Source: Vibrio litoralis DSM 17657
GTDB lineage: Bacteria; Pseudomonadota; Gammaproteobacteria; Enterobacterales; Vibrionaceae
Length of the DNA: 64,000 nucleotides
Direction: 5' to 3'
Assembly: GCF_000426765.1 (NCBI RefSeq)
Contig: NZ_KE384566.1
Span: 248,001 to 312,000 of the forward strand
A model generated the notes under the pieces. The model was not told where the DNA came from, did no database searches, and saw only the letters and a list, made by a program, of their open reading frames with translations. The translations under genes and the position numbers were made by a program. Positions 1 through 64,000 of the stretch are shown here, piece by piece; the stretch's first letter is position 1; each line of letters begins with the position of its first letter.

Positions 1-719
1 ACTGTTTCCTCATGCAAACCAAGTCTAATGATAAGAGGCAGTGTTTCTGGTAAAGGGGTATTGCTTTCTTTAGCCGCAATGAACTGTGGCGCTAGAGTGA
101 AAAATAATGTCTCTAATCGTGTAACCAGAAGCTTTTCTTCTTCATCTGAGTACCCCTTAAACGGCGCTTTTTCTCCAGTAAACCCTCGGTGGTTTCTCGC
201 CCAATCGGAAATAGGCAAGCCGCACCATTCAAGGGCAATACGAAGAGATGAAAGCATTCCTGAAGCGGTAGATTCTTTAATCCCTAACTCATCACCATGA
301 TTGTATTCCCATAGGCGTTTTGAAGGGGTAAACATCTTGATACGATGCCTTAACTCGCCATCGTTGCCAGCAAGCTTCAAATAGCCGTTTTCCGTGAATG
401 GGTTAACATTTATTGCATCACAAAAAGCAAGGTAAGCGTGTAAGTTCTCGTAGTTTACTGTGACGGTGAGTGCTGAATTGCCATTGCTGACATATTGATT
501 AGCTTTTTTGCAAAAAGACCTGATAAATACGGCTCGACTGCTTATCTTTTCATTTTCTTTGCTCCCCCCTAAATGCAATAGGTGAGAAACATCGAACTGC
601 TGTACTTGGTTTTTATGAGATTGTTTATAAGGAATCTCAAAATTCAAAGGAGCAACATTTTGATTGTTTCGCACATGCTTGACGGCTGTGGACTGTTTTG
701 CGATTTTGCTTTTCGCCAT
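1..719 (-). CDS. Tyrosine-recombinase-like protein of a mobile element, N-terminal part (runs off left edge)
   Basis: Read on the minus strand, an open frame starts with ATG at 717-719 and has no stop before base 1, giving about 239 residues of an incomplete protein. Its start overlaps the stop of the upstream recombinase gene by one base (TAATG). A GGAGG ribosome binding site lies 9 bases before the ATG (729-733), so the two genes are translationally coupled. The visible part has a predicted helical region (about residues 85-170, including LHAYLAFCDAINVNPFTE) resembling the SAM-like core-binding domain of tyrosine recombinases. The catalytic half is off the window, so activity cannot be judged. 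Coupling to an intact recombinase suggests a second integrase or a recombinase-fold accessory protein. Family assignment is by resemblance and context only. Confidence 0.7.
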   Translation of the reverse strand, partial: MAKSKIAKQSTAVKHVRNNQNVAPLNFEIPYKQSHKNQVQQFDVSHLLHLGGSKENEKISSRAVFIRSFCKKANQYVSNGNSALTVTVNYENLHAYLAFCDAINVNPFTENGYLKLAGNDGELRHRIKMFTPSKRLWEYNHGDELGIKESTASGMLSSLRIALEWCGLPISDWARNHRGFTGEKAPFKGYSDEEEKLLVTRLETLFFTLAPQFIAAKESNTPLPETLPLIIRLGLHEET

Positions 720-2122
720 TACGACCAACCTCCGTTTATTTTGCGGTTTTTGGCTTTGGCCGTGTTGGTTTGGTCGTCTAGCTTATTCATGTATTGAATG
801 TACTTTTCGGTGGTCGATGTGCTGGCGTGTCCCATCAATTCCGCTAAGTCACCCATAAGGTAGTCATAGCTAACATTACGCTCTTTTGACTCTTCCCAAA
901 GCCAGTGAGTAGCAAAGGTGGAACGTAAATCATGAATTCGGTAATACCAAGAAGAGTCCACTTCCCGAATCTGCTTTCTAAGGTTTGAAAAGTGCGTTTC
1001 TAAAGTATTGGCGGAGTAAGGCGCACCTTTGTTGGAGAGAAATAGGTACGCAACGGTATCCATTTCGTTGCCTGCCTGAATAAGCTCATTACGCTTGTTT
1101 AGGTTTTTACGTTGCGTGTGACTTTCTTTGTGTATCTCTAGCTCTTCGTACAGTTCTATAGGGATTTCTACGGTACGTTCTTTACTGCCTTTAGTGTGAG
1201 TAATTTTGACTGGTATAGCATCTAAATCACTGTAGTTAGCGTTTCCGATGTCGTGAGCGGGGAAGTGAATAGCTTCATCTATTCTAAGTCCTGCTTCTGC
1301 ACATAGCTGAAAGATGAGTTTTGTCGTCTTTGGGAGTGACGTTATATGTTCATTAAATAAAGCTTTGTGCTCAGGATGCATGGGCTTGAGCTTTTTGTGA
1401 GCAGGAGTATTTTGTTTTTTAGGGAACATCCTCAGAATATTGGAAGTTTCATAAGTACGCTGAGAGCCAGATTTTGTGTGAGCTAGCATATCGTGTTGGT
1501 TTAACTTCTGATGCACTGTTTTTGTGGAGTAGTGCGTAACGATATTTTCATTGTTATTTTTGATGTAGCCGTTTTTTTGCATCCACTTATAGAATCCAAT
1601 TACCACGCCCATATAGGTGCGAGCGGTAGATAAACTAAAAGCCTCGCTGCCATTAGAGCCTTCAATATCATTGCAGTTCGCAAGCAGGAACTCAGCAAAT
1701 CGCCAAGGAGCGCCCTCTTCTTCGTACTTCGATAGGCTTTTATACGTTAGATATTCACATGGTATCTCATGACCATCTTCATCAACTTGAGAGTGGTGAG
1801 TCGAATCCAAATAACGAGTGAAAGCTAGCAAACCTTTTGTGATTGAACTTGTGTCTTTTACAGCCGCTTCACCACGTAATTTAGATACTAGATAAAGAGA
1901 CTGTGGATAAACTACTCTACCGTCAGGGGCAATGATGATATCGGTTTTCTTTATGCGTGACTTTAGGTTGGAAGGAGAGAGGTAGGGAGAGTGCGTCACT
2001 TCCCCTGATTCAGTATTGGTATTTGTAGCGATTCTTAGCTTTGCTAATGTATCGACTTCGACCGAAAGAAGTCGGTAGTCATCATAAACATCAGAACATT
2101 TTTCTTTGTACGTTTCTATCAC
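719..2122 (-). CDS. Site-specific tyrosine recombinase (integrase) of the mobile element
   Basis: The 467-residue protein has every catalytic residue of a phage-type integrase: Arg280 (GLRIDEA), a beta-hairpin Lys near 311-314, His397 and Arg400 in HDLR, His432 in LMGHAS, and the nucleophile Tyr441 in TTEKYIQY. The N-terminal 250 residues hold the core-binding domain and a long lead-in. Known role of the family: cutting and rejoining attachment sites to integrate and excise the element. It is the outermost gene of the element, starting about 90 bases from the junction with bcp, and reads into a second recombinase-like gene that begins at its stop codon. The layout recalls the three-recombinase operons of Vibrio integrative elements such as Tn6283; that likeness is from memory and unproven. 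Confidence 0.93.
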   Translation of the reverse strand: MIETYKEKCSDVYDDYRLLSVEVDTLAKLRIATNTNTESGEVTHSPYLSPSNLKSRIKKTDIIIAPDGRVVYPQSLYLVSKLRGEAAVKDTSSITKGLLAFTRYLDSTHHSQVDEDGHEIPCEYLTYKSLSKYEEEGAPWRFAEFLLANCNDIEGSNGSEAFSLSTARTYMGVVIGFYKWMQKNGYIKNNNENIVTHYSTKTVHQKLNQHDMLAHTKSGSQRTYETSNILRMFPKKQNTPAHKKLKPMHPEHKALFNEHITSLPKTTKLIFQLCAEAGLRIDEAIHFPAHDIGNANYSDLDAIPVKITHTKGSKERTVEIPIELYEELEIHKESHTQRKNLNKRNELIQAGNEMDTVAYLFLSNKGAPYSANTLETHFSNLRKQIREVDSSWYYRIHDLRSTFATHWLWEESKERNVSYDYLMGDLAELMGHASTSTTEKYIQYMNKLDDQTNTAKAKNRKINGGWS

Positions 2123-2213
2123 AAAACAATCCTCGATATGCTACCCACATATCAAAGGTAGATTTGTCATAAAAATATATCAAGGTTTTCTGTCATTCTT
2201 TTTTTCTAAGGGT
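2123..2213. other. Terminal region of the integrated element, up to the bcp junction
   Basis: This gene-free strip lies between the integrase start and the point where bcp coding sequence loses its family match, after the Phe codon at 2214-2216. It is AT-rich. It holds a perfect 6-bp inverted repeat, GATATG (2135-2140) and CATATC (2148-2153), and two near-identical motifs, ATATCAAAGG (2149-2158) and ATATCAAGG (2177-2185). These could be recombinase binding arms and the core of an attachment site. The exact edge is inferred from loss of Bcp similarity, so it is good to a few bases at best, and the other end of the element is not in the window. Confidence 0.5.
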
Positions 2214-2546
2214 AAACTTCTTCTCGCCCCACACGCCAAATTGTTCAGCGACAGCATGATCTTCATCAGAGAGTAGAGTGAAGTTCAAGTTATCTCGCTC
2301 GATAAACTTACCTAAGCGTTTTACTGGGTCAATACTGACGCCGAGTACGACCACATTTTTATCGACTAATTCTTGGTGAATATCGCGAAGGCCTTGGGCT
2401 TGAACCGTACAGCCAGGCGTCATTGCTTTTGGATAAAAATAAAATAAAACTTTTTTACCTTTAAAGTCACCTAAAGAAACGGTGTTGCCGTCTTGATCAA
2501 GTAAAGCGAAATTAGGTGCGGGAGTGCCTGCGGTTAATGTTTGCAT
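2193..2546 (-). pseudogene. bcp: bcp (thioredoxin-dependent peroxiredoxin), 3' end removed by element insertion
   Basis: Bcp reduces hydrogen and organic peroxides in the cytoplasm using thioredoxin. The remnant keeps the thioredoxin fold start and the peroxidatic Cys46 in the motif TPGCTVQ. As is common in Vibrio, the second Cys position is Gln (QAQGLRD). Similarity is strong up to residue 111 (FGVWGEKKF), then changes to six unrelated residues (TLRKKE) and a stop. Family members run to about 155 residues and continue with MGKxYDGIHRISFLI. About 40 residues are therefore lost, including the last strands and helix and a conserved Arg, and the protein is probably inactive. The cut coincides with the edge of the recombinase-bearing element. 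The 3' fragment should sit at the other end of the element, off window. Confidence 0.88.
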
Positions 2547-2594
2547 GAATCTTCCTTTTATTTGCGATGTTTCTTTTTCGAATTTACTAAATGA

Positions 2595-3143
2595 TTAGTC
2601 CATTTTTGCTTGTATTTGCATATTACCACTGACAGAAAGTGTCTGACATAATCGCTCAAATGCTTGTTTTAGTTGCTGAGTATTCATATCAAGCTCGGTT
2701 AAGCCTGAAATGAATATATGGAACTGATCAACCTGCCCAGCTTGTTGAGATGTTGCGGCTTTTTGAGTTTGAGCGCTTAATTCAGAAATATTGATCTGAT
2801 GGTTGGAAAAAAATTGAGTAAATGCTTCGGTTAAGCCTACTCGGTCGTCCGATTCAATGGTGCATTCAACTTTGTAAGTATATTGTGGCGCTTGGTGAGG
2901 AGCCGTACGTTTCATTACCACCATGAGGTCGTGCTCTGCGCTCATTGATGGCAATAAGGTTTCGATGCGAGTAATGGCATTGGTTTCACCTGAGATTAAC
3001 ATAATTAAGGTGAATTCTTTGCCGAATAAAGCGATACGACTGTCGACAATGTTTCCGCCGGAATGCGTCACGACTTGGGTTAGGCGGTTGCAAATTCCAG
3101 GCCTGTCGGAACCGACAGCGGTAATGACTAAGTGGTGAATCAT
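2595..3143 (-). CDS. gcvR: Glycine cleavage system transcriptional repressor GcvR
   Basis: This is a 182-residue protein of two ACT domains. The first begins at HHLVITAVGSDRPGICN and the second near YTYKVECTIESDDRVGLTEAF. GcvR is known to bind glycine and antagonise the activator GcvA to control the gcvTHP genes. I chose the ATG at 3141-3143 because the family starts MIHHLVIT; an upstream in-frame TTG (3158) would add five residues without family support. It lies 48 bases downstream of the bcp remnant on the same strand and is divergent from dapA, as in other vibrios and enterics. Length and both domains are normal. Confidence 0.92.
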   Translation of the reverse strand: MIHHLVITAVGSDRPGICNRLTQVVTHSGGNIVDSRIALFGKEFTLIMLISGETNAITRIETLLPSMSAEHDLMVVMKRTAPHQAPQYTYKVECTIESDDRVGLTEAFTQFFSNHQINISELSAQTQKAATSQQAGQVDQFHIFISGLTELDMNTQQLKQAFERLCQTLSVSGNMQIQAKMD

Positions 3144-3326
3144 AATCTCAGCGTCCAAATTGACTTAATGGGATTATCTTATCATAGATAAAAACGAGAG
3201 CTTTATATAAAGAAATGAAACCAATGTCATTATTTCGTTGTAAATGTTGATAAAGGTAGAGTGACCTCTTGTCTTTGTTTAGCGTGTTAAAGTAACATGC
3301 TAAAAGAATTTTATAAGGAGAGAAGC

Positions 3327-4205
3327 ATGTTCTCAGGAAGCATAGTTGCACTAGTTACGCCTTTTAATCATCTCGATGAAGTCGATTATGATAGCCTTAA
3401 AAATCTAGTGGAATATCATATTAAATCAGGTTCAAGCGGCATTGTTGCGGTTGGAACCACAGGTGAATCTGCCACTTTAACCGTTGAAGAACATGTTAAA
3501 GTCGTGAATAAGACGGTGGAGTTTGCGGCTGGACGAATTCCTATTATTGCAGGTACTGGTGCTAATGCGACTCATGAAGCGGTGACGTTTAGCCGTTTGC
3601 TCAATGACTCAGGTGTTGCAGGCTGTTTGAGTGTCACGCCGTACTACAATAAGCCGACTCAAGAAGGTTTATACCAACATTACAAAGCGATTGCTGAAGT
3701 CAGTGAAGTACCAGTGATTCTTTATAATGTACCGGGTCGTACTGCAGTGGATTTATTACCTGAAACTGTTGGCCGTTTATCTCAGGTCGATAATATTGTC
3801 GGAATTAAAGATGCTACAGGTGATTTGTCTCGAGTAGATAAATTCCGTGAACTTTGTGGTGATGAATTCGTCTTACTAAGTGGCGATGATGCGACTGGCT
3901 TAGATTTTGTTAAGCGCGGTGGTAATGGTGTGATTTCAGTGACTAATAACATCGCCGCTGCAGAAATGGCGCAAATGTTTAAATTAGCAGCGGAAGGGCA
4001 ACTTGATGCGGCTGATGAAATCAATCAGAAGCTGATGCCATTACATAAAAATTTATTTATTGAATCTAGTCCTATTCCAGTGAAATGGGCTGCTCATAAG
4101 CTTGGTTTGATCTCTGAAGGTTTCTTGCGTTTACCATTAACCGAGTTAACGGAATCTGGCCAAGCGATTGTGGCTCAAGCGCTTAAAGATGCTGGTATTC
4201 AATAA
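3327..4205 (+). CDS. dapA: 4-hydroxy-tetrahydrodipicolinate synthase DapA
   Basis: DapA condenses pyruvate with aspartate semialdehyde in the first committed step of lysine and meso-diaminopimelate synthesis. Counting from ATG 3327, the 292-residue protein shows the GTTGES loop (residues 43-48), Tyr133 in ILYNVPGR, Arg138, and the Schiff-base Lys161 in VGIKDATGD, matching E. coli numbering. The ATG is preceded by AAGGAGAG at a good distance; an upstream ATG (3297) would add ten residues with no family support. bamC follows 48 bases later, the usual dapA-bamC pair. gcvR is divergent. Confidence 0.97.
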
Positions 4206-4253
4206 AAATGGGTTTCAAGCTCGCTTAAGCCTATTTTCAGGAGTTGTATAGAA

Positions 4254-5282
4254 ATGAAATTCTCTCACCAGTTAGTGATTAGCTCACTAGCGGTATTGGT
4301 ATTGTCAGCGTGTGCTGGGGATCCGGAACAGCGTCGACAAGCGAAAGATGATTTTGAGTATTTAGAAACGTCTTTGGATCAAGAGTGGGTAACCCTTCCT
4401 GATGCTCAGCCTCAGTTTTATCCTCAATACAATATTCCTCAAGGTGAGTACAAAGGGAAACTCGGCCCTGACGTTGATATTCGTGCCCCGCAACAGGTTT
4501 TAGAGTTAATCCCGGGCGCTCGTGTTGAAAAGCAAGACAGTGAAGTGACGGTTTGGTTAATTAGCCAAGAAGAGCTCAATAAAGTCTGGGATATGCTTCA
4601 CCGTATGGTGGATGAAAAAGGTATCGGGCTTCGAACTGATACTCCAACCTCATTAGAAACAGATTGGGTTAATTTAAGCGCAGAAGATGAGTCGTACCCA
4701 ATTGCGGGTCGTTATAAAGTCGATCGTTTAGCAACTGCGGGCCGTTATGGTTTCCATGTGACACTCGTTGAGTGGAAAGAAGACAATGACACGATTGAGT
4801 TAACGCCTGAAATTGAAGACCGTTATTCGAGCGTAATGGTGAACTACATTACCACTCAATACGATAAACAAGTGACGGAAGAAGCGAGAATTCGAGCACT
4901 AGAGTTGATTAATAAAGTACCGGTGACGATGGGTAAAGATAGAAGTGGTTTACCAGTGATCATTGCTCGTGCACCTTACGATTTAGTGTGGAGCAAGCTT
5001 GAAACGGTTCTGCCGCAAATTGGCTTTAACATTACCGATAAAAATCGCTCGCAAGGCACGATTGATACGGATTATAAAGATCCAGATGAAGAAGTATGGC
5101 AGAGCCTAGGTGTTAAACCGTTGTCATTAAGCGATAAGAAATACGGCTTATTAGTTGGTGACTTAGACAATCGTACTTCTATTAATGTGACTGATGCCGA
5201 TGGCAAACCTATTGCACAAGAAGATCTACAAACTTTGATTCCGGTACTTCAAGCAATGTTTGATACCAGCGATAAATCTTAG
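4254..5282 (+). CDS. bamC: Outer membrane protein assembly lipoprotein BamC
   Basis: BamC is a lipoprotein subunit of the BAM complex that folds beta-barrel proteins into the outer membrane. The 342-residue product has a lipoprotein signal peptide ending in the lipobox LSAC (Cys at about 19). An unstructured lid region follows, rich in Pro and Gln (residues 35-70), then two helix-grip domains (about 95-210 and 215-335). It follows dapA closely, the classic dapA-bamC (nlpB) arrangement, and is closed by a strong bidirectional terminator. Length is normal. Confidence 0.95.
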   Translation: MKFSHQLVISSLAVLVLSACAGDPEQRRQAKDDFEYLETSLDQEWVTLPDAQPQFYPQYNIPQGEYKGKLGPDVDIRAPQQVLELIPGARVEKQDSEVTVWLISQEELNKVWDMLHRMVDEKGIGLRTDTPTSLETDWVNLSAEDESYPIAGRYKVDRLATAGRYGFHVTLVEWKEDNDTIELTPEIEDRYSSVMVNYITTQYDKQVTEEARIRALELINKVPVTMGKDRSGLPVIIARAPYDLVWSKLETVLPQIGFNITDKNRSQGTIDTDYKDPDEEVWQSLGVKPLSLSDKKYGLLVGDLDNRTSINVTDADGKPIAQEDLQTLIPVLQAMFDTSDKS

Positions 5283-5310
5283 TTGTTAAACTGCATGACA
5301 CTTAAGCAAT

Positions 5311-5343
5311 AAAAAACACCGCCGAAATTGGGCGGTGTTTTTT
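5311..5343. terminator. Bidirectional rho-independent terminator between bamC and the DUF2897 gene
   Basis: The stem AAAACACCGCC / GGCGGTGTTTT with a 7-base loop is flanked by an A-run on the left and a T-run on the right. It can end both the dapA-bamC transcript and the converging DUF2897 transcript. Confidence 0.85.
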
Positions 5344-5364
5344 ATATTTATGCTTGGGTATATA

Positions 5365-5394
5365 ATACCAATCGTATTAATTACTGCTTGGTAT
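5365..5394. repeat. Short palindromic interspersed repeat (ATACCAA family), copy 1
   Basis: A 30-base element has ends ATACCAA and TTGGTAT and an AT-rich middle. A second copy with the same core (ATACCAATCG..TTAATTA type) is at 14350-14380. This copy overlaps the stop codon of the DUF2897 gene, so its right half encodes that protein's last residues (DDTKQ). Confidence 0.6.
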
Positions 5395-5608
5395 CATCTG
5401 AATCCGCCTTCCTTTTCTGACCTGCTTTGTCTTGCTGATCTTTTTCTTTATAGATATCGATTAGTTTGTCTAGATCTGATTTTGCTCTTGGGTTTTTACG
5501 CACTAAATGTGATTGCCCCAAATACTTCATTGACGCTAAATTACCGATCACAAATACAATGATGATAATACTAATTACCCAAGGGTTGAATAGTAAGTCT
5601 AAATCCAT
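5381..5608 (-). CDS. DUF2897 family small membrane protein
   Basis: The 75-residue protein has one N-terminal membrane segment (about residues 8-27, NPWVISIIIIVFVIGNLASM), then a strongly charged tail full of Lys and Asp. It resembles the DUF2897 family of vibrios and related bacteria, whose function is unknown. It is the last gene of a four-gene minus-strand run (arsC-like, dapE, M15 peptidase, this gene) and starts 26 bases after the peptidase stop. Its 3' end coincides with a palindromic repeat. Confidence 0.8.
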   Translation of the reverse strand: MDLDLLFNPWVISIIIIVFVIGNLASMKYLGQSHLVRKNPRAKSDLDKLIDIYKEKDQQDKAGQKRKADSDDTKQ

Positions 5609-5634
5609 AGGTCCTTCTTAGTTACGCTTAATAT

Positions 5635-6321
5635 TCACGCCACACTAATATTACTTATATAACGATTATATAAGCTTTCAGCATACTGAGATATTGATTC
5701 AACCCCAAAAAAGGGATGCTTGTTCCAGGTCTGTAGCAGTTTATCTATGGATAGTTGCTCTAGCATATCTCGTCCGGTATCAATATGGCTAATATGCCAA
5801 GGCTCTATTGCAACACCACCGAGGTCATGTTGGTAGGGGCGATAGAAACCAAACTTAGGCATAGCTTCCGTTAGCCAGAGATTAAATTCTGCCTGATGGC
5901 CAGTGTGGTATTCCCAAGGCTCTAATTGTAGTTGAGTGTCTTGAGGTAACAGATTGCGTGCATAAACATCTAACTCACAACCCCAGTGATGGCGGCTGGC
6001 ACCTGGTAAAGCTGACCAACGCATGATAGCGTGAATTTTTTCTAGGTCGCTTAACGTTGAACTATCGAGAGGTTGGCTGTCACTATCCAATATTGGTCTT
6101 TCACCACTGAATTTTGCATTCCAGATCATGGCTTGTCGGTGATAATCACGAAAGCTGCTGGCGATAGAAAATTCAAACCCATTCACCTGAGCATCACGAA
6201 TTAATTCGCTCAGTGGTGCTTTAACATCACGATGAATCAAAAACTCTTTTTCTCCTACTAATAGAGTAGTGAGATGAGTCTGAGATAATCCGGTCAGTTG
6301 CTCAAGTGAATATTGGGTCAT
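5635..6321 (-). CDS. M15 family D-alanyl-D-alanine carboxypeptidase-like metallopeptidase
   Basis: The 228-residue protein carries the zinc site of VanY/DacB-type M15 peptidases: Ser109-Arg-His111 ... Gly114 ... Asp118 (SRHHWGCELDVY), then Glu173-Pro-Trp-His176 (IEPWHISH). The family trims the terminal D-Ala from peptidoglycan stem peptides. I see no convincing signal peptide, which leaves its cellular location open. It starts 51 bases after dapE, and dapE makes the diaminopimelate used in the same cell-wall peptides. This link is suggestive only. Confidence 0.85.
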   Translation of the reverse strand: MTQYSLEQLTGLSQTHLTTLLVGEKEFLIHRDVKAPLSELIRDAQVNGFEFSIASSFRDYHRQAMIWNAKFSGERPILDSDSQPLDSSTLSDLEKIHAIMRWSALPGASRHHWGCELDVYARNLLPQDTQLQLEPWEYHTGHQAEFNLWLTEAMPKFGFYRPYQHDLGGVAIEPWHISHIDTGRDMLEQLSIDKLLQTWNKHPFFGVESISQYAESLYNRYISNISVA

Positions 6322-6372
6322 GTGCTGCTATTCCTATTGAAAGTGTCTTATGAGGCTATTTTCCTATAAGAC

Positions 6373-7512
6373 CTACTTTTTTGTTAGACAGTTTTCTAAT
6401 GTCTTTTGATACATATCCGTCAATTTCTCTAAGTCAGAAATTTTCACGCATTCGTTCACTTTATGAATGGTGGCATTCACTGGCCCAAGCTCGACTACCT
6501 GACTACCCATTTGTGCAATGAATCGTCCATCGGAAGTGCCACCTGTGGTAAGTAACTGTGCTGGTTGATGATTTACCGCTTTTACTGCCTCTACTACCGC
6601 ATTAATTAATGGACCTTGATCGGTTAAGAAAGGATGACCGCTGAGAGTCCATTTTAGCTCATAGTCTAAGCCATGAGCATCGAGTACTGAATGGACGCGA
6701 CGTTTAATCTCAACATCGGTGAGTTCAGTGCTAAAGCGGAAGTTGAATTGGACATGAAATTCGCCCGGGATAACATTTGAAGCGCCAGTACCGGATGATA
6801 AATTCGGAATTTGAAAGCTGGTCGGCGGGAAATAGTCGTTGCCATTGTCCCAAGTGGTCGCGGCTAATTCCGCCAATGCTGGTAGTGCTTGATGAACAGG
6901 GTTATTCGCAAGGTGAGGATAAGCAACGTGCCCTTGAGTGCCTTTTACAGTTAGGTCACCCGTAATCGAGCCGCGGCGGCCATTTTTGATGACATCGCCT
7001 ACTTGATTAGTGCTTGATGGCTCACCCACAATACACATGTCGATAACTTCATCACGTGCCATTAAGGTATCAACTACACGGGTAGTACCGTTAATGAATG
7101 GGCCTTCTTCATCGGAGGTAATCAAAAAAGCAATTGAGCCTTTATGATCAGGATGCTCGGCAATAAAACGTTCTACAGCAACGACCATACAAGCGAGTGA
7201 GCCTTTCATATCCGCAGCGCCACGAGCATGTAAATAGCCATCAATAATCGTCGGTTCAAACGGTGGAGTATGCCATTGTTCTAATGGGCCGGAAGGAACT
7301 ACATCGGTGTGTCCTGCAAAAGCAAATAGTGGTGCGCTAGAGCCGCGGCGAGCCCAAAAGTTGGTGGTATCTTCAAATACCATGACTTCAATTTCAAATC
7401 CAAGTGCTTTTAAGCGTTCAATCATTAAATCTTGGCAACCGGCATCTTCTGGAGTAACCGATTGGCGCTGTAACAAATCTTGCGCAAGAGCAAGTACGGG
7501 ACTGTCTGACAT
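6373..7512 (-). CDS. dapE: Succinyl-diaminopimelate desuccinylase DapE
   Basis: DapE removes succinate from N-succinyl-LL-diaminopimelate in the lysine/diaminopimelate pathway and uses two zinc ions. The 379-residue protein shows His68 (FAGHTDVV), bridging Asp101 (ARGAADMKG), the base Glu135 with Glu136 (TSDEEGPF) and the late [10 protein letters not shown] motif. Length is typical. It starts 13 bases after the arsC-like gene stop, the same pair found in E. coli (yffB-dapE). With dapA at 3.3 kb, two steps of the pathway lie close together but in separate transcripts. Confidence 0.97.
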
Positions 7513-7525
7513 CCTTGTGATTTCC

Positions 7526-7870
7526 TTACTTTAATTGAGCTTCATAATCAGCAGCTTTAAATCCGATAATGGCTGTTGATTCAGTTAATAAGATAGGGCG
7601 TTTAATCATCGCTGGGTTTTCGATTAGTAACGAGATAGCACTATCTTGATTTAAGGTGTTTTTTTGTTCGTCGGATAACTGGCGGTAGGTAGTACCGCGT
7701 TTATTGACCACGCTCTCCCAACCAAACTTTTGGAAAAATAGGGTAATTAATTCAGCATCAATTCCTGATTTTCGGTAGTCATGAAAATGATATTCGATGC
7801 CTTCGGCTTCTAACCATCTCTTGGCTTTTTTTATCGTGTCACAGTTTGGGATGCCATACATGGTAATCAT
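7526..7870 (-). CDS. ArsC/Spx-family reductase-like protein (YffB type)
   Basis: The 114-residue protein has a thioredoxin-like fold of the ArsC family, beginning [18 protein letters not shown] with one Cys in the active-site loop and later [17 protein letters not shown]. coli YffB is the close relative; it sits before dapE and its physiological substrate is uncertain. True arsenate reduction is not implied. First gene of the dapE operon. Confidence 0.88.
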
Positions 7871-8080
7871 TTTTTATTATCCTTATTCGCTTAATCTTTA
7901 TTTAACGAATCGTACACAATTCAGCGTGTTAATGCACTTGTTTCCATGACGTACAAATATGCATCGAATAATTTGCATAGCATCTGATTGATCCTACGCA
8001 AAATGGCTTTGTGCATTTACGGTGATAATAGGCCCAATTATTTTAATTGATCGAGTCGGTCATTTTTTGAGGATATCACT

Positions 8081-8368
8081 GTGGAGCTTAGCCCGGTATT
8101 TGCAAGACGCCTTTATATCGCCTTGCTGATTAAAGATTTGGAACGCCCAAATGTACCTAAATTAATGGAATTAACAGGCTGGCCTAGAAGAACCATTCAA
8201 GATGTTCTGAAGGCCTTACCTGCAATTGGTATTCATTTATCCTTTGTACAGGATGGTCGTCGTCATAATGATGGGTATTATACGGTGAATAACTGGGGAC
8301 CTTTCGATGTAAGGGTACTTAAGCTTTGGCAAGCGGATATTGCCCAGTTTCTTGGATTAGTGAAATAA
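8081..8368 (+). CDS. Small winged helix-turn-helix protein
   Basis: The frame starts at GTG 8081 with a GAGG motif about 8 bases upstream. It encodes 95 residues with a helix-turn-helix in the middle (PKLMELTGWPRRTIQDVLKAL, about residues 26-46) followed by a wing-like segment. This looks like a small DNA-binding protein known from vibrios only as a winged-HTH protein. No ligand domain is present and its target is unknown. It faces the DUF2956 gene tail to tail with an 8-base gap. Confidence 0.75.
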   Translation: MELSPVFARRLYIALLIKDLERPNVPKLMELTGWPRRTIQDVLKALPAIGIHLSFVQDGRRHNDGYYTVNNWGPFDVRVLKLWQADIAQFLGLVK

Positions 8369-8376
8369 TATTACTG

Positions 8377-8718
8377 CTATTGTTGCAACAATAAATAAGT
8401 GGCAAACCCAACCCAACTGAGAACCAATAATGCCCATGGTAACATTGGCTGGTTAGATGGTTTGGTATCGCTAACTGGTGATTCTACGTTTGATTCCGTC
8501 TGAGGTTGATGGCTATTTCTTGACTGCTTTTTACGTAATTTGTCTGCTTCTCTTAACTTTTCTTTGTGTTGTTTTTTATACAACGTGATGCCTTTTTCTA
8601 TACCTTGCGCAATCAGTTTGGTTTGTTCTTTGGTTTGCCCCGGCTTTTGAGTTGATTTAGCTACGGAGAATGCTTCTTGCTGAGTTTCTGGCGAAATGCT
8701 TTTTTTGTTTGGTTTCAT
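8377..8718 (-). CDS. DUF2956 family protein
   Basis: The 113-residue protein is highly basic and Gln-rich, with a probable coiled-coil stretch (about residues 45-70, LYKKQHKEKLREADKLRKKQ). A single C-terminal membrane segment follows (about 93-111, MLPWALLVLSWVGFATYLLL), a tail-anchored layout. It matches my memory of DUF2956 in Vibrio and Shewanella. Function is unknown. Confidence 0.8.
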   Translation of the reverse strand: MKPNKKSISPETQQEAFSVAKSTQKPGQTKEQTKLIAQGIEKGITLYKKQHKEKLREADKLRKKQSRNSHQPQTESNVESPVSDTKPSNQPMLPWALLVLSWVGFATYLLLQQ

Positions 8719-8747
8719 TTTTATCTATTCATTATTTGTTAAAGTAG

Positions 8748-8832
8748 TATACCCTTCGTACTTGAAGCTGCAGCTTTGTTGACGGCGTTCATTCACTTGT
8801 CGCCTCACTGTAATCCAATTACTTTGGGTATA
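8748..8832. repeat. Vibrio-type intergenic repeat with TATACCC ends (short form)
   Basis: An 85-base AT/GC-mixed element begins TATACCCTTCGTACTTGAAG and ends CCAATTACTTTGGGTATA. The ends are imperfect inverted repeats sharing TATACCC. It lies between the DUF2956 and DUF2919 genes. The same end motif bounds the 267-base element at 22768-23034. Confidence 0.6.
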
Positions 8833-8899
8833 GAGGTTAACAGCCCTCTGCATAAATCAACAGCCTTTAAATATCAAAATGGTAAGGAAGAAAATACCA

Positions 8900-9370
8900 G
8901 TGCAGTATGCGATCACTTACAGTGTCGATGAGTATGATAGAAATGGCTTTTTGAAGCCGAGCCTATGGCTATGGTTAAGTTGGGTCTTTCTTGCTAAAGC
9001 TTGGATTGTCTTTATCGTGGCCAGTGCCAGTCGAACCATGAGTGCTAAGTTGTTATCAATTGTCTACCCAGTACCTGATAGTTTATACCTGGGGCTTGCG
9101 GTCGGTTTGCCTGTTGTGGTTTTGGCATGGGCCATATCACTACGTACACCGGAACGGATTTGGCTTAATAAGATATTGAGTTTTGGTCGCAGTTACACCA
9201 TTGCAGTGGTCTCAGCGCAGTTTGTGATCACGCTTTATCATTTATCTATCACTCAATGGCTGTTCAACTGGAGTGATGCATTGACCTTATTAGGCCTAGT
9301 ATGGTTATTGATTTATTTGTCGCATTCTCAGAGAGTGAAAGACACTTTCACAATACCGAATTTAGTGTAA
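8900..9370 (+). CDS. DUF2919 family inner-membrane protein (YfeZ-like)
   Basis: From GTG 8900 this is a 156-residue protein with four predicted membrane helices (around WLWLSWVFLAKAWIVFIVAS, LYLGLAVGLPVVVLAWAISL, YTIAVVSAQFVITLYHL and ALTLLGLVWLLIYLS). The family, including E. coli YfeZ, has no known function. I prefer GTG 8900 because AAGGAAG lies 9 bases upstream and the family begins near YAITYSVDEYDRNGFLKP; an ATG at 8879 would add seven basic residues. A YfeX-like peroxidase follows 63 bases later, and yfeZ and yfeX also cluster in E. coli. Confidence 0.8.
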   Translation: MQYAITYSVDEYDRNGFLKPSLWLWLSWVFLAKAWIVFIVASASRTMSAKLLSIVYPVPDSLYLGLAVGLPVVVLAWAISLRTPERIWLNKILSFGRSYTIAVVSAQFVITLYHLSITQWLFNWSDALTLLGLVWLLIYLSHSQRVKDTFTIPNLV

Positions 9371-9433
9371 TAACGAATTTATAAGCTCATTAGGGTATAA
9401 TAACCACAATAAAAATAGCATAAGGAAGTATTC

Positions 9434-10336
9434 ATGTCGCTACCACAATCGGCCATTATTCCAGAAGCCAATCCATTCTCTTTGCAGTGTTTACTCAAGA
9501 TTAATAGCAACCATTCTCATGTACTTGAGCAACTGAAAGCGTTGCCTGATCTCGTATCATTACTCAATGATCAGCAACCGGATGCTAATCTTTATATCAC
9601 TTTGGCTTTTACTCATTCTTTTTGGCAAAAAACCAATCAGACTATGCCTCAAGAGTTAGAACCGTTTGTTGAGCTAGGAACTGGTGAAACAGTTGCCCCT
9701 GCAACTGAAACAGACGTTCTTTTGCATTGTCACTCTAACCGACACGATTTGCATTTCTACCTATTACGCAAGCTGATGATAGAGATTTGTGATGATGTTG
9801 AAATTGTTGATGAAACCTATGGGTACCGCTTCTTAGATAGCCGTGATATGACGGATTTTATTGATGGTACGGAAAACCCAGAAGGGGATGAGCGTCGTCA
9901 GGTTGCAGTAATCCCGGAAGGTGAGTTTGCGGGTGGTAGTTATGTGATGCTACAGCGTTATATTCATAACCTACCTGCTTGGAATCGCTTAAATGTAGCG
10001 GCTCAAGAAAAAGTGATTGGTCGAACTAAGCCTGACTCAGTTGAATTAGATGATGTACCTGCACAATCTCACGTTGGCCGTGTTGATATTAAAGAAGAAG
10101 GTAAAGGACTGAAAATGGTTCGCCATAGTTTGCCTTATGGCTCGGTCTCAGGAGAGCATGGCTTACTGTTTATCGCGTACTGCAATCGTCTACATAATTT
10201 CAAAGTATTACTGAATAGCATGTTTGGTGAGGCAGATGGTAAAACCGATCACTTATTGCGTTTTACTCAAGCTGTGACGGGAGCTTACTTCTTTGCGCCA
10301 TCAAAAGAAATGTTGGAGGAGTTGGCCTTAAACTAA
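9434..10336 (+). CDS. Dyp-type heme peroxidase, YfeX-like
   Basis: The 300-residue protein has the Dyp hallmark motif FIDGTENP with the catalytic Asp144. A probable proximal heme ligand, His213, lies in QSHVGRVD, and the late motif RHSLPYG is shared with E. coli YfeX. The family uses peroxide to oxidise dyes and porphyrinogens; a claimed iron-from-heme role for YfeX is disputed. No signal peptide or Tat motif is visible, so it is cytoplasmic. AAGGAAG precedes the ATG. A strong terminator follows. Confidence 0.92.
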   Translation: MSLPQSAIIPEANPFSLQCLLKINSNHSHVLEQLKALPDLVSLLNDQQPDANLYITLAFTHSFWQKTNQTMPQELEPFVELGTGETVAPATETDVLLHCHSNRHDLHFYLLRKLMIEICDDVEIVDETYGYRFLDSRDMTDFIDGTENPEGDERRQVAVIPEGEFAGGSYVMLQRYIHNLPAWNRLNVAAQEKVIGRTKPDSVELDDVPAQSHVGRVDIKEEGKGLKMVRHSLPYGSVSGEHGLLFIAYCNRLHNFKVLLNSMFGEADGKTDHLLRFTQAVTGAYFFAPSKEMLEELALN

Positions 10337-10390
10337 TATAAGTTATATCAGCGATTGGAGAGTTTTCAGTCGCTGGTTTATTTCAGATAT

Positions 10391-10422
10391 AAAAAAACGC
10401 TGCTCTTGAGCAGCGTTTTTTA
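10391..10422. terminator. Bidirectional terminator between the Dyp peroxidase gene and crr
   Basis: The stem AAAACGCTGCT / AGCAGCGTTTT with a 4-base loop has an A-run on the left and a T-run on the right. It can end the peroxidase transcript and the converging pts transcript. Confidence 0.87.
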
Positions 10423-10436
10423 TATCACTAAGAAAA

Positions 10437-10946
10437 TTACTTAGTGATACGGATAACTGGTGTTTCACCAACAACAACGTTACCAGAAAGTTTGTTCAAC
10501 TCTTTGATTTCGTCCATGTTAGAGATAACAACAGGAGTCAGCGTAGATTTTGCATTCTCTTGTAGGTATGCAAGATCAAATTCGATGATAGTGTCGCCTG
10601 CTTTCACAGTTTGACCTTCTTCAGCGATACGTGTGAAACCTTCACCTTTTAGCTCAACTGTGTCGATACCAAAGTGAACGAATAGTTCGATGCCATCGTC
10701 AGACTCGATAGAGAAAGCGTGGTTAGTTTCGAAGATTTTACCGATTGTACCGTTTACTGGTGCAACCATTTTGTCGCCATTTGGTTTGATAGCAATACCA
10801 TCACCAACAATTTTCTCAGCGAAAACCACATCAGGCACATCTTCGATGTTTACGATTTCACCAGAAAGAGGTGCGATAATTTCAATCGCGCCCGCATCAG
10901 CTGTGTCGTCAGATACTAGCTTCTTAAGTTTGTCAAACAGACCCAT
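10437..10946 (-). CDS. crr: PTS glucose-specific enzyme IIA (EIIA-Glc, Crr)
   Basis: EIIA-Glc passes phosphate from HPr to sugar permeases and, in its two phosphorylation states, regulates adenylate cyclase and inducer exclusion. The 169-residue protein has both active-site histidines, His76 ([10 protein letters not shown]) and the phosphorylated His91 ([14 protein letters not shown]). An amphipathic N-terminal helix ([11 protein letters not shown]) binds membranes. It lies 52 bases after ptsI as the last gene of ptsH-ptsI-crr. It probably also serves NagE in this window, which lacks its own IIA. Confidence 0.98.
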
Positions 10947-10998
10947 GTCGTGCTCCTAAGCAGTTAACTTTTTAATCTTTAGTTAAAAGATTATATTC

Positions 10999-12723
10999 TT
11001 AATTCGATTTTTCTGCGATAAATTTATCAACGCAAGCTTCGATTTCTGCCGCAGTAGGTAGAGCAAGAGCTTCTTCAGCCATCGCTTTTACTTCTGCGAA
11101 GTTTGAGTTACGGATGATTTTCTTAACGCGAGGGATAGAAATACCACTCATGCTGAACTCGTCTAAGCCCATACCTAATAGAAGTAGGGTAGCGCGTTCA
11201 TCACCGGCTAACTCACCACACATACCAGTCCATTTGCCTTCTTTGTGTGATGCATCAATTACTTGCTTGATCACAGTCAGTACAGCTGGAGATAGCGGGT
11301 TGTATAAGTGAGAAATTAACTCATTACCACGGTCAACTGCAAGAGTATATTGAGTTAAGTCGTTTGTGCCAATACTAAAGAATGAAACTTCTTTTGCAAG
11401 GTGGTGAGCAATTGCAGCAGCAGCTGGTGTTTCAACCATTACACCGATTTCGATGTCTTCGTCAAATGCTAGGCCTTCGTTACGAAGTTCAGCTTTGTAT
11501 TCTTCAAGTGCCGCTTTAAGTTCACGGATCTCTTCAACAGAGATGATCATTGGGAACATGATGCGAAGCTTACCGTGTGCTGATGCACGTAAAATACCAC
11601 GTAATTGGTCTTTTAAGATGTCACGACGGTCTAAGCTGATACGTACTGCACGCCAGCCTAAGAACGGGTTCATTTCTTCTGGTAAGTCCATGTATGGAAG
11701 ATCTTTATCACCACCGATATCCATAGTACGGATAATCACAGCTTGATCGCCCATTGCTTCAGCAACGTCTTTATAAGCTTTATATTGCTCTTCTTCAGTT
11801 GGAAGGGCATCACGGTCCATAAATAGGAATTCAGTACGGTATAGACCTACACCTTCACCACCGTTACGCAAGATACCATCGCAGTCTTTCACTGTACCGA
11901 TATTACCGCAAACTTCTACATGGTGGTCATCTAGAGTGACAGCAGGTAGATCTTTTAATTTCGCTAATTCTTCTTTTTCAGCTAGGAAGTTATCACGAAT
12001 TGATTTCGCTTCTTCTAGCTCTGCATCAGAAGGGTTGACGATAATTTTGTTGTTAATCGCATCCAAAATCAGAGTATCACCGTTTGATACTTGTTTTGTA
12101 ATGTCGTTGGTACCCACAATCGCAGGAAGTTCAAGCGAACGAGCCATGATAGAAGTGTGAGAGGTACGACCACCGATATCACAAGCAAAGCCTAAAACGA
12201 ATTCTAGGTTGATTTGTGCAGTTTCCGATGGTGTTAAGTCGTTAGCAACAAGAATCACTTCTTCGTTGATAGCGCTTAAAGATACGATGTTAATGCCTAG
12301 TGCATTTTTAACAAAACGTGTACCGATATCGCGGATATCGGTAGCACGTTCTTTAAGGTAGTCATCATCAAGAGACTCAAGGGCTGTTGCTTGTTCTTCA
12401 ATCACAGTGTGGATTGCAAGGCCTGCAGACATTTTGTCTTTTTTGATGAGGGCTAAAATTTCTTCTTCTAGCTCTTCATCTTCAAGCAGCATGATATGAC
12501 CTTCGAAGATGGCTTCTTTTTCTTCACCGAAGGTTTCAAGTGCTTTTTGTTTAATGCCTTCTAATTGCTCAGAAGATTTATTACGAGCATCAAAGAAGCA
12601 TTTTACTTCTGCTTCAACTTGATCGTCCGAAATAGGTGTTTTATTTAGGACAATTTCATCTTCTTGAAGAAGTAGTGCTTTACCGAAAGCAATACCAGGA
12701 GATGCTAGAATTCCAGAAATCAT
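10999..12723 (-). CDS. ptsI: PTS enzyme I (phosphoenolpyruvate-protein phosphotransferase)
   Basis: Enzyme I takes phosphate from phosphoenolpyruvate and gives it to HPr. The 574-residue protein has the phosphorylated His189 in [18 protein letters not shown], the PEP-binding signature [13 protein letters not shown] and a Cys late in GMCGELAGD. The domain order (HPr-binding helical domain, swivelling phospho-His domain, C-terminal barrel) and length match E. coli. It is the middle gene of ptsH-ptsI-crr, with 59 and 52-base spacers and no terminator inside. Confidence 0.98.
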
Positions 12724-12782
12724 AGCCTTACCTTAATTTGTTCAAATATAAAAAGTAAAAATACCGTGAATCACAGATGTGA

Positions 12783-13040
12783 TTAGTGTAGTTGGTCCAT
12801 TAGAGCAACTAGGTGATCAACAGCCGCTTCAGCTTGAGGGCCTTCTGCAGAGATAGTTACTACAGTGCCTTTTACTAGGCCAAGAGTTTGCAGTTTGAAA
12901 AGGCTCTTAGCACTTGCGCTTTTGCCATTAGAAGTCACTGTAATATCAGCATCGAATGCTTTAGCTTCTTTAACGAATTGAGCCGCAGGACGAGTGTGAA
13001 GGCCGTTTTCTGCAGTGATTTCTACTTGCTTCTGATACAT
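12783..13040 (-). CDS. ptsH: Phosphocarrier protein HPr
   Basis: HPr shuttles phosphate from enzyme I to the sugar-specific IIA proteins. The 85-residue protein has the active His15 in [13 protein letters not shown] and Ser46 in [10 protein letters not shown], both at the expected positions. It is the first gene of the pts operon. The 292-base gap up to cysK holds its promoter region, with a palindromic TTCGCTAGCGAA near 13115 and the cysK terminator at 13280-13306. Confidence 0.98.
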
Positions 13041-13279
13041 GTGTGTTACCCCGATTAATTTGCTTTTTGTTGGAAACTGAAAAGTAGTTTAGCTTACCTT
13101 CTTATCTATCGCTTCGCTAGCGAAGAAAATAAGTGGCTCTACTCGATTGCTTTCAGTCATCACTCATCATTTATTTATTTTCTGTTAACTAATCTTAGTT
13201 GGTTAATTAACAGGCTTCTTTATTTCGAAGCTAAAAATAAAACATCCTGATTATCACTAAAGGAGTGGTAGGGATCAAC

Positions 13280-13306
13280 AAAAAAGCCCCATAAAGGAGC
13301 TTTTTT
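13280..13306 (-). terminator. Terminator of cysK
   Basis: On the minus strand, a stem AAAGCTCC / GGGGCTTT (with G-U pairs) around a short loop is followed by a T-run. It lies 26 bases after the cysK stop and before ptsH. Confidence 0.75.
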
Positions 13307-13332
13307 CATAGAAAAATTGATTTGGACCCGTT

Positions 13333-14301
13333 TTATTGTTCGTTCTCTTTGTCGGTAAAGATACCTGCAAACAGAGCCGTACTTAGGTAGCGCTCACCAG
13401 AACTTGGCAGTACCGTAACAATAGTTTTTCCTTCAAATTCAGGTAGTTCAGCGATCTTATTTGCAGCAACAACCGCTGCGCCAGATGAAATCCCGGCAAG
13501 GATTCCTTCTTCTTCCATTAGGCGACGAGCCATCGTAATAGCTTCATCAGAAGTCACTGAGATAACTTTGTCAATTAGCTCTAAATCTAGGTTACCAGGG
13601 ATAAAACCAGCACCAATACCTTGAATTTTATGCGGCGCTGGTTGAATTTCGTCTCCTGCAAGCGCTTGAGCGATCACTGGCGATTCCGCTGGCTCTACCG
13701 CGACAGTTGTGACTGCTTTACCTTTGGTATTTTTTAAGTAACGACTTGTACCGGTTAAAGTACCACCCGTACCCACACCGGATACAAACACGTCAATGTT
13801 GCCATCGGTTGCATCCCAAATCTCTGGGCCAGTAGTTTGCTCGTGAATCGCTGGGTTAGCTGGGTTGTTAAATTGTTGAAGTAGTAAGTACTTGCTTGGA
13901 TCGCTTGCTACAATTTCTTCCGCTTTTGCAATAGCACCTTTCATACCTTTTGCCGCTTCGGTAAGTTCTAGGTTAGCACCTAGCGCTTTTAATAGCTTAC
14001 GGCGTTCAAGGCTCATTGATTCAGGCATGGTTAGCGTTAATTTATAACCACGAGCCGCCGCTACATATGCAAGTGCGATACCGGTGTTACCACTGGTTGG
14101 CTCGACTAGTTCAACGCCTGGCTTTAATAAACCAGCTTTTTCTGCTTCCCATACCATGTTAGAGCCGATACGGCACTTTACGCTGAAACTTGGGTTACGA
14201 GCTTCAATCTTAGCCAAAACGTTGCCCTTACTTACGCGATTTAAGCGAACAAGAGGAGTGTTGCCAATAGTTTGAGAGTTATCTTCGTAAATCTTTGTCA
14301 T
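13333..14301 (-). CDS. cysK: Cysteine synthase A (O-acetylserine sulfhydrylase)
   Basis: CysK makes cysteine from O-acetylserine and sulfide with pyridoxal phosphate. The 322-residue protein has the PLP lysine Lys42 ([14 protein letters not shown]), the substrate loop [12 protein letters not shown], and the phosphate-binding [15 protein letters not shown]. It lies upstream of ptsHI-crr, as in enterics, and just downstream (on the same strand) of the sulfate permease gene cysZ, but terminators separate all three. Length is normal. Confidence 0.97.
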
Positions 14302-14349
14302 TTTGATGTTCCTTCATTACACGGTAGGGTGTGAATTAATAAGCATCTT

Positions 14350-14380
14350 ATACCAATCGCACTAATTATTTGATTGGTAT
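14350..14380. repeat. Short palindromic interspersed repeat (ATACCAA family), copy 2
   Basis: A 31-base element has perfect 9-base inverted ends, ATACCAATC (14350-14358) and GATTGGTAT (14372-14380), around an AT-rich middle. It lies upstream of cysK. Copy 1 is at 5365-5394. Such short palindromes are common in Vibrio intergenic DNA. Confidence 0.65.
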
Positions 14381-14483
14381 TTAATGTGCATGATTGAAAG
14401 CATAAATCTACAGCAAATAAGGTGAAAGGAATAAATGGTTATATGATATGGGTAAATGTCTGATTTAAATTTGTGCAGATATT

Positions 14484-14518
14484 AAAAAAAACGCCTTAAT
14501 CCTATTCGATTAAAGCGC
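14484..14518 (-). terminator. Terminator of cysZ
   Basis: On the minus strand, the stem CGCTTTAATC / GATTAAGGCG with a 6-base loop is followed by a run of eight T. It sits about 35 bases after the cysZ stop. Confidence 0.82.
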
Positions 14519-14553
14519 TTGTATGGTCAATTAACTTGATGTAGGCATATAAG

Positions 14554-15318
14554 TTAATGATTGAGTGATTTGTATCTATCTACCCACATAGCCGTTGCTC
14601 CACAGACTGCAATCGGCATAACAAATAGGTTTACAATCGGAACCATGGTGCATAAAGCGACCAATCCTCCAAAGCTATAAGCATTCCATTTGTCACCTTT
14701 AAGGTCATTTTTCATTTTAGGAAAAGTGACTTTGTGGTTATCAAATGGGTAATCACAATACTGTATTGCCATCATCCAAGCAGAGAAAGCAAACCATAGA
14801 ATAGGGCCTAGAGTCTGGCCGAGTGCAGGGATAAGCAACAGAATAAAGAGACCAAGCGCTTTCGGTAGGTAGTACTTAAGTTTTACCCATTCTCTATGCA
14901 AGATTCGTGGGGTGTCTTTAATCAATGAGAACAGGTTTTGATCTGTAGGACCTTGACCCGTTAATTGGATTTCTAACTTTTCAGCCAGCAGGCCATTAAA
15001 GGGGGCTGCAATCCAATTGGCAACGGTACTAAAAAAGTAACTGAATGTTGCAATGATGGTAATGCCTAATAATGGTAGTAATAAATAAGACAACCAAGAC
15101 AGCATGTCCGGCAGTGTACCTAACCAATTATCTAACCATTCACTCAAGTTACTATATAGATAGAATAGCGAACCACCGAATAAAATGATGTTGGTCAGCA
15201 AGGGTAAAATGACAAAGCGTCGAATGCCCGGCTTGAAACATAATTGAGCACCATAGACAAAATAACCAAATCCGGTTTTCGGTGGTTGGTCTACTCTCAA
15301 GTTAGGGGAAGGTGACAT
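14554..15318 (-). CDS. cysZ: Sulfate transporter CysZ
   Basis: CysZ is an inner-membrane protein that brings sulfate into the cell for cysteine synthesis. The 254-residue protein has four or more hydrophobic segments (for example FVILPLLTNIILFGGSLFYL and LLPLLGITIIATFSYFFS) and the family segment NWIAAPFNGLLAEKLE. I chose ATG 15318 since GGAG lies just upstream; an upstream start at 15342 adds eight residues without support. It neighbours cysK and is divergent from zipA, as in E. coli. Confidence 0.93.
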   Translation of the reverse strand: MSPSPNLRVDQPPKTGFGYFVYGAQLCFKPGIRRFVILPLLTNIILFGGSLFYLYSNLSEWLDNWLGTLPDMLSWLSYLLLPLLGITIIATFSYFFSTVANWIAAPFNGLLAEKLEIQLTGQGPTDQNLFSLIKDTPRILHREWVKLKYYLPKALGLFILLLIPALGQTLGPILWFAFSAWMMAIQYCDYPFDNHKVTFPKMKNDLKGDKWNAYSFGGLVALCTMVPIVNLFVMPIAVCGATAMWVDRYKSLNH

Positions 15319-15585
15319 GAACACTCCATAAATAAGGTACAAGCGTAGTGTTTATTCTACTGTTATAGAGAAATAAGAAAAGCTTGTTTTATTCTTGCTG
15401 AATCTCACATCTTAAGGTGACTTGGGGATAATTTTTTTGGTAAAGTAATCAATAGTTATATACAAACCACTCATTTAGCCATTTCTATGGCATGATAAGA
15501 CACAATTAAGCATCCAAGGTGACTTTTGTAATTCAACAAGTTGAGTGATGGTTTCGGTAATTATATTAATAGTTGAGAGTGATAA

Positions 15586-16506
15586 ATGCAGGAATTGCGA
15601 CTAGTACTCATTATTGTAGGTGGGCTGGCGATTGCAGGTTTGCTGGTACATGGTATATGGACGAGTAAGAAAGAAGGTAAAGCAAAGTTTGCTGATAAAC
15701 CTTTGAATAAAATGGAGCCTAAGGTCAATACTCCGCTTGCTGATGATGCACAAGAAGGTATCGTTTCTCACGCCACTCCGGTTAAAGAACGTAAAGAACC
15801 AGCTTTTCATATTGATGAGTCAGAAGAAGATATCGATCCTTTATTTGGCGAGTCGGATATTTCTTTTGCGGCGACGGATGATGTTGCTCCTGACCAAGCG
15901 GTAAAAGTGGAAGTTCAAGATCAAACTGTTAAAACACAAGCCCCATTTTCTGAGCCGGAACAAGTCACCGCCAATGAAAATATTACTGACCCTGAAGTGA
16001 AGCAGGATAAAACAGAATCAACTGCAACTGGCTCTCAGTCAAAAGAATCACAAGAGAACGAACAAACCGATAAAAATGACATGGAAGTGATTATTTTCCA
16101 TGTACATGCGGCGGGCTCATCCGAGTTTGTTGGTACTCAGTTATTTAACAGTATGCAGCAACATGGTTTGCATTATGGTGCAATGGATATTTTCCACTGC
16201 CACACCGATACGTCAGGCACAGGAAAGGTCTTATTTAGTGTTGCAAACATGATGAATCCGGGAACACTCGCTCATGATGACCCTGCAACATTTATTACCA
16301 AAGGTATTTCGTTCTTTATGACATTACCTTGTTACGGCGATGCTGAACAAAACTTCAAACTTATGCTGAAAACTGCTCAACAAATTGCCGATGATTTAGG
16401 TGCAAATGTTTTAGATGATAAACGCAATCTAATGACGCCGAATAGACTATCGGCTTATCGTCAGCAAATTCGCGATTATGTTGCTCGTAGCACCGAAGCT
16501 GAATAA
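15586..16506 (+). CDS. zipA: Cell division protein ZipA
   Basis: ZipA anchors FtsZ to the inner membrane at the division site. The 306-residue protein starts with a membrane helix (about residues 5-25, [21 protein letters not shown]). A charged linker rich in Glu, Asp, Gln and Thr follows (about 30-160), then the C-terminal FtsZ-binding domain (about 163-300, beginning [16 protein letters not shown]). ligA follows after a terminator, and cysZ is divergent, as in many gammaproteobacteria. Confidence 0.96.
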
Positions 16507-16543
16507 ACCGCTGGCAATGCAAGAATACTAGAAACGAAGATTC

Positions 16544-16568
16544 AGGCTCCTTCATAGGGGCCTTTTTT
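16544..16568 (+). terminator. Terminator of zipA
   Basis: A stem AGGCTCC / GGGGCCT with a 6-base loop is followed by a T-run, 38 bases after the zipA stop and before the ligA start. Confidence 0.8.
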
Positions 16569-16572
16569 ATGA

Positions 16573-18627
<2,055 letters not shown>

Positions 18628-18664
18628 TCTTTATTTAAATTGTTAATTAAGTCGCTATTTTTTG

Positions 18665-18690
18665 AAAAGGCTCCCAGTAGGGGGCCTTTT
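18665..18690 (+). terminator. Terminator of ligA
   Basis: A stem AAAAGGCTCCC / GGGGGCCTTTT (one mismatch) with a 4-base loop runs into a short T tract, 38 bases after the ligA stop. Confidence 0.82.
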
Positions 18691-18854
18691 CTGTATTTAC
18701 TGATTCACAAATGTTTCCTTATATTTGATTTATTTATCCATGCCTGGCTATAGGGTGATTATCGTGAATGCTTGTTGTGGTGTTGAAATTGGGCTTGCTT
18801 TCTTGTCTTTGCTTAAGTTGTTGATTTTTAGTTGTTATATTTTTATTGGTACTT

Positions 18855-18870
18855 TGTGATATTGATCACC
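18855..18870. promoter_or_regulatory. CRP-like binding site upstream of the porin gene
   Basis: TGTGA-TATTGA-TCACC matches the CRP consensus TGTGA-N6-TCACA at 9 of 10 positions. It lies about 250 bases before the porin ATG, so it would act on a distant promoter or a long leader. Confidence 0.55.
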
Positions 18871-19118
18871 AATGTAAGGGAACTTTGCACTCGCTCATGT
18901 TTTTTTGTTAAAGATTTAACTTATTGTTGATGTTTTGCGCAGCGAAGTTAGTCTTAATCTCGTAGGTACACATTGTGTGCGAACATTAAAAACAGAAAAT
19001 TTTTGTTTAGTTAGTTTACTAAGCAAATTAATAGGAAGAATGCCTTGTTGCTTTCGGCGGCCACTTAAAGCTTCAAGGTGAAATAAAACAGTTATGTCCA
19101 TTTTTTAGGAGCTTTTCC

Positions 19119-20177
19119 ATGGAAAAAATTTTTAAACGTACGCTACTTGGCGCTGTAGTTTCTGCTGCAGCATTTACTGGTACAGCTAACGCAGCTGAAA
19201 TTGGTATCAACTCCGATTTTACTGTTGAAGCATACGGTGTAGCAGCTATTTCTGTTGTGAATTACAACGTTACAGATAACCGTAGTGATAGTACGGGAGC
19301 TGTAATTGAAAATGAATCACGTATTGGTTTCCGTGCAGGTAAAGATATTGTTGATGGTTTAAATGTATTTATGCAAATCGAATCAGGTTATGTTGATAAT
19401 ACTGATTGGGGTCAAGGTGGTAATCCAGGTGGTGTCCTTGGCTTCCGTGATACGTTTGTTGGTCTACAAGGTGATAGCTGGGGTAAAGTTCGCTTTGGCC
19501 GTATGCTGACGCCAATGTATGAAATTGTTGACTGGCCTTTCTCTAATCCAGGCTTAGGAAGTGTATTTGATTGGGGCGGTGTTCAAGGGACTTATGACCG
19601 TCAATCTAACCAAATTCGATATGATTCACTGAATTATGGAGGCTTTACTTTTGCCGCGTCTGTAGGTCGAGATTCTGGAGCATTTGGTGGTGGTACAGCA
19701 ACACGTGATTCTTATTTTGGTGGTCTGAACGCTAGATATACAATAAATAAATTAACATTATTAGGGGCGGTTGAAGCTGGTAATAACTTTAAAGGCGTGG
19801 AAGGCGATGATAACTTTGCTTACATCGCAGGTTTTGATCTAGCTCTTCCGGCGGGTTTTGGTCTTTCAGCAGCCTTTAAGCATGAAGAAGTGAATGCTGC
19901 AAATAGTGCTGATGATCTATCCCAAGACTCTTACTCAATTATTGGTCAGTACTGGTACGAAAATATTGGCTTTAAGTTAGGTTATGCTGCAAATCTAGAT
20001 TCAGATAAGGGTGGTATTGAGCAAGATGATGACGCAAGCACTATTTCTGGTCAGTTAATGATGACAATCAATGGGTTTGTTCCTTATATTCGTGTTGCCG
20101 GTCGTAAAACACACCAAGATGCTACAACGAATGATACAGACCTTGTAACACGTGTTGGTATTGAATACGGTTTTTAA
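19119..20177 (+). CDS. Outer-membrane porin, OmpU/OmpH-like
   Basis: The 352-residue protein has a clear signal peptide (MEKIFKRTLLGAVVSAAAF... cleaved after ANA, about residue 25). A 16-strand general porin pattern follows, with the eyelet-like segment VKVRFGRMLTPMY-type loop and the terminal aromatic Phe (IEYGF) needed for barrel assembly. It is a trimeric diffusion channel by family. RBS AGGAG lies before the ATG. It is preceded by a long control region with a CRP-like site and closed by a terminator. In Vibrio, related porins are regulated by ToxR, whose gene lies about 4 kb away. Confidence 0.93.
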   Translation: MEKIFKRTLLGAVVSAAAFTGTANAAEIGINSDFTVEAYGVAAISVVNYNVTDNRSDSTGAVIENESRIGFRAGKDIVDGLNVFMQIESGYVDNTDWGQGGNPGGVLGFRDTFVGLQGDSWGKVRFGRMLTPMYEIVDWPFSNPGLGSVFDWGGVQGTYDRQSNQIRYDSLNYGGFTFAASVGRDSGAFGGGTATRDSYFGGLNARYTINKLTLLGAVEAGNNFKGVEGDDNFAYIAGFDLALPAGFGLSAAFKHEEVNAANSADDLSQDSYSIIGQYWYENIGFKLGYAANLDSDKGGIEQDDDASTISGQLMMTINGFVPYIRVAGRKTHQDATTNDTDLVTRVGIEYGF

Positions 20178-20208
20178 TCCTTTTTTATCGGTATAATACG
20201 TGAACCTG

Positions 20209-20236
20209 ACGCTGGCTTAGGCCAGCGTTTCTTTTT
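20209..20236 (+). terminator. Terminator of the porin gene
   Basis: A perfect stem ACGCTGGC / GCCAGCGT with a 4-base loop and a T-rich tail, 32 bases after the porin stop. It is placed only 18 bases before the next start codon. Confidence 0.87.
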
Positions 20237-20254
20237 ATAGCTGTAGGTGAATTT

Positions 20255-21037
20255 ATGAAAAAGATATGTTTGGTGTTGTCCACGTTATTTTTAGCATCAT
20301 GTGCAAATTTTGCAGATGATGGTGACTATTCCGATGCGATTCAATCAGTGAAAGAACGCTCTAATTTTACTGAAATTAAAGGAAAAGCTTTCACAACAAG
20401 TGATATATTAGTTAGTAACAGTCAGATATTAAATAGTGCCGCGAATATTACCGCTATTTTCCCCAAGCAGGGTGCGACCAATATCGAATCGTCATATGTA
20501 GCTATGAGTATGACATATTTTAAAACATATAATCTTTATGAAGAAGCTCGTTATAATGGGAAAAGTGTGCCACTTAAGGCTTATAAAGTTACTAGTGAAA
20601 CTTGTAATGATAATTGTACAACGACACAGTATGTGACATTTCCTATTGATATGGCGACTTTAGAAAAAGCTAAGACAGAAGGTCTTGAATACCAAATTGC
20701 AACATCTAATGATTCTTCAGTCGTTGAGTACAAAATACCAGCCGGTTATATCCAAGCTATTTTTAATGAAGGGGCAGAACATAGTAATGCGACTCTTCAA
20801 GTGGGAGCACCTAAATCTGAAATCAGTAAACCACAAGAAATGGTTGAGTATTGGTATCAAGAAGCCGAACAAGCAGAAAAAGAAGCCTTCTCATCTTGGG
20901 CTTTCCAAAATCGTAAACAAGTTTCTGCAGACCTAAAAACAACGGGTAAGCCAAGTGAAATGTTGGACTACTGGTATAAAAAGGCATCTGAAGAGCAAAG
21001 AAGCCAAATCCTCACTTGGTTACTGAAAGTTGAGTAA
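20255..21037 (+). CDS. Lipoprotein with duplicated C-terminal YWY motif (DUF2057/UPF0319-like)
   Basis: The 260-residue protein starts with a lipoprotein signal (lipobox LASC, Cys16). The body is a beta-rich region of unknown fold with two Cys (NDNC, residues 117-121 area). The C-terminus has two related helical segments: PQEMVEYWYQEAEQAEKEAF (about 193-212) and PSEMLDYWYKKASEEQRSQI (about 233-252). Similar tails (MLxYWWxxA) occur, from memory, at the end of UPF0319/DUF2057 proteins, so a distant relative is likely. Function is unknown. It has its own terminator-like hairpin before cueR. Confidence 0.75.
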   Translation: MKKICLVLSTLFLASCANFADDGDYSDAIQSVKERSNFTEIKGKAFTTSDILVSNSQILNSAANITAIFPKQGATNIESSYVAMSMTYFKTYNLYEEARYNGKSVPLKAYKVTSETCNDNCTTTQYVTFPIDMATLEKAKTEGLEYQIATSNDSSVVEYKIPAGYIQAIFNEGAEHSNATLQVGAPKSEISKPQEMVEYWYQEAEQAEKEAFSSWAFQNRKQVSADLKTTGKPSEMLDYWYKKASEEQRSQILTWLLKVE

Positions 21038-21078
21038 GATTCACTCACTAATTCGATAACTCTACATGGTATACTTTG

Positions 21079-21116
21079 AATCGATCATAACCTCTGTTTA
21101 TGGTCGATTTTATTTT
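21079..21116 (+). terminator. Probable terminator between the lipoprotein gene and cueR
   Basis: A stem AATCGATCATAA / TTATGGTCGATT (with a G-T pair) around a 6-base loop is followed by TTATTTT. It ends only 12 bases before the cueR start, so it could instead lie in the cueR leader. Confidence 0.6.
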
Positions 21117-21127
21117 GGAGGATAATC

Positions 21128-21523
21128 ATGAACATTAGCCAAGTAGCGAAATTAACTGGGTTGTCGGCAAAGTCTATTCGTTTTTATGAATCGAAAGAGG
21201 TGATTAATCTACCACTGCGTGGTGAAAATGGTTATCGATATTACACAGATGAAATTGTTGAGCAGCTTAAATTAGTCGCGCGAGCACGAATGGTTGGTTT
21301 TAGCTTAGATGAGTGTAAAAGCTTAGTTGATCTAGCTAATGATCCTACTCGCCATAGCTGTGATGTGAAAGTAACAGCTAAGCAGAAACTTGTTGAGGTA
21401 AGAGAAAAATTATCGCAACTGCAAAAGATCGAGAAGCAGTTGACTCAGTGGATAAATGATTGCCCGGGAGATGAGAATCCCGATTGCCCAATAATCGATA
21501 ACTTAAGGGGCAATCAGAAATAG
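21128..21523 (+). CDS. cueR: MerR-family copper-responsive regulator CueR
   Basis: The 131-residue protein has an N-terminal winged helix (MNISQVAKLTGLSAKSIRFYES), a dimerisation helix (about 80-110) and the metal loop CPGDENPDC with Cys112 and Cys120. These are the same positions as the copper(I) ligands of E. coli CueR, and Ser77 marks a monovalent-ion sensor. Known role: it activates copA and cueO-type efflux genes by remodelling their promoters. Those targets are not adjacent here. RBS GGAGG precedes the ATG. Confidence 0.92.
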   Translation: MNISQVAKLTGLSAKSIRFYESKEVINLPLRGENGYRYYTDEIVEQLKLVARARMVGFSLDECKSLVDLANDPTRHSCDVKVTAKQKLVEVREKLSQLQKIEKQLTQWINDCPGDENPDCPIIDNLRGNQK

Positions 21524-21567
21524 ACTGGCGCAGTACTTTATAATACAAGTACACGCTGATATCACGC

Positions 21568-22422
21568 CTAGTAAAGTAGTGAATAAAGTTGTCTGCGATA
21601 TTTAGAGGCAAGAGCATTTCCTTGACCTAGTGCAGATAAAATATCCATACACACCGTTTTGACTTCTCCATCACGAGCATGGAGATCTTTCTTCAAAATG
21701 CCCATCAATAATTGTAGAGCTTCTTCATCTCGTGCGACCTGGTGATATTGCAGAGCTAAATCACATAGGCATGCTAGATTGGTTGGATCTTCTGCAAATT
21801 GTGATTCTAGTGCTTGAATTTCAGGGCTGTCTGCCGCCTGTTCATGCAATTCTAATTTTGCCACTAAGCCTTTGTAATAATTATCCTGGTATTCAAGTGG
21901 AATGCTGGCTAATTGTGTTTTAGCAAGATCAAACTGTTGTGTCTCTAATAAACAATCGGCAATGGCGAGCTTGATATCACCACGTGAAGTGTAGTTTTCC
22001 GGTAATGTCTGTAAAGCGGTTAAGGCCTCTTGATGTTGCTTGTTCTCCATTGCTTCAATGGCAGATTTAAGAGCCAAATCTTCTGGGCTTGGAAGGTGTT
22101 TCACCAACATAGTTGTGATGGTTTCAATACTTTGAGGCCCAGCCATGCCATCGACCGCTTGACCATTAGAAAACAAAGCAATCGTTGGGAGAGACTGGAC
22201 ACCAAATTGAGAGGCTAAAGCTGGCTCTGCTTCGCAGTTAAGAAAAGCGAGCGTGAATGCGCCTTGATATTGATTGGCAAGTGTTTGTAATTCATTGATA
22301 ACAACAGTGCTTTCAGCCACCGATGGTGCCCAAAAGTGGATAAGAACAGGCTGTTGCTGAGAAAGTTCTATCGTTGGGCGGAAATTTTGTTCATTAAGTT
22401 CAATGATGAATTCTGGCTGCAT
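21568..22422 (-). CDS. cnoX: Chaperedoxin-like protein CnoX (YbbN)
   Basis: The 284-residue protein has an N-terminal thioredoxin domain (1-108) and a C-terminal TPR-like helical domain (about 112-284), the architecture of E. coli CnoX, a holdase that hands substrates to GroEL/ES and DnaK. The active-site loop reads [12 protein letters not shown], with no Cys in the CxxC position; E. coli keeps one Cys (SxxC). Redox protection by mixed disulfide is therefore unlikely at that site, while chaperone function may remain. It converges on cueR. A repeat end lies about 10 bases upstream of its start. Confidence 0.9.
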
Positions 22423-22431
22423 CTCAATATC

Positions 22432-22451
22432 CTTGAAGTCACTTGGGTGTA
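22432..22451. repeat. Solo repeat end (CTTGAAGTCACTTGGGT type)
   Basis: CTTGAAGTCACTTGGGTGTA differs in one base from the right end of the 267-base element at 22768-23034. It lies just upstream of cnoX and looks like a decayed remnant of the same repeat family. Confidence 0.55.
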
Positions 22452-22540
22452 GTAGGCTCGGGAGGCCTAAATCATTTATATAACAATGAGGTCGCCACTA
22501 TGATAATTCAAGGTAGTAGGGTAATAAGATAAAGGTCAAA

Positions 22541-22607
22541 GCCGCTTGTTTGATGTTTTAACTTGCCCTTCTGGAGCTTCATCTTGAGGTCACTTGGGTA
22601 TATTAAT
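22541..22607. repeat. Deleted copy of the TATACCC-end repeat
   Basis: The segment carries parts of the 267-base element's interior (AACTTGCCCTT, GGAGCTTCAT) joined directly to its right end (CTTGAGGTCACTTGGGTATA, then TTAAT). Relative to the full copy it lacks most of the right half. It is in the same orientation as the full copy, about 430 bases away. Confidence 0.6.
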
Positions 22608-22767
22608 ACTCGAAAAGCTTTTCTGCCATTAGAATATCAAAAAAATAGTGCATACAATGGCTATACACAGCCAGTTAAGTTGGTTGAGGGTCATTAAACT
22701 ACTCCATCATCGCCTCTCTATTTTTGAATAATGACACATAAATATTAAGGTTTAATGACATGGGGTT

Positions 22768-23034
22768 TATACCCAAGTAACTTCAAGGTGCGAGTTTCAG
22801 CAAGAATAAAACAAGCTTTAAGCAAGGCAAATTGAATATGATCATAGTTATTCTATCTCTGTTCAATTTAACGCGGCATAAAGCTTGTTTTAACTTGCCC
22901 TTCGGGAGCTTCATTCAAACCTTTATGCCGCGTCAGATTGGTTTGAAAGGTGCTTACATTCCTTCGCCAATCTTCCTTACCTAAAGATTTGGATGAAAGC
23001 TCTGAATTCTGCATCTTGAAGTCACTTGGGTATA
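22768..23034. repeat. 267-base element with terminal inverted repeats (MITE-like)
   Basis: The ends are TATACCCAAGTAACTTCAAG... (22768-22791) and ...CTTGAAGTCACTTGGGTATA (23011-23034), inverted repeats that match at 22 of 24 positions. The interior has a perfect 13-base inverted repeat, ACGCGGCATAAAG and CTTTATGCCGCGT, around a loop with CCCTTCGGGAGC. There is no gene inside. Its right end touches the stop codon of the epimerase gene (23035-23037). It belongs to the same family as the smaller copies at 8748, 22432, 22541 and 47617. Confidence 0.7.
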
Positions 23035-23949
23035 TTAATCTCTACTGGATAAAATTTGCTTTAATGCGGGCTCTAAGTGAGAAAAGGTAAAGATAAAGCC
23101 TAATTCAGTAAGATGCTTAGGCTTAGCTCTGACACTATCAAAAAGCAATTGTGAAGATTCGCCCATGATCAGATTCATCATCCATTTAGGTGTTGTGATG
23201 ATTGCGGGGCGCTTGAGTGTTTTTGCTAAGGCATCACTAAATGCTAGGTTGGTGACAGGATGAGGGGCACTAAGGTTAAAGATACCAGCGGCTTTTTTAT
23301 GATTGATTAAGTAGGTAATTGCACGAGCTGCATCCTGCAAATGGATCCATGGCATATATTGCTTACCATTCCCCATCTTCCCTCCAACACCTAACTTAAA
23401 TGGAGGTAGCATAGCTGCAAGAGCACCGCCATCGGAACCTAAAACAATACCTGTACGTAGTAAACAGACTCGAGTGTTTTTACTTTGCGCTTGCATGGCA
23501 ATGTTTTCCCATCGCTGGCAAACTTTATAAGGGAAACCAGACGTTGCAAGAGCCGTATTTTCATAGACTTGCTGTTTATCTTTATCGCCATAAATGCCTA
23601 TCGCAGAGCCGCTAATAAAACATTCGGGAGGGGAGGTACTTTTATTGATGAGATCAACTAATTGCTGCGTAGTGCCCCAGCGGCTAGCACAAATTTTTTG
23701 TTTTTGAGTTGTGGTCCAACGTTTGGTGGCGATCGGTTCACCTGCTAGATTAATCACCACATCAATATGATTAAGATCAGAGAAGCTGGATAATTTATCG
23801 ATATAGTCAATATTAGAAAAATCAGTATGTTTTAACGCTGATTTTGCTTTTTTCGGAGAGCGAGTCAACACTGTAATCTGATGACCCGTGAGATGTTTAA
23901 TTAACTCACAGCCGATAAAACCTGTTCCTCCAGTGATTAATATATGCAT
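23035..23949 (-). CDS. TIGR01777-family NAD(P)-dependent epimerase-like protein (YfcH type)
   Basis: The 304-residue protein opens with the Rossmann dinucleotide motif ITGGTGFIG (residues 4-12) of extended short-chain dehydrogenases. It has the NLAGEPIATKRWT segment typical of the YfcH/TIGR01777 family and a C-terminal DUF1731-like region (from about 255, LKRPAIITTPKWMMNLIMG). The substrate is unknown, as for the whole family. The stop codon abuts the 267-base repeat. Confidence 0.9.
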   Translation of the reverse strand: MHILITGGTGFIGCELIKHLTGHQITVLTRSPKKAKSALKHTDFSNIDYIDKLSSFSDLNHIDVVINLAGEPIATKRWTTTQKQKICASRWGTTQQLVDLINKSTSPPECFISGSAIGIYGDKDKQQVYENTALATSGFPYKVCQRWENIAMQAQSKNTRVCLLRTGIVLGSDGGALAAMLPPFKLGVGGKMGNGKQYMPWIHLQDAARAITYLINHKKAAGIFNLSAPHPVTNLAFSDALAKTLKRPAIITTPKWMMNLIMGESSQLLFDSVRAKPKHLTELGFIFTFSHLEPALKQILSSRD

Positions 23950-24065
23950 AACCTCTCCTTGTTTGTCACTATTATTATAGCTTTCATGTGGGCACTCCCA
24001 TCCAATGTGAGGTAAGAAAAGTTAGGCAAGCGGTTAACTTTCCCTTATGTCATTAGGAGGAAGTA

Positions 24066-24572
24066 TTATTGAGAGAATAAAACTGTCGAGCCATGCGCTA
24101 AACTGGTTAGCAATAGAGTACGGTCATTGACTACGTCAATTTTTCGGCTTTGTTGGGCATTGATCTTAAATAGTGTTTTCAATTTCTCGACTTGCTCTGG
24201 TGTTATTTGAGTGATCGGGGTAGTTGAAATATCTTTAAATTCGCTTGCATCAATAATCAAGTAATGGTCGCTGAGCTCCCAGTTTCCAGATTCAGAAATG
24301 ACGATTTCTACCGGCTTCTCGATATCTTTACTCGTAAAAACTAGCGTCGAGTTTTTGATATATGTCTGGTTTGGCAGGTACTTAACGGTTGATGAAATAC
24401 TGGCCTTATCTAGATGCTGAATTTTTTGATCCCAAAAGTTCATATAAGCAATCGTCGTGGATTGCCACTCTTTTGAAGTCAGTTTTTGCTTTAGTTTGAT
24501 ATCACCCTGCCAATAGTTCCATGAGCCTATTAGAGCGACAACAAGTGCGATAATCGATATTGTTTTTTTCAT
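24066..24572 (-). CDS. toxS: Transmembrane regulatory protein ToxS
   Basis: ToxS is the periplasmic partner that stabilises and activates ToxR. From ATG 24572 the protein has 168 residues: one N-terminal membrane helix (about 4-20, ISIIALVVALIGSWNYW), then a periplasmic domain with family motifs KYLPNQTYI, LIIDASEFKDIS and LTSLAHGSTVLFS. I chose this ATG because AGAGG lies 6 bases upstream; a TTG at 24590 would overlap toxR. It begins 8 bases after the toxR stop in a two-gene operon. Confidence 0.93.
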   Translation of the reverse strand: MKKTISIIALVVALIGSWNYWQGDIKLKQKLTSKEWQSTTIAYMNFWDQKIQHLDKASISSTVKYLPNQTYIKNSTLVFTSKDIEKPVEIVISESGNWELSDHYLIIDASEFKDISTTPITQITPEQVEKLKTLFKINAQQSRKIDVVNDRTLLLTSLAHGSTVLFSQ

Positions 24573-24580
24573 GTTAGCCT

Positions 24581-25435
24581 CTATTGACAAAGGGATTCAA
24601 AGTTCGTTTGGTTAACAAACAATACAATGGTTTTATTTTGTTCGGTGTCTTTGAGAGGGTAGATGTAATTCAAAGCAATATGCTCACTTTCACCACCGGT
24701 TGCGATCACTCGTGAGAGGGTTGTCGGTACATGTTTTTGATAAGCCTCGGTACACCTTTCTATAATTGGCAACCATTGATCGATTTGTGGCTGGTTTGCC
24801 GGTACAAAAAGTGGAATATCGTTTTCCATTTCAATTTTAGTCAGCTCATTGCTATCAGGCACTTCGCTCACCCACGCTAAGGTAGGTAATAGAACGATGA
24901 GAGCCCAAACTAAATAAAGCCAAGCAGGGTTCTTAGCTTCTGCTTTAGTTGATGTTTCTTTGGTGCTGGCAGCGGTATTCTGACTTAAATTTGTGGTTTG
25001 CTTTGCTTCTTCAATATTATGAGTCGCCGCTGAGTCATATTCAGAATCCAGAGCTTCTGCTTTATCGGCTATGTCATGTGCTTGTGATTGAGTCGCAATA
25101 TCGACCGAAGAGATTAATTGATAGCCTCGTTTCGGTACTGTTTTCACAAATTGTGGAGACTTGGTGGAGTCTTGTAGCATTTTTCTAAGCGTAGAAATTG
25201 CTTGAGTAAGACTTGAATCGTCGACCTGAAATCCTTGGTCTCGCCATACATACTCATGCAATTGATCTCGGCTCACCACTTGATTTGAGTTTTCGATCAA
25301 GATCAAAAGTATACGGCTTTCATTACTTCCTAAACGTACGATATTGTTGTCATCATTGAGATCGCTTAGCGTGTTGCTATTAGGATCGAATATGAACTTT
25401 TGGGCAAGAATATATTTAGTGCCTATATTGGTCAT
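24581..25435 (-). CDS. toxR: Transcriptional activator ToxR
   Basis: ToxR is a membrane-bound regulator of porins and, in pathogens, virulence genes. The 284-residue protein has a cytoplasmic OmpR-type winged helix (about 10-112, with SRDQLHEYVW and VKTVPKRGYQLI). A variable linker rich in Ala, Thr and Glu follows, then one membrane segment (about 170-189) and a periplasmic domain with two cysteines (Cys228 and Cys283), as in V. cholerae ToxR. It is divergent from htpG, the same neighbourhood as V. cholerae. Presence of toxRS does not imply virulence, since it is general in Vibrionaceae. Confidence 0.95.
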   Translation of the reverse strand: MTNIGTKYILAQKFIFDPNSNTLSDLNDDNNIVRLGSNESRILLILIENSNQVVSRDQLHEYVWRDQGFQVDDSSLTQAISTLRKMLQDSTKSPQFVKTVPKRGYQLISSVDIATQSQAHDIADKAEALDSEYDSAATHNIEEAKQTTNLSQNTAASTKETSTKAEAKNPAWLYLVWALIVLLPTLAWVSEVPDSNELTKIEMENDIPLFVPANQPQIDQWLPIIERCTEAYQKHVPTTLSRVIATGGESEHIALNYIYPLKDTEQNKTIVLFVNQTNFESLCQ

Positions 25436-25576
25436 TTAGGTTTTCTCAGTAGCAGAAATTGGTTGAAATCGACCTTTCGCACAGCTAAAAATTAGCGAAA
25501 TTTAGATTTTGTGATGTTTTTCACCTTTATGATAATGAAAAATGATAAGAAAAACACGGTTTTGATGAATTTTTAC

Positions 25577-25605
25577 CTTGAATTTATATTCGCCCGCCCA
25601 AATTT
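25577..25605 (+). promoter_or_regulatory. Sigma-32-type heat-shock promoter of htpG
   Basis: CTTGAAT (25577-25583) and CCCAAATTT (25597-25605), separated by 13 bases, fit the sigma-32 consensus CTTGAAA and CCCCATNT. They lie about 65 bases before the htpG ATG. This is inferred from the consensus only. Confidence 0.55.
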
Positions 25606-25668
25606 GTAGAGTAAGTTTTTAACAAACAATTTTGTAATACCATCTGTACAAACAAGAGTGGAGTTCTA

Positions 25669-27594
25669 ATGAGCGATACAATGACAACAAATAAAGAAAC
25701 ACGTGGATTTCAATCAGAAGTAAAACAACTACTGCATTTGATGATCCACTCCCTGTATTCTAATAAAGAAATCTTCTTGCGAGAGCTAATCTCCAACGCC
25801 TCTGATGCGGCAGATAAACTCCGTTTTCAGGCATTATCGAATGCAGATTTGTACCAAGGTGATGCTGACCTAGGCGTAAAACTATCTTTCAACAGTGAAA
25901 CCAATACGCTGACCATTTCTGATAATGGTATTGGTATGTCACGTGAAGATGTGATTGAGCACTTAGGGACGATTGCTAAATCGGGTACGGCAGACTTCTT
26001 TTCTAAATTATCAGAAGACCAAAGCAAAGACTCTCAATTAATTGGTCAATTTGGGGTAGGCTTCTACTCAGCTTTCATTGTGGCGGATGCAGTCACGGTT
26101 CGCACTCGCGCGGCAGGCTTACCTGCGGATAAAGCTGTGCAGTGGCACTCTGCCGGTGAAGGTGATTACACGATTGAAGACATCACCAAAGAAACACGTG
26201 GTACCGATATTATTTTGCATATGCGCGAAGAGGGTAAAGAATTCTTAAATGAATATCGTCTGCGTGATGTGATTGGTAAGTACTCTGACCATATTGGTAT
26301 CCCTGTATCTATTTGGACAGAAAAAGACGTTGAAACTGGCGAAGAAAATGAAGACGGCACTAAAGTCACTAAAAAAGAAGCGTCTTGGGAACAAATCAAC
26401 AAAGCTCAAGCCTTATGGACGCGCGCGAAAAGCGAAATCAATGATGAAGAGTACATTGAGTTCTATAAGCATGTTTCGCATGACTTTGCCGACCCACTGA
26501 TCTGGAGCCATAACAAGGTTGAAGGTAAGAACGATTATACTAGCTTGTTATATATCCCATCGAAAGCGCCTTGGGATATGATGAACCGTGATCATCAAGC
26601 TGGTTTGAAACTGTATGTACAACGCGTTTTTATTATGGACGATGCTGAGCAGTTTATGCCTTCTTACTTACGCTTTGTAAAAGGCTTAATTGATTCTAAC
26701 GATCTACCATTAAACGTGTCTCGTGAGATTTTGCAAGATAACAAGATCACTCAATCGCTACGAAGTGCGTGTACTAAACGTGTGCTTGGTATGTTGGAAA
26801 AAATGGCCAACCGTGATGAAGAAAAATACCAAAACTTCTGGAAAGAGTTTGGTCTTGTTCTAAAAGAAGGGCCGGCAGAAGATTTCTCAAATAAAGAGAA
26901 AATTGCCGGTTTAATGCGCTTTGCCTCGACTCATGTTGATAATTCAGAGCAAACCGTATCTTTGGCTTCTTATGTTGAGCGTATGAAAGAAGGTCAGGAT
27001 AAAATTTATTATCTAACGGCTGATAGCTACGCTGCGGCGAAAAACAGCCCACACCTAGAGCAATTTAAAGCGAAAGGTCTGGAAGTGATTCTGATGTTTG
27101 ATCGCATTGATGAGTGGTTAATGAACTACTTAACCGAGTTCGATGGCAAGCAATTCCAAGCAATCACTAAAGCGGGTCTTGATCTGTCTAAATTTGAAGA
27201 TGAAGCGGAGAAAGAACAACAGAAAGAAACGGAAGAAGAGTTCAAATCTGTCGTTGAGCGTACTAAAAATTACTTGGGTGACCGAGTAAAAGAAGTTCGT
27301 ACGACCTTCAAGCTTGCAAGCACGCCAGCGGTTGTAGTGACCGATGATTATGAAATGGGCACACAGATGGCGAAACTGTTAGCGGCGGCTGGACAAGAAG
27401 TCCCAGAAGTGAAGTACATCTTCGAATTAAACCCTAATCATGCGTTAGTGAAGCGCATGGCAGATGAGGCAGATGAAGAAGCCTTTGGTCGTTGGGTTGA
27501 AGTGTTACTTGGTCAAGCTATGCTCGCAGAACGTGGCGCAATGGAAGATCCAAGTCACTTTGTCGGTGCAATCAACGCACTTCTTACTAAGTAA
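25669..27594 (+). CDS. htpG: Chaperone HtpG (Hsp90)
   Basis: HtpG is the bacterial Hsp90, an ATP-dependent chaperone. The 641-residue protein has the GHKL ATPase domain at the N-terminus ([32 protein letters not shown]), a middle domain with [10 protein letters not shown] and a C-terminal dimerisation domain. Length is typical for Vibrio. It lacks the eukaryotic MEEVD tail, as expected. A sigma-32-like promoter lies upstream and a GC-rich hairpin downstream. Confidence 0.98.
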
Positions 27595-27604
27595 AAATGA
27601 AATA

Positions 27605-27640
27605 AGGCCGGAAGTTGTGGTAAAATTCCGGCCTCAGTTT
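27605..27640 (+). terminator. Probable terminator of htpG
   Basis: A stem AGGCCGGAA / TTCCGGCCT with a 12-base loop is followed by a weak T-run (CAGTTTTG), 10 bases after the stop. Confidence 0.65.
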
Positions 27641-27682
27641 TGTAACAAGTCAGTATTTTTTGATACAACAAGGATATACTGA

Positions 27683-28411
<729 letters not shown>

Positions 28412-28496
28412 TTTTCAGGCTCACTTTAGTGTCTATTTAACGATTGATTTGATAGGCAAAATAGATAAGTGAGCGAGTAAGATTTTTGTTATATTG

Positions 28497-28526
28497 AGCG
28501 ACATTATTCGTAATGTCGCTTTTTTT
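28497..28526 (+). terminator. Terminator of adk
   Basis: A perfect 10-base stem AGCGACATTA / TAATGTCGCT with a TTCG tetraloop is followed by six T. It lies 86 bases after adk and 24 before hemH. Confidence 0.88.
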
Positions 28527-28549
28527 ATATCTTTTTGTAGAGGTCGAGG

Positions 28550-29518
28550 ATGGGCAAATCAGTCGTAAACAAAACAGGCGTTTTATTAGTCAACCTTGGA
28601 ACGCCAGAATCCCCATCAGCTCAAGGGGTTAAAGATTTTTTAAAACCGTTTTTGAGTGATAAACGTGTTGTGAGTATCCCGAGATTACTTTGGTGGCCTT
28701 TACTCAATGGTGTGATTTTACCGTTACGCTCACCTAAAGTGGCTAAAGTCTACCAGCAAGTCTGGATGGATGAAGGGTCGCCTTTAATGGTGTATTCAAA
28801 GCGCCAAGTCGAAAAGCTTGCACAGAAGCTTCAGCTCCCGGTAGAACTCGGGATGACTTATGGTAACCCTAGTATTGAAAGTGGCATTAATAAGCTGATT
28901 GAGCAGGGCTGCGATACGATTACCGTACTGCCTCTATATCCTCAGTATTCGAGTACCACCACGGCGGCGGTATCCGATGCGCTATCACGTAGTTTAGTAA
29001 AAATGATTGCTTTACCAGGATACCATTTCATTCGTGACTATTATGACCATCCTTTATATATCAAAGCATTAGCAACTAAGGTGCGCGCACATTGGCAGAA
29101 GGATGGTCAGGGTGACTACTTGTTGTGTTCCTATCATGGGATCCCGCAACGCCTCGCCAATCAAGGTGATGTTTATCCCAAGCATTGTGAAACAACCACA
29201 GAGTTGTTGCGTCTTGAGCTGGGCTTATCGCAACAGCAAATAGGCATGAGTTACCAATCCCGCTTTGGAAAAGAAGAGTGGCTGCAACCTTATACCGATA
29301 AAACGCTCGAAAGCTTAGCGGACAAGAAATTTGCCAACTTAGATGTTATTTCACCGGCTTTTGCTTGTGATTGTATTGAAACCTTGGAAGAAATTGCCAT
29401 TGAATGTAAAGACATCTATCAAGACGCTGGTGGGCAAGGCTACCGCTATATTGAATGCTTAAATGACTCGGATGAACATATTGAAATGATGGCTGACTTG
29501 ATTCGTTCAACGCAATAA
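28550..29518 (+). CDS. hemH: Ferrochelatase HemH
   Basis: HemH inserts iron into protoporphyrin IX, the last step of heme synthesis. The 322-residue protein opens with [12 protein letters not shown] and has the catalytic motif [10 protein letters not shown]. Near the C-terminus [15 protein letters not shown] carries the conserved Glu. Heme made here is needed by the Dyp peroxidase, the cytochromes and succinate dehydrogenase in this window. A converging terminator separates it from the peptide transporter gene. Confidence 0.97.
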
Positions 29519-29547
29519 TGTATTGAATTTACCTGGCTATCTAACAT

Positions 29548-29588
29548 AAAAATACCGCACAGTTCAGATGAATTGTGCGGTATTTTTT
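29548..29588. terminator. Bidirectional terminator between hemH and the peptide transporter gene
   Basis: A long stem AATACCGCAC / GTGCGGTATT is flanked by A-run and T-run, so it can end both converging transcripts. Confidence 0.87.
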
Positions 29589-29629
29589 ACACGTTGAGGG
29601 TTCAGTTGTTAACCATAATCTATGGTGGG

Positions 29630-31141
29630 CTATTGAATACCTTGGTGTTTTTTATCAAGGCGGCGCATTAAGGGTAGAACAGCTAATGCAATAAAGGTAC
29701 AAACTACCGCTGCCATACCTAGCTTGTTGAATAGGGTAGTATAGATATCCAATGTTTCTAATGGATCAGTCATACCTTTTGGAATGCTGGCAAAGTTAGC
29801 CACTACACCACCTAAGTATTGTGAAATACCACAAGCAACATAATAAGCTCCCATCATAAAGCCACCCATGCGCTCAGGAGCATAACGGGCAATCATCGCA
29901 AGACCTAGGCCACTTACTAGTAATTCACCTAGCGAGTATGCACCGTAGCCGATGATCATCACCCAAGAGGTTGTTTTACCGTTAACCGCAAAGTTACCTG
30001 CAAAGCCATAAACAAAGAAACCAATGGCTACAACAGCAAAACCTAAAGCAAATTTTGCAGCAATAGAAAGGTCTTTATTGTTCTTACCTGCTTTTGTGTA
30101 AACAAGCGCAAGTACCGGGCTAAGTAGCATGATCCAAATAGGGTTCAATGCTTGGAACTGAGCTGGAGACCAAGTTAATATATGGCTACCAAAAACAGTG
30201 AAGTTCAGATCAACGTTACGCAGTGCAAATAACGCCAATGAGGTAGACATTTGTTGGTAGAAAATAAAGAAGAAAACCGTTTGTATAATTAGAACCAATG
30301 CGGCAATAAGACCGGCACGCTCATGTTGCTCACTGCTTCGAATTAGATGAGTGAAAATGCCTAAAACAACGATACCAGCAAGGTAAACAAATATACGAGC
30401 AAGAGTTTGATATTCCAAAATAACCGCAGAGATCGCAACCGCAACCACCGAGCCTAATAGAACGAAAGTAAGTTTACGACCATCGACAGGTTTAGTATCT
30501 GGTTCAGAACCGTAAACGCCTAAAGTATTACGCATTACAAAGAAGTTAGCCAAACCAACTAATAAGCCTACACAACAAACCGCAAACGCTGCGTGCCAGC
30601 CGAACTCATTGTGATAGTTTTCATTGACGTAGTCTTTAACCCAAGGTGTTAATAGCATGGAAACCGTTGAACCAATGTTTACCGCCATATAATAGATAGT
30701 AAATGCACTGTCGATTTTAGAGTCATCACCTTCGTAGATTTTACGTACAAGGTTACCAGCGTTTGGTTTAAACATACCATTACCGACGACGATAACACCG
30801 AGTGCAAAAAAGAGTACCCAAGTGTTTTCAGACGGCAGTGTCATTAACGCGTAACCAAGAGCCAGAATAAATGCACCCATGATCATGGTACGTTTAGTAC
30901 CTAAGACTTTATCGCCAATCCAGCCACCGATTGCTGGTGAAACATAAATTAATGCGGCACAAGCACCCCATACTAAGTTTGCGCGTGAATCTTCAAACCC
31001 TAGGCGTTGAATCATGAAGTAAACGATCAGTGCTTGCATACCGTAGTAGCCAAATCGTTCCCATAATTCAATCATGGACACAGTCATAAATGACTTAGTC
31101 TTTGAAACCGTGACTTGTTGTGTTGTCATTTGATTTTCCAT
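29630..31141 (-). CDS. Proton-dependent oligopeptide transporter (POT/PTR2 family)
   Basis: The 503-residue inner-membrane protein has the family signature ELWERFGYYGMQALIVYF (residues 26-43), which includes the ExxER-type motif for proton coupling, and about 14 hydrophobic segments. It resembles DtpA/DtpB di- and tripeptide permeases. A second in-frame ATG (31129) is possible. It is single-gene and divergent from rfaH, with a CRP-like site in the gap. Confidence 0.93.
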   Translation of the reverse strand: MENQMTTQQVTVSKTKSFMTVSMIELWERFGYYGMQALIVYFMIQRLGFEDSRANLVWGACAALIYVSPAIGGWIGDKVLGTKRTMIMGAFILALGYALMTLPSENTWVLFFALGVIVVGNGMFKPNAGNLVRKIYEGDDSKIDSAFTIYYMAVNIGSTVSMLLTPWVKDYVNENYHNEFGWHAAFAVCCVGLLVGLANFFVMRNTLGVYGSEPDTKPVDGRKLTFVLLGSVVAVAISAVILEYQTLARIFVYLAGIVVLGIFTHLIRSSEQHERAGLIAALVLIIQTVFFFIFYQQMSTSLALFALRNVDLNFTVFGSHILTWSPAQFQALNPIWIMLLSPVLALVYTKAGKNNKDLSIAAKFALGFAVVAIGFFVYGFAGNFAVNGKTTSWVMIIGYGAYSLGELLVSGLGLAMIARYAPERMGGFMMGAYYVACGISQYLGGVVANFASIPKGMTDPLETLDIYTTLFNKLGMAAVVCTFIALAVLPLMRRLDKKHQGIQ

Positions 31142-31490
31142 CTAGTGTTGGTTTATCTAGGTTTTCCCTAAACTTAAACCCATATAATGTTTTTGTTTTT
31201 GTTTTATAATTAGCTTTTATTGTTATCTATTCTCGTTACATTATGTATTAGTTTTTATAATGATGCGGATCACAGAATCTAATACTGCCATTATATATAC
31301 AGCTCAAAATTTGAAACTACAATGATCTGAAACCATTATTTTTACATTTGCTTACTGTTTGAGCGTTTTTTGAGCGATGATATCACGGGTGATGATTTAG
31401 TAAGCGTTGAGAATAGTGAATATGAGCTCTGTGGATGTGCATCGTATTTTCATCCTGTTAGGATAGATAAAATTTTTTAGGGAGTAGCTA
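31142..31490. other. 349-base divergent control region (peptide transporter / rfaH)
   Basis: I see no gene here. The region is AT-rich and must hold the promoters of both flanking genes. One CRP-like site is at 31259-31274; otherwise I recognise no defined element. Confidence 0.5.
31259..31274. promoter_or_regulatory. CRP-like site upstream of the peptide transporter gene
   Basis: AATGA-TGCGGA-TCACA matches the CRP consensus at 8 of 10 positions, with a perfect right half. It lies about 120 bases before the transporter start. Confidence 0.45.
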
Positions 31491-31979
31491 ATGAAAGAGT
31501 GGTATTTACTTTATTGCAAAAGAGGGGAGCAAAAAAGGGCAAGTGCTCACCTAGAAAATCAGCATGTTGAATGCTATTACCCTGAAATTGAGATCGAAAA
31601 GGTCCTGCGAGGTAAGAGACAGCGACTCCAAGAGCCTCTTTTCCCTTCTTATATATTCATTGCGATAGAGCCTGAAAAAGGGCCGAGTTTTACCACTATT
31701 CGCTCCACTCGAGGCGTTGTGGATTTCGTTCGCTTTGGTGCACAGCCGTACAAAGTTCCTAAAAGTTTGATTGAACACCTACAATCACATCAGATTGATG
31801 AATCAGACTACAGCAATACTCCAGAGTCTGGCCAAATGGTTCATATTACCTCTGGGCAATTTTCTGGTTTTGATGCTATCTACCAAGAAGCGGATGGCGA
31901 AAAACGTTCAATTTTACTGATCACTCTTATTAATCAAAAAGTTAAAGTTAAAATTGAAAATACCGATGTTGATTGGTGA
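31491..31979 (+). CDS. rfaH: Transcription antitermination protein RfaH
   Basis: RfaH is a NusG paralogue that binds RNA polymerase paused at ops sites and boosts expression of long surface-polysaccharide operons. The 162-residue protein has the NGN domain (1-100, with WYLLYCKRGEQKRASAHLE and PLFPSYIFI) and a C-terminal domain (about 108-160) with the KOW-like segment VHITSGQFSGFDAIYQE. Length matches E. coli. No ops site was seen in this window; its targets should be elsewhere. Confidence 0.95.
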   Translation: MKEWYLLYCKRGEQKRASAHLENQHVECYYPEIEIEKVLRGKRQRLQEPLFPSYIFIAIEPEKGPSFTTIRSTRGVVDFVRFGAQPYKVPKSLIEHLQSHQIDESDYSNTPESGQMVHITSGQFSGFDAIYQEADGEKRSILLITLINQKVKVKIENTDVDW

Positions 31980-31981
31980 TC

Positions 31982-32028
31982 AAAAAAGCCTACCAATGCC
32001 AGAGGTTGCTCGCAGTTGGTAGGCTTTA
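31982..32028. terminator. Bidirectional terminator between rfaH and asnB
   Basis: A stem AAGCCTACCAA / TTGGTAGGCTT with a 19-base loop is preceded by an A-run, which reads as a T-run for the minus-strand asnB transcript; on the plus side the tail is weaker. Confidence 0.8.
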
Positions 32029-32052
32029 GATTATATGCTTTCTAAGCTAAAT

Positions 32053-33717
32053 TTAATAAGCGTCGTTATGGACTGCTTTCACGGCGCGACCAGATGGATC
32101 GGCGTTGTTTTTAAATGATTCATCCCATTCAATCGCAGTCGCTGATGAACAGGCTACTGATGGCCCACCCGGTACACATTTTGCCGCTGATTCTAGAGGG
32201 AATAATTCAGCAAAAATCTCACGATATACATAGCCTTCTTTGGTTGTCGGCGTGTTGTATGGGAATTTAAATGCTGCGGTCTCTAGTTGTTGATCAGTTA
32301 CTTTTTCTTCTGCTTGTGCTTTTAAAGAATCAATCCAGTTATAGCCTACGCCATCGGAGAACTGTTCTTTTTGACGCCATGCGATCGACTCTGGCAAGTA
32401 ATGCTCAAAACATTCACGTAAAACGTGTTTTTCCATTTTGCCGTTGCCACACATTTTGTCTTCAGGGTTTAAGCGCATTGCAACGTCAATAAACTCTTTG
32501 TCTAAGAATGGAACGCGTCCTTCAACACCCCAAGCTGCTAATGATTTGTTAGCTCGGGCACAGTCAAACATGTTCAGAGCAAGTAGCTTACGTACCGTTT
32601 CTTCATGGAATTCTTTAGCATTTGGTGCTTTGTGGAAGTACAAGTAGCCACCAAAGATTTCATCGGCGCCTTCACCAGAAAGAACCATTTTGATACCCAT
32701 CGCTTTAATTTTACGCGCAAGCAGGAACATTGGAGTAGAAGCACGGATCGTAGTGACATCATAGGTTTCGATGTGATAAATCACGTCACGAATGGCATCG
32801 ATGCCTTCTTGAACCGTGTAGGTCATTTCATGATGAACGGTACCCAATTTATCTGCCACTTCACGAGCTGCTTTTAAATCAGGCGCACCTTCTAGACCAA
32901 TCGCAAAAGAGTGCAGTTGTGGCCACCAAGCTTGAGATTGGCTGTCATCTTCGATACGCATGGCAGCAAAACGTTTGGCAACCGCAGAAGTAATAGAAGA
33001 GTCAAGACCACCAGAAAGCAATACACCGTATGGTACATCCGTCATTAGCTGGCGTTTCACCGCATCTTCCAGTGCTTTAGTTAAGTCTTCTTTGCTTGTT
33101 AGGTTACCTTGTACGGCTGCATATTCCATCCAATCACGTTGGTAGTAGCGAACAGGCTCAGCATCATCAGAACCGTAGTAGCTACCTGGAGGGAATTCAC
33201 TGATGGTTTTACAAACAGGAACCAGAGCTTTCATTTCAGAGGCAACGTAGTAGTTACCGTGTTCGTCGTAACCTTGATAAAGAGGGATAATACCGATGTG
33301 GTCACGGCCAACTAAGTATTTGTCTTTTTCTTCATCGTATAAAACGAAAGCAAAGATACCGTTTAGCTCTTCTAGTAAGTCTTCACCTAGTTCTTGGTAT
33401 AACGCTAGGATAACTTCGCAGTCAGAATCGGTTTGAAAGTTGAATTTGTCAGCATAGCGAGCACGAATTTCTTTGTGGTTATAAATTTCGCCATTCACCG
33501 CTAAGATGTGTTTTTTATCTTCGCTATACAGAGGTTGTGCGCCGCTGTTTAAACCTACGATAGATAGACGCTCGTGAGCTAGAATTGCTTTATCTGAAGC
33601 GTAGATACCTGACCAGTCTGGGCCACGGTGACGAAGTTTTTTAGACATTTCCAGCGCCAATGGGCGTAGTGGGGTTGGATCCGATTTAATATCTAAAATG
33701 CCAAAAATTGAACACAT
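32053..33717 (-). CDS. asnB: Asparagine synthase B (glutamine-hydrolysing)
   Basis: AsnB makes asparagine from aspartate, ATP and glutamine. The 554-residue protein has the N-terminal nucleophile Cys2 (MCSIFGI), the glutaminase motif LRHRGPDWSG, and the PP-loop GVLLSGGLDSS of the synthetase domain. Length is typical. A small tandem repeat lies just upstream of its start. Confidence 0.97.
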   Translation of the reverse strand: MCSIFGILDIKSDPTPLRPLALEMSKKLRHRGPDWSGIYASDKAILAHERLSIVGLNSGAQPLYSEDKKHILAVNGEIYNHKEIRARYADKFNFQTDSDCEVILALYQELGEDLLEELNGIFAFVLYDEEKDKYLVGRDHIGIIPLYQGYDEHGNYYVASEMKALVPVCKTISEFPPGSYYGSDDAEPVRYYQRDWMEYAAVQGNLTSKEDLTKALEDAVKRQLMTDVPYGVLLSGGLDSSITSAVAKRFAAMRIEDDSQSQAWWPQLHSFAIGLEGAPDLKAAREVADKLGTVHHEMTYTVQEGIDAIRDVIYHIETYDVTTIRASTPMFLLARKIKAMGIKMVLSGEGADEIFGGYLYFHKAPNAKEFHEETVRKLLALNMFDCARANKSLAAWGVEGRVPFLDKEFIDVAMRLNPEDKMCGNGKMEKHVLRECFEHYLPESIAWRQKEQFSDGVGYNWIDSLKAQAEEKVTDQQLETAAFKFPYNTPTTKEGYVYREIFAELFPLESAAKCVPGGPSVACSSATAIEWDESFKNNADPSGRAVKAVHNDAY

Positions 33718-33746
33718 ACTCTCTTCCTTAAAATCCGTTTAAACTT

Positions 33747-33782
33747 TTAGTTTGTAAGAGCTCATTAGTTTGTAAGAGCTAA
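33747..33782. repeat. 18-base tandem duplication upstream of asnB
   Basis: TTAGTTTGTAAGAGCTCA (33747-33764) is followed at once by TTAGTTTGTAAGAGCTAA (33765-33782), 17 of 18 bases identical. It lies 30-65 bases before the asnB start, in the likely leader or promoter. Confidence 0.75.
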
Positions 33783-33943
33783 TTTAGTCTGTTAAAGCCA
33801 ATTTGCCATGATCAATAAAAAAAGCAACCAATCATTATTAAATTAATTACACAAAAGCAAGTTATGTGAATATTATTCGCAAGATTTAACTTTTTGATGA
33901 ATAAAATCCACTTAGGGTCGATTTTTATCCTAATCGATGATGA

Positions 33944-35566
33944 CTAAGTTAAATTATTGCTGGTATCCCAATCACCTGGCTGCATGGTCTTAAATTGCGG
34001 ATTCAGCTTGTCGCACACATGGCGAGCAAAACCCGCACCGGCTTCGTTATAAATATTAAAGGCAGCATCGACGCCATTTTCTGTCATTTCAACCACCTGA
34101 TCTGGATATTCGGCAATCGCTGCAATTTGCCCTTGGTAATTACGCGCTTTTAATTGCTCGAGTGCCGATTGATTCCCTTGGTGATGGGGCATAGCAAGCA
34201 GCACTAGTTTTACATTGGCAATATCAAGAATACGCTCCCAGAAATCAGAATCGGTTGCATCGCCTTGGATGACGTTTCTACCACTGGTTCTATGTGTATG
34301 TACCACATCTGAACGAGTTTCGATGCCTAAGCTGATTTTGCCATAACGGGTACGAATTTCATCGTAAGCACCAGTACCAATTCGGCCCATACCTAGGATA
34401 AGTACTTGGGCATGCCCTGGATTAATACGTTTGTCTCTAAGGTGTAGTTTTTCATCCGCTTGCTCTCTTAACCAATGCGATGTGTAACGATAAATTTTAT
34501 GACTCATATTATTGATTGGTGCAGCAATAATGAAAGATAAAGAGACAGCCATGGCAATTGCGATCATCATTTCACCGGGTAACCAGCCGAGTTTATAAGC
34601 AAGGCCTGAGACAATGAGTCCAAATTCGCTGTAGTTAAGTAGAGTAAGCGAGGCAAGTAGGGAAGTGCGCACGCGGAACTTAAACAAGTTTATGACGACG
34701 TAGTACAGAGCGCCCTTAATTGGTAATAGGCAAAGCAATAGCAGAGCAAGAATAAAGCCATCTAGAGTAGGGGGATCTGATAAACCAATGTTTAAGAAAA
34801 AGCAGACTAAGAAGAGTTCTTTTATGTTAAAGAGAGATTTAGAGAGCTCCGATGCTTTGTAGTGACCCGCAAGCAGCATACCTAAAATTAACGCACCTAA
34901 ATCCGCCTTCATTCCAACTAGTTTGAAAAGCCCAGCCCCCATGACGAGTGCCATAAAAAATCCGTATAAGACGAGCATCTCGCCGTGGCCACACTTGTTG
35001 AGGATTTTGTAAAAAAGTGGGCGAAGGAAAGGAAGGACAAAAAGCGCTAGCGCGTACCATTCAGGCAGTTTACCGGTTGAGATGGTGAGGAAAAGTACCG
35101 CAAAAATATCCTGCATCACCAAAATACCAATTGATATGGTGGCAAAGGTGGAGTTCATGCTGCCTTTTTCTTCTAAACTTTTAATCGCAAATACGGTGCT
35201 GGAAAAGGATAGTACAAAGCCAAGTAACAATATTTGAGCCGCATCTACATCCTTAAATAGGCCTATTCCGATAGTTTTTAAACCTAGTAGGGCTAAAGTG
35301 AAGAAAGTGGTTGATAACACATTATGCAAAGTAGCACTGGCCCAAATTTCTTTAGCGAGTAAGGTTTTCACATCGAGCTTTAGCCCGATAGTGAATAGCA
35401 GAAGAGTGACACCTAAATCGGATAATGTAGTGATGGTTTCATTACTAGTAAAGCCTGCATACTGCAAGCCAAACCCTGCAATCAAAAAACCGATTAATGG
35501 TGGAAGATTGCATTTGAGCGCGATAAAGCCGGAAACAAAAGCGGCGATAATAAGCAAGATATCCAT
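33944..35566 (-). CDS. Cation:proton antiporter of the CPA2 family with RCK domain
   Basis: The 540-residue protein has an N-terminal membrane domain of about 12-13 helices (1-365). A C-terminal Rossmann domain follows, of the RCK/TrkA-N type, with the nucleotide motif LILGMGRIGTGAYDEI (about 402-417). The architecture is that of KefB/KefC and YbaL, which exchange potassium or sodium for protons. I do not see the KefC glutathione-binding features clearly, so the substrate is open. Confidence 0.87.
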   Translation of the reverse strand: MDILLIIAAFVSGFIALKCNLPPLIGFLIAGFGLQYAGFTSNETITTLSDLGVTLLLFTIGLKLDVKTLLAKEIWASATLHNVLSTTFFTLALLGLKTIGIGLFKDVDAAQILLLGFVLSFSSTVFAIKSLEEKGSMNSTFATISIGILVMQDIFAVLFLTISTGKLPEWYALALFVLPFLRPLFYKILNKCGHGEMLVLYGFFMALVMGAGLFKLVGMKADLGALILGMLLAGHYKASELSKSLFNIKELFLVCFFLNIGLSDPPTLDGFILALLLLCLLPIKGALYYVVINLFKFRVRTSLLASLTLLNYSEFGLIVSGLAYKLGWLPGEMMIAIAMAVSLSFIIAAPINNMSHKIYRYTSHWLREQADEKLHLRDKRINPGHAQVLILGMGRIGTGAYDEIRTRYGKISLGIETRSDVVHTHRTSGRNVIQGDATDSDFWERILDIANVKLVLLAMPHHQGNQSALEQLKARNYQGQIAAIAEYPDQVVEMTENGVDAAFNIYNEAGAGFARHVCDKLNPQFKTMQPGDWDTSNNLT

Positions 35567-35580
35567 GTATTCTTTTCCCT

Positions 35581-35616
35581 AAAATAAAAAACGGGTATAT
35601 CAATGGATATACCCGT
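35581..35616 (-). terminator. Terminator of nagC
   Basis: On the minus strand, the perfect stem ACGGGTATATC / GATATACCCGT with a 4-base loop is followed by TTTTTTATTTT. It lies about 45 bases after the nagC stop. Confidence 0.85.
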
Positions 35617-35658
35617 AGGAATTATATACTTAACCATTTTAAAATATTGCTATTTATC

Positions 35659-36873
35659 TCACTCACCCAGTAATTTTTGTAGTAACACACCATTAAGCAT
35701 TGCACGTTTGATCATCGCAAATGCCCCAATGGTAGGGTGTTCATACAGTTTAGATTCCACAATCGGTAAGTTTTTGTGGAAAGTGGTGAGTGAGTGGCTT
35801 TCAATATTTCGTTGAATGGCATGAAAGATAATATCTTTCGATTTGACCAATTCACCAGCGATAATGATTTTTTGTGGGTTAAATAAGTTAACCGTCATGG
35901 CGATGGCTTTACCTAGGTAGTGGCCAACACGGATAAGTGCTTGGCTAGCTAGGTCATCCCCTTGATTGGCATGTTCACAAATCACACTCATGGTGAGCTT
36001 ATCGACATGGGATAAGCTTGATGGGAAACCTTGATCAAGTCGTGATTGTACATGAGCAATAATTGCTGGGTTAGCGGCAATGGTTTCTAAACAACCAAAG
36101 TTACCACATTGGCAGCGATCGCCCAGCGGTTCGATTTGTACGTGGCCGATTTCACCTACGTTGCGATTAGAGCCTAAGAATACTTGACCGTTAACTATGA
36201 TGCCAGCACCAGTACCGCGATAAACACTTACTAAGATAGAATCTTGGCAGTCACGACTGGCGCCAAAATAATGTTCAGCCAGTGCTAAGCCGCGAATGTC
36301 GTTACCGACAAAGGCCTCAACTTCAAATGTATCGCTTAATAATTTACCTAAAGAAAGGTTATCGATCTCGGTGTTCGGCATGTATTCAACCACCCCAGTC
36401 TCAGGGTTAACTAAGCCAGGAAGAGTGACACCGATAGCAATTAATTGCTCGATAGTATCTTTGTGTTGATTGATGAATGCTTTGGTGTGTAGCACTAAGC
36501 CTTCAAGTAGATCTTGTTGCTTATCGTACTTAAAAGCGGCGTGATGATTAGCAAGCTCATGACCACTTAAGTCATAGATACTTAACTGGATGTAGTCCCG
36601 GCCTAAACGAATGGCAATTGAGTGGAAAGGGGTGGTTTCGGTGGTTAAAGAAATAGCGCGTCGACCCCCAGTGGAGGCTTGCTGCGCTACTTCTTTGATC
36701 AATCCTCGCTCAAGTAGTTGGCGAGTGATTTTAGTGACACTGGCGGGGGCTAATTGGCTAACATCGGCAACTTGTATTCTCGAAATTGGACCTTGTTGGT
36801 CAATTAGGCGATATACTGCCGCGCTATTAAGTTGTTTAACTAAATCTACATTACCAATTTGTCCGCCATTCAT
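35659..36873 (-). CDS. nagC: N-acetylglucosamine repressor NagC
   Basis: NagC is a ROK-family repressor of amino-sugar genes that releases DNA on binding N-acetylglucosamine 6-phosphate. From ATG 36873 it has 404 residues: an N-terminal winged helix (about 12-65, SRIQVADVSQLAPASVTKI), a ROK domain, and the zinc motif CQCGNFGCLE. The start fits the family (MNGGQIGNVDLVKQ); an upstream in-frame start would overlap nagA. It follows nagA by one base in the nagB-nagA-nagC operon. Confidence 0.96.
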   Translation of the reverse strand: MNGGQIGNVDLVKQLNSAAVYRLIDQQGPISRIQVADVSQLAPASVTKITRQLLERGLIKEVAQQASTGGRRAISLTTETTPFHSIAIRLGRDYIQLSIYDLSGHELANHHAAFKYDKQQDLLEGLVLHTKAFINQHKDTIEQLIAIGVTLPGLVNPETGVVEYMPNTEIDNLSLGKLLSDTFEVEAFVGNDIRGLALAEHYFGASRDCQDSILVSVYRGTGAGIIVNGQVFLGSNRNVGEIGHVQIEPLGDRCQCGNFGCLETIAANPAIIAHVQSRLDQGFPSSLSHVDKLTMSVICEHANQGDDLASQALIRVGHYLGKAIAMTVNLFNPQKIIIAGELVKSKDIIFHAIQRNIESHSLTTFHKNLPIVESKLYEHPTIGAFAMIKRAMLNGVLLQKLLGE

Positions 36874-36874
36874 T

Positions 36875-38011
36875 CTATGTCTGCTCGTATTGTCCGTTAA
36901 CAACCGTCGCTTTTACATTGAAGTCACGATCAAACACAGTGAGGTTTGCGACCATTCCCGGTTTGATTTCACCAAGCTGTCTCTCTACGCCGATTGCTCG
37001 AGCAGGATAAAGCGTGGCCATTCTCAGTGCTTCGTCTAAAGCGATACCTACATGCTCAACCGTATTTTGTACGGCTTCAATCATGGTTAAAGCTGAACCA
37101 CCAAGTGTGCCATTTTCATCAACACACTTACCATCTCGGTAATATACTTTCTTACCAACAAAAATAAAGTGATCCATGTCAGCTCCTGCTGGAGCTGTGG
37201 CATCCGTCACTAATACTAGCTTATCACCTTTGATTTTATGGGCAATTCGGATGTTGGCATAGTCTACATGGAAGCCGTCAGCAATAATACCAGCATAAAC
37301 CTCTGAAGTATCGTAAATTGCACCCACAACACCAGGTTCACGTCCAACCATCGGAGTCATCGCATTGAAAAGGTGAGTTGCAAATGTAATACCATTAGCA
37401 AAACTTTGACGTGCCTCTTGGTAAGTTGCGTTGGTGTGACCGATAGACACAACAATACCAGCATCTCTTAAACGTTGAATATGATCAGGTTCATTTTGCT
37501 CAGGGGCTAAGGTTACTTTGGCTATTACATCGTGGTTATCACAGATTGTTTGGATCATCTCATCATCTGATTGACGAATAAAATCAGGGCGGTGGATGCC
37601 TTTTTTCAACACATTAAGATAAGGGCCTTCTAAATGTAACCCTAAAGATTGGTTCTGGTAGCGTTGTTGATATTCACGAGCTGCAGAAATGGCTTGCTGC
37701 ATATCTTCATCAGATGACGTGATTAATGTCGGCAAAAAGCTAGTACAGCCAGATTTTAAATTCGCTTTATGCATGATGTGCATAGTCTCGGCGGTAATTT
37801 CGTCATTCAGCATTACGCCACCGCAACCATTTAGCTGTAGATCGATAAAACCTGGGCTAAGATTTGCGCCTTGTAGATCGTGAGTCTCTATCTCTTTTGG
37901 TAAGTCACCTACCTTCACAATAGATTGAATTTTATCAGCATCCACTAACACAGCATGCTCTGTAAGTACGTCATGGCCTGTGTAGATTTTTGTATTTATC
38001 AGAGCATACAT
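36875..38011 (-). CDS. nagA: N-acetylglucosamine-6-phosphate deacetylase NagA
   Basis: NagA removes the acetyl group from GlcNAc-6-P to give glucosamine-6-P. The 378-residue protein has the amidohydrolase metal and active-site motifs [25 protein letters not shown] and [13 protein letters not shown] chose ATG 38011: GAGG lies 9 bases upstream, while the upstream ATG (38020) directly abuts the same GAGG. It is the middle gene of nagB-nagA-nagC. Confidence 0.96.
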
Positions 38012-38024
38012 AGTCGGCATCCTC

Positions 38025-38828
38025 TTATTTCAAGTTCTTAATGTTTTCAGCTTCTAACTCACTAAAGTACTTAACAGTTTTTACTTTAAGTTCTTGAGTT
38101 GCAGGCTTATCGCAAACGATGATTGATTTAGCGTGTAGCTGCAATGCTGATACTGTCCACAGGTGGTTGACTGAACCTTCAACAGCGGCTTGTAAAGCAA
38201 GAGCTTTATTATGACCTGTGATCAAAATCATAACTTCTTCAGAATCTAGTAACGTACCAACACCGATAGTTAGCGAATATTTAGGTACTTGACTAATATC
38301 ACCATTGAAGAAGCGCGAGTTAGCAATTCGGGTATCTTCAGTTAGTGTTTTGATACGTGTACGAGAAGATAATGATGAAGCTGGTTCATTGAATGCAATG
38401 TGGCCATCGTTACCTACGCCACCCATGAATAAGTTGATACGTCCGTAGGACTTGATTTTATCCTCGTAACGTTTGCACTCAGCTTCATGATCATCGGTAT
38501 TGCCGTTGAGTAGATTGATGTTCTTTTCTTGAATATCAATGTGGCTGAAGAAATTTTCGTACATAAATGAACGATAAGATTCTGGGTGATCGCTTGCTAA
38601 ACCTACGTATTCATCCATGTTAAATGTCACAACATGCTTAAAGCTTACTTCGCCATCTTTATGAAGTCTTATCAATTGTTTATAGGTATTTAGAGGTGTT
38701 CCACCAGTCGGTAAACCTAGAACAAAAGGATGGTCTTCGGTTGGGTTGAACTTATTGATTTTATTTACAATATAGCGAGCAGACCATAGGCCAACTTCAT
38801 TTGCATTCTCGAGTGGAATTAGTCTCAC
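38025..38828 (-). CDS. nagB: Glucosamine-6-phosphate deaminase NagB
   Basis: NagB converts glucosamine-6-P to fructose-6-P and ammonia, feeding glycolysis. The 267-residue protein has GLPTGGTPL, the catalytic-base segment NMDEYVGL, and [15 protein letters not shown]. Length equals E. coli NagB. First gene of the nagBAC operon, divergent from nagE with a shared control region of 272 bases. Confidence 0.97.
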
Positions 38829-38880
38829 AGTACACCTCTATAGAACAAAAACTAAAATTTAGAATAGGATATTTATCTCA

Positions 38881-38901
38881 TTATTTTGCATGATAAAATA
38901 A
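38881..38901. promoter_or_regulatory. NagC-operator-like palindrome (nagB side)
   Basis: TTATTTT-GCATGAT-AAAATAA is a palindrome with AT-rich arms and a central spacer, like known NagC operators. It lies 53 bases before nagB. A second one sits on the nagE side, as in the looping arrangement of E. coli nagE-nagB. Confidence 0.55.
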
Positions 38902-38969
38902 GTTTTGAAAACTATCTAGTATAAATAAGATAAATCCTTCACAAGAATTACGCAAACTAGCAAATAACT

Positions 38970-38985
38970 GTTGATAAAGATCACA
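38970..38985. promoter_or_regulatory. CRP-like site between nagB and nagE
   Basis: GTTGA-TAAAGA-TCACA matches the CRP consensus at 8 of 10 positions. It lies between the two NagC-like operators, where cyclic-AMP activation of both nag transcripts would be expected. Confidence 0.5.
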
Positions 38986-38997
38986 AATAACAGGGTT

Positions 38998-39019
38998 TTA
39001 ATTTGCGGACTAAAATTAA
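38998..39019. promoter_or_regulatory. NagC-operator-like palindrome (nagE side)
   Basis: The arms TTAATTT and AAAATTAA flank the centre GCGGACT over 22 bases. It lies about 80 bases before nagE and pairs with the site at 38881-38901, about 117 bases centre to centre. Confidence 0.55.
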
Positions 39020-39100
39020 TTGAATAGACTGTCGCTGTACTAAATTCTTTAAGAAAAATAAGTAATGCGAATTTTACCAATCCTATAGGGGGGAATTACG

Positions 39101-40663
39101 GTGAATATACTTGGATATGCACAAAGACTAGGTAAAGCGTTGATGCTACCTATTGCAACATTACCTGTTGCAGCGCTTTTACTTCGTCTGGGTCAACCTG
39201 ACCTGTTAGACATCGCATTTATGGCATCAGCCGGTAATGCTATTTTCAGCCAGTTACCTTTACTATTTGGTTTAGGTATTGCAATTGGTTTATCTAAAGA
39301 TGGTGCGGGTGCGGCTGGTTTAGCCGGTGCCGTTGCTTACTTTGTATTAACCGCAACAGCGCAACAAATCGATGCTGAAGTTAACATGTCATTCTTCGGT
39401 GGTATCTTTGCAGGTATCATTGCAGGACACTGCTACAACGCATTTCATGCTACTCGCTTGCCAGAATGGTTAGCTTTCTTCTCTGGTCGTCGTTTAGTTC
39501 CAATTATGGCTGGCTTAGTTGCTTTAGTAGCAGGTGCTATCTTTGGTGTGGTTTGGCCTATGGTTCAACACGGCCTTGACGCTTTAGCTCACGCTATTTC
39601 AACATCTGGTGCCATTGGTCAATTTATTTACGGTACATTGAACCGTGCGTTAATTCCTGTTGGCCTTCATCACGTACTTAACTCTTACTTCTGGTTTGGC
39701 ATGGGGTCATGTCAAGAAATCATGGTAACAGCTTCTGGTGCGTTCTCTAATATTCACCAATTATGTGTCGATCCTGCGGTTGCCAAAACACTAGTGGTCG
39801 GTCAAGAACACACATTCATATTTAAAAATGCAGTCACACCAGAAATCACAGCGGTTGTTGATAGCGTAAAAGATATTGTTAAAACTGGTGACTTAAATCG
39901 TTACTTCGGTGGTGACAAATCTGCTGGGGTATTCATGAATGGCTTCTTCCCTATTATGATGTTTGGTCTACCTGGTGGTGCTTTCGCTATGTACCTAGCG
40001 GCTCCTTCTGAACGTCGTAGTCAAGTTGCTGGTGCATTGTTCTCAGTTGCTTTCTGTTCATTCCTAACGGGGATTACAGAGCCTCTAGAGTTCATGTTTA
40101 TGTTCCTAGCTCCAGGCCTATACGCTGTACACGCCGTATTAACTGGTCTATCTCTAGTGGTTGCTAACATGTTTGGTACGCTACATGGCTTTGGTTTCTC
40201 TGCAGGTCTTATTGACTTTGTATTGAACTGGGGTCTAGCAACTAAACCTTGGACTCTACTTATTATTGGCCTATGTTTTGGTGCTGCTTACTTCTTTATC
40301 TTCAGCTTCCTAATCCGTGCGTTCAACATGAAAACGCCTGGTCGTGAAGATGATGAAGTTGAAGTGGAAACAGACTCTTCGGCTAAGAAAGGCAAAGGTG
40401 ATGTTGCTCGTCAATACTTGAAAGCTCTAGGTGGACACGAAAACGTAACCACTATCGATGCTTGTATCACTCGTTTACGCTTAACACTGAAAGATCGCTC
40501 AATCGTAGATGAGGCGGTACTGAAAAAACTTGGTGCGAAAGGTGTTGTGAAGTTAGGTGAAAATAACCTTCAAGTTATTCTTGGCCCACTAGCTGAAATC
40601 GTTGCAGGTGAGATGAAAGATATCCCAGCTTCTGATGATTTATCGGATGTTGTCTTACCGTAA
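39101..40663 (+). CDS. nagE: PTS N-acetylglucosamine permease NagE, IIC and IIB domains
   Basis: NagE imports GlcNAc and phosphorylates it. The frame starts at GTG 39101 with AGGGGGG upstream. The 520-residue protein has the IIC membrane domain (1-410, about 10 hydrophobic segments, with LTGITEPLEFMFMF) and the IIB domain (about 435-510) with the phosphorylated Cys455 (TIDACITRLRL). E. coli NagE is about 648 residues with a C-terminal IIA; here that domain is absent, so EIIA-Glc (crr in this window) must supply phosphate. A terminator follows. Confidence 0.95.
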   Translation: MNILGYAQRLGKALMLPIATLPVAALLLRLGQPDLLDIAFMASAGNAIFSQLPLLFGLGIAIGLSKDGAGAAGLAGAVAYFVLTATAQQIDAEVNMSFFGGIFAGIIAGHCYNAFHATRLPEWLAFFSGRRLVPIMAGLVALVAGAIFGVVWPMVQHGLDALAHAISTSGAIGQFIYGTLNRALIPVGLHHVLNSYFWFGMGSCQEIMVTASGAFSNIHQLCVDPAVAKTLVVGQEHTFIFKNAVTPEITAVVDSVKDIVKTGDLNRYFGGDKSAGVFMNGFFPIMMFGLPGGAFAMYLAAPSERRSQVAGALFSVAFCSFLTGITEPLEFMFMFLAPGLYAVHAVLTGLSLVVANMFGTLHGFGFSAGLIDFVLNWGLATKPWTLLIIGLCFGAAYFFIFSFLIRAFNMKTPGREDDEVEVETDSSAKKGKGDVARQYLKALGGHENVTTIDACITRLRLTLKDRSIVDEAVLKKLGAKGVVKLGENNLQVILGPLAEIVAGEMKDIPASDDLSDVVLP

Positions 40664-40685
40664 TTAGTAATCAACATATCCAGCT

Positions 40686-40713
40686 AAAGGCTCCCGTTGT
40701 GGAGCCTTTTTTT
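40686..40713 (+). terminator. Terminator of nagE
   Basis: A stem AAAGGCTCC / GGAGCCTTT with a 6-base loop is followed by a T-run, 22 bases after nagE. Confidence 0.88.
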
Positions 40714-40881
40714 ATCCTGTTGCAAAATGTGGCCGATAGTAAAAGCGTGAATTTTGACGCCTTGGAAGACTTTTGGTCTTTTTAATAAAGAAAATATCAC
40801 TTCTAGTTGTGTAAAGGGCTAGAATTGTGGATCATTAGCCCTAATTATAAAAAGACTCTTATATTTATTGAGGTACTATCG

Positions 40882-42546
40882 ATGAGTGAAGCTGAGGCTC
40901 GACCATCTAACTTTATCCGTCAAATTATTGATAAGGATTTAGCTGATGGCAAACACACAGGGATCCATACTCGTTTCCCACCAGAACCTAATGGCTATCT
41001 GCATATTGGTCATGCTAAGTCTATTTGCTTAAACTTTGGCTTGGCGCAAGATTACCAGGGGAAGTGTAACCTTCGCTTTGATGATACTAACCCTGCGAAA
41101 GAAGACATTGAATACGTTGAATCAATCAAGCAAGACGTGAATTGGTTAGGCTTTAATTGGGATGGCGAGATTTGCTATTCATCTAACTATTTTGATGCGC
41201 TATATTGTTACGCTGTAGAGTTGATTGAAAAAGGCTTAGCTTATGTTGATGAGCTGACTCCTGATGAAATTCGTGAATACCGTGGCACGTTAAAAGAGCC
41301 TGGAAAAAATAGTCCATACCGCGACCGCAGCGTTGAAGAAAACTTAGTGTTATTTGAAAAAATGCGTAACGGTGGCTTTGAAGAAGGTAAGGCTTGCTTA
41401 CGTGCTAAGATCGATATGGCATCTTCGTTTATCGTTATGCGCGATCCCGTGCTTTATCGTGTGCGTTTTATCAATCACCATCAAACAGGGGATAAGTGGT
41501 GCATTTACCCAATGTATGACTTCACCCACTGTATTTCCGATGCGTTAGAAGGTATTACTCACTCACTATGTACGCTGGAGTTCCAAGATAACCGTCGTTT
41601 ATATGACTGGGTTTTAGAAAATATTACGATTGATACTCGGCCTCATCAGTACGAATTTAGCCGTTTAAACTTAGAATATACGGTGATGTCTAAGCGTAAA
41701 CTAAACCAATTAGTCACTGAAAAATTAGTGAATGGTTGGGATGACCCTCGTATGCCAACGATTTCTGGTTTACGTCGTCGTGGCTTTACTCCGGGTTCTA
41801 TTCGCGAGTTTTGTTCACGCATTGGTGTCACTAAGCAAGACAACATGATTGAGTTTAGCTCACTTGAAGCCTGTATTCGTGAAGACTTAAATGAAAATGC
41901 ACCGCGTGCGATGGCGGTACTCGACCCGGTCAAAGTAGTGATTGAAAACTTTGAAAGTGAAGAAGTATTGACGCTCGCAAATCACCCGAATAAGCCTGAA
42001 ATGGGCAGTCGTGAAGTTCCTTTTACACGCGAAGTGTGGATTGAAGCGGGTGATTTCCGTGAAGAAGCCAACAAAAAATACAAACGCTTAGTTCTTGGTA
42101 AAGAAGTTCGTTTACGTGGTGCTTACGTGATCCAAGCGAATCGTATTGAAAAAGATGAGCAAGGTAACGTAACAACTATTTACTGTACTTACGATCCAGA
42201 AACTTTGGGTAAAAACCCTAGCGATGGCCGTAAAGTAAAAGGTGTTATCCATTGGGTTTCAGCTGAAAAAGGCCTAGAGGCTGACGTTCGTTTATATGAT
42301 CGTCTTTTCACTGTGCCAAATCCTGCGGCGGCGGATGACTTTGCAGCGACGATCAACCCTGAGTCTTTAGTTGTTAAGAAAGCTTATGTGGAACCAAGCT
42401 TAGCCAATGCAGAAGCTGGTGTAGGCTTCCAGTTTGAGCGTACAGGCTACTTCTGTGTTGATGCTAAAGATTCTTCTCCAGATGCGTTAGTATTCAACCG
42501 TACTGTTGGCTTACGTGATACTTGGGCTAAAATCGACGCTCAATAA
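40882..42546 (+). CDS. glnS: Glutaminyl-tRNA synthetase GlnS
   Basis: GlnS charges tRNA-Gln with glutamine. From ATG 40882 the protein has 554 residues, with the class I motifs [12 protein letters not shown] (HIGH) and VMSKRK (KMSKS-like), and a C-terminal anticodon-binding beta-barrel region. GAGG lies 8 bases upstream of this ATG; the longer frame from 40807 has no family support. Position next to nagE is as in other gammaproteobacteria. A perfect palindromic terminator follows. Confidence 0.97.
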
Positions 42547-42616
42547 CTAATATATCTATGTAGGCGGAGTGGTTTTTCGCCTTAATAGTTTGGCTTGATT
42601 AGTTTGATTGGCAGAT

Positions 42617-42649
42617 AAAAAAACGCACCTCATATGAGGTGCGTTTTTA
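42617..42649. terminator. Bidirectional terminator between glnS and fur
   Basis: A perfect palindrome, ACGCACCTCATATGAGGTGCGT, sits between A-run and T-run and can end both converging transcripts. Confidence 0.88.
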
Positions 42650-42689
42650 TTTGTATCACATTAAATAAGCAGAAAGTTAACCGGAAAAG

Positions 42690-43136
42690 TTACTTAGTTT
42701 TGTGTGCATTAGTTTCTGTTTTACAATTGCCATTAGCACAGCGACCGTATAGGTATAAACTGTGGTTCGTTAGCACTACGTTATATTTAGCGGCAATTTC
42801 TTTTTGTCGCTCTTCAATAAGGTCATCGGTAAATTCAATGACTTCACCGCAATCAAGACAAACAAGGTGGTCATGGTGATGCTGAGTTGATAGTTCGAAA
42901 ACAGATTTTCCACCTTCAAAATGGTGACGGGTTACGATACCTGCGTCATCAAATTGGTTCAAAACACGGTAAACCGTTGCAAGGCCAATTTCTTCACCAA
43001 GATCGATCAGTTTCTTATATAAATCCTCGGCACTGATATGTTGGCAGTCTGGTTGTTGCAGTACCTCGAGAATTTTTAATCGAGGTAGGGTTACTTTAAG
43101 ACCTGCTTCCTTTAGAGCTTGGTTGTTATCTGGCAT
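42690..43136 (-). CDS. fur: Ferric uptake regulator Fur
   Basis: Fur represses iron-uptake genes when loaded with ferrous iron. The 148-residue protein has the N-terminal winged helix (1-83, KVTLPRLKILEVLQ). The metal sites are HHHDHLVCLDCGEVIEF and the late Cys pair CANGNC. Length and motifs match V. cholerae Fur. It follows fldA by 235 bases on the same strand, and that gap contains a perfect 41-base tandem duplication. Confidence 0.98.
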   Translation of the reverse strand: MPDNNQALKEAGLKVTLPRLKILEVLQQPDCQHISAEDLYKKLIDLGEEIGLATVYRVLNQFDDAGIVTRHHFEGGKSVFELSTQHHHDHLVCLDCGEVIEFTDDLIEERQKEIAAKYNVVLTNHSLYLYGRCANGNCKTETNAHKTK

Positions 43137-43232
43137 TGTACTTTCCTGTGAGATTCTGCGTTAAAACAGAAGACATGAATGACATCAGTAAATATGACTC
43201 GAACTAACCGACCAAGTTCACTGCGTTTCATT

Positions 43233-43314
43233 ATATGTTGTAAAAATGTATCTAAAATGACTATAGCATTAGAATATGTTGTAAAAATGTATCTAAAATG
43301 ACTATAGCATTAGA
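43233..43314. repeat. Perfect 41-base tandem duplication in the fldA-fur gap
   Basis: Unit 1 (43233-43273) and unit 2 (43274-43314) are identical, each beginning ATATGTTGTAAAAATGTATC and ending with GCATTAGA. On the fur strand each unit carries TGCTATAGT, an extended minus-10-like motif (hexamers at 43260-43265 and 43301-43306). The pair lies about 97 to 178 bases before the fur start, where its promoter would be. Confidence 0.85.
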
Positions 43315-43371
43315 GTGATGATAACAAAATACCTCACAAAGGAGGTGTCTTGATATGTCACAAAATTTTGA

Positions 43372-43899
43372 TTAATCAGCTAATTCTGCTAGACACATTT
43401 CATCATAAATCTGCTTTGACCAGGTTTTAACTCGTTCATCTGTTAGTTCTGGCTGACGGTCTTCATCTATGCATAGCCCGATAAAGTTATCGTTATCGAC
43501 TAATGCTTTTGATGCTTCAAATTCATAACCTTCTGTTGGCCAGTAACCAATAATAGTGCCGCCTTTCGCTTCGACGATATCGCGAATGGTTCCCATCGCA
43601 TCACAGAAGTACTCAGCATAATCTTCTTGGTCACCACAACCAAAAATAGCAACGAGTTTAGTTGAAAAATCTATTGCTTCAAGCTCAGGGAAAAAGTCAT
43701 CCCAGTCACATTGAGACTCACCGTAGTACCAAGTTGGAATGCCAAGCAGTAATAGATCAAAATTATCAATATCTTCCTTGCTGCTCTTCGCAATGTCTTG
43801 TACGTGCACAAGTTGTTTGCCAAGTTCTTTTTGTATCATTTTAGCAACCGCTTCAGTGTTACCTGTGTCGCTACCAAAGAAGAGTCCTACACTTGCCAT
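43372..43899 (-). CDS. fldA: Flavodoxin FldA
   Basis: FldA is an FMN electron carrier used by ribonucleotide reductase activation, methionine synthase and isoprenoid enzymes. The 175-residue protein has the FMN phosphate loop FGSDTGNTEA (8-17) and the flavin-stacking segments GIPTWYYGE and FGCGDQEDYAEYF, the long-chain type. It precedes fur on the same strand, a linkage also found in E. coli (fldA-uof-fur). Confidence 0.96.
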   Translation of the reverse strand: MASVGLFFGSDTGNTEAVAKMIQKELGKQLVHVQDIAKSSKEDIDNFDLLLLGIPTWYYGESQCDWDDFFPELEAIDFSTKLVAIFGCGDQEDYAEYFCDAMGTIRDIVEAKGGTIIGYWPTEGYEFEASKALVDNDNFIGLCIDEDRQPELTDERVKTWSKQIYDEMCLAELAD

Positions 43900-43979
43900 A
43901 GAAATATTACCTATTTATCTATTACCGGAAATGCCGGTATCAATCTAATTAAAAAGAATTCGTTACGATTGTACGATGG

Positions 43980-44201
43980 TTAGCCTAAGCCAGTGCCTTC
44001 CCAGCTCATTTGGATTAACCCTTTGGCGATAAAGCCCGCACAACCTAAAAATAGAACAAGCCATACAATACGACGGCCAAACACCGGGACATTACCTTGT
44101 TTTAAAACATCTTTGATGGCTAAACCAATCAATAAAAATAACGATGCAAAAAACAGATCTAAGCCTAGAGATTCTATGGTATTGATATGTTCGTAAAGCA
44201 T
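43980..44201 (-). CDS. DUF2788 family small membrane protein
   Basis: From ATG 44201 the protein has 73 residues and two membrane segments (about 11-28, LGLDLFFASLFLLIGLAI, and 44-63, IVWLVLFLGCAGFIAKGLI). It matches the DUF2788 family found between ybfF and fldA in vibrios. Function is unknown. A GTG start at 44213 would add four residues. Confidence 0.8.
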   Translation of the reverse strand: MLYEHINTIESLGLDLFFASLFLLIGLAIKDVLKQGNVPVFGRRIVWLVLFLGCAGFIAKGLIQMSWEGTGLG

Positions 44202-44295
44202 GCGTTTGATCACCGTTGTTTTTTATCCCCGAACTATAGCATTAATACAATTGAAAGTTAATGCGAAGTCGTCCGCCGAATAAGTGAAATGCGAA

Positions 44296-45066
44296 TTATT
44301 TCTTAATGAATCGGCGAATAGAGCGCAACACCTCAATTGGCTTTTCTGCATGTAGCCAGTGACCGGTATTCGCAATGATATGGGCTTTACTGTTTGGGAA
44401 CTGTTTTTGAATAGCAGCTTGGTGTTCTGGCATTAAGTAGTCAGAATCAGCACCTTTTAAAAATAAAGTTTCGCCGTTGAAAGGAGATATATCGGCCCAG
44501 TCTTGAATGTTCTGATAACTATTAATGATCCCCTCAACATTGAACAACCACTGTAAGTATCCATCTTTATTGTGTAATGATTTGGCGAGGAACTGGCGCA
44601 CACCATCTATTTCAATATGCTGTGATAAACAATCTAAGGCTCGTTTGCGACTTTTAGGTTTTTCGTTGATAACAGCTTTTAAGCCTGAAAAAACATTATC
44701 ATGGCGTCTTTGTTGATAGGCGATCGGCGCCATATCTAATACGATGAGTTTACTGATTTTGTCAGCGGCAATATTGCAAAGTGCCATGGCCGCTTTTCCG
44801 CCCATGGAGTGGCCAATCACTATGGCGGATGAAATATTTAAATCAACCAACAGCTGATTGAGATCATCAGCCATAACAGAGTAATTCATGGTGTCACTGT
44901 GAAAAGAATGCCCATGATTGCGTAAATCAACGCTAATAACCGTATGGTCTTGAACTAAGTCCCTAGCTAATAAGCCTAAATTACTTAAACTGCCAAAAAG
45001 GCCATGAATGAGTAGGATTGCTGGGCCTTGACCTTGAATTGTATGGTTAAGTTGTGGGGAGTTCAT
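44296..45066 (-). CDS. ybfF: Alpha/beta-fold esterase YbfF
   Basis: The 256-residue protein is an alpha/beta hydrolase with the oxyanion segment LLIHGLFGS, the nucleophile elbow GHSMGGKAAMAL (Ser in GHSMG), and a late catalytic His in NTGHWLHAEKP. E. coli YbfF hydrolyses acyl-CoA and other esters in vitro; the physiological role is unclear. ATG 45066 has AGGA upstream. In E. coli ybfF is next to and divergent from seqA; here a cytochrome pair lies between them. Confidence 0.92.
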   Translation of the reverse strand: MNSPQLNHTIQGQGPAILLIHGLFGSLSNLGLLARDLVQDHTVISVDLRNHGHSFHSDTMNYSVMADDLNQLLVDLNISSAIVIGHSMGGKAAMALCNIAADKISKLIVLDMAPIAYQQRRHDNVFSGLKAVINEKPKSRKRALDCLSQHIEIDGVRQFLAKSLHNKDGYLQWLFNVEGIINSYQNIQDWADISPFNGETLFLKGADSDYLMPEHQAAIQKQFPNSKAHIIANTGHWLHAEKPIEVLRSIRRFIKK

Positions 45067-45220
45067 AATAATCCTGTAGCTGAAAGTACAAATTAGCATC
45101 ATAATACAGCCATCATGCGAAAGTAATCACTTAACCTGGCAAAATTTCACCTTGATGCAGCACTAAGTGACATAGCTATACTAGGTCATAGGTTAGAAAA
45201 TCATAATAATAGGAAGCAAT

Positions 45221-45874
45221 ATGCAAAAACGACTAATAGTGGGCGCTTTAATGCTATGTCCCATCATTGGTGTAGCAGATACATTACCTCAACATAAAGA
45301 GGGGATTGTCGAATTCTGCTCTACATGTCATGGGGTTAATGGCGTCTCTACTCTTGATCATATCCCTAATTTATGGGGTCAATCTGACCAGTATCTCCGT
45401 GAACAAGTTGAGAACTTTCGTAGTAAAAAGCGTCATACTACTTTCATGGATGCATTTATCTATCAAATTAGTGATGAACAAATGGATACCATTATAAAGC
45501 ATTACTCTAGTGTGCCTGATGCGATGACCTTTAAGTTGCAATGGCGTGGTGATAAGTGGCCTGGGAATATGCAATTAGGCGAAAAAATTGCCTATAGCGG
45601 GAAGATGGAAGCCAATGTGCCGTCTTGCGTCGCTTGTCATGGCCCGAGCGGAGTAGGTGTTAAGCCGGGTATCCCTCGTTTGGCTGGACAAAATTCTGCT
45701 TATTTAGTGAACCAAATGAAATCGTGGAAAGACGATACAAGACCTGCTGGTGCAATGGCGATCATGGGGCCAATTGCTAAATCTCTAAGCGATGAAGAAA
45801 TCAAAGCGGTTTCGGACTACTTTGCTTCGCTAGGAACACCAGTTGCGCAGAAAACTGCGGAGGTGAAAAAATGA
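45221..45874 (+). CDS. Periplasmic diheme c4-type cytochrome (TsdB-like)
   Basis: The 217-residue protein has a signal peptide (about 1-20, MQKRLIVGALMLCPIIGVAD). Two covalent heme sites follow, CSTCH (33-37) and CVACH (136-140), each in a c4-type half. Cytochromes of this kind accept electrons in the periplasm. The next gene overlaps it by four bases (ATGA), so the two are coupled, and that partner looks like thiosulfate dehydrogenase TsdA. In the known tsdBA pairs, TsdB is such a c4-type diheme acceptor. AGGAAG precedes the ATG. Confidence 0.82.
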   Translation: MQKRLIVGALMLCPIIGVADTLPQHKEGIVEFCSTCHGVNGVSTLDHIPNLWGQSDQYLREQVENFRSKKRHTTFMDAFIYQISDEQMDTIIKHYSSVPDAMTFKLQWRGDKWPGNMQLGEKIAYSGKMEANVPSCVACHGPSGVGVKPGIPRLAGQNSAYLVNQMKSWKDDTRPAGAMAIMGPIAKSLSDEEIKAVSDYFASLGTPVAQKTAEVKK

Positions 45875-46782
45875 AATACTTACTATTAAGCCTATCGCTA
45901 CTAAGTGGAATGGCTTTTGCCAATGATGGACATAAAGATCTTGGCAGTGTTGAGCCGGGTAGTCCGCTTGCGCAAGGTGAGGCATATCACCAAGTACCAG
46001 ATTGGGGAAATGTGCCAGAAGAGCATTTTGCTGAAGCAGTAAAACGTGGTTATTCAATCTTTATGAATAGTCAGCAACTGAAAACATCAGGTGAAGTTGG
46101 TAACGGTTTAAACTGTACTAACTGTCATTTGTCTGGCGGACGCTTAGCTAACTCTGCTCCAATGTGGGGGGCTTATGTTTCTTACCCGGCTTATCGCGGT
46201 AAGAACAAGAAAGTGAATACCTATGAAGACCGATTGCAAGGCTGTTTTGCTTACTCGATGAATGGTAAGCCGCCAGAAGCGGTGAGCCAAACTATTTTAG
46301 ACCTAACTGCTTATTCTTATTGGTTGGCAACGGATGCCAAGGTGAATGCGAAAATTGCCGGCCGTGGGTTCCCTAAATTAGAACAACCGGAACTTAAACC
46401 TGACTTTGTTCGTGGCGAAGTGGTCTATGCGGCTCAGTGTGCGCTTTGTCATGGTGATAATGGTGAAGGACGTAAAGTGGATAATCGCTACGTTTTTCCA
46501 CCTTTATGGGGTAAAGACAGTTATAACTGGGGAGCGGGAATGCATAAAATTAGCGGAGCAGCTAATTTTATTAAAGCGAATATGCCATTAAGTAAAGGCT
46601 ACAGCTTGACAGATCAACAAGCTTGGGACGTCGCTATGTTTATTAATGGTCATGAACGTCCACAAGATCCTCGCTTTAGTAAATCAGTTTCTGAAACCGC
46701 CAAAGAGTTTCATGCTAAAGATTCACTATATGGCACACCATCAGCGCTAGATAAACACATACTAGGCTCGAAAGCGTACTAA
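45871..46782 (+). CDS. Diheme cytochrome c, thiosulfate dehydrogenase-like (TsdA type)
   Basis: The 303-residue protein has a signal peptide (about 1-17). Heme sites are CTNCH (82-86) in GNGLNCTNCHLSGGR and CALCH (190-194). Between them KVNTYEDRLQGCFAYSMNGK carries Cys125, at the place where TsdA and SoxA-type enzymes use a Cys as heme ligand at the active site. TsdA oxidises two thiosulfates to tetrathionate, or reduces tetrathionate, in the periplasm. A Met in NFIKANMPL could be the second heme's ligand. It is coupled to the TsdB-like gene. Direction of catalysis cannot be read from sequence. Confidence 0.8.
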   Translation: MKYLLLSLSLLSGMAFANDGHKDLGSVEPGSPLAQGEAYHQVPDWGNVPEEHFAEAVKRGYSIFMNSQQLKTSGEVGNGLNCTNCHLSGGRLANSAPMWGAYVSYPAYRGKNKKVNTYEDRLQGCFAYSMNGKPPEAVSQTILDLTAYSYWLATDAKVNAKIAGRGFPKLEQPELKPDFVRGEVVYAAQCALCHGDNGEGRKVDNRYVFPPLWGKDSYNWGAGMHKISGAANFIKANMPLSKGYSLTDQQAWDVAMFINGHERPQDPRFSKSVSETAKEFHAKDSLYGTPSALDKHILGSKAY

Positions 46783-46801
46783 TTTTTAACGCTGACTTAT
46801 T

Positions 46802-46838
46802 AAACCTCTATGGGCTCATCTCATAGAGGTTTTTTTTG
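46802..46838 (+). terminator. Terminator of the cytochrome pair
   Basis: A stem AACCTCTATG / CATAGAGGTT with a 9-base loop is followed by eight T, 19 bases after the second cytochrome gene. Confidence 0.88.
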
Positions 46839-47001
46839 CTGGTTATTTGTGCACTTCATCGGTACGGTAAGAAGAAATAAAACATTCAGTGATCAAAACG
46901 ATCTTTTTTATTACTAACACCGAGCAATTAGCATAGAGTATCCGGTCAGTTATAGGTATAATCATTCCAGAGTTTAAACAGATTGAGATTGTGAAAAGCC
47001 A

Positions 47002-47544
47002 ATGAAAACCATTGAAGTAGATGAAGAACTTTATCGTTATATCGCGAGCCAAACCCAGCATATTGGTGAAAGCGCCTCGGATATTTTACGTCGACTTTTA
47101 ATCGGTGAGCAGCAAGGATCACAAGCAAGTTCAACAGTGACTAAGCCTGTTGCCGTTGATGCAGTAGAGTCAACTAAGCCTGCTAAGCAAGAAAAGCCAG
47201 ATGGCGTTAAGGTGATGCGATCTTTGCTTATTTCTGATGAGTTTGCAGAGAAAGATAAAGCGATTGATCGTTTTATGCTGATCCTATCTTCTCTGTATCA
47301 CGTTGAAGCATCTAGTTTTGCTGAGGCGGCAAAAGTGAAAGGCCGTACACGTGTTTACTTTGCCGATAATGAAGAAACCTTGTTAGCTAGCGGTAAAACG
47401 ACCAAGCCTCGCTCGATCCCTAATACGCCGTTTTGGGTAATTACCAATAATAATACCAACCGTAAGCGCCAAATGGTTCAGCAATTAATGACGCAAATGG
47501 GCTTTCAAGCAGACTTGATTGATAAAGTATGTAACGCCATCTAA
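47002..47544 (+). CDS. seqA: Negative modulator of replication initiation SeqA
   Basis: SeqA binds hemimethylated GATC sites and sequesters the replication origin. The 180-residue protein has the N-terminal multimerisation domain (1-35, MKTIEVDEELYRYIASQTQ), a linker of Ala, Thr and Lys, and the C-terminal GATC-binding domain (about 65-180, including KGRTRVYFA and PNTPFWVITNNNTNRKR). pgm follows, as in E. coli and vibrios, here with a terminator between them. Confidence 0.97.
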   Translation: MKTIEVDEELYRYIASQTQHIGESASDILRRLLIGEQQGSQASSTVTKPVAVDAVESTKPAKQEKPDGVKVMRSLLISDEFAEKDKAIDRFMLILSSLYHVEASSFAEAAKVKGRTRVYFADNEETLLASGKTTKPRSIPNTPFWVITNNNTNRKRQMVQQLMTQMGFQADLIDKVCNAI

Positions 47545-47568
47545 CGTTAATTAGAACGATTTAATAAG

Positions 47569-47611
47569 AGCCTCATAATATTTGAATCATCACGTATTAT
47601 GAGGCTTTTTC
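47569..47611 (+). terminator. Terminator of seqA
   Basis: A perfect 12-base stem AGCCTCATAATA / TATTATGAGGCT is followed by a T-run, 25 bases after seqA. Confidence 0.85.
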
Positions 47612-47616
47612 GATTT

Positions 47617-47631
47617 TATACCCAAGTAACT
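47617..47631. repeat. Solo repeat end (TATACCCAAGTAACT)
   Basis: These 15 bases are identical to the left end of the 267-base element at 22768, and then the match stops. It lies between seqA and pgm. It is probably a decayed copy, though chance or shared function cannot be excluded for so short a match. Confidence 0.4.
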
Positions 47632-47684
47632 ATTTCCATCTGAATAACCACTTTTCAATTTAATAGCATAAAAAGGATTATTGA

Positions 47685-49319
47685 ATGTCTCTTCACCCTA
47701 GAGCAGGTACTAAAACGTTACCTGAAGACTTAGTTAATATTCCCGCTCTAGTGAGCGATTACTTCTTTATCGAGCCTGATGCGACGAATACAAACCATAA
47801 AGTGTTATTTGGTACTTCAGGTCACCGTGGTTGTTCAAGTAAAGCCACGTTTAACCAAACGCATATCCTCGCGATTGCTCAAGCGGTAGTGGATGAACGC
47901 GTTGCTGCTGGTCTGACAGGGCCAATGTTTGTCGGTAAAGATACCCATGCGTTATCTGAGCCTGCTTGTTGTTCGGTAGTCGAAGTTTTGGTCGCAAATG
48001 GTATTGAAGTGATTGTTCAGCAAGATAATGGCTTTACTCCTACGCCAGGCATTTCTCATGCGATCTTAACTTATAACCTTGCCCATCAAGATAAATCGGA
48101 TGGCATTGTGATCACGCCATCGCATAATCCACCGCAAGATGGTGGTATCAAATATAACCCAAGTCATGGCGGTCCAGCTGAGGCGGAAATTACCCAGCGC
48201 ATTGAAGACAAAGCGAATCAATATATTGCAGCAGGGCTACAAGGCGTCAAACGTTGCGTTAATTCTCTCGATAAAGTGAAAGCACTTGATTTGGTACAAC
48301 CTTATGTTGATGACCTAGTTAACGTGATTGATATTGAGGCGATCCAAAAAGCGAAGATTAAGATTGGTATTGATCCACTCGGTGGTGCGGGGATCGAATA
48401 TTGGCGACGTATTGCGAAAACGTATCAGCTTGATATGACGTTAGTGAATGAAACCGTTGATCCGTCTTTTCAGTTTATGACACTCGATAAAGATGGCGTG
48501 ATTCGTATGGATTGCTCATCACCTTATGCGATGGCGAGCCTGCTTGGGCTAAAAGATGATTATGACTTAGCGTTTGGTAATGATCCAGACTATGATCGCC
48601 ACGGCATTGTGACGCCACAAGGATTAATGGATCCGAACCATTATTTAGCGGTCTGTATTGATTACTTATTTCGTCACCGTAGTGAGTGGAAAACTGATGT
48701 TCAAGTGGGGAAAACACTGGTATCAAGCGCGATAATTGACCGTGTGGTTGCCGACCTAGGTCGTGACCTATGTGAAGTGCCTGTTGGCTTTAAGTGGTTT
48801 GTTGACGGTCTATATGAAGGTCGCTTCGGCTTTGGTGGTGAAGAAAGTGCTGGAGCCTCATTCTTACGTAAAGATGGTACAGCTTGGTCGACGGATAAAG
48901 ATGGCATCATTCTTTGCTTGATCGCAGCGGAAATTACCGCAGTAACTGGCATGAACCCACAGCAATATTACGATAAATTAGCCGCAAAACATGGCGCGTC
49001 GCAATACAATCGTATTCAAGCTGTGGCGAATACCGAGCAAAAAAATGTTCTTAAAAGTATGTCTGCCGAAATGGTGAGTGCAGATGAGTTAGCTGGTGAG
49101 AAAATCACAGCACGCTTAACTCACGCTCAAGGTAATGGCGCAGCAATAGGTGGCCTTAAAGTGACCACTGAAAATGGTTGGTTTGCCGCTCGTCCATCAG
49201 GAACGGAAGATATCTATAAAATTTACTGCGAAAGCTTTAAAGGCAAAGATCACTTAAAGCAGATTGAACAAGAAGCTCAAGAAATTGTGAATCAAGTCTT
49301 TGCTAACGCGGGTTTGTAA
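47685..49319 (+). CDS. pgm: Phosphoglucomutase (alpha-D-glucose phosphate-specific)
   Basis: Pgm interconverts glucose-1-P and glucose-6-P, linking glycolysis to glycogen and nucleotide-sugar synthesis. The 544-residue protein has the phosphoserine loop [11 protein letters not shown] with Ser146, the metal loop [10 protein letters not shown], the sugar-specificity segment GGEESAG and the phosphate-binding [12 protein letters not shown]. Length matches E. coli Pgm. Located after seqA. Confidence 0.97.
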
Positions 49320-49350
49320 TAACAATTGCTAGTACAGGTAATTAAGAAAT

Positions 49351-49379
49351 AGCGAGGCTGTCATGGTCTCGCTTTTTTA
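49351..49379. terminator. Terminator between pgm and the DUF1853 gene
   Basis: A short stem AGCGAG / CTCGCT with an 11-base loop is followed by a T-run, 31 bases after pgm. For the converging DUF1853 gene the A-run is weak. Confidence 0.7.
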
Positions 49380-49406
49380 TTCTTTATGATCTAGCTTGCT
49401 TATCTC

Positions 49407-50195
49407 TTATGAACGATGATGCGGCCATTCGTTGGGTAGAACAAACCAAAAATCACCCGATTGACTTTGACAGTGTACAAACTCTTGTCCAACTTCTTTT
49501 AACATTGGTGAATCCGCTTCTTTGCCGGTTAGCCATTGACCTTTTTTCAATATATACAATGGTTCCTTGATGTTATTGAAGTCATCAGCGTAGCACCAAT
49601 AACCGTAGCTTTGAGCTGGGTCAATTGGATAGCCTAAGCAACTTGTTGGCATCGTTTCATCACGAAACGGATTAATGTATAATCGCCCTTGTATCAGTAG
49701 TTTAGGTTTTATCTCTCCTAAGTCTGGATATTGCTGTTGAAAGCACTGATGTTGAGACATGGCAAGCTGGTGGTTCAACATGTGCGAAAGTTTTAAATCC
49801 AATCGGTCGCGGCTATTTGGCCCATACCATAAACCATCAAATAAAAGATAAAACTTAATGGCGACTTCCCAATGTTCCACAATATCAGTCACCGTATTTT
49901 TGAGTACAAAATCTAAAGCGCCAATGGTTCTCCCTTGATGGTTGAGCTGAATTTCCTCGGCCACTATTTGATAGTTTGGATGAGAGGCGAAATACTGGTG
50001 ACATAAGTGCTGGTACCAAAAACCAAGGCGTGAATTACCTGAATAAGGCAATGGCTGAGGCGATAAACTTTTGCAAAATGGATTGTCAGCTAGCTCTGCT
50101 TGATTGGCTTGCAGTAACGGCGAGTGATGTGACATCCAGTCGCTGATTTTTACAAATAGATTCTGTTGCTCCTGCGGGGAAATGGCATATTTCAT
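49407..50195 (-). CDS. DUF1853 family protein
   Basis: The 262-residue protein matches DUF1853, with the segments NSRLGFWYQHLC, GALDFVLKN and the late PNEWPHH. The pattern GALDFVLK / HWEVAIKFYL resembles a PD-(D/E)xK nuclease core (Asp, then Glu-x-Lys), which some families of unknown function share. This is an inference from motif spacing. No function is known. I chose ATG 50195 over a GTG at 50201. Confidence 0.78.
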   Translation of the reverse strand: MKYAISPQEQQNLFVKISDWMSHHSPLLQANQAELADNPFCKSLSPQPLPYSGNSRLGFWYQHLCHQYFASHPNYQIVAEEIQLNHQGRTIGALDFVLKNTVTDIVEHWEVAIKFYLLFDGLWYGPNSRDRLDLKLSHMLNHQLAMSQHQCFQQQYPDLGEIKPKLLIQGRLYINPFRDETMPTSCLGYPIDPAQSYGYWCYADDFNNIKEPLYILKKGQWLTGKEADSPMLKEVGQEFVHCQSQSGDFWFVLPNEWPHHRS

Positions 50196-50309
50196 CGACA
50201 CTTAAGATCTATCCTTGTGGTGTTGGGCTTGAAGTCACTGACGATTGACTGTTATAACATGCTACAAACGCTGACATTCGAATAAGAACATCATCAAAAG
50301 GTTTAGATT

Positions 50310-51068
50310 ATGAATAACCTACAATTAGAGACATTGCTCAATCAAACTCTATCACCTCATTTAGTAAAAGACTATTGTTCCAATGGCCTACAGGTGGAAG
50401 GGAAACAAACGATTAAAAAAATTGTGACAGGCGTGACCGCGTCGCAAGCGTTAATTGAAGCGGCAGTTGAAGCCAAAGCCGATGCGATTTTGGTGCATCA
50501 TGGTTATTTTTGGAAAGGTGAACCTCAACCGATTACCGGAATGAAAGGCAAACGTATTCGCTCACTGATTCAAAATGATATTAATTTATATGCTTATCAT
50601 TTACCGCTCGATATTCATCCTCAATTAGGTAATAACGCGCAACTTGCTCAGCTTTTGGATATTGAAACTCAAGGTGGCCTTGAAGGACATCCACAATCTG
50701 TTGCCATGTACGGTACGCTTAAAACACCTCTATCAGGACAAGAATTAAGTCAAAAAATTGAGACAGTACTGAATCGAAAACCATTACATATTGCCCCCGA
50801 TACTCAAGATAAAGAAATTAGAACCATTGGATGGTGTACCGGTGGTGGACAGGATTACTTAGAATTAGCGGCGCAATCAGGTCTTGATGCGTTTATTTCT
50901 GGTGAGGTTTCTGAGCGTACTACCTATATTGCACGTGAGTTAGGGACACATTACTTTGCTGCTGGTCATCATGCGACTGAGCGCTATGGCGTAAAAGCAC
51001 TAGGTGAATGGTTAGCAGAGGAACACGGATTTGATGTGACGTTTATTGATATCGATAACCCGGTATAA
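50310..51068 (+). CDS. Nif3-like dinuclear metal centre protein (YbgI type)
   Basis: The 252-residue protein belongs to the Nif3/YbgI family of hexameric rings with two metals per subunit. It shows YCSNGLQVEG, the metal His pair LVHHGYFWKG and the C-terminal metal site AAGHHATERYG. It has been described as a putative GTP cyclohydrolase-like or hydrolase protein, but no role is firmly established. A terminator shared with gltA follows. Confidence 0.92.
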   Translation: MNNLQLETLLNQTLSPHLVKDYCSNGLQVEGKQTIKKIVTGVTASQALIEAAVEAKADAILVHHGYFWKGEPQPITGMKGKRIRSLIQNDINLYAYHLPLDIHPQLGNNAQLAQLLDIETQGGLEGHPQSVAMYGTLKTPLSGQELSQKIETVLNRKPLHIAPDTQDKEIRTIGWCTGGGQDYLELAAQSGLDAFISGEVSERTTYIARELGTHYFAAGHHATERYGVKALGEWLAEEHGFDVTFIDIDNPV

Positions 51069-51090
51069 ATACTTATCCGAGAAAAGAGAA

Positions 51091-51116
51091 AGCGAGCCTG
51101 ATAGCTCGCTTTTTTA
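51091..51116. terminator. Terminator between the Nif3-like gene and gltA
   Basis: A stem AGCGAGC / GCTCGCT with a 6-base loop is followed by a T-run on the plus side and preceded by an A-rich stretch on the other. Confidence 0.83.
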
Positions 51117-51140
51117 TTAAGTTTGTTGTCTTAAATTATA

Positions 51141-52427
51141 TTATTCACGATCTAGAGGCTTGAAATCTCGACTTAATTTACCAGTGTAAAGTTGACGAGG
51201 GCGACCGATACGGTTGTGTGGGTCATCATGCATTTCATTCCAATGAGCAATCCAGCCGATAGTACGAGAAAGCGCAAAAATTACCGTAAACATAGACACA
51301 GGAATACCAATCGCTTTAAGAATGATACCTGAATAGAAATCGACGTTAGGGTACAGTTTCTTCTCAACAAAGTATGGGTCAGAAAGAGCAATACGCTCGA
51401 GTTCCATCGCCACATCAAGCAGTGGATCTTGAATGTTAAGCTCCGACAATACTTCATGACATGAATCACGCATTACTTTAGCGCGTGGATCGTGGTTTTT
51501 ATAGACGCGGTGACCAAAGCCCATTAGGCGGAATGGGTCATCTTTATCTTTGGCGCGCTCAATATATTCAGGAATATTGTCAACACTGCCAATCTCTTCC
51601 AACATTTTCAAACATGCTTCATTAGCACCGCCGTGTGCTGGGCCCCAGAGAGAAGCGATACCCGCTGCAATACAAGCAAATGGGTTAGCACCCGATGAAC
51701 CTGCTAGACGAACGGTTGACGTTGACGCATTTTGTTCGTGATCAGCATGGAGTGTGAAGATTTTATCCATCGCACGCGCAACTACTGGGTTAACGTTGTA
51801 CTCTTCACAAGGGTTGGCAAACATCATATGTAAGAAGTTACCTGCATAATCTAGCTCATTACGAGGGTAGATGAATGGTTGCCCGATTGAGTATTTGTAA
51901 CACATTGCAGCTAGTGTTGGCATTTTAGATAACAAGCGGAATGCGGTTATTTCGCGGTGTTCTGAGTTGTTGATATCTAATGAGTCATGATAAAACGCAG
52001 CTAATGCACCGACCACGCCACACATGACAGCCATTGGGTGAGCATCACGACGGAAACCGTGGAAGAAGCTCGCAATTTGCTCATGGACCATAGTGTGGCC
52101 GGATACGATCTTTTTGAATTTTTCATATTCAGCGCGTGTAGGGGCTTCACCATAAAGCAAGATATAACACACTTCTAAATAATCAGCATTGTTGGCAAGT
52201 TGGTCGATTGGGAAACCACGGTGAAGTAAAATACCTTTACCGCCATCAATGTAAGTTATTTGGGATTCGCAAGACGCAGTAGCAAGAAAACCTGGGTCAA
52301 AAGTAAAATAACCGCTTGCACCTAATTTGCGGACGTCCACTACATCTGGGCCATCTGTGCCGCTTAAAATAGGGAGCTCAATAGGTGCTTGACCTTCGAT
52401 ATGAAGAGTCGCTTTCTTATCCGCCAT
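51141..52427 (-). CDS. gltA: Citrate synthase GltA
   Basis: GltA joins oxaloacetate and acetyl-CoA to citrate, the entry to the TCA cycle. The 428-residue protein is the hexameric, NADH-sensitive type II form, with His306 ([14 protein letters not shown]) and Asp363 (YPNVDFYSG) at the active site. It is divergent from sdhCDAB-sucABCD, and the 391-base gap is a shared control region. Confidence 0.98.
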
Positions 52428-52818
52428 GACATTCTCCTTTGTAAATTATTAATCCATCCAGGATATTTTGTGTGTGGTTTTTGTACTTAGATTCCCACTT
52501 AAAGTCAATTATTCTACTTGGAACTGTGTGCTGCTTATTATTTTTTAGTTGGAAAAAGTTAAAAATATGTTCTATGTAGCATATTTTGTTACATGAATTG
52601 AATTTGTATGTTGGCAGCCGTATAGTGCTAATGAAAATTTTGGTTAACGCCTTATTTTATCAGGGGTTTCGGAAGCAGTCCTAGATAGAGTAGATGTTTA
52701 ATTAATAGACAAATTCATAGATTGACTGGGTGTTATGGAATGGAAATGTTAATTAAATAGTTACAGGGTGTTTAATCGATTTATGTCAATAACTATAAAT
52801 GCTCTAAAATAGAGCTGA
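52428..52818. other. 391-base divergent control region (gltA / sdhC)
   Basis: No gene is visible. The region is strongly AT-rich and should hold the promoters of gltA and the sdh-suc operon. An ArcA-like box is at 52747-52764. A second similar but weaker motif, GTTTAATTAAT, lies near 52695-52705. Confidence 0.55.
52747..52764. promoter_or_regulatory. ArcA-like box upstream of sdhC
   Basis: TGTTAATTAA (52747-52756) is an exact match to the known ArcA-P consensus core, followed by a second GTTA (52760-52763). ArcA represses sdh-suc genes without oxygen in E. coli, so the location fits. Not tested here. Confidence 0.55.
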
Positions 52819-53211
52819 GTGAGCACACCCGTGAATAAAAGAAAATCCAGACCAGTAAACTTAGATTTACAAACAATACACTTCCCAATTTCTGCCATTG
52901 CATCCATTGTGCACCGTGTTTCTGGTGTCATTATGTTTGTTTCTGTTGGTATCTTGTTATGGCTACTTGCCACCTCTTTATCATCTCCAGTAGGTTTTTC
53001 TCAGGCATCGAGCGTTATTGATAGCTTTGCTGTGAAATTCATTTTGTGGGGTATTTTGACCGCCCTTGCTTACCACATTTGTGGTGGGGTACGTCATCTA
53101 CTTATGGATATGAAATATTTTGAAGAGAAAGAAAGCGGTGCGTTAAGCGCTAAAGCTGTTTTCGTGGTCACCGCTGTATTATCGGTATTAGCAGGAGTTC
53201 TTGTATGGTAA
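52819..53211 (+). CDS. sdhC: Succinate dehydrogenase cytochrome b556 subunit SdhC
   Basis: SdhC is one of two membrane anchors that hold heme b and the quinone site of succinate dehydrogenase. The 130-residue protein has three membrane helices and the family start RPVNLDLQTIHFPISAIASIVHRVSG, where Ser and Arg near the His form the quinone pocket; the heme His lies in AYHICGGVRHLLMD. It starts with GTG. Another GTG at 52831 is nearer the family start, so the first four residues are uncertain. It overlaps sdhD by 7 bases. Confidence 0.93.
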   Translation: MSTPVNKRKSRPVNLDLQTIHFPISAIASIVHRVSGVIMFVSVGILLWLLATSLSSPVGFSQASSVIDSFAVKFILWGILTALAYHICGGVRHLLMDMKYFEEKESGALSAKAVFVVTAVLSVLAGVLVW

Positions 53212-53552
53212 AGCACATTTCTTCATTCGGACGCAATGGAGTTCATGATTACCTCCTGATCCGTGCAACAGGCATCATCATGACACTTTATACCGTGTAC
53301 ATGCTGAGCTTTTTAGCCTGGGGCCCTGATATTAATTACCTGTCATGGCAATCCTTTTTTAGTGGCACTTTCACTAAAGTGTTCACTATGGTGGCGCTTT
53401 TATGCGTTCTGATCCATGCCTGGATTGGTATGTGGCAGGTATTGACTGATTATATTAAACCAACCGCAGTACGCGTGGCATTACAACTAGTGATCATAGT
53501 GACACTGATCGCGTACTTCTTCTCTGGTCTATTTATTTTGTGGGGTGTGTAA
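53205..53552 (+). CDS. sdhD: Succinate dehydrogenase membrane anchor SdhD
   Basis: The 115-residue protein has three membrane helices and the SdhD motif RNGVHDYLLIRATG near the start; a His in LLCVLIHAWIGMWQV is the likely heme b ligand. Together with SdhC it anchors the enzyme and passes electrons to quinone. It overlaps sdhC by 7 bases and touches sdhA with no gap. Confidence 0.94.
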   Translation: MVKHISSFGRNGVHDYLLIRATGIIMTLYTVYMLSFLAWGPDINYLSWQSFFSGTFTKVFTMVALLCVLIHAWIGMWQVLTDYIKPTAVRVALQLVIIVTLIAYFFSGLFILWGV

Positions 53553-55319
53553 GTGAGTATTCCCGTTCGTGAATTTGACGCCGTTGTGATCGGCGCTGGT
53601 GGCGCAGGCATGCGTGCTGCATTACAAATTTCAGAGCAAGGCCTATCTTGTGCGTTGCTTTCAAAAGTATTTCCAACTCGTTCTCATACTGTTTCTGCAC
53701 AAGGTGGCATTACAGTAGCATTAGGCAATTCACATAAAGATGATTGGCAGTGGCACATGTACGATACCGTAAAAGGTTCGGATTACATTGGTGACCAAAA
53801 TGCTATCGAATATATGTGCAAAAATGGCCCAGAATCTGTCATTGAATTAGAAAAAATGGGTCTGCCGTTTTCTCGCTTTGAAGATGGTTCTATTTATCAA
53901 CGTCCATTTGGTGGCCAGTCAAAAGACTTCGGTGGTGAGCAAGCCGCTCGAACTGCTGCGGCGGCTGACCGTACTGGACATGCATTGCTTCATACGCTTT
54001 ATCAGCAAAACATCAAACATAAAACCACCATTTTCTCTGAGTGGTATGCGCTTGATTTAGTGAAAAATGAAGAAGGTGCGGTATTAGGTACCACAGCACT
54101 TTGCATGGAAACGGGTGAAATTTGCTACTTCAAAGCAAAAGCAACTGTACTGGCAACCGGTGGTGCAGGTCGTATTTATCAATCGACTACCAATGCCCAC
54201 ATTAACACTGGCGATGGTGTCGGTATGGCACTGCGTGCTGGCGTTCCTATGCAAGATATCGAAATGTGGCAGTTCCACCCAACGGGTATTGCTGGCGCAG
54301 GTGTACTAGTTACTGAAGGTTGTCGTGGCGAAGGTGGCTATCTTCTTAATAAAGATGGCGAACGTTTCATGGAACGTTATGCACCGAATGCGAAAGATTT
54401 AGCCGGTCGTGACGTAGTAGCACGTTCAATGATGATTGAAATTCGTGAAGGTCGTGGCTGTGAGGGTCCTTGGGGTCCACATATTAAATTGAAACTGGAT
54501 CACTTAGGTAAAGAAGTTTTAGATGCTCGCTTGCCGGGTATTCTTGAATTATCTCGTACCTTTGCTCACGTCGATCCTGTTAAAGAGCCGATTCCAGTTA
54601 TCCCTACCTGTCACTATATGATGGGTGGAGTGCCAACTCAGGTGTCAGGTCAAGCGATTAAACAAGATGCCAATGGTCAGGACCAAGAAGTTCAAGGTCT
54701 ATTTGCTTGTGGTGAAATTGCTTCTGTATCGGTACACGGTGCAAACCGTCTAGGTGGTAACTCGCTACTTGATTTAGTGGTATTTGGTCGTGCAACGGGT
54801 CTGCATTTGGGTGAAACGTTGGCACTTCAAGCGGAAACCCCTGAAGCAACTGAAGCGGATATTGAAGCTTCTCTAGCTCGTTATAACCGCTGGGAGAACA
54901 GTACTGGTGGTGAAGACCCGGCACAAATTCGTAAAGACTTACAAAGCTGCATGCAAAATAACTTCTCGGTATTCCGTGAAGGTGATGCGATGGCAAAAGG
55001 TTTAGAAGAGCTTAAAGCGATTCGTGAGCGTTTGAACAATGCCTATCTATCGGATAAATCTACCGAGTTTAATACTCAGCGTATTGAATGTTTAGAGTTA
55101 GACAATTTAATGGAAACAGCTTTTGCAACCGCAGTTGCTGCGAATTACCGTACGGAAAGCCGTGGTGCACATGCTCGATTTGACTACCCAGATCGTGATG
55201 ATGCCAATTGGTTGTGTCACTCGATTTATAATCCTGAAACGGAAGATATGTCTAAGCGTGATGTGAATATGCAGCCTGTACTGCGTGAAGCCTTTCCACC
55301 TAAAGCTCGTGTCTACTAA
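53553..55319 (+). CDS. sdhA: Succinate dehydrogenase flavoprotein subunit SdhA
   Basis: SdhA oxidises succinate to fumarate with covalent FAD. The 588-residue protein has the FAD-binding [10 protein letters not shown] (14-23), the FAD-attaching His45 ([12 protein letters not shown]), and the substrate motifs [10 protein letters not shown] and [14 protein letters not shown]. It starts with GTG directly after the sdhD stop. Length matches E. coli. Confidence 0.98.
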
Positions 55320-55333
55320 GGGAGATTAAGCAA

Positions 55334-56047
55334 ATGAAAGTCAATTTCTCTTTGTATCGTTATAATCCGGATGCTGACAAAAAACCTTATATGAAGGATT
55401 ACGAGTTAGAAGTGGAAGAAGGTTCAGATATGATGGTGCTTGATGCGCTTATCTTATTGAAAGAACAAGATCCGACCATTTCTTTCCGTCGTTCATGCCG
55501 TGAAGGGGTATGTGGTTCAGATGGTTTGAACATGAATGGTAAAAATGGCCTTGCGTGTATTACGCCTTTGTCAGCATTATTCGGTAAAAGCAAAGTGGTC
55601 ATTCGTCCACTTCCTGGCTTACCTGTCGTGCGTGACCTTATTGTTGATATGGCTCAGTTTTATGATAACTATGCCAAGGTTAAACCATATTTGATCAATG
55701 ATAGTGAATTACCACCATCACGTGAAAACTTACAATCACCAGAAGATCGTGCTCATCTAGATGGTCTGTATGATTGCATTATGTGCGCATGCTGTACGAC
55801 ATCTTGCCCGTCATTCTGGTGGAACCCGGATAAATTTATTGGCCCAGCTGGTTTATTAGCCGCCTATCGTTGGTTAATTGATAGCCGAGATACGGCGACA
55901 GATGAACGTCTGTCAAATCTTGACGATGCATTTAGCGTTTTTCGTTGTCATGAGATAATGAACTGTGTCAGTGTTTGTCCTAAGGGATTAAACCCAACCA
56001 AAGCGATTGGTCATATTAAAACCATGCTTATCAATCGTTCAGTATAA
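55334..56047 (+). CDS. sdhB: Succinate dehydrogenase iron-sulfur subunit SdhB
   Basis: SdhB carries electrons from FAD to quinone through three clusters. The 237-residue protein shows the 2Fe-2S site SCREGVCGSDG with a later LAC, the 4Fe-4S site CIMCACCTTSCPS and the 3Fe-4S site CHEIMNCVSVCPKGLNP. It starts 14 bases after sdhA with GGGAGA upstream. sucA follows 136 bases later, across a hairpin. Confidence 0.98.
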   Translation: MKVNFSLYRYNPDADKKPYMKDYELEVEEGSDMMVLDALILLKEQDPTISFRRSCREGVCGSDGLNMNGKNGLACITPLSALFGKSKVVIRPLPGLPVVRDLIVDMAQFYDNYAKVKPYLINDSELPPSRENLQSPEDRAHLDGLYDCIMCACCTTSCPSFWWNPDKFIGPAGLLAAYRWLIDSRDTATDERLSNLDDAFSVFRCHEIMNCVSVCPKGLNPTKAIGHIKTMLINRSV

Positions 56048-56067
56048 AAATTGCTCTAGGGCAAGGA

Positions 56068-56098
56068 AAGTCGGCCCAGCCTTACACTAGGCCGACTT
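56068..56098 (+). promoter_or_regulatory. Hairpin between sdhB and sucA
   Basis: AAGTCGGCC (56068-56076) and GGCCGACTT (56090-56098) form a perfect 9-base stem with a 13-base loop and no T-run. It may be an RNA processing or stability element splitting the sdh and suc messages, rather than a terminator. Confidence 0.5.
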
Positions 56099-56183
56099 AC
56101 AATTAGGCATTTACTTACCGTAACTGTTTATAGTATGTAAGTGTCGAAGCATAATTTGAAACCAAAAAAGGTTAAGGGAAAAT

Positions 56184-58997
56184 ATGCACAACGGCGTGAT
56201 GAAGGCATGGCTCGAGTCTTCACACTTGGCTGGCGCCAATGCAACTTACGTAGAAGATCTCTACGAACTGTATCTTAGTGACCCCGATTTAGTCGGTGAC
56301 GAATGGAAAGAGGTGTTTGATAGCCTACCAGCAGAAGCTTCTGTAGCAGGTGAGCAACCACATTCTCGTGTTCGTGACTACTTCAGACGATTAGCGAAAG
56401 AGACAAAGCATTACAATGTCCAAGTTAGTGATCCTGATGTCGATGCTAAACAAGTAAAAGTCTTGCAGTTAATCAATGCTTACCGTTTCCGTGGGCATCA
56501 AGCTGCAAATCTAGATCCTCTCAATATTTGGAAACGTGAATCAGTTGCTGAACTTGATCCTGCGTTTCATAATCTCTCTCCTGAAGACTTCCAAGAGTCA
56601 TTTAATGTCGGTTCTTTTGCGGTAGGCAAAGACACTATGCCGTTGAAAGATATCTACGAAGCTCTAAATAAAATCTACTGTGGTTCGATTGGTGCAGAAT
56701 ATATGCACATCACTAACACTGAAGAAAAGCGTTGGATCCAAGACCGCTTAGAATCAGTGGTAGGTGAAGGTACTTTTACCGCAGAAGAAAAATCTACTTT
56801 TCTACATGAATTAACGGCGGCGGAAGGCCTTGAGCGTTACTTAGGCGCAAAATTCCCAGGTGCAAAACGTTTTTCATTGGAAGGGGGCGATGCATTAATT
56901 CCAATGACAAAAGAGCTAATTCGTCATGCTGGCTCAAATGGCATGCGAGAAGTGGTTGTTGGTATGGCGCACCGTGGTCGCTTAAATATGTTAGTCAACG
57001 TATTGGGTAAAAAACCACAAGACCTATTTGATGAATTTGCCGGCAAACACGGTGATTCATGGGGTACCGGTGATGTGAAATACCATCAAGGTTTCTCTGC
57101 TGATTTCTCTACACCAGGTGGAGATGTGCATTTAGCTTTAGCATTTAACCCATCTCACTTAGAGATCGTCAACCCTGTAGTTATTGGTTCGGTACGTGCT
57201 CGTCAAGATCGTTTAAACGACAAAGATGGCAGCAAAGTTCTACCAATTACTATTCATGGTGATTCGGCGATCGCTGGTCAAGGTGTGGTAGCTGAAACCT
57301 TCAACATGTCTCAAGCTCGCGGTTATCAAGTTGGTGGTACTGTTCGTATCGTGGTGAATAATCAAATTGGTTTTACCACATCAAACCCACGTGATATGCG
57401 ATCAACCATGTACTGTACTGATATTGCTAAGATGGTACAGGCACCGATTTTCCATGTGAATTCTGATGATCCAGAAGCGGTAGCCTTTATTACTCGCATC
57501 GCTTTAGATTACCGTAATACCTTTAAACGCGACGTTGTTATTGATTTGGTATGTTATCGCCGTCACGGTCATAACGAAGCTGATGAGCCAAATGCAACTC
57601 AGCCTTTGATGTATCAAAAGATCAAGAAGCACCCAACACCACGTAAATTGTACGCAGATGTACTGGTTGACCGTAAAGATATTGAGTTAGAAGATGCGAC
57701 TCAAATGGTTAACGAATACCGTGATGCACTTGATCGTGGTGAGGTAGTAGTGAAAGAGTGGCGTCCGATGGCACTACACTCTGTTGACTGGACTCCTTAC
57801 CTAGGTCATGAGTGGAATGAAGAGTGGGATAATCAAGTTGATTTCACTCGTTTATCTGAGCTAGGTAGCAAGACTTGTCAATTCCCTGAAAGTCATAAGC
57901 TGCAAAGCCGAGTTGCGAAACTGTACAACGATCGCCGCTCAATGGTTAGCGGAGATAAGATGATCGATTGGGGTATGGCTGAAACTTTAGCTTATGCCAC
58001 TCTGGTTGATGATGGAAAACGTATTCGCATCACTGGACAAGATTCTGGTCGTGGTACTTTCTTCCATCGCCATGCGGTATTACATGATCAAGAAACAGCC
58101 AGCACTTATATGCCACTTGCACATATTCATGATAGCCAAGGTCCATTCCAAGTGTTTGATTCTGTTTTATCAGAAGAAGCAGTATTGGCCTTTGAGTATG
58201 GTTATGCAACGGCTGAACCTAGTGGTTTAACTATCTGGGAAGCGCAGTTTGGTGACTTTGCCAATGGTGCCCAAGTTGTGATTGACCAATTTATTTCATC
58301 GGGTGAGCAAAAGTGGGGTCGCTTATGTGGTCTAACGATGCTGCTGCCTCATGGTTATGAAGGTCAAGGTCCAGAGCACTCATCGGCTCGCTTAGAGCGT
58401 TACCTTCAATTGTGTGCTGAGCAAAATATGCAGGTAGTTGTACCTTCAACGCCGGCTCAGGTTTATCACATGATTCGCCGTCAGGTTGTGCGTCCAATGC
58501 GTCGCCCACTGATTGTGATGTCGCCAAAATCTTTATTACGTCATCCTTTGTGTACTTCAACACTAGAAGAGTTAGCACAAGGCACGTTCCAAGCTGCGAT
58601 TCCAGAAACGGATGAGCTAGAAGCAAGCAAAGTGAAACGTGTTGTGATGTGTTCAGGTAAAGTTTATTACGACTTACTTGAGCAACGTCGTAAGAATGAG
58701 CAAGACGATGTAGCAATTGTTCGTGTGGAGCAGCTTTATCCATTCCCATACGATGATGTGAGCAAAGCGATTGAGCAATATACCAATGTTGAAGATTTTG
58801 TATGGTGTCAAGAAGAGCCACAGAACCAAGGCGCATGGTATAGCAGCCAACATAATATGCGTTTCGCATTGCCAAATGGTGCAACATTAAAATATGCAGG
58901 TCGACCAGCTTCTGCTTCTCCAGCGGTTGGTTATATGTCGGTACACTTGAAGCAACAGAAAGCATTAGTGGATGATGCTTTGAATTTAGACTTTTAG
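56184..58997 (+). CDS. sucA: 2-oxoglutarate dehydrogenase E1 component SucA
   Basis: SucA is the thiamine-diphosphate decarboxylase of the 2-oxoglutarate dehydrogenase complex, acting in the TCA cycle. The 937-residue protein has the N-terminal E2-binding segment (LAGANATYVEDLYELYLSDPD), the thiamine-site sequence GMAHRGRLNML, and the metal-binding GDSAIAGQGVVAETFNM, followed by a late transketolase-type domain. Length is typical. A GTTAAGGG-type leader precedes it and sucB starts 54 bases later. Confidence 0.98.
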   Translation: MHNGVMKAWLESSHLAGANATYVEDLYELYLSDPDLVGDEWKEVFDSLPAEASVAGEQPHSRVRDYFRRLAKETKHYNVQVSDPDVDAKQVKVLQLINAYRFRGHQAANLDPLNIWKRESVAELDPAFHNLSPEDFQESFNVGSFAVGKDTMPLKDIYEALNKIYCGSIGAEYMHITNTEEKRWIQDRLESVVGEGTFTAEEKSTFLHELTAAEGLERYLGAKFPGAKRFSLEGGDALIPMTKELIRHAGSNGMREVVVGMAHRGRLNMLVNVLGKKPQDLFDEFAGKHGDSWGTGDVKYHQGFSADFSTPGGDVHLALAFNPSHLEIVNPVVIGSVRARQDRLNDKDGSKVLPITIHGDSAIAGQGVVAETFNMSQARGYQVGGTVRIVVNNQIGFTTSNPRDMRSTMYCTDIAKMVQAPIFHVNSDDPEAVAFITRIALDYRNTFKRDVVIDLVCYRRHGHNEADEPNATQPLMYQKIKKHPTPRKLYADVLVDRKDIELEDATQMVNEYRDALDRGEVVVKEWRPMALHSVDWTPYLGHEWNEEWDNQVDFTRLSELGSKTCQFPESHKLQSRVAKLYNDRRSMVSGDKMIDWGMAETLAYATLVDDGKRIRITGQDSGRGTFFHRHAVLHDQETASTYMPLAHIHDSQGPFQVFDSVLSEEAVLAFEYGYATAEPSGLTIWEAQFGDFANGAQVVIDQFISSGEQKWGRLCGLTMLLPHGYEGQGPEHSSARLERYLQLCAEQNMQVVVPSTPAQVYHMIRRQVVRPMRRPLIVMSPKSLLRHPLCTSTLEELAQGTFQAAIPETDELEASKVKRVVMCSGKVYYDLLEQRRKNEQDDVAIVRVEQLYPFPYDDVSKAIEQYTNVEDFVWCQEEPQNQGAWYSSQHNMRFALPNGATLKYAGRPASASPAVGYMSVHLKQQKALVDDALNLDF

Positions 58998-59051
58998 TGC
59001 AGTGGATTATTACTCCTAGTTGAATGAACTAGAGATAAGGACTTTACAGAT

Positions 59052-60263
59052 ATGACAATTGAAATTCTGGTTCCAGATTTACCTGAATCCGTAGCAGATG
59101 CCACTATTGCTACATGGCACAAACAACCGGGTGACTCGGTACAGCGTGATGAAGTGTTGGTTGAAATTGAAACTGACAAAGTAGTGCTAGAAGTACCTGC
59201 TCCTGATGATGGCGTGTTAGAAGCCATTGTGGAAGAAGAAGGTGCAACGGTTCTTTCAAAGCAGCTAATCGCTAAATTGAAAGCGGGCGCAGTCGCTGGA
59301 GAGCCAACCAAAGATAAAGCGGAATCAAGCGAAGCATCGCCGGATAAACGCCATAAAGCAGCTTTAAGCGAAGAATCTAATGACGCACTAAGTCCTGCGG
59401 TTCGTCGTTTATTAGCGGAACACAACCTTGAAGCATCTGATGTGAAAGGTACTGGTGTTGGTGGCCGTATTACTCGTGAAGATGTTGATGCGCACCTTGC
59501 TAAGAAATCAGCCGCGCCAGCGAAAGAAGAGAAAGAAGCTCAAGTTGAAGCGCCTACTGCTGCTCGTACTGAAAAACGCGTACCAATGACTCGTTTACGT
59601 AAAACGGTAGCAAATCGTCTGCTTGAAGCGAAAAACTCAACTGCGATGCTGACAACCTTTAATGAAGTGAACATGAAGCCAATTATGGATCTTCGTGCTC
59701 AATATAAAGACCAGTTTGAGAAGCGTCATGATACGCGCTTAGGCTTTATGTCTTTCTATGTTAAAGCGGTAACAGAAGCGTTGAAGCGTTACCCTGAAGT
59801 GAATGCTTCTATTGATGGCGATGATATCGTTTATCACAACTATTTTGATATCAGCATGGCGGTTTCTACGCCACGTGGCCTTGTTACTCCAGTACTAAAA
59901 GACTGTGACACACTAGGTTTTGCGGATATTGAAAAAGGCATTAAAGAGCTCGCAATCAAAGGGCGTGATGGCAAATTGCAAGTTGAAGATTTAATGGGCG
60001 GTAACTTCACTATCACAAATGGTGGTGTATTTGGCTCATTAATGTCGACACCAATCATCAACCCACCACAAGCGGCAATCTTGGGCATGCACAAAATCCA
60101 AGATCGTCCAATGGCGGTAAACGGTAAAGTGGAAATTTTACCAATGATGTATCTTGCTCTGTCTTACGACCACCGTCTGATTGATGGCCGTGAATCAGTT
60201 GGATTCTTAGTAACCATTAAAGAGTTACTGGAAGATCCAGCTCGCTTGTTACTTGATATCTAA
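59052..60263 (+). CDS. sucB: Dihydrolipoyllysine succinyltransferase SucB (E2)
   Basis: SucB is the core of the 2-oxoglutarate dehydrogenase complex and transfers succinyl groups to CoA. The 403-residue protein has one lipoyl domain (1-78) with the lipoylated Lys43 ([11 protein letters not shown]). A peripheral-subunit-binding domain follows (about 113-150, [21 protein letters not shown]), then a catalytic domain with His374 and Asp378 (SYDHRLIDG). The E3 component (lpd) is not in this window. Confidence 0.98.
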
Positions 60264-60422
60264 TCGTGATATTGAAATGAGCAATAAATTGGGTAGTTGT
60301 TGGTCTACAGCTACCCAATCAAATAAAAAAGTACACCTACATAAATAATGGCATTCCCTTACTTACATTAAATGCCAATGGAAATAATAAATCCTCACGG
60401 ATAATGAAATGGAAATAGCACA

Positions 60423-61589
60423 ATGAATTTGCATGAATATCAAGCTAAACAGCTGTTCGCTGAATTCGGATTGCCAGTACCGGAAGGTTACGCTTGCAAT
60501 ACTCCTCTTGAAGCTTATGAAGCCGCAGGTCGCATTAATACCGCGAAGAAAGTGGTTAAATGTCAGGTACATGCTGGTGGCCGCGGTAAAGCGGGCGGTG
60601 TGGAACTGCACGACACCAAAGATGGTGTAAAAGAATTTGCTCAAAAGTGGCTAGGTAAAAACCTAGTGACTTATCAAACAGATGCTAACGGCCAACCAGT
60701 GACTAAAATCTTGGTAGAAGAAGCATCAGACATCGCCAATGAATTGTACCTAGGTGCAGTGGTTGACCGTGGTACACGTCGTATCGTGTTCATGGCATCA
60801 ACGGAAGGCGGTGTTGAAATCGAAAAAGTGGCGGAAGAAACGCCAGAACTTATTCATAAAGCAGCGATCGATCCATTGGTTGGCCCTCAGGCATACCAAG
60901 GACGTGAACTTGCATTCAAACTTGGTCTTAAAGGCAATCAAATCAAACAATTTACTCAGATCTTCATGGGTCTAGGTACTATGTTTGCACAATACGATTT
61001 AGCGCTACTTGAAATTAACCCATTGGTTATTACTGGTTCAGGCGATCTATTGTGTCTAGACGGTAAAATTAACATCGATTCAAATGCGATGTACCGTCAA
61101 CCAAAATTGCGTGAAATGCACGATCCATCACAAGAAGATGAGCGTGAAGCACATGCGGCTCAATACGAGCTTAACTACGTTGCCTTAGATGGCAATGTTG
61201 GTTGCATGGTAAACGGTGCAGGCCTTGCGATGGGTACTATGGACATCGTTAACCTACACGGTGGTAAGCCTGCGAACTTCCTTGATGTAGGTGGCGGCGC
61301 AACCAAAGAACGTGTTGCTGAAGCATTTAAGATCATCTTATCTGATACCAATGTTAAAGCGGTTCTAGTGAATATCTTTGGTGGTATCGTGCGTTGTGAC
61401 ATGATTGCAGAAGGTATTATTGGCGCAGTGAAAGAAGTCGGCGTTGAAGTACCAGTAGTGGTTCGTCTTGAAGGCACAAACGCAGAGCTTGGTCGTGAAG
61501 TATTGGCGAAATCTGGTTTAGATATCATTGCAGCAACATCTCTTAAAGATGCAGCAGTTCAAGTAGTTAAAGCGGCGGAGGGCAAATAA
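60423..61589 (+). CDS. sucC: Succinyl-CoA synthetase beta subunit SucC
   Basis: SucC with SucD makes succinate and ATP or GTP from succinyl-CoA. The 388-residue protein has an ATP-grasp domain at the N-terminus ([29 protein letters not shown]) and a CoA-ligase domain with [11 protein letters not shown]. It overlaps sucD by one base (TAATG), so the two subunits are translated together. Confidence 0.98.
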
Positions 61590-62461
61590 TGTCAGTACTA
61601 ATTAATAAAGATACCAAAGTTATTTGCCAAGGTTTCACTGGCGGTCAAGGTACGTTCCACTCAGAGCAAGCGATTGCTTATGGAACACAAATGGTAGGTG
61701 GTGTATCTCCAGGTAAAGGTGGTACTGAGCATCTAGGTCTTCCTGTATTTAATACTGTTCGTGAAGCAGTTGAAGCAACGGGCGCAACGGCAACCGTCAT
61801 CTATGTACCTGCAGCATTTTGTAAAGATGCAATTTTAGAAGCAATTGATGCTGGTATTGAACTGATTGTAACGATCACTGAAGGTATTCCTACGCTTGAT
61901 ATGCTTGATGTAAAAGTGAAGCTAGAAGAAACAGGCGTTCGTATGATTGGTCCTAACTGCCCAGGTGTGATCACTCCGGGTGAGTGTAAGATTGGTATCA
62001 TGCCAGGTCATATTCATAAGCCAGGTCGCGTAGGTATTGTTTCTCGTTCAGGTACACTAACGTACGAAGCGGTTAAGCAAACGACGGATGCTGGTTTTGG
62101 TCAATCGACTTGTGTTGGTATCGGTGGTGACCCAATTCCAGGTACTAACTTTATCGATGTATTGGAAATGTTCCAAAATGATCCAGCGACCGAAGCAATC
62201 GTAATGATTGGTGAAATCGGTGGTACGGCAGAAGAAGAAGCGGCGGCTTATATTAAAGCGAATGTGACTAAGCCTGTCGTCTCCTACATTGCGGGTGTAA
62301 CGGCTCCTCCGGGTAAACGTATGGGCCATGCTGGTGCGATTATTTCTGGTGGTAAAGGTACTGCGGAAGATAAATTTGCAGCACTTGAAGCAGCAGGTGT
62401 AAAAACAACGAAGTCATTGGCAGAAATTGGCGATGCACTAAAAGAAGTGACAGGCTGGTAA
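61589..62461 (+). CDS. sucD: Succinyl-CoA synthetase alpha subunit SucD
   Basis: The 290-residue protein has a CoA-binding Rossmann domain ([15 protein letters not shown]), the segment [19 protein letters not shown], and the phosphorylated His247 in [14 protein letters not shown]. It is the last gene of sdhCDAB-sucABCD and ends with a terminator. Confidence 0.98.
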
Positions 62462-62488
62462 GCTTTTCGTCATCTACTCTTTAGTATG

Positions 62489-62516
62489 AAAGGTCATCTG
62501 CGGATGGCCTTTTTTA
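62489..62516 (+). terminator. Terminator of the sdh-suc operon
   Basis: A stem AAGGTCATC / GATGGCCTT (one G-T pair) with a 4-base loop is followed by a T-run, 28 bases after sucD. Confidence 0.83.
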
Positions 62517-62579
62517 TTGGTTTTTTAAATATAAATAGATACAGTGAAGTGGATACATTATTTATTGAAAGGAATAACT

Positions 62580-62957
62580 ATGTTTAGTCATATTATGTTA
62601 GGTGCTAATGATATCAAAGCATCGAAGAAGTTTTATGATGCAATTTTAGGGACGTTAGGCTATGAACCTGGTGTTATTCATGGTGATCGTTGTATGTACA
62701 TAACCCCAACGGGTGTGTTTATTTTGACTAAGCCAATTAATGGCGAAGTTGCAACCCATGGTAATGGTTCAACGTTTGGATTCTCGATTGCCAATCCTGA
62801 GCTGGTTCATGCGTGGCATGAGGCAGGACTTGCTAATGGCGGTACCGCTTGTGAACAGCCTCCGGGTGAACGTAATGGTCCTGCGGGACGTTTGTACCTA
62901 GCTTACCTACGCGATCCTTCAGGTAATAAGTTGTGTGGGACACACCGCTTAGCTTAA
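62580..62957 (+). CDS. VOC-family (glyoxalase-like) protein
   Basis: From ATG 62580, with AAAGGA upstream, this is a 125-residue protein of the vicinal oxygen chelate fold. The start is MFSHIMLGANDIKASKKFYDAIL with a probable metal His, and the late motif YLRDPSGNKLCGTHR is typical. The substrate is unknown; the family ranges from glyoxalase I to resistance proteins. It is a single gene with terminators on both sides. Confidence 0.86.
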   Translation: MFSHIMLGANDIKASKKFYDAILGTLGYEPGVIHGDRCMYITPTGVFILTKPINGEVATHGNGSTFGFSIANPELVHAWHEAGLANGGTACEQPPGERNGPAGRLYLAYLRDPSGNKLCGTHRLA

Positions 62958-62970
62958 TCGCAATAAATTA

Positions 62971-62998
62971 AAGCCGGATGAAATAACATCCGGCTTGA
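62971..62998. terminator. Bidirectional hairpin between the VOC gene and the amylase gene
   Basis: A perfect 10-base stem AAGCCGGATG / CATCCGGCTT with a 6-base loop sits between converging genes. The T-run is short, so efficiency is uncertain. Confidence 0.7.
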
Positions 62999-63018
62999 TT
63001 CTAGGATGAAATTTTTAG

Positions 63019-64000
63019 CTACTTACATTTGGATAGCATTATTTTTTTAGGGCTTCCTGAGTCGGAAAATTGTAGACTCCAAACATACTTCCCTGATTCA
63101 GGGATTAGCGCCGCGGTATCTTTACCATAGCCACCATATTTTAATTGGTTCGTTTTACCTGCGCTGACTTCCAGAGTGGCAGAAGTAAACTGAGGCTTCC
63201 AATCTTTGCTGGCATATTGCATACGATAGCTACCAGCTTGTTCGTCTACGATCACTTGATAAACACCTTTCCCTTTATAGTTGAATTGGCGAGCTGCTAC
63301 ATGCTTCCAACCCGAATCGGTAAAATCACCGACAACATAGAGTGGTTTGTCGATAGGACCGGTTTCGTCTAACGTCGGATTATCACACTGCGCCAGAAAA
63401 CCGTTACCCGATAACGATACCTGTGCTTTTTTGACTACTAATTTAGTCGGTTGCTTGATGGATAAAAACTGAGCCGAAAAAGGTAATAGTGTTATTTGGT
63501 AGTCGCCTTGAATCGGGTCAATATTCTCATTACTCCTCATGTCTACGAGTGTTCCTGATGAACCAATTTGTTCGGGTTTTAGTGTGATAGTCTGCGGTTT
63601 GTTAGAGGTACTTAGCACAAAAATCATCGATTGATCTTGATAGCTTTTATGATCGATATACACATCTTGAGTCGCTAGTATTGATAGACGCTCACCTTGC
63701 GACAGCACTGGGTTAGCTGCACGTAAGGCCATAAGTTGGGTGACTTGTTGTTTTAGTTGCGTTTGCTGAGTGGTTAAATTGGCAGTTAAGCCTTCAATTT
63801 TGGCACTAGAACGAGCGACATGGTCATCGCACCAACCTTGCGCGGCACAAATATCATTGGGAACCTTATCTGAAAAATGAGCGACTTCATCACCAATCTC
63901 ATCGCCATAATATAATGTGATCGGTCCTGTATAGGCGGTCATAAAACTTATCGCGGCTAAATGTCGTTGCCAGTAGCTCTCATCTTTAGGTTGAGCGATA
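63019..64000 (-). CDS. Alpha-amylase-family glycosyl hydrolase, C-terminal part (runs off right edge)
   Basis: The frame is open from its TAG at 63019-63021 through the right edge, about 326 residues, so the start lies outside. The visible N-terminal part (ISFMTAYTGPITLYYGDEIGDE) is the end of a GH13 barrel, where barrel strand 8 leads into the conserved YYGDE. After that come a beta-sandwich C-domain (about residues 95-160) and a further Cys-containing domain (about 175-326) resembling a starch-binding or immunoglobulin-like module (VVGDFTDSGWKHVAARQF). Catalytic residues are off window. A periplasmic or secreted alpha-amylase is likely. The internal ATG at 63942 is not the true start. Confidence 0.85.
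   Translation of the reverse strand, partial: IAQPKDESYWQRHLAAISFMTAYTGPITLYYGDEIGDEVAHFSDKVPNDICAAQGWCDDHVARSSAKIEGLTANLTTQQTQLKQQVTQLMALRAANPVLSQGERLSILATQDVYIDHKSYQDQSMIFVLSTSNKPQTITLKPEQIGSSGTLVDMRSNENIDPIQGDYQITLLPFSAQFLSIKQPTKLVVKKAQVSLSGNGFLAQCDNPTLDETGPIDKPLYVVGDFTDSGWKHVAARQFNYKGKGVYQVIVDEQAGSYRMQYASKDWKPQFTSATLEVSAGKTNQLKYGGYGKDTAALIPESGKYVWSLQFSDSGSPKKIMLSKCK

Follow-up and report, generated by a model that had tools for sequence, protein, structure and literature searches.

Strand-biased circularizing integrative elements (SEs), a class of mobile DNA that was defined recently, use an unusual copy-out mode and can spread resistance genes (PMC9345347, PMC10214605). Tn6283 (SE-6283) is described as inserting in bcp of E. 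coli and as carrying a bcp homologue (PMC5991714), and three further Vibrio elements are reported to lie in bcp and to carry it (PMC9345347). Other known elements share parts of this arrangement. In Vibrio cholerae, the recA mobile element (RME) likewise interrupts a housekeeping gene and brings along a divergent, functional version of it, but its target is recA and its excision leaves an empty site (PMC4405046). Tn552-II of Staphylococcus aureus carries a gene resembling its target, proposed as a rescue, and brings in the spacer of its donor site; its target-like gene keeps a copy of att, whereas the spare bcp described below lacks the left arm of the site (PMC12486829).

Identity and ends of the element

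The window is the whole stretch of 64,000 nucleotides that was analysed (G000:C1:248001-312000); features outside it are given in G000:C1 coordinates. A sequence-only reading had placed two translationally coupled recombinase genes at its left edge, had likened them to Tn6283 and had supposed that an integrative element continued to the left. We found that the sequence left of base 1 is indeed element and not ordinary chromosome, and we concluded that the recombinase pair is very probably the left end of a bcp-targeting SE of the SE-6283 type, with the mechanism proposed below. The features are as follows.

G000:C1:233596-250214, whole element, 16,619 bp, inserted in host bcp; ends placed from the host bcp arms and the inverted repeats
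1..2214, minus strand, part of the element within the window
2193..2546, minus strand, broken host bcp, a 117-aa frame; host letters 2215-2546, the remainder element
2215..2220, no strand assigned, attL 6-bp spacer, GAAGTT in the bcp sense
2191..2214, minus strand, left terminal repeat (motif C), TACCCTTAGAAAAAAAGAATGACA
2165..2188, minus strand, inner second copy of the terminal repeat, AAACCTTGATATATTTTTATGACA
719..2122, minus strand, intA, tyrosine recombinase of 467 aa with a GTG start; PF00589, catalytic residues, 77% identity to Tn6283 IntA
1..719, minus strand, first part of tfp, which runs on to G000:C1:246392; 775 aa counted from the ATG at 719
G000:C1:244182-246377, outside the window, intB, tyrosine recombinase of 731 aa; PF00589, E 4.8e-07
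G000:C1:243679-244182, outside the window, srap, 167 aa
G000:C1:243048-243512, outside the window, spare bcp, complete, 154 aa, directly behind srap
ending at G000:C1:233596, inverted partner of the left terminal repeat, TACCCTTGGAAATTTTATGAGACA
G000:C1:233590-233595, attR 6-bp spacer, AAAATC

The interrupted gene, bcp, is a peroxide-defence gene. It is broken after codon 110, and its 3' part continues beyond the opposite end of the element. Transcription passes from the broken host bcp through intA, tfp, intB and srap to the complete second bcp, and then into the cargo. The locus has several of the traits by which SEs were defined: the four core genes intA-tfp-intB-srap stand at one end, a split attB is retained in attL and attR, the ends are imperfect inverted repeats, and there is a 6-bp spacer. 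It also has those of the SE-6283 subfamily, with bcp both as target and as cargo. The tandem layout of the terminal repeat was likewise found at the left end of related elements.

The closest described relative is SE-6283 on pSEA1 of Vibrio alfacsensis 04Ya108, which shares the core gene order, 77-83% protein identity in the core, the bcp target, the bcp behind srap, the repeats and the 6-bp spacer (PMC5991714; PMC9345347). It is 13.8 kb long as against 16.6 kb here, and the resolvase, helicase and Mrr/STAND cargo of our element differs. Because of this likeness to Tn6283, and because three bcp-inserted, bcp-carrying Vibrio elements have been published, we regard the element as a further member of the known subfamily.

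The attR spacer of our element, AAAATC, is no bcp spacer. The attR 6-bp footprints of six elements (our own, L034, L035, L038, L083 and L090) read AAAATC, GAAATT, ATATGC, TGAATT, ATAGTA and CATCTA, and are mostly unlike bcp spacers; arrival from non-bcp sites, for example on plasmids, would fit them.

Core genes

The first gene proved to be a complete tyrosine recombinase, as had been claimed: IntA matched PF00589 in Pfam (E 9.9e-16), and R280, H397, R400, H432 and Y441 were invariant among 15 aligned sequences. Its stop overlaps the start of the second frame at TAATG (TAA 721-719, ATG from 719), with GGAGG upstream, and this arrangement recurs in related elements and is therefore not due to chance. 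The second frame has no stop in the window. Judged by its 81% identity, it is the orthologue of Tn6283 Tfp. The description of this frame as recombinase-like was not confirmed. Tfp had no match in Pfam or NCBIfam, no profile similarity to IntA or IntB and no match among PDB sequences, and its model, of low confidence (mean pLDDT 52.8), found no fold match at E <= 0.001; a role for Tfp as the second catalytic recombinase was thus unsupported by any of these searches. The SE authors predicted for Tfp a recombinase fold without the catalytic motif (PMC10214605), an assignment that our sequence, profile and model comparisons did not reproduce.

The second catalytic recombinase is instead the third gene, IntB, outside the window. 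Its R359 or R363, H499, R502, H526 and Y535 were invariant among 14 sequences, and its box II aligns with IntA. With intB and srap, both of the further genes that the sequence-only reading had suggested looking for, a third recombinase and a small accessory gene, are present. Protein identities to Tn6283 were 77% (IntA), 81% (Tfp), 83% (IntB) and 78% (Srap). A tblastn search of the plasmid collection with IntB found Tn6283 on pSEA1, at 82.6% and with the same gene order, so that the proposed kinship was upheld.

Survey of the subfamily

We sought IntB in 227 genomes of the genus, of which 28 had a match at E <= 1e-20, in genome_contigs (17 loci) and in plasmids (97 records, two of them at 80-90% identity and evidently one plasmid). 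De-duplication left 26 subfamily elements for which the sequence covers the right side of the core; 15 came from the genus search and 10 more from genome_contigs, and one is that of pSEA1. Their hosts belong to Vibrio, Photobacterium, Shewanella, Parashewanella, Pseudoalteromonas and Thalassotalea. The count leaves out G129, whose contig ends inside intB, and the survey covered a single one of the distant plasmid matches and, in G011, not the second SE copy (L074). Core genes were damaged in some elements, e.g. L088, L090 and L096.

A bcp copy lay behind srap in 26/26 of these IntB-found elements, the copy of V. variabilis (L077) being frameshifted. All 20 elements with an available left flank were inserted in bcp; of the other six, one is a plasmid record and five lie on contigs that start at the element's edge or within it. 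Two extra elements (G326 and G265) agree; they came from searching with the site pattern of the copy itself, an approach biased towards carriers. No bcp was found in any of the 13 stretches covered around distant SE loci (12 from the genus, one on an Alteromonas plasmid). Earlier papers had described bcp as target and as cargo for SE-6283 and three relatives; the present analysis adds the carriage in 26/26 and the insertion in bcp in 20/20, the history and site loss of the copy, the mosaic host bcp genes and the radA case.

History of the spare bcp copy

The spare bcp scored 236.5 bits against the NCBIfam thiol-peroxidase model (cut-off 140). It is constrained: pN was 0.00-0.12 at pS 0.15-0.91 when relatives' copies were compared with that of the window element. 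Between unrelated Vibrio, pairs of native bcp genes of the site-less type gave pS 0.54-0.88 and pN 0.02-0.10. Three elements (G003, L085 and L089) had pS 0.75-0.86 to the window element in the core and 0.37-0.39 in bcp, and V. mediterranei (L037) had 0.11-0.19 in the core and 0.38 in bcp. Purifying selection as the sole cause of the copies' likeness was therefore only partly true: the three elements share silent sites with the window copy in bcp and not in the core, which demands exchange besides selection. In a quick tree, the bcp data rejected the intB clade among 20 elements (AU p 0.002). As read from these comparisons, the history of the spare bcp differs from that of the core.

These results bear on whether the spare bcp is ordinary hitch-hiking cargo, kept by descent and not by its relation to the target, which we think unlikely. 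The carriers do all fall in one core subfamily, and a bcp deletion in E. coli is reported to have grown faster, not slower, than wild type (PMC5991714), so that the need for a spare is not obvious. However, the same AU conflict between copy tree and core indicates that copies have been exchanged, and yet 0/26 elements have lost the copy, with one frameshifted; moreover, one distant SE, whose target is radA and not bcp, carries a copy of that target.

In 20/20 targets, TGGGG is part of the left arm of the insertion site. The corresponding place reads TGGCA in 25/25 copies examined, and TGGGG in 0/25. Being without this arm, the spare bcp is probably no target for insertion. A site-less bcp of the same type is the resident gene in ten genomes of the genus, with dapA, gcvR or perM as neighbours as far as the stretches reach, and the copy was therefore probably taken from such a chromosome. 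No promoter was found for the spare bcp. One terminator-like hairpin lies between srap and the spare bcp (L183:10225-10256), against 0.4 (sd 0.7) expected; at that count chance is possible, yet similar letters stand upstream of the copy in several elements.

Mosaic host bcp genes

An exact pattern for the site-less form gave one match per genome in 31/227 genus genomes and 37/325 family genomes. By their neighbours or whole-gene sequence, the 37 comprised 19 element-borne, 15 resident and 3 mosaic genes. In two relatives, Vibrio G209 and Photobacterium G329, the host bcp is overwritten across the insertion site by element-type sequence.

G209 is a near relative of the window genome (identical nucleotides: dapA 848/876, gcvR 495/558, perM 957/1071, bepA 1326/1464), and the genus genome search found no IntB match in it. 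Positions 1-291 of its bcp have host letters at 103/119 informative sites, with 6 of the element and 10 of neither, positions 292-440 have element letters at 50/51, and after 440 host letters return (9/10). None of 10,000 shuffles with sites treated as independent produced a run of 48 element sites. G329 shares its group code with P. ganghwense and P. frigidiphilum, and its bcp is host-type at the ends and element-type in the middle. Against host L197, positions 1-33 gave 12 host and 1 element letters, 34-430 gave 124 element and 6 host, and 431 onwards 12 host and 1 element; hosts L196 and L198 agree with L197, and with L192 the 3' end gave 5 host and 6 element, favouring neither. G329 appears to be without the element, given its single site-less match and unbroken locus. 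In G151, bcp is mosaic by protein, but divergence at the nucleotide level is too great for a donor to be identified. A further gene, the element-free bcp of L042 (G001:C75:33200-36200), has a one-base deletion beside the SE insertion site, which may be real decay or a sequencing error.

Vibrios take up DNA, and site-less native bcp occurs in ten Vibrio genomes; the mosaics could thus have come from ordinary transformation with the chromosomal site-less bcp of another species, the element being uninvolved. We give this account little credence in view of the tracts themselves. Positions 293-440 of G209 are identical at 148/148 to the copy in the G185 element and at 147/148 to that of the window element, but at best at 131/148 to any of the ten resident site-less genes. 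Likewise, G329 is identical at 384/414 to the copy in G326, an element of its own group, but at best at 352/414 to a resident gene.

We interpret the mosaic genes as probable scars of exchange between the element's copy and the host gene, an exchange visible in their letters and a route that we infer. The source may have been either an inserted element that collapsed or incoming element DNA. A site-less allele rebuilt in this way would be expected to resist insertion. In the literature searched and the portions of text covered (PMC5991714, PMC9345347, PMC10214605), mosaic bcp genes and a copy without the site were not reported.

Proposed mechanism and its meaning

By analogy with published SEs, IntA and IntB, with Tfp and Srap, would join both ends on one strand and so yield a copy in the form of a nicked circle, with no empty site left behind; this copy would insert at a fixed spot in bcp with a 6-bp footprint. 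Insertion breaks bcp after codon 110, and the complete, diverged bcp behind srap, whose presence and constraint we observed, would presumably take over its function. Homologous exchange between the spare bcp and the host gene, for which the mosaics speak, could then restore a whole bcp without the site, by a route and with an effect on re-insertion that we suppose. GInts (ginABCD islands) have a similar four-gene layout, likewise made up of three genes of recombinase type and a small one. That the element is a GInt is highly improbable, as its core proteins are 77-83% identical to those of an SE, and in the comparison made by the SE authors GinC/Tfp and GinD/Srap fall into separate clusters (PMC10214605).

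For an SE of this type, we put forward tentatively, as a possibility somewhat short of a favoured conclusion, that the spare target gene is dual in role: it would keep the host fit during insertion, and it would serve as a site-less template for rebuilding bcp, with loss of the element and closure to its return. The bcp family illustrates how an SE may occupy a functioning gene at little cost, and the mosaic genes suggest hosts cured, perhaps immunised, by the element's own cargo. If the proposal is true, site-less bcp alleles would spread by recombination through the Vibrionaceae, and such elements would be following a recurrent strategy in which a diverged version of the housekeeping gene that they break (bcp, radA, perhaps recA) travels with them.

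Other cargo and a second target

The cargo beyond the left edge had been named as a place that could hold the most novel genes. This was borne out in part: the cargo gene of interest is the spare bcp, and the remainder includes a serine resolvase, a helicase gene whose small partner lies on the opposite strand, an HTH gene and an 894-aa protein. The last (G000:C1:235044-237728; L183:1645-4329) has Mrr nuclease and nSTAND1 NTPase domains above the Pfam cut-offs. It gave weak matches against PADLOC (best E 0.0012), and is possibly a defence gene. No RNA family was found in the element at gathering scores.

Among the distant SEs, short repeats occur in L103 and L106-L109, and 12 of the loci showed no pair of target and copy in an all-against-all test. 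The SE of G161 (L105/L199, G161:C1:298500-328000) has such a pair: it interrupts the host radA after codon 15, and immediately before its intA stands a complete, divergent radA that is 42% identical to the host gene over 459 aa. A possible relative of SEs or GInts is the element in recA of V. parahaemolyticus, for which the published gene table places an integrase and two long genes listed as unknown next to the broken recA (PMC4334540).
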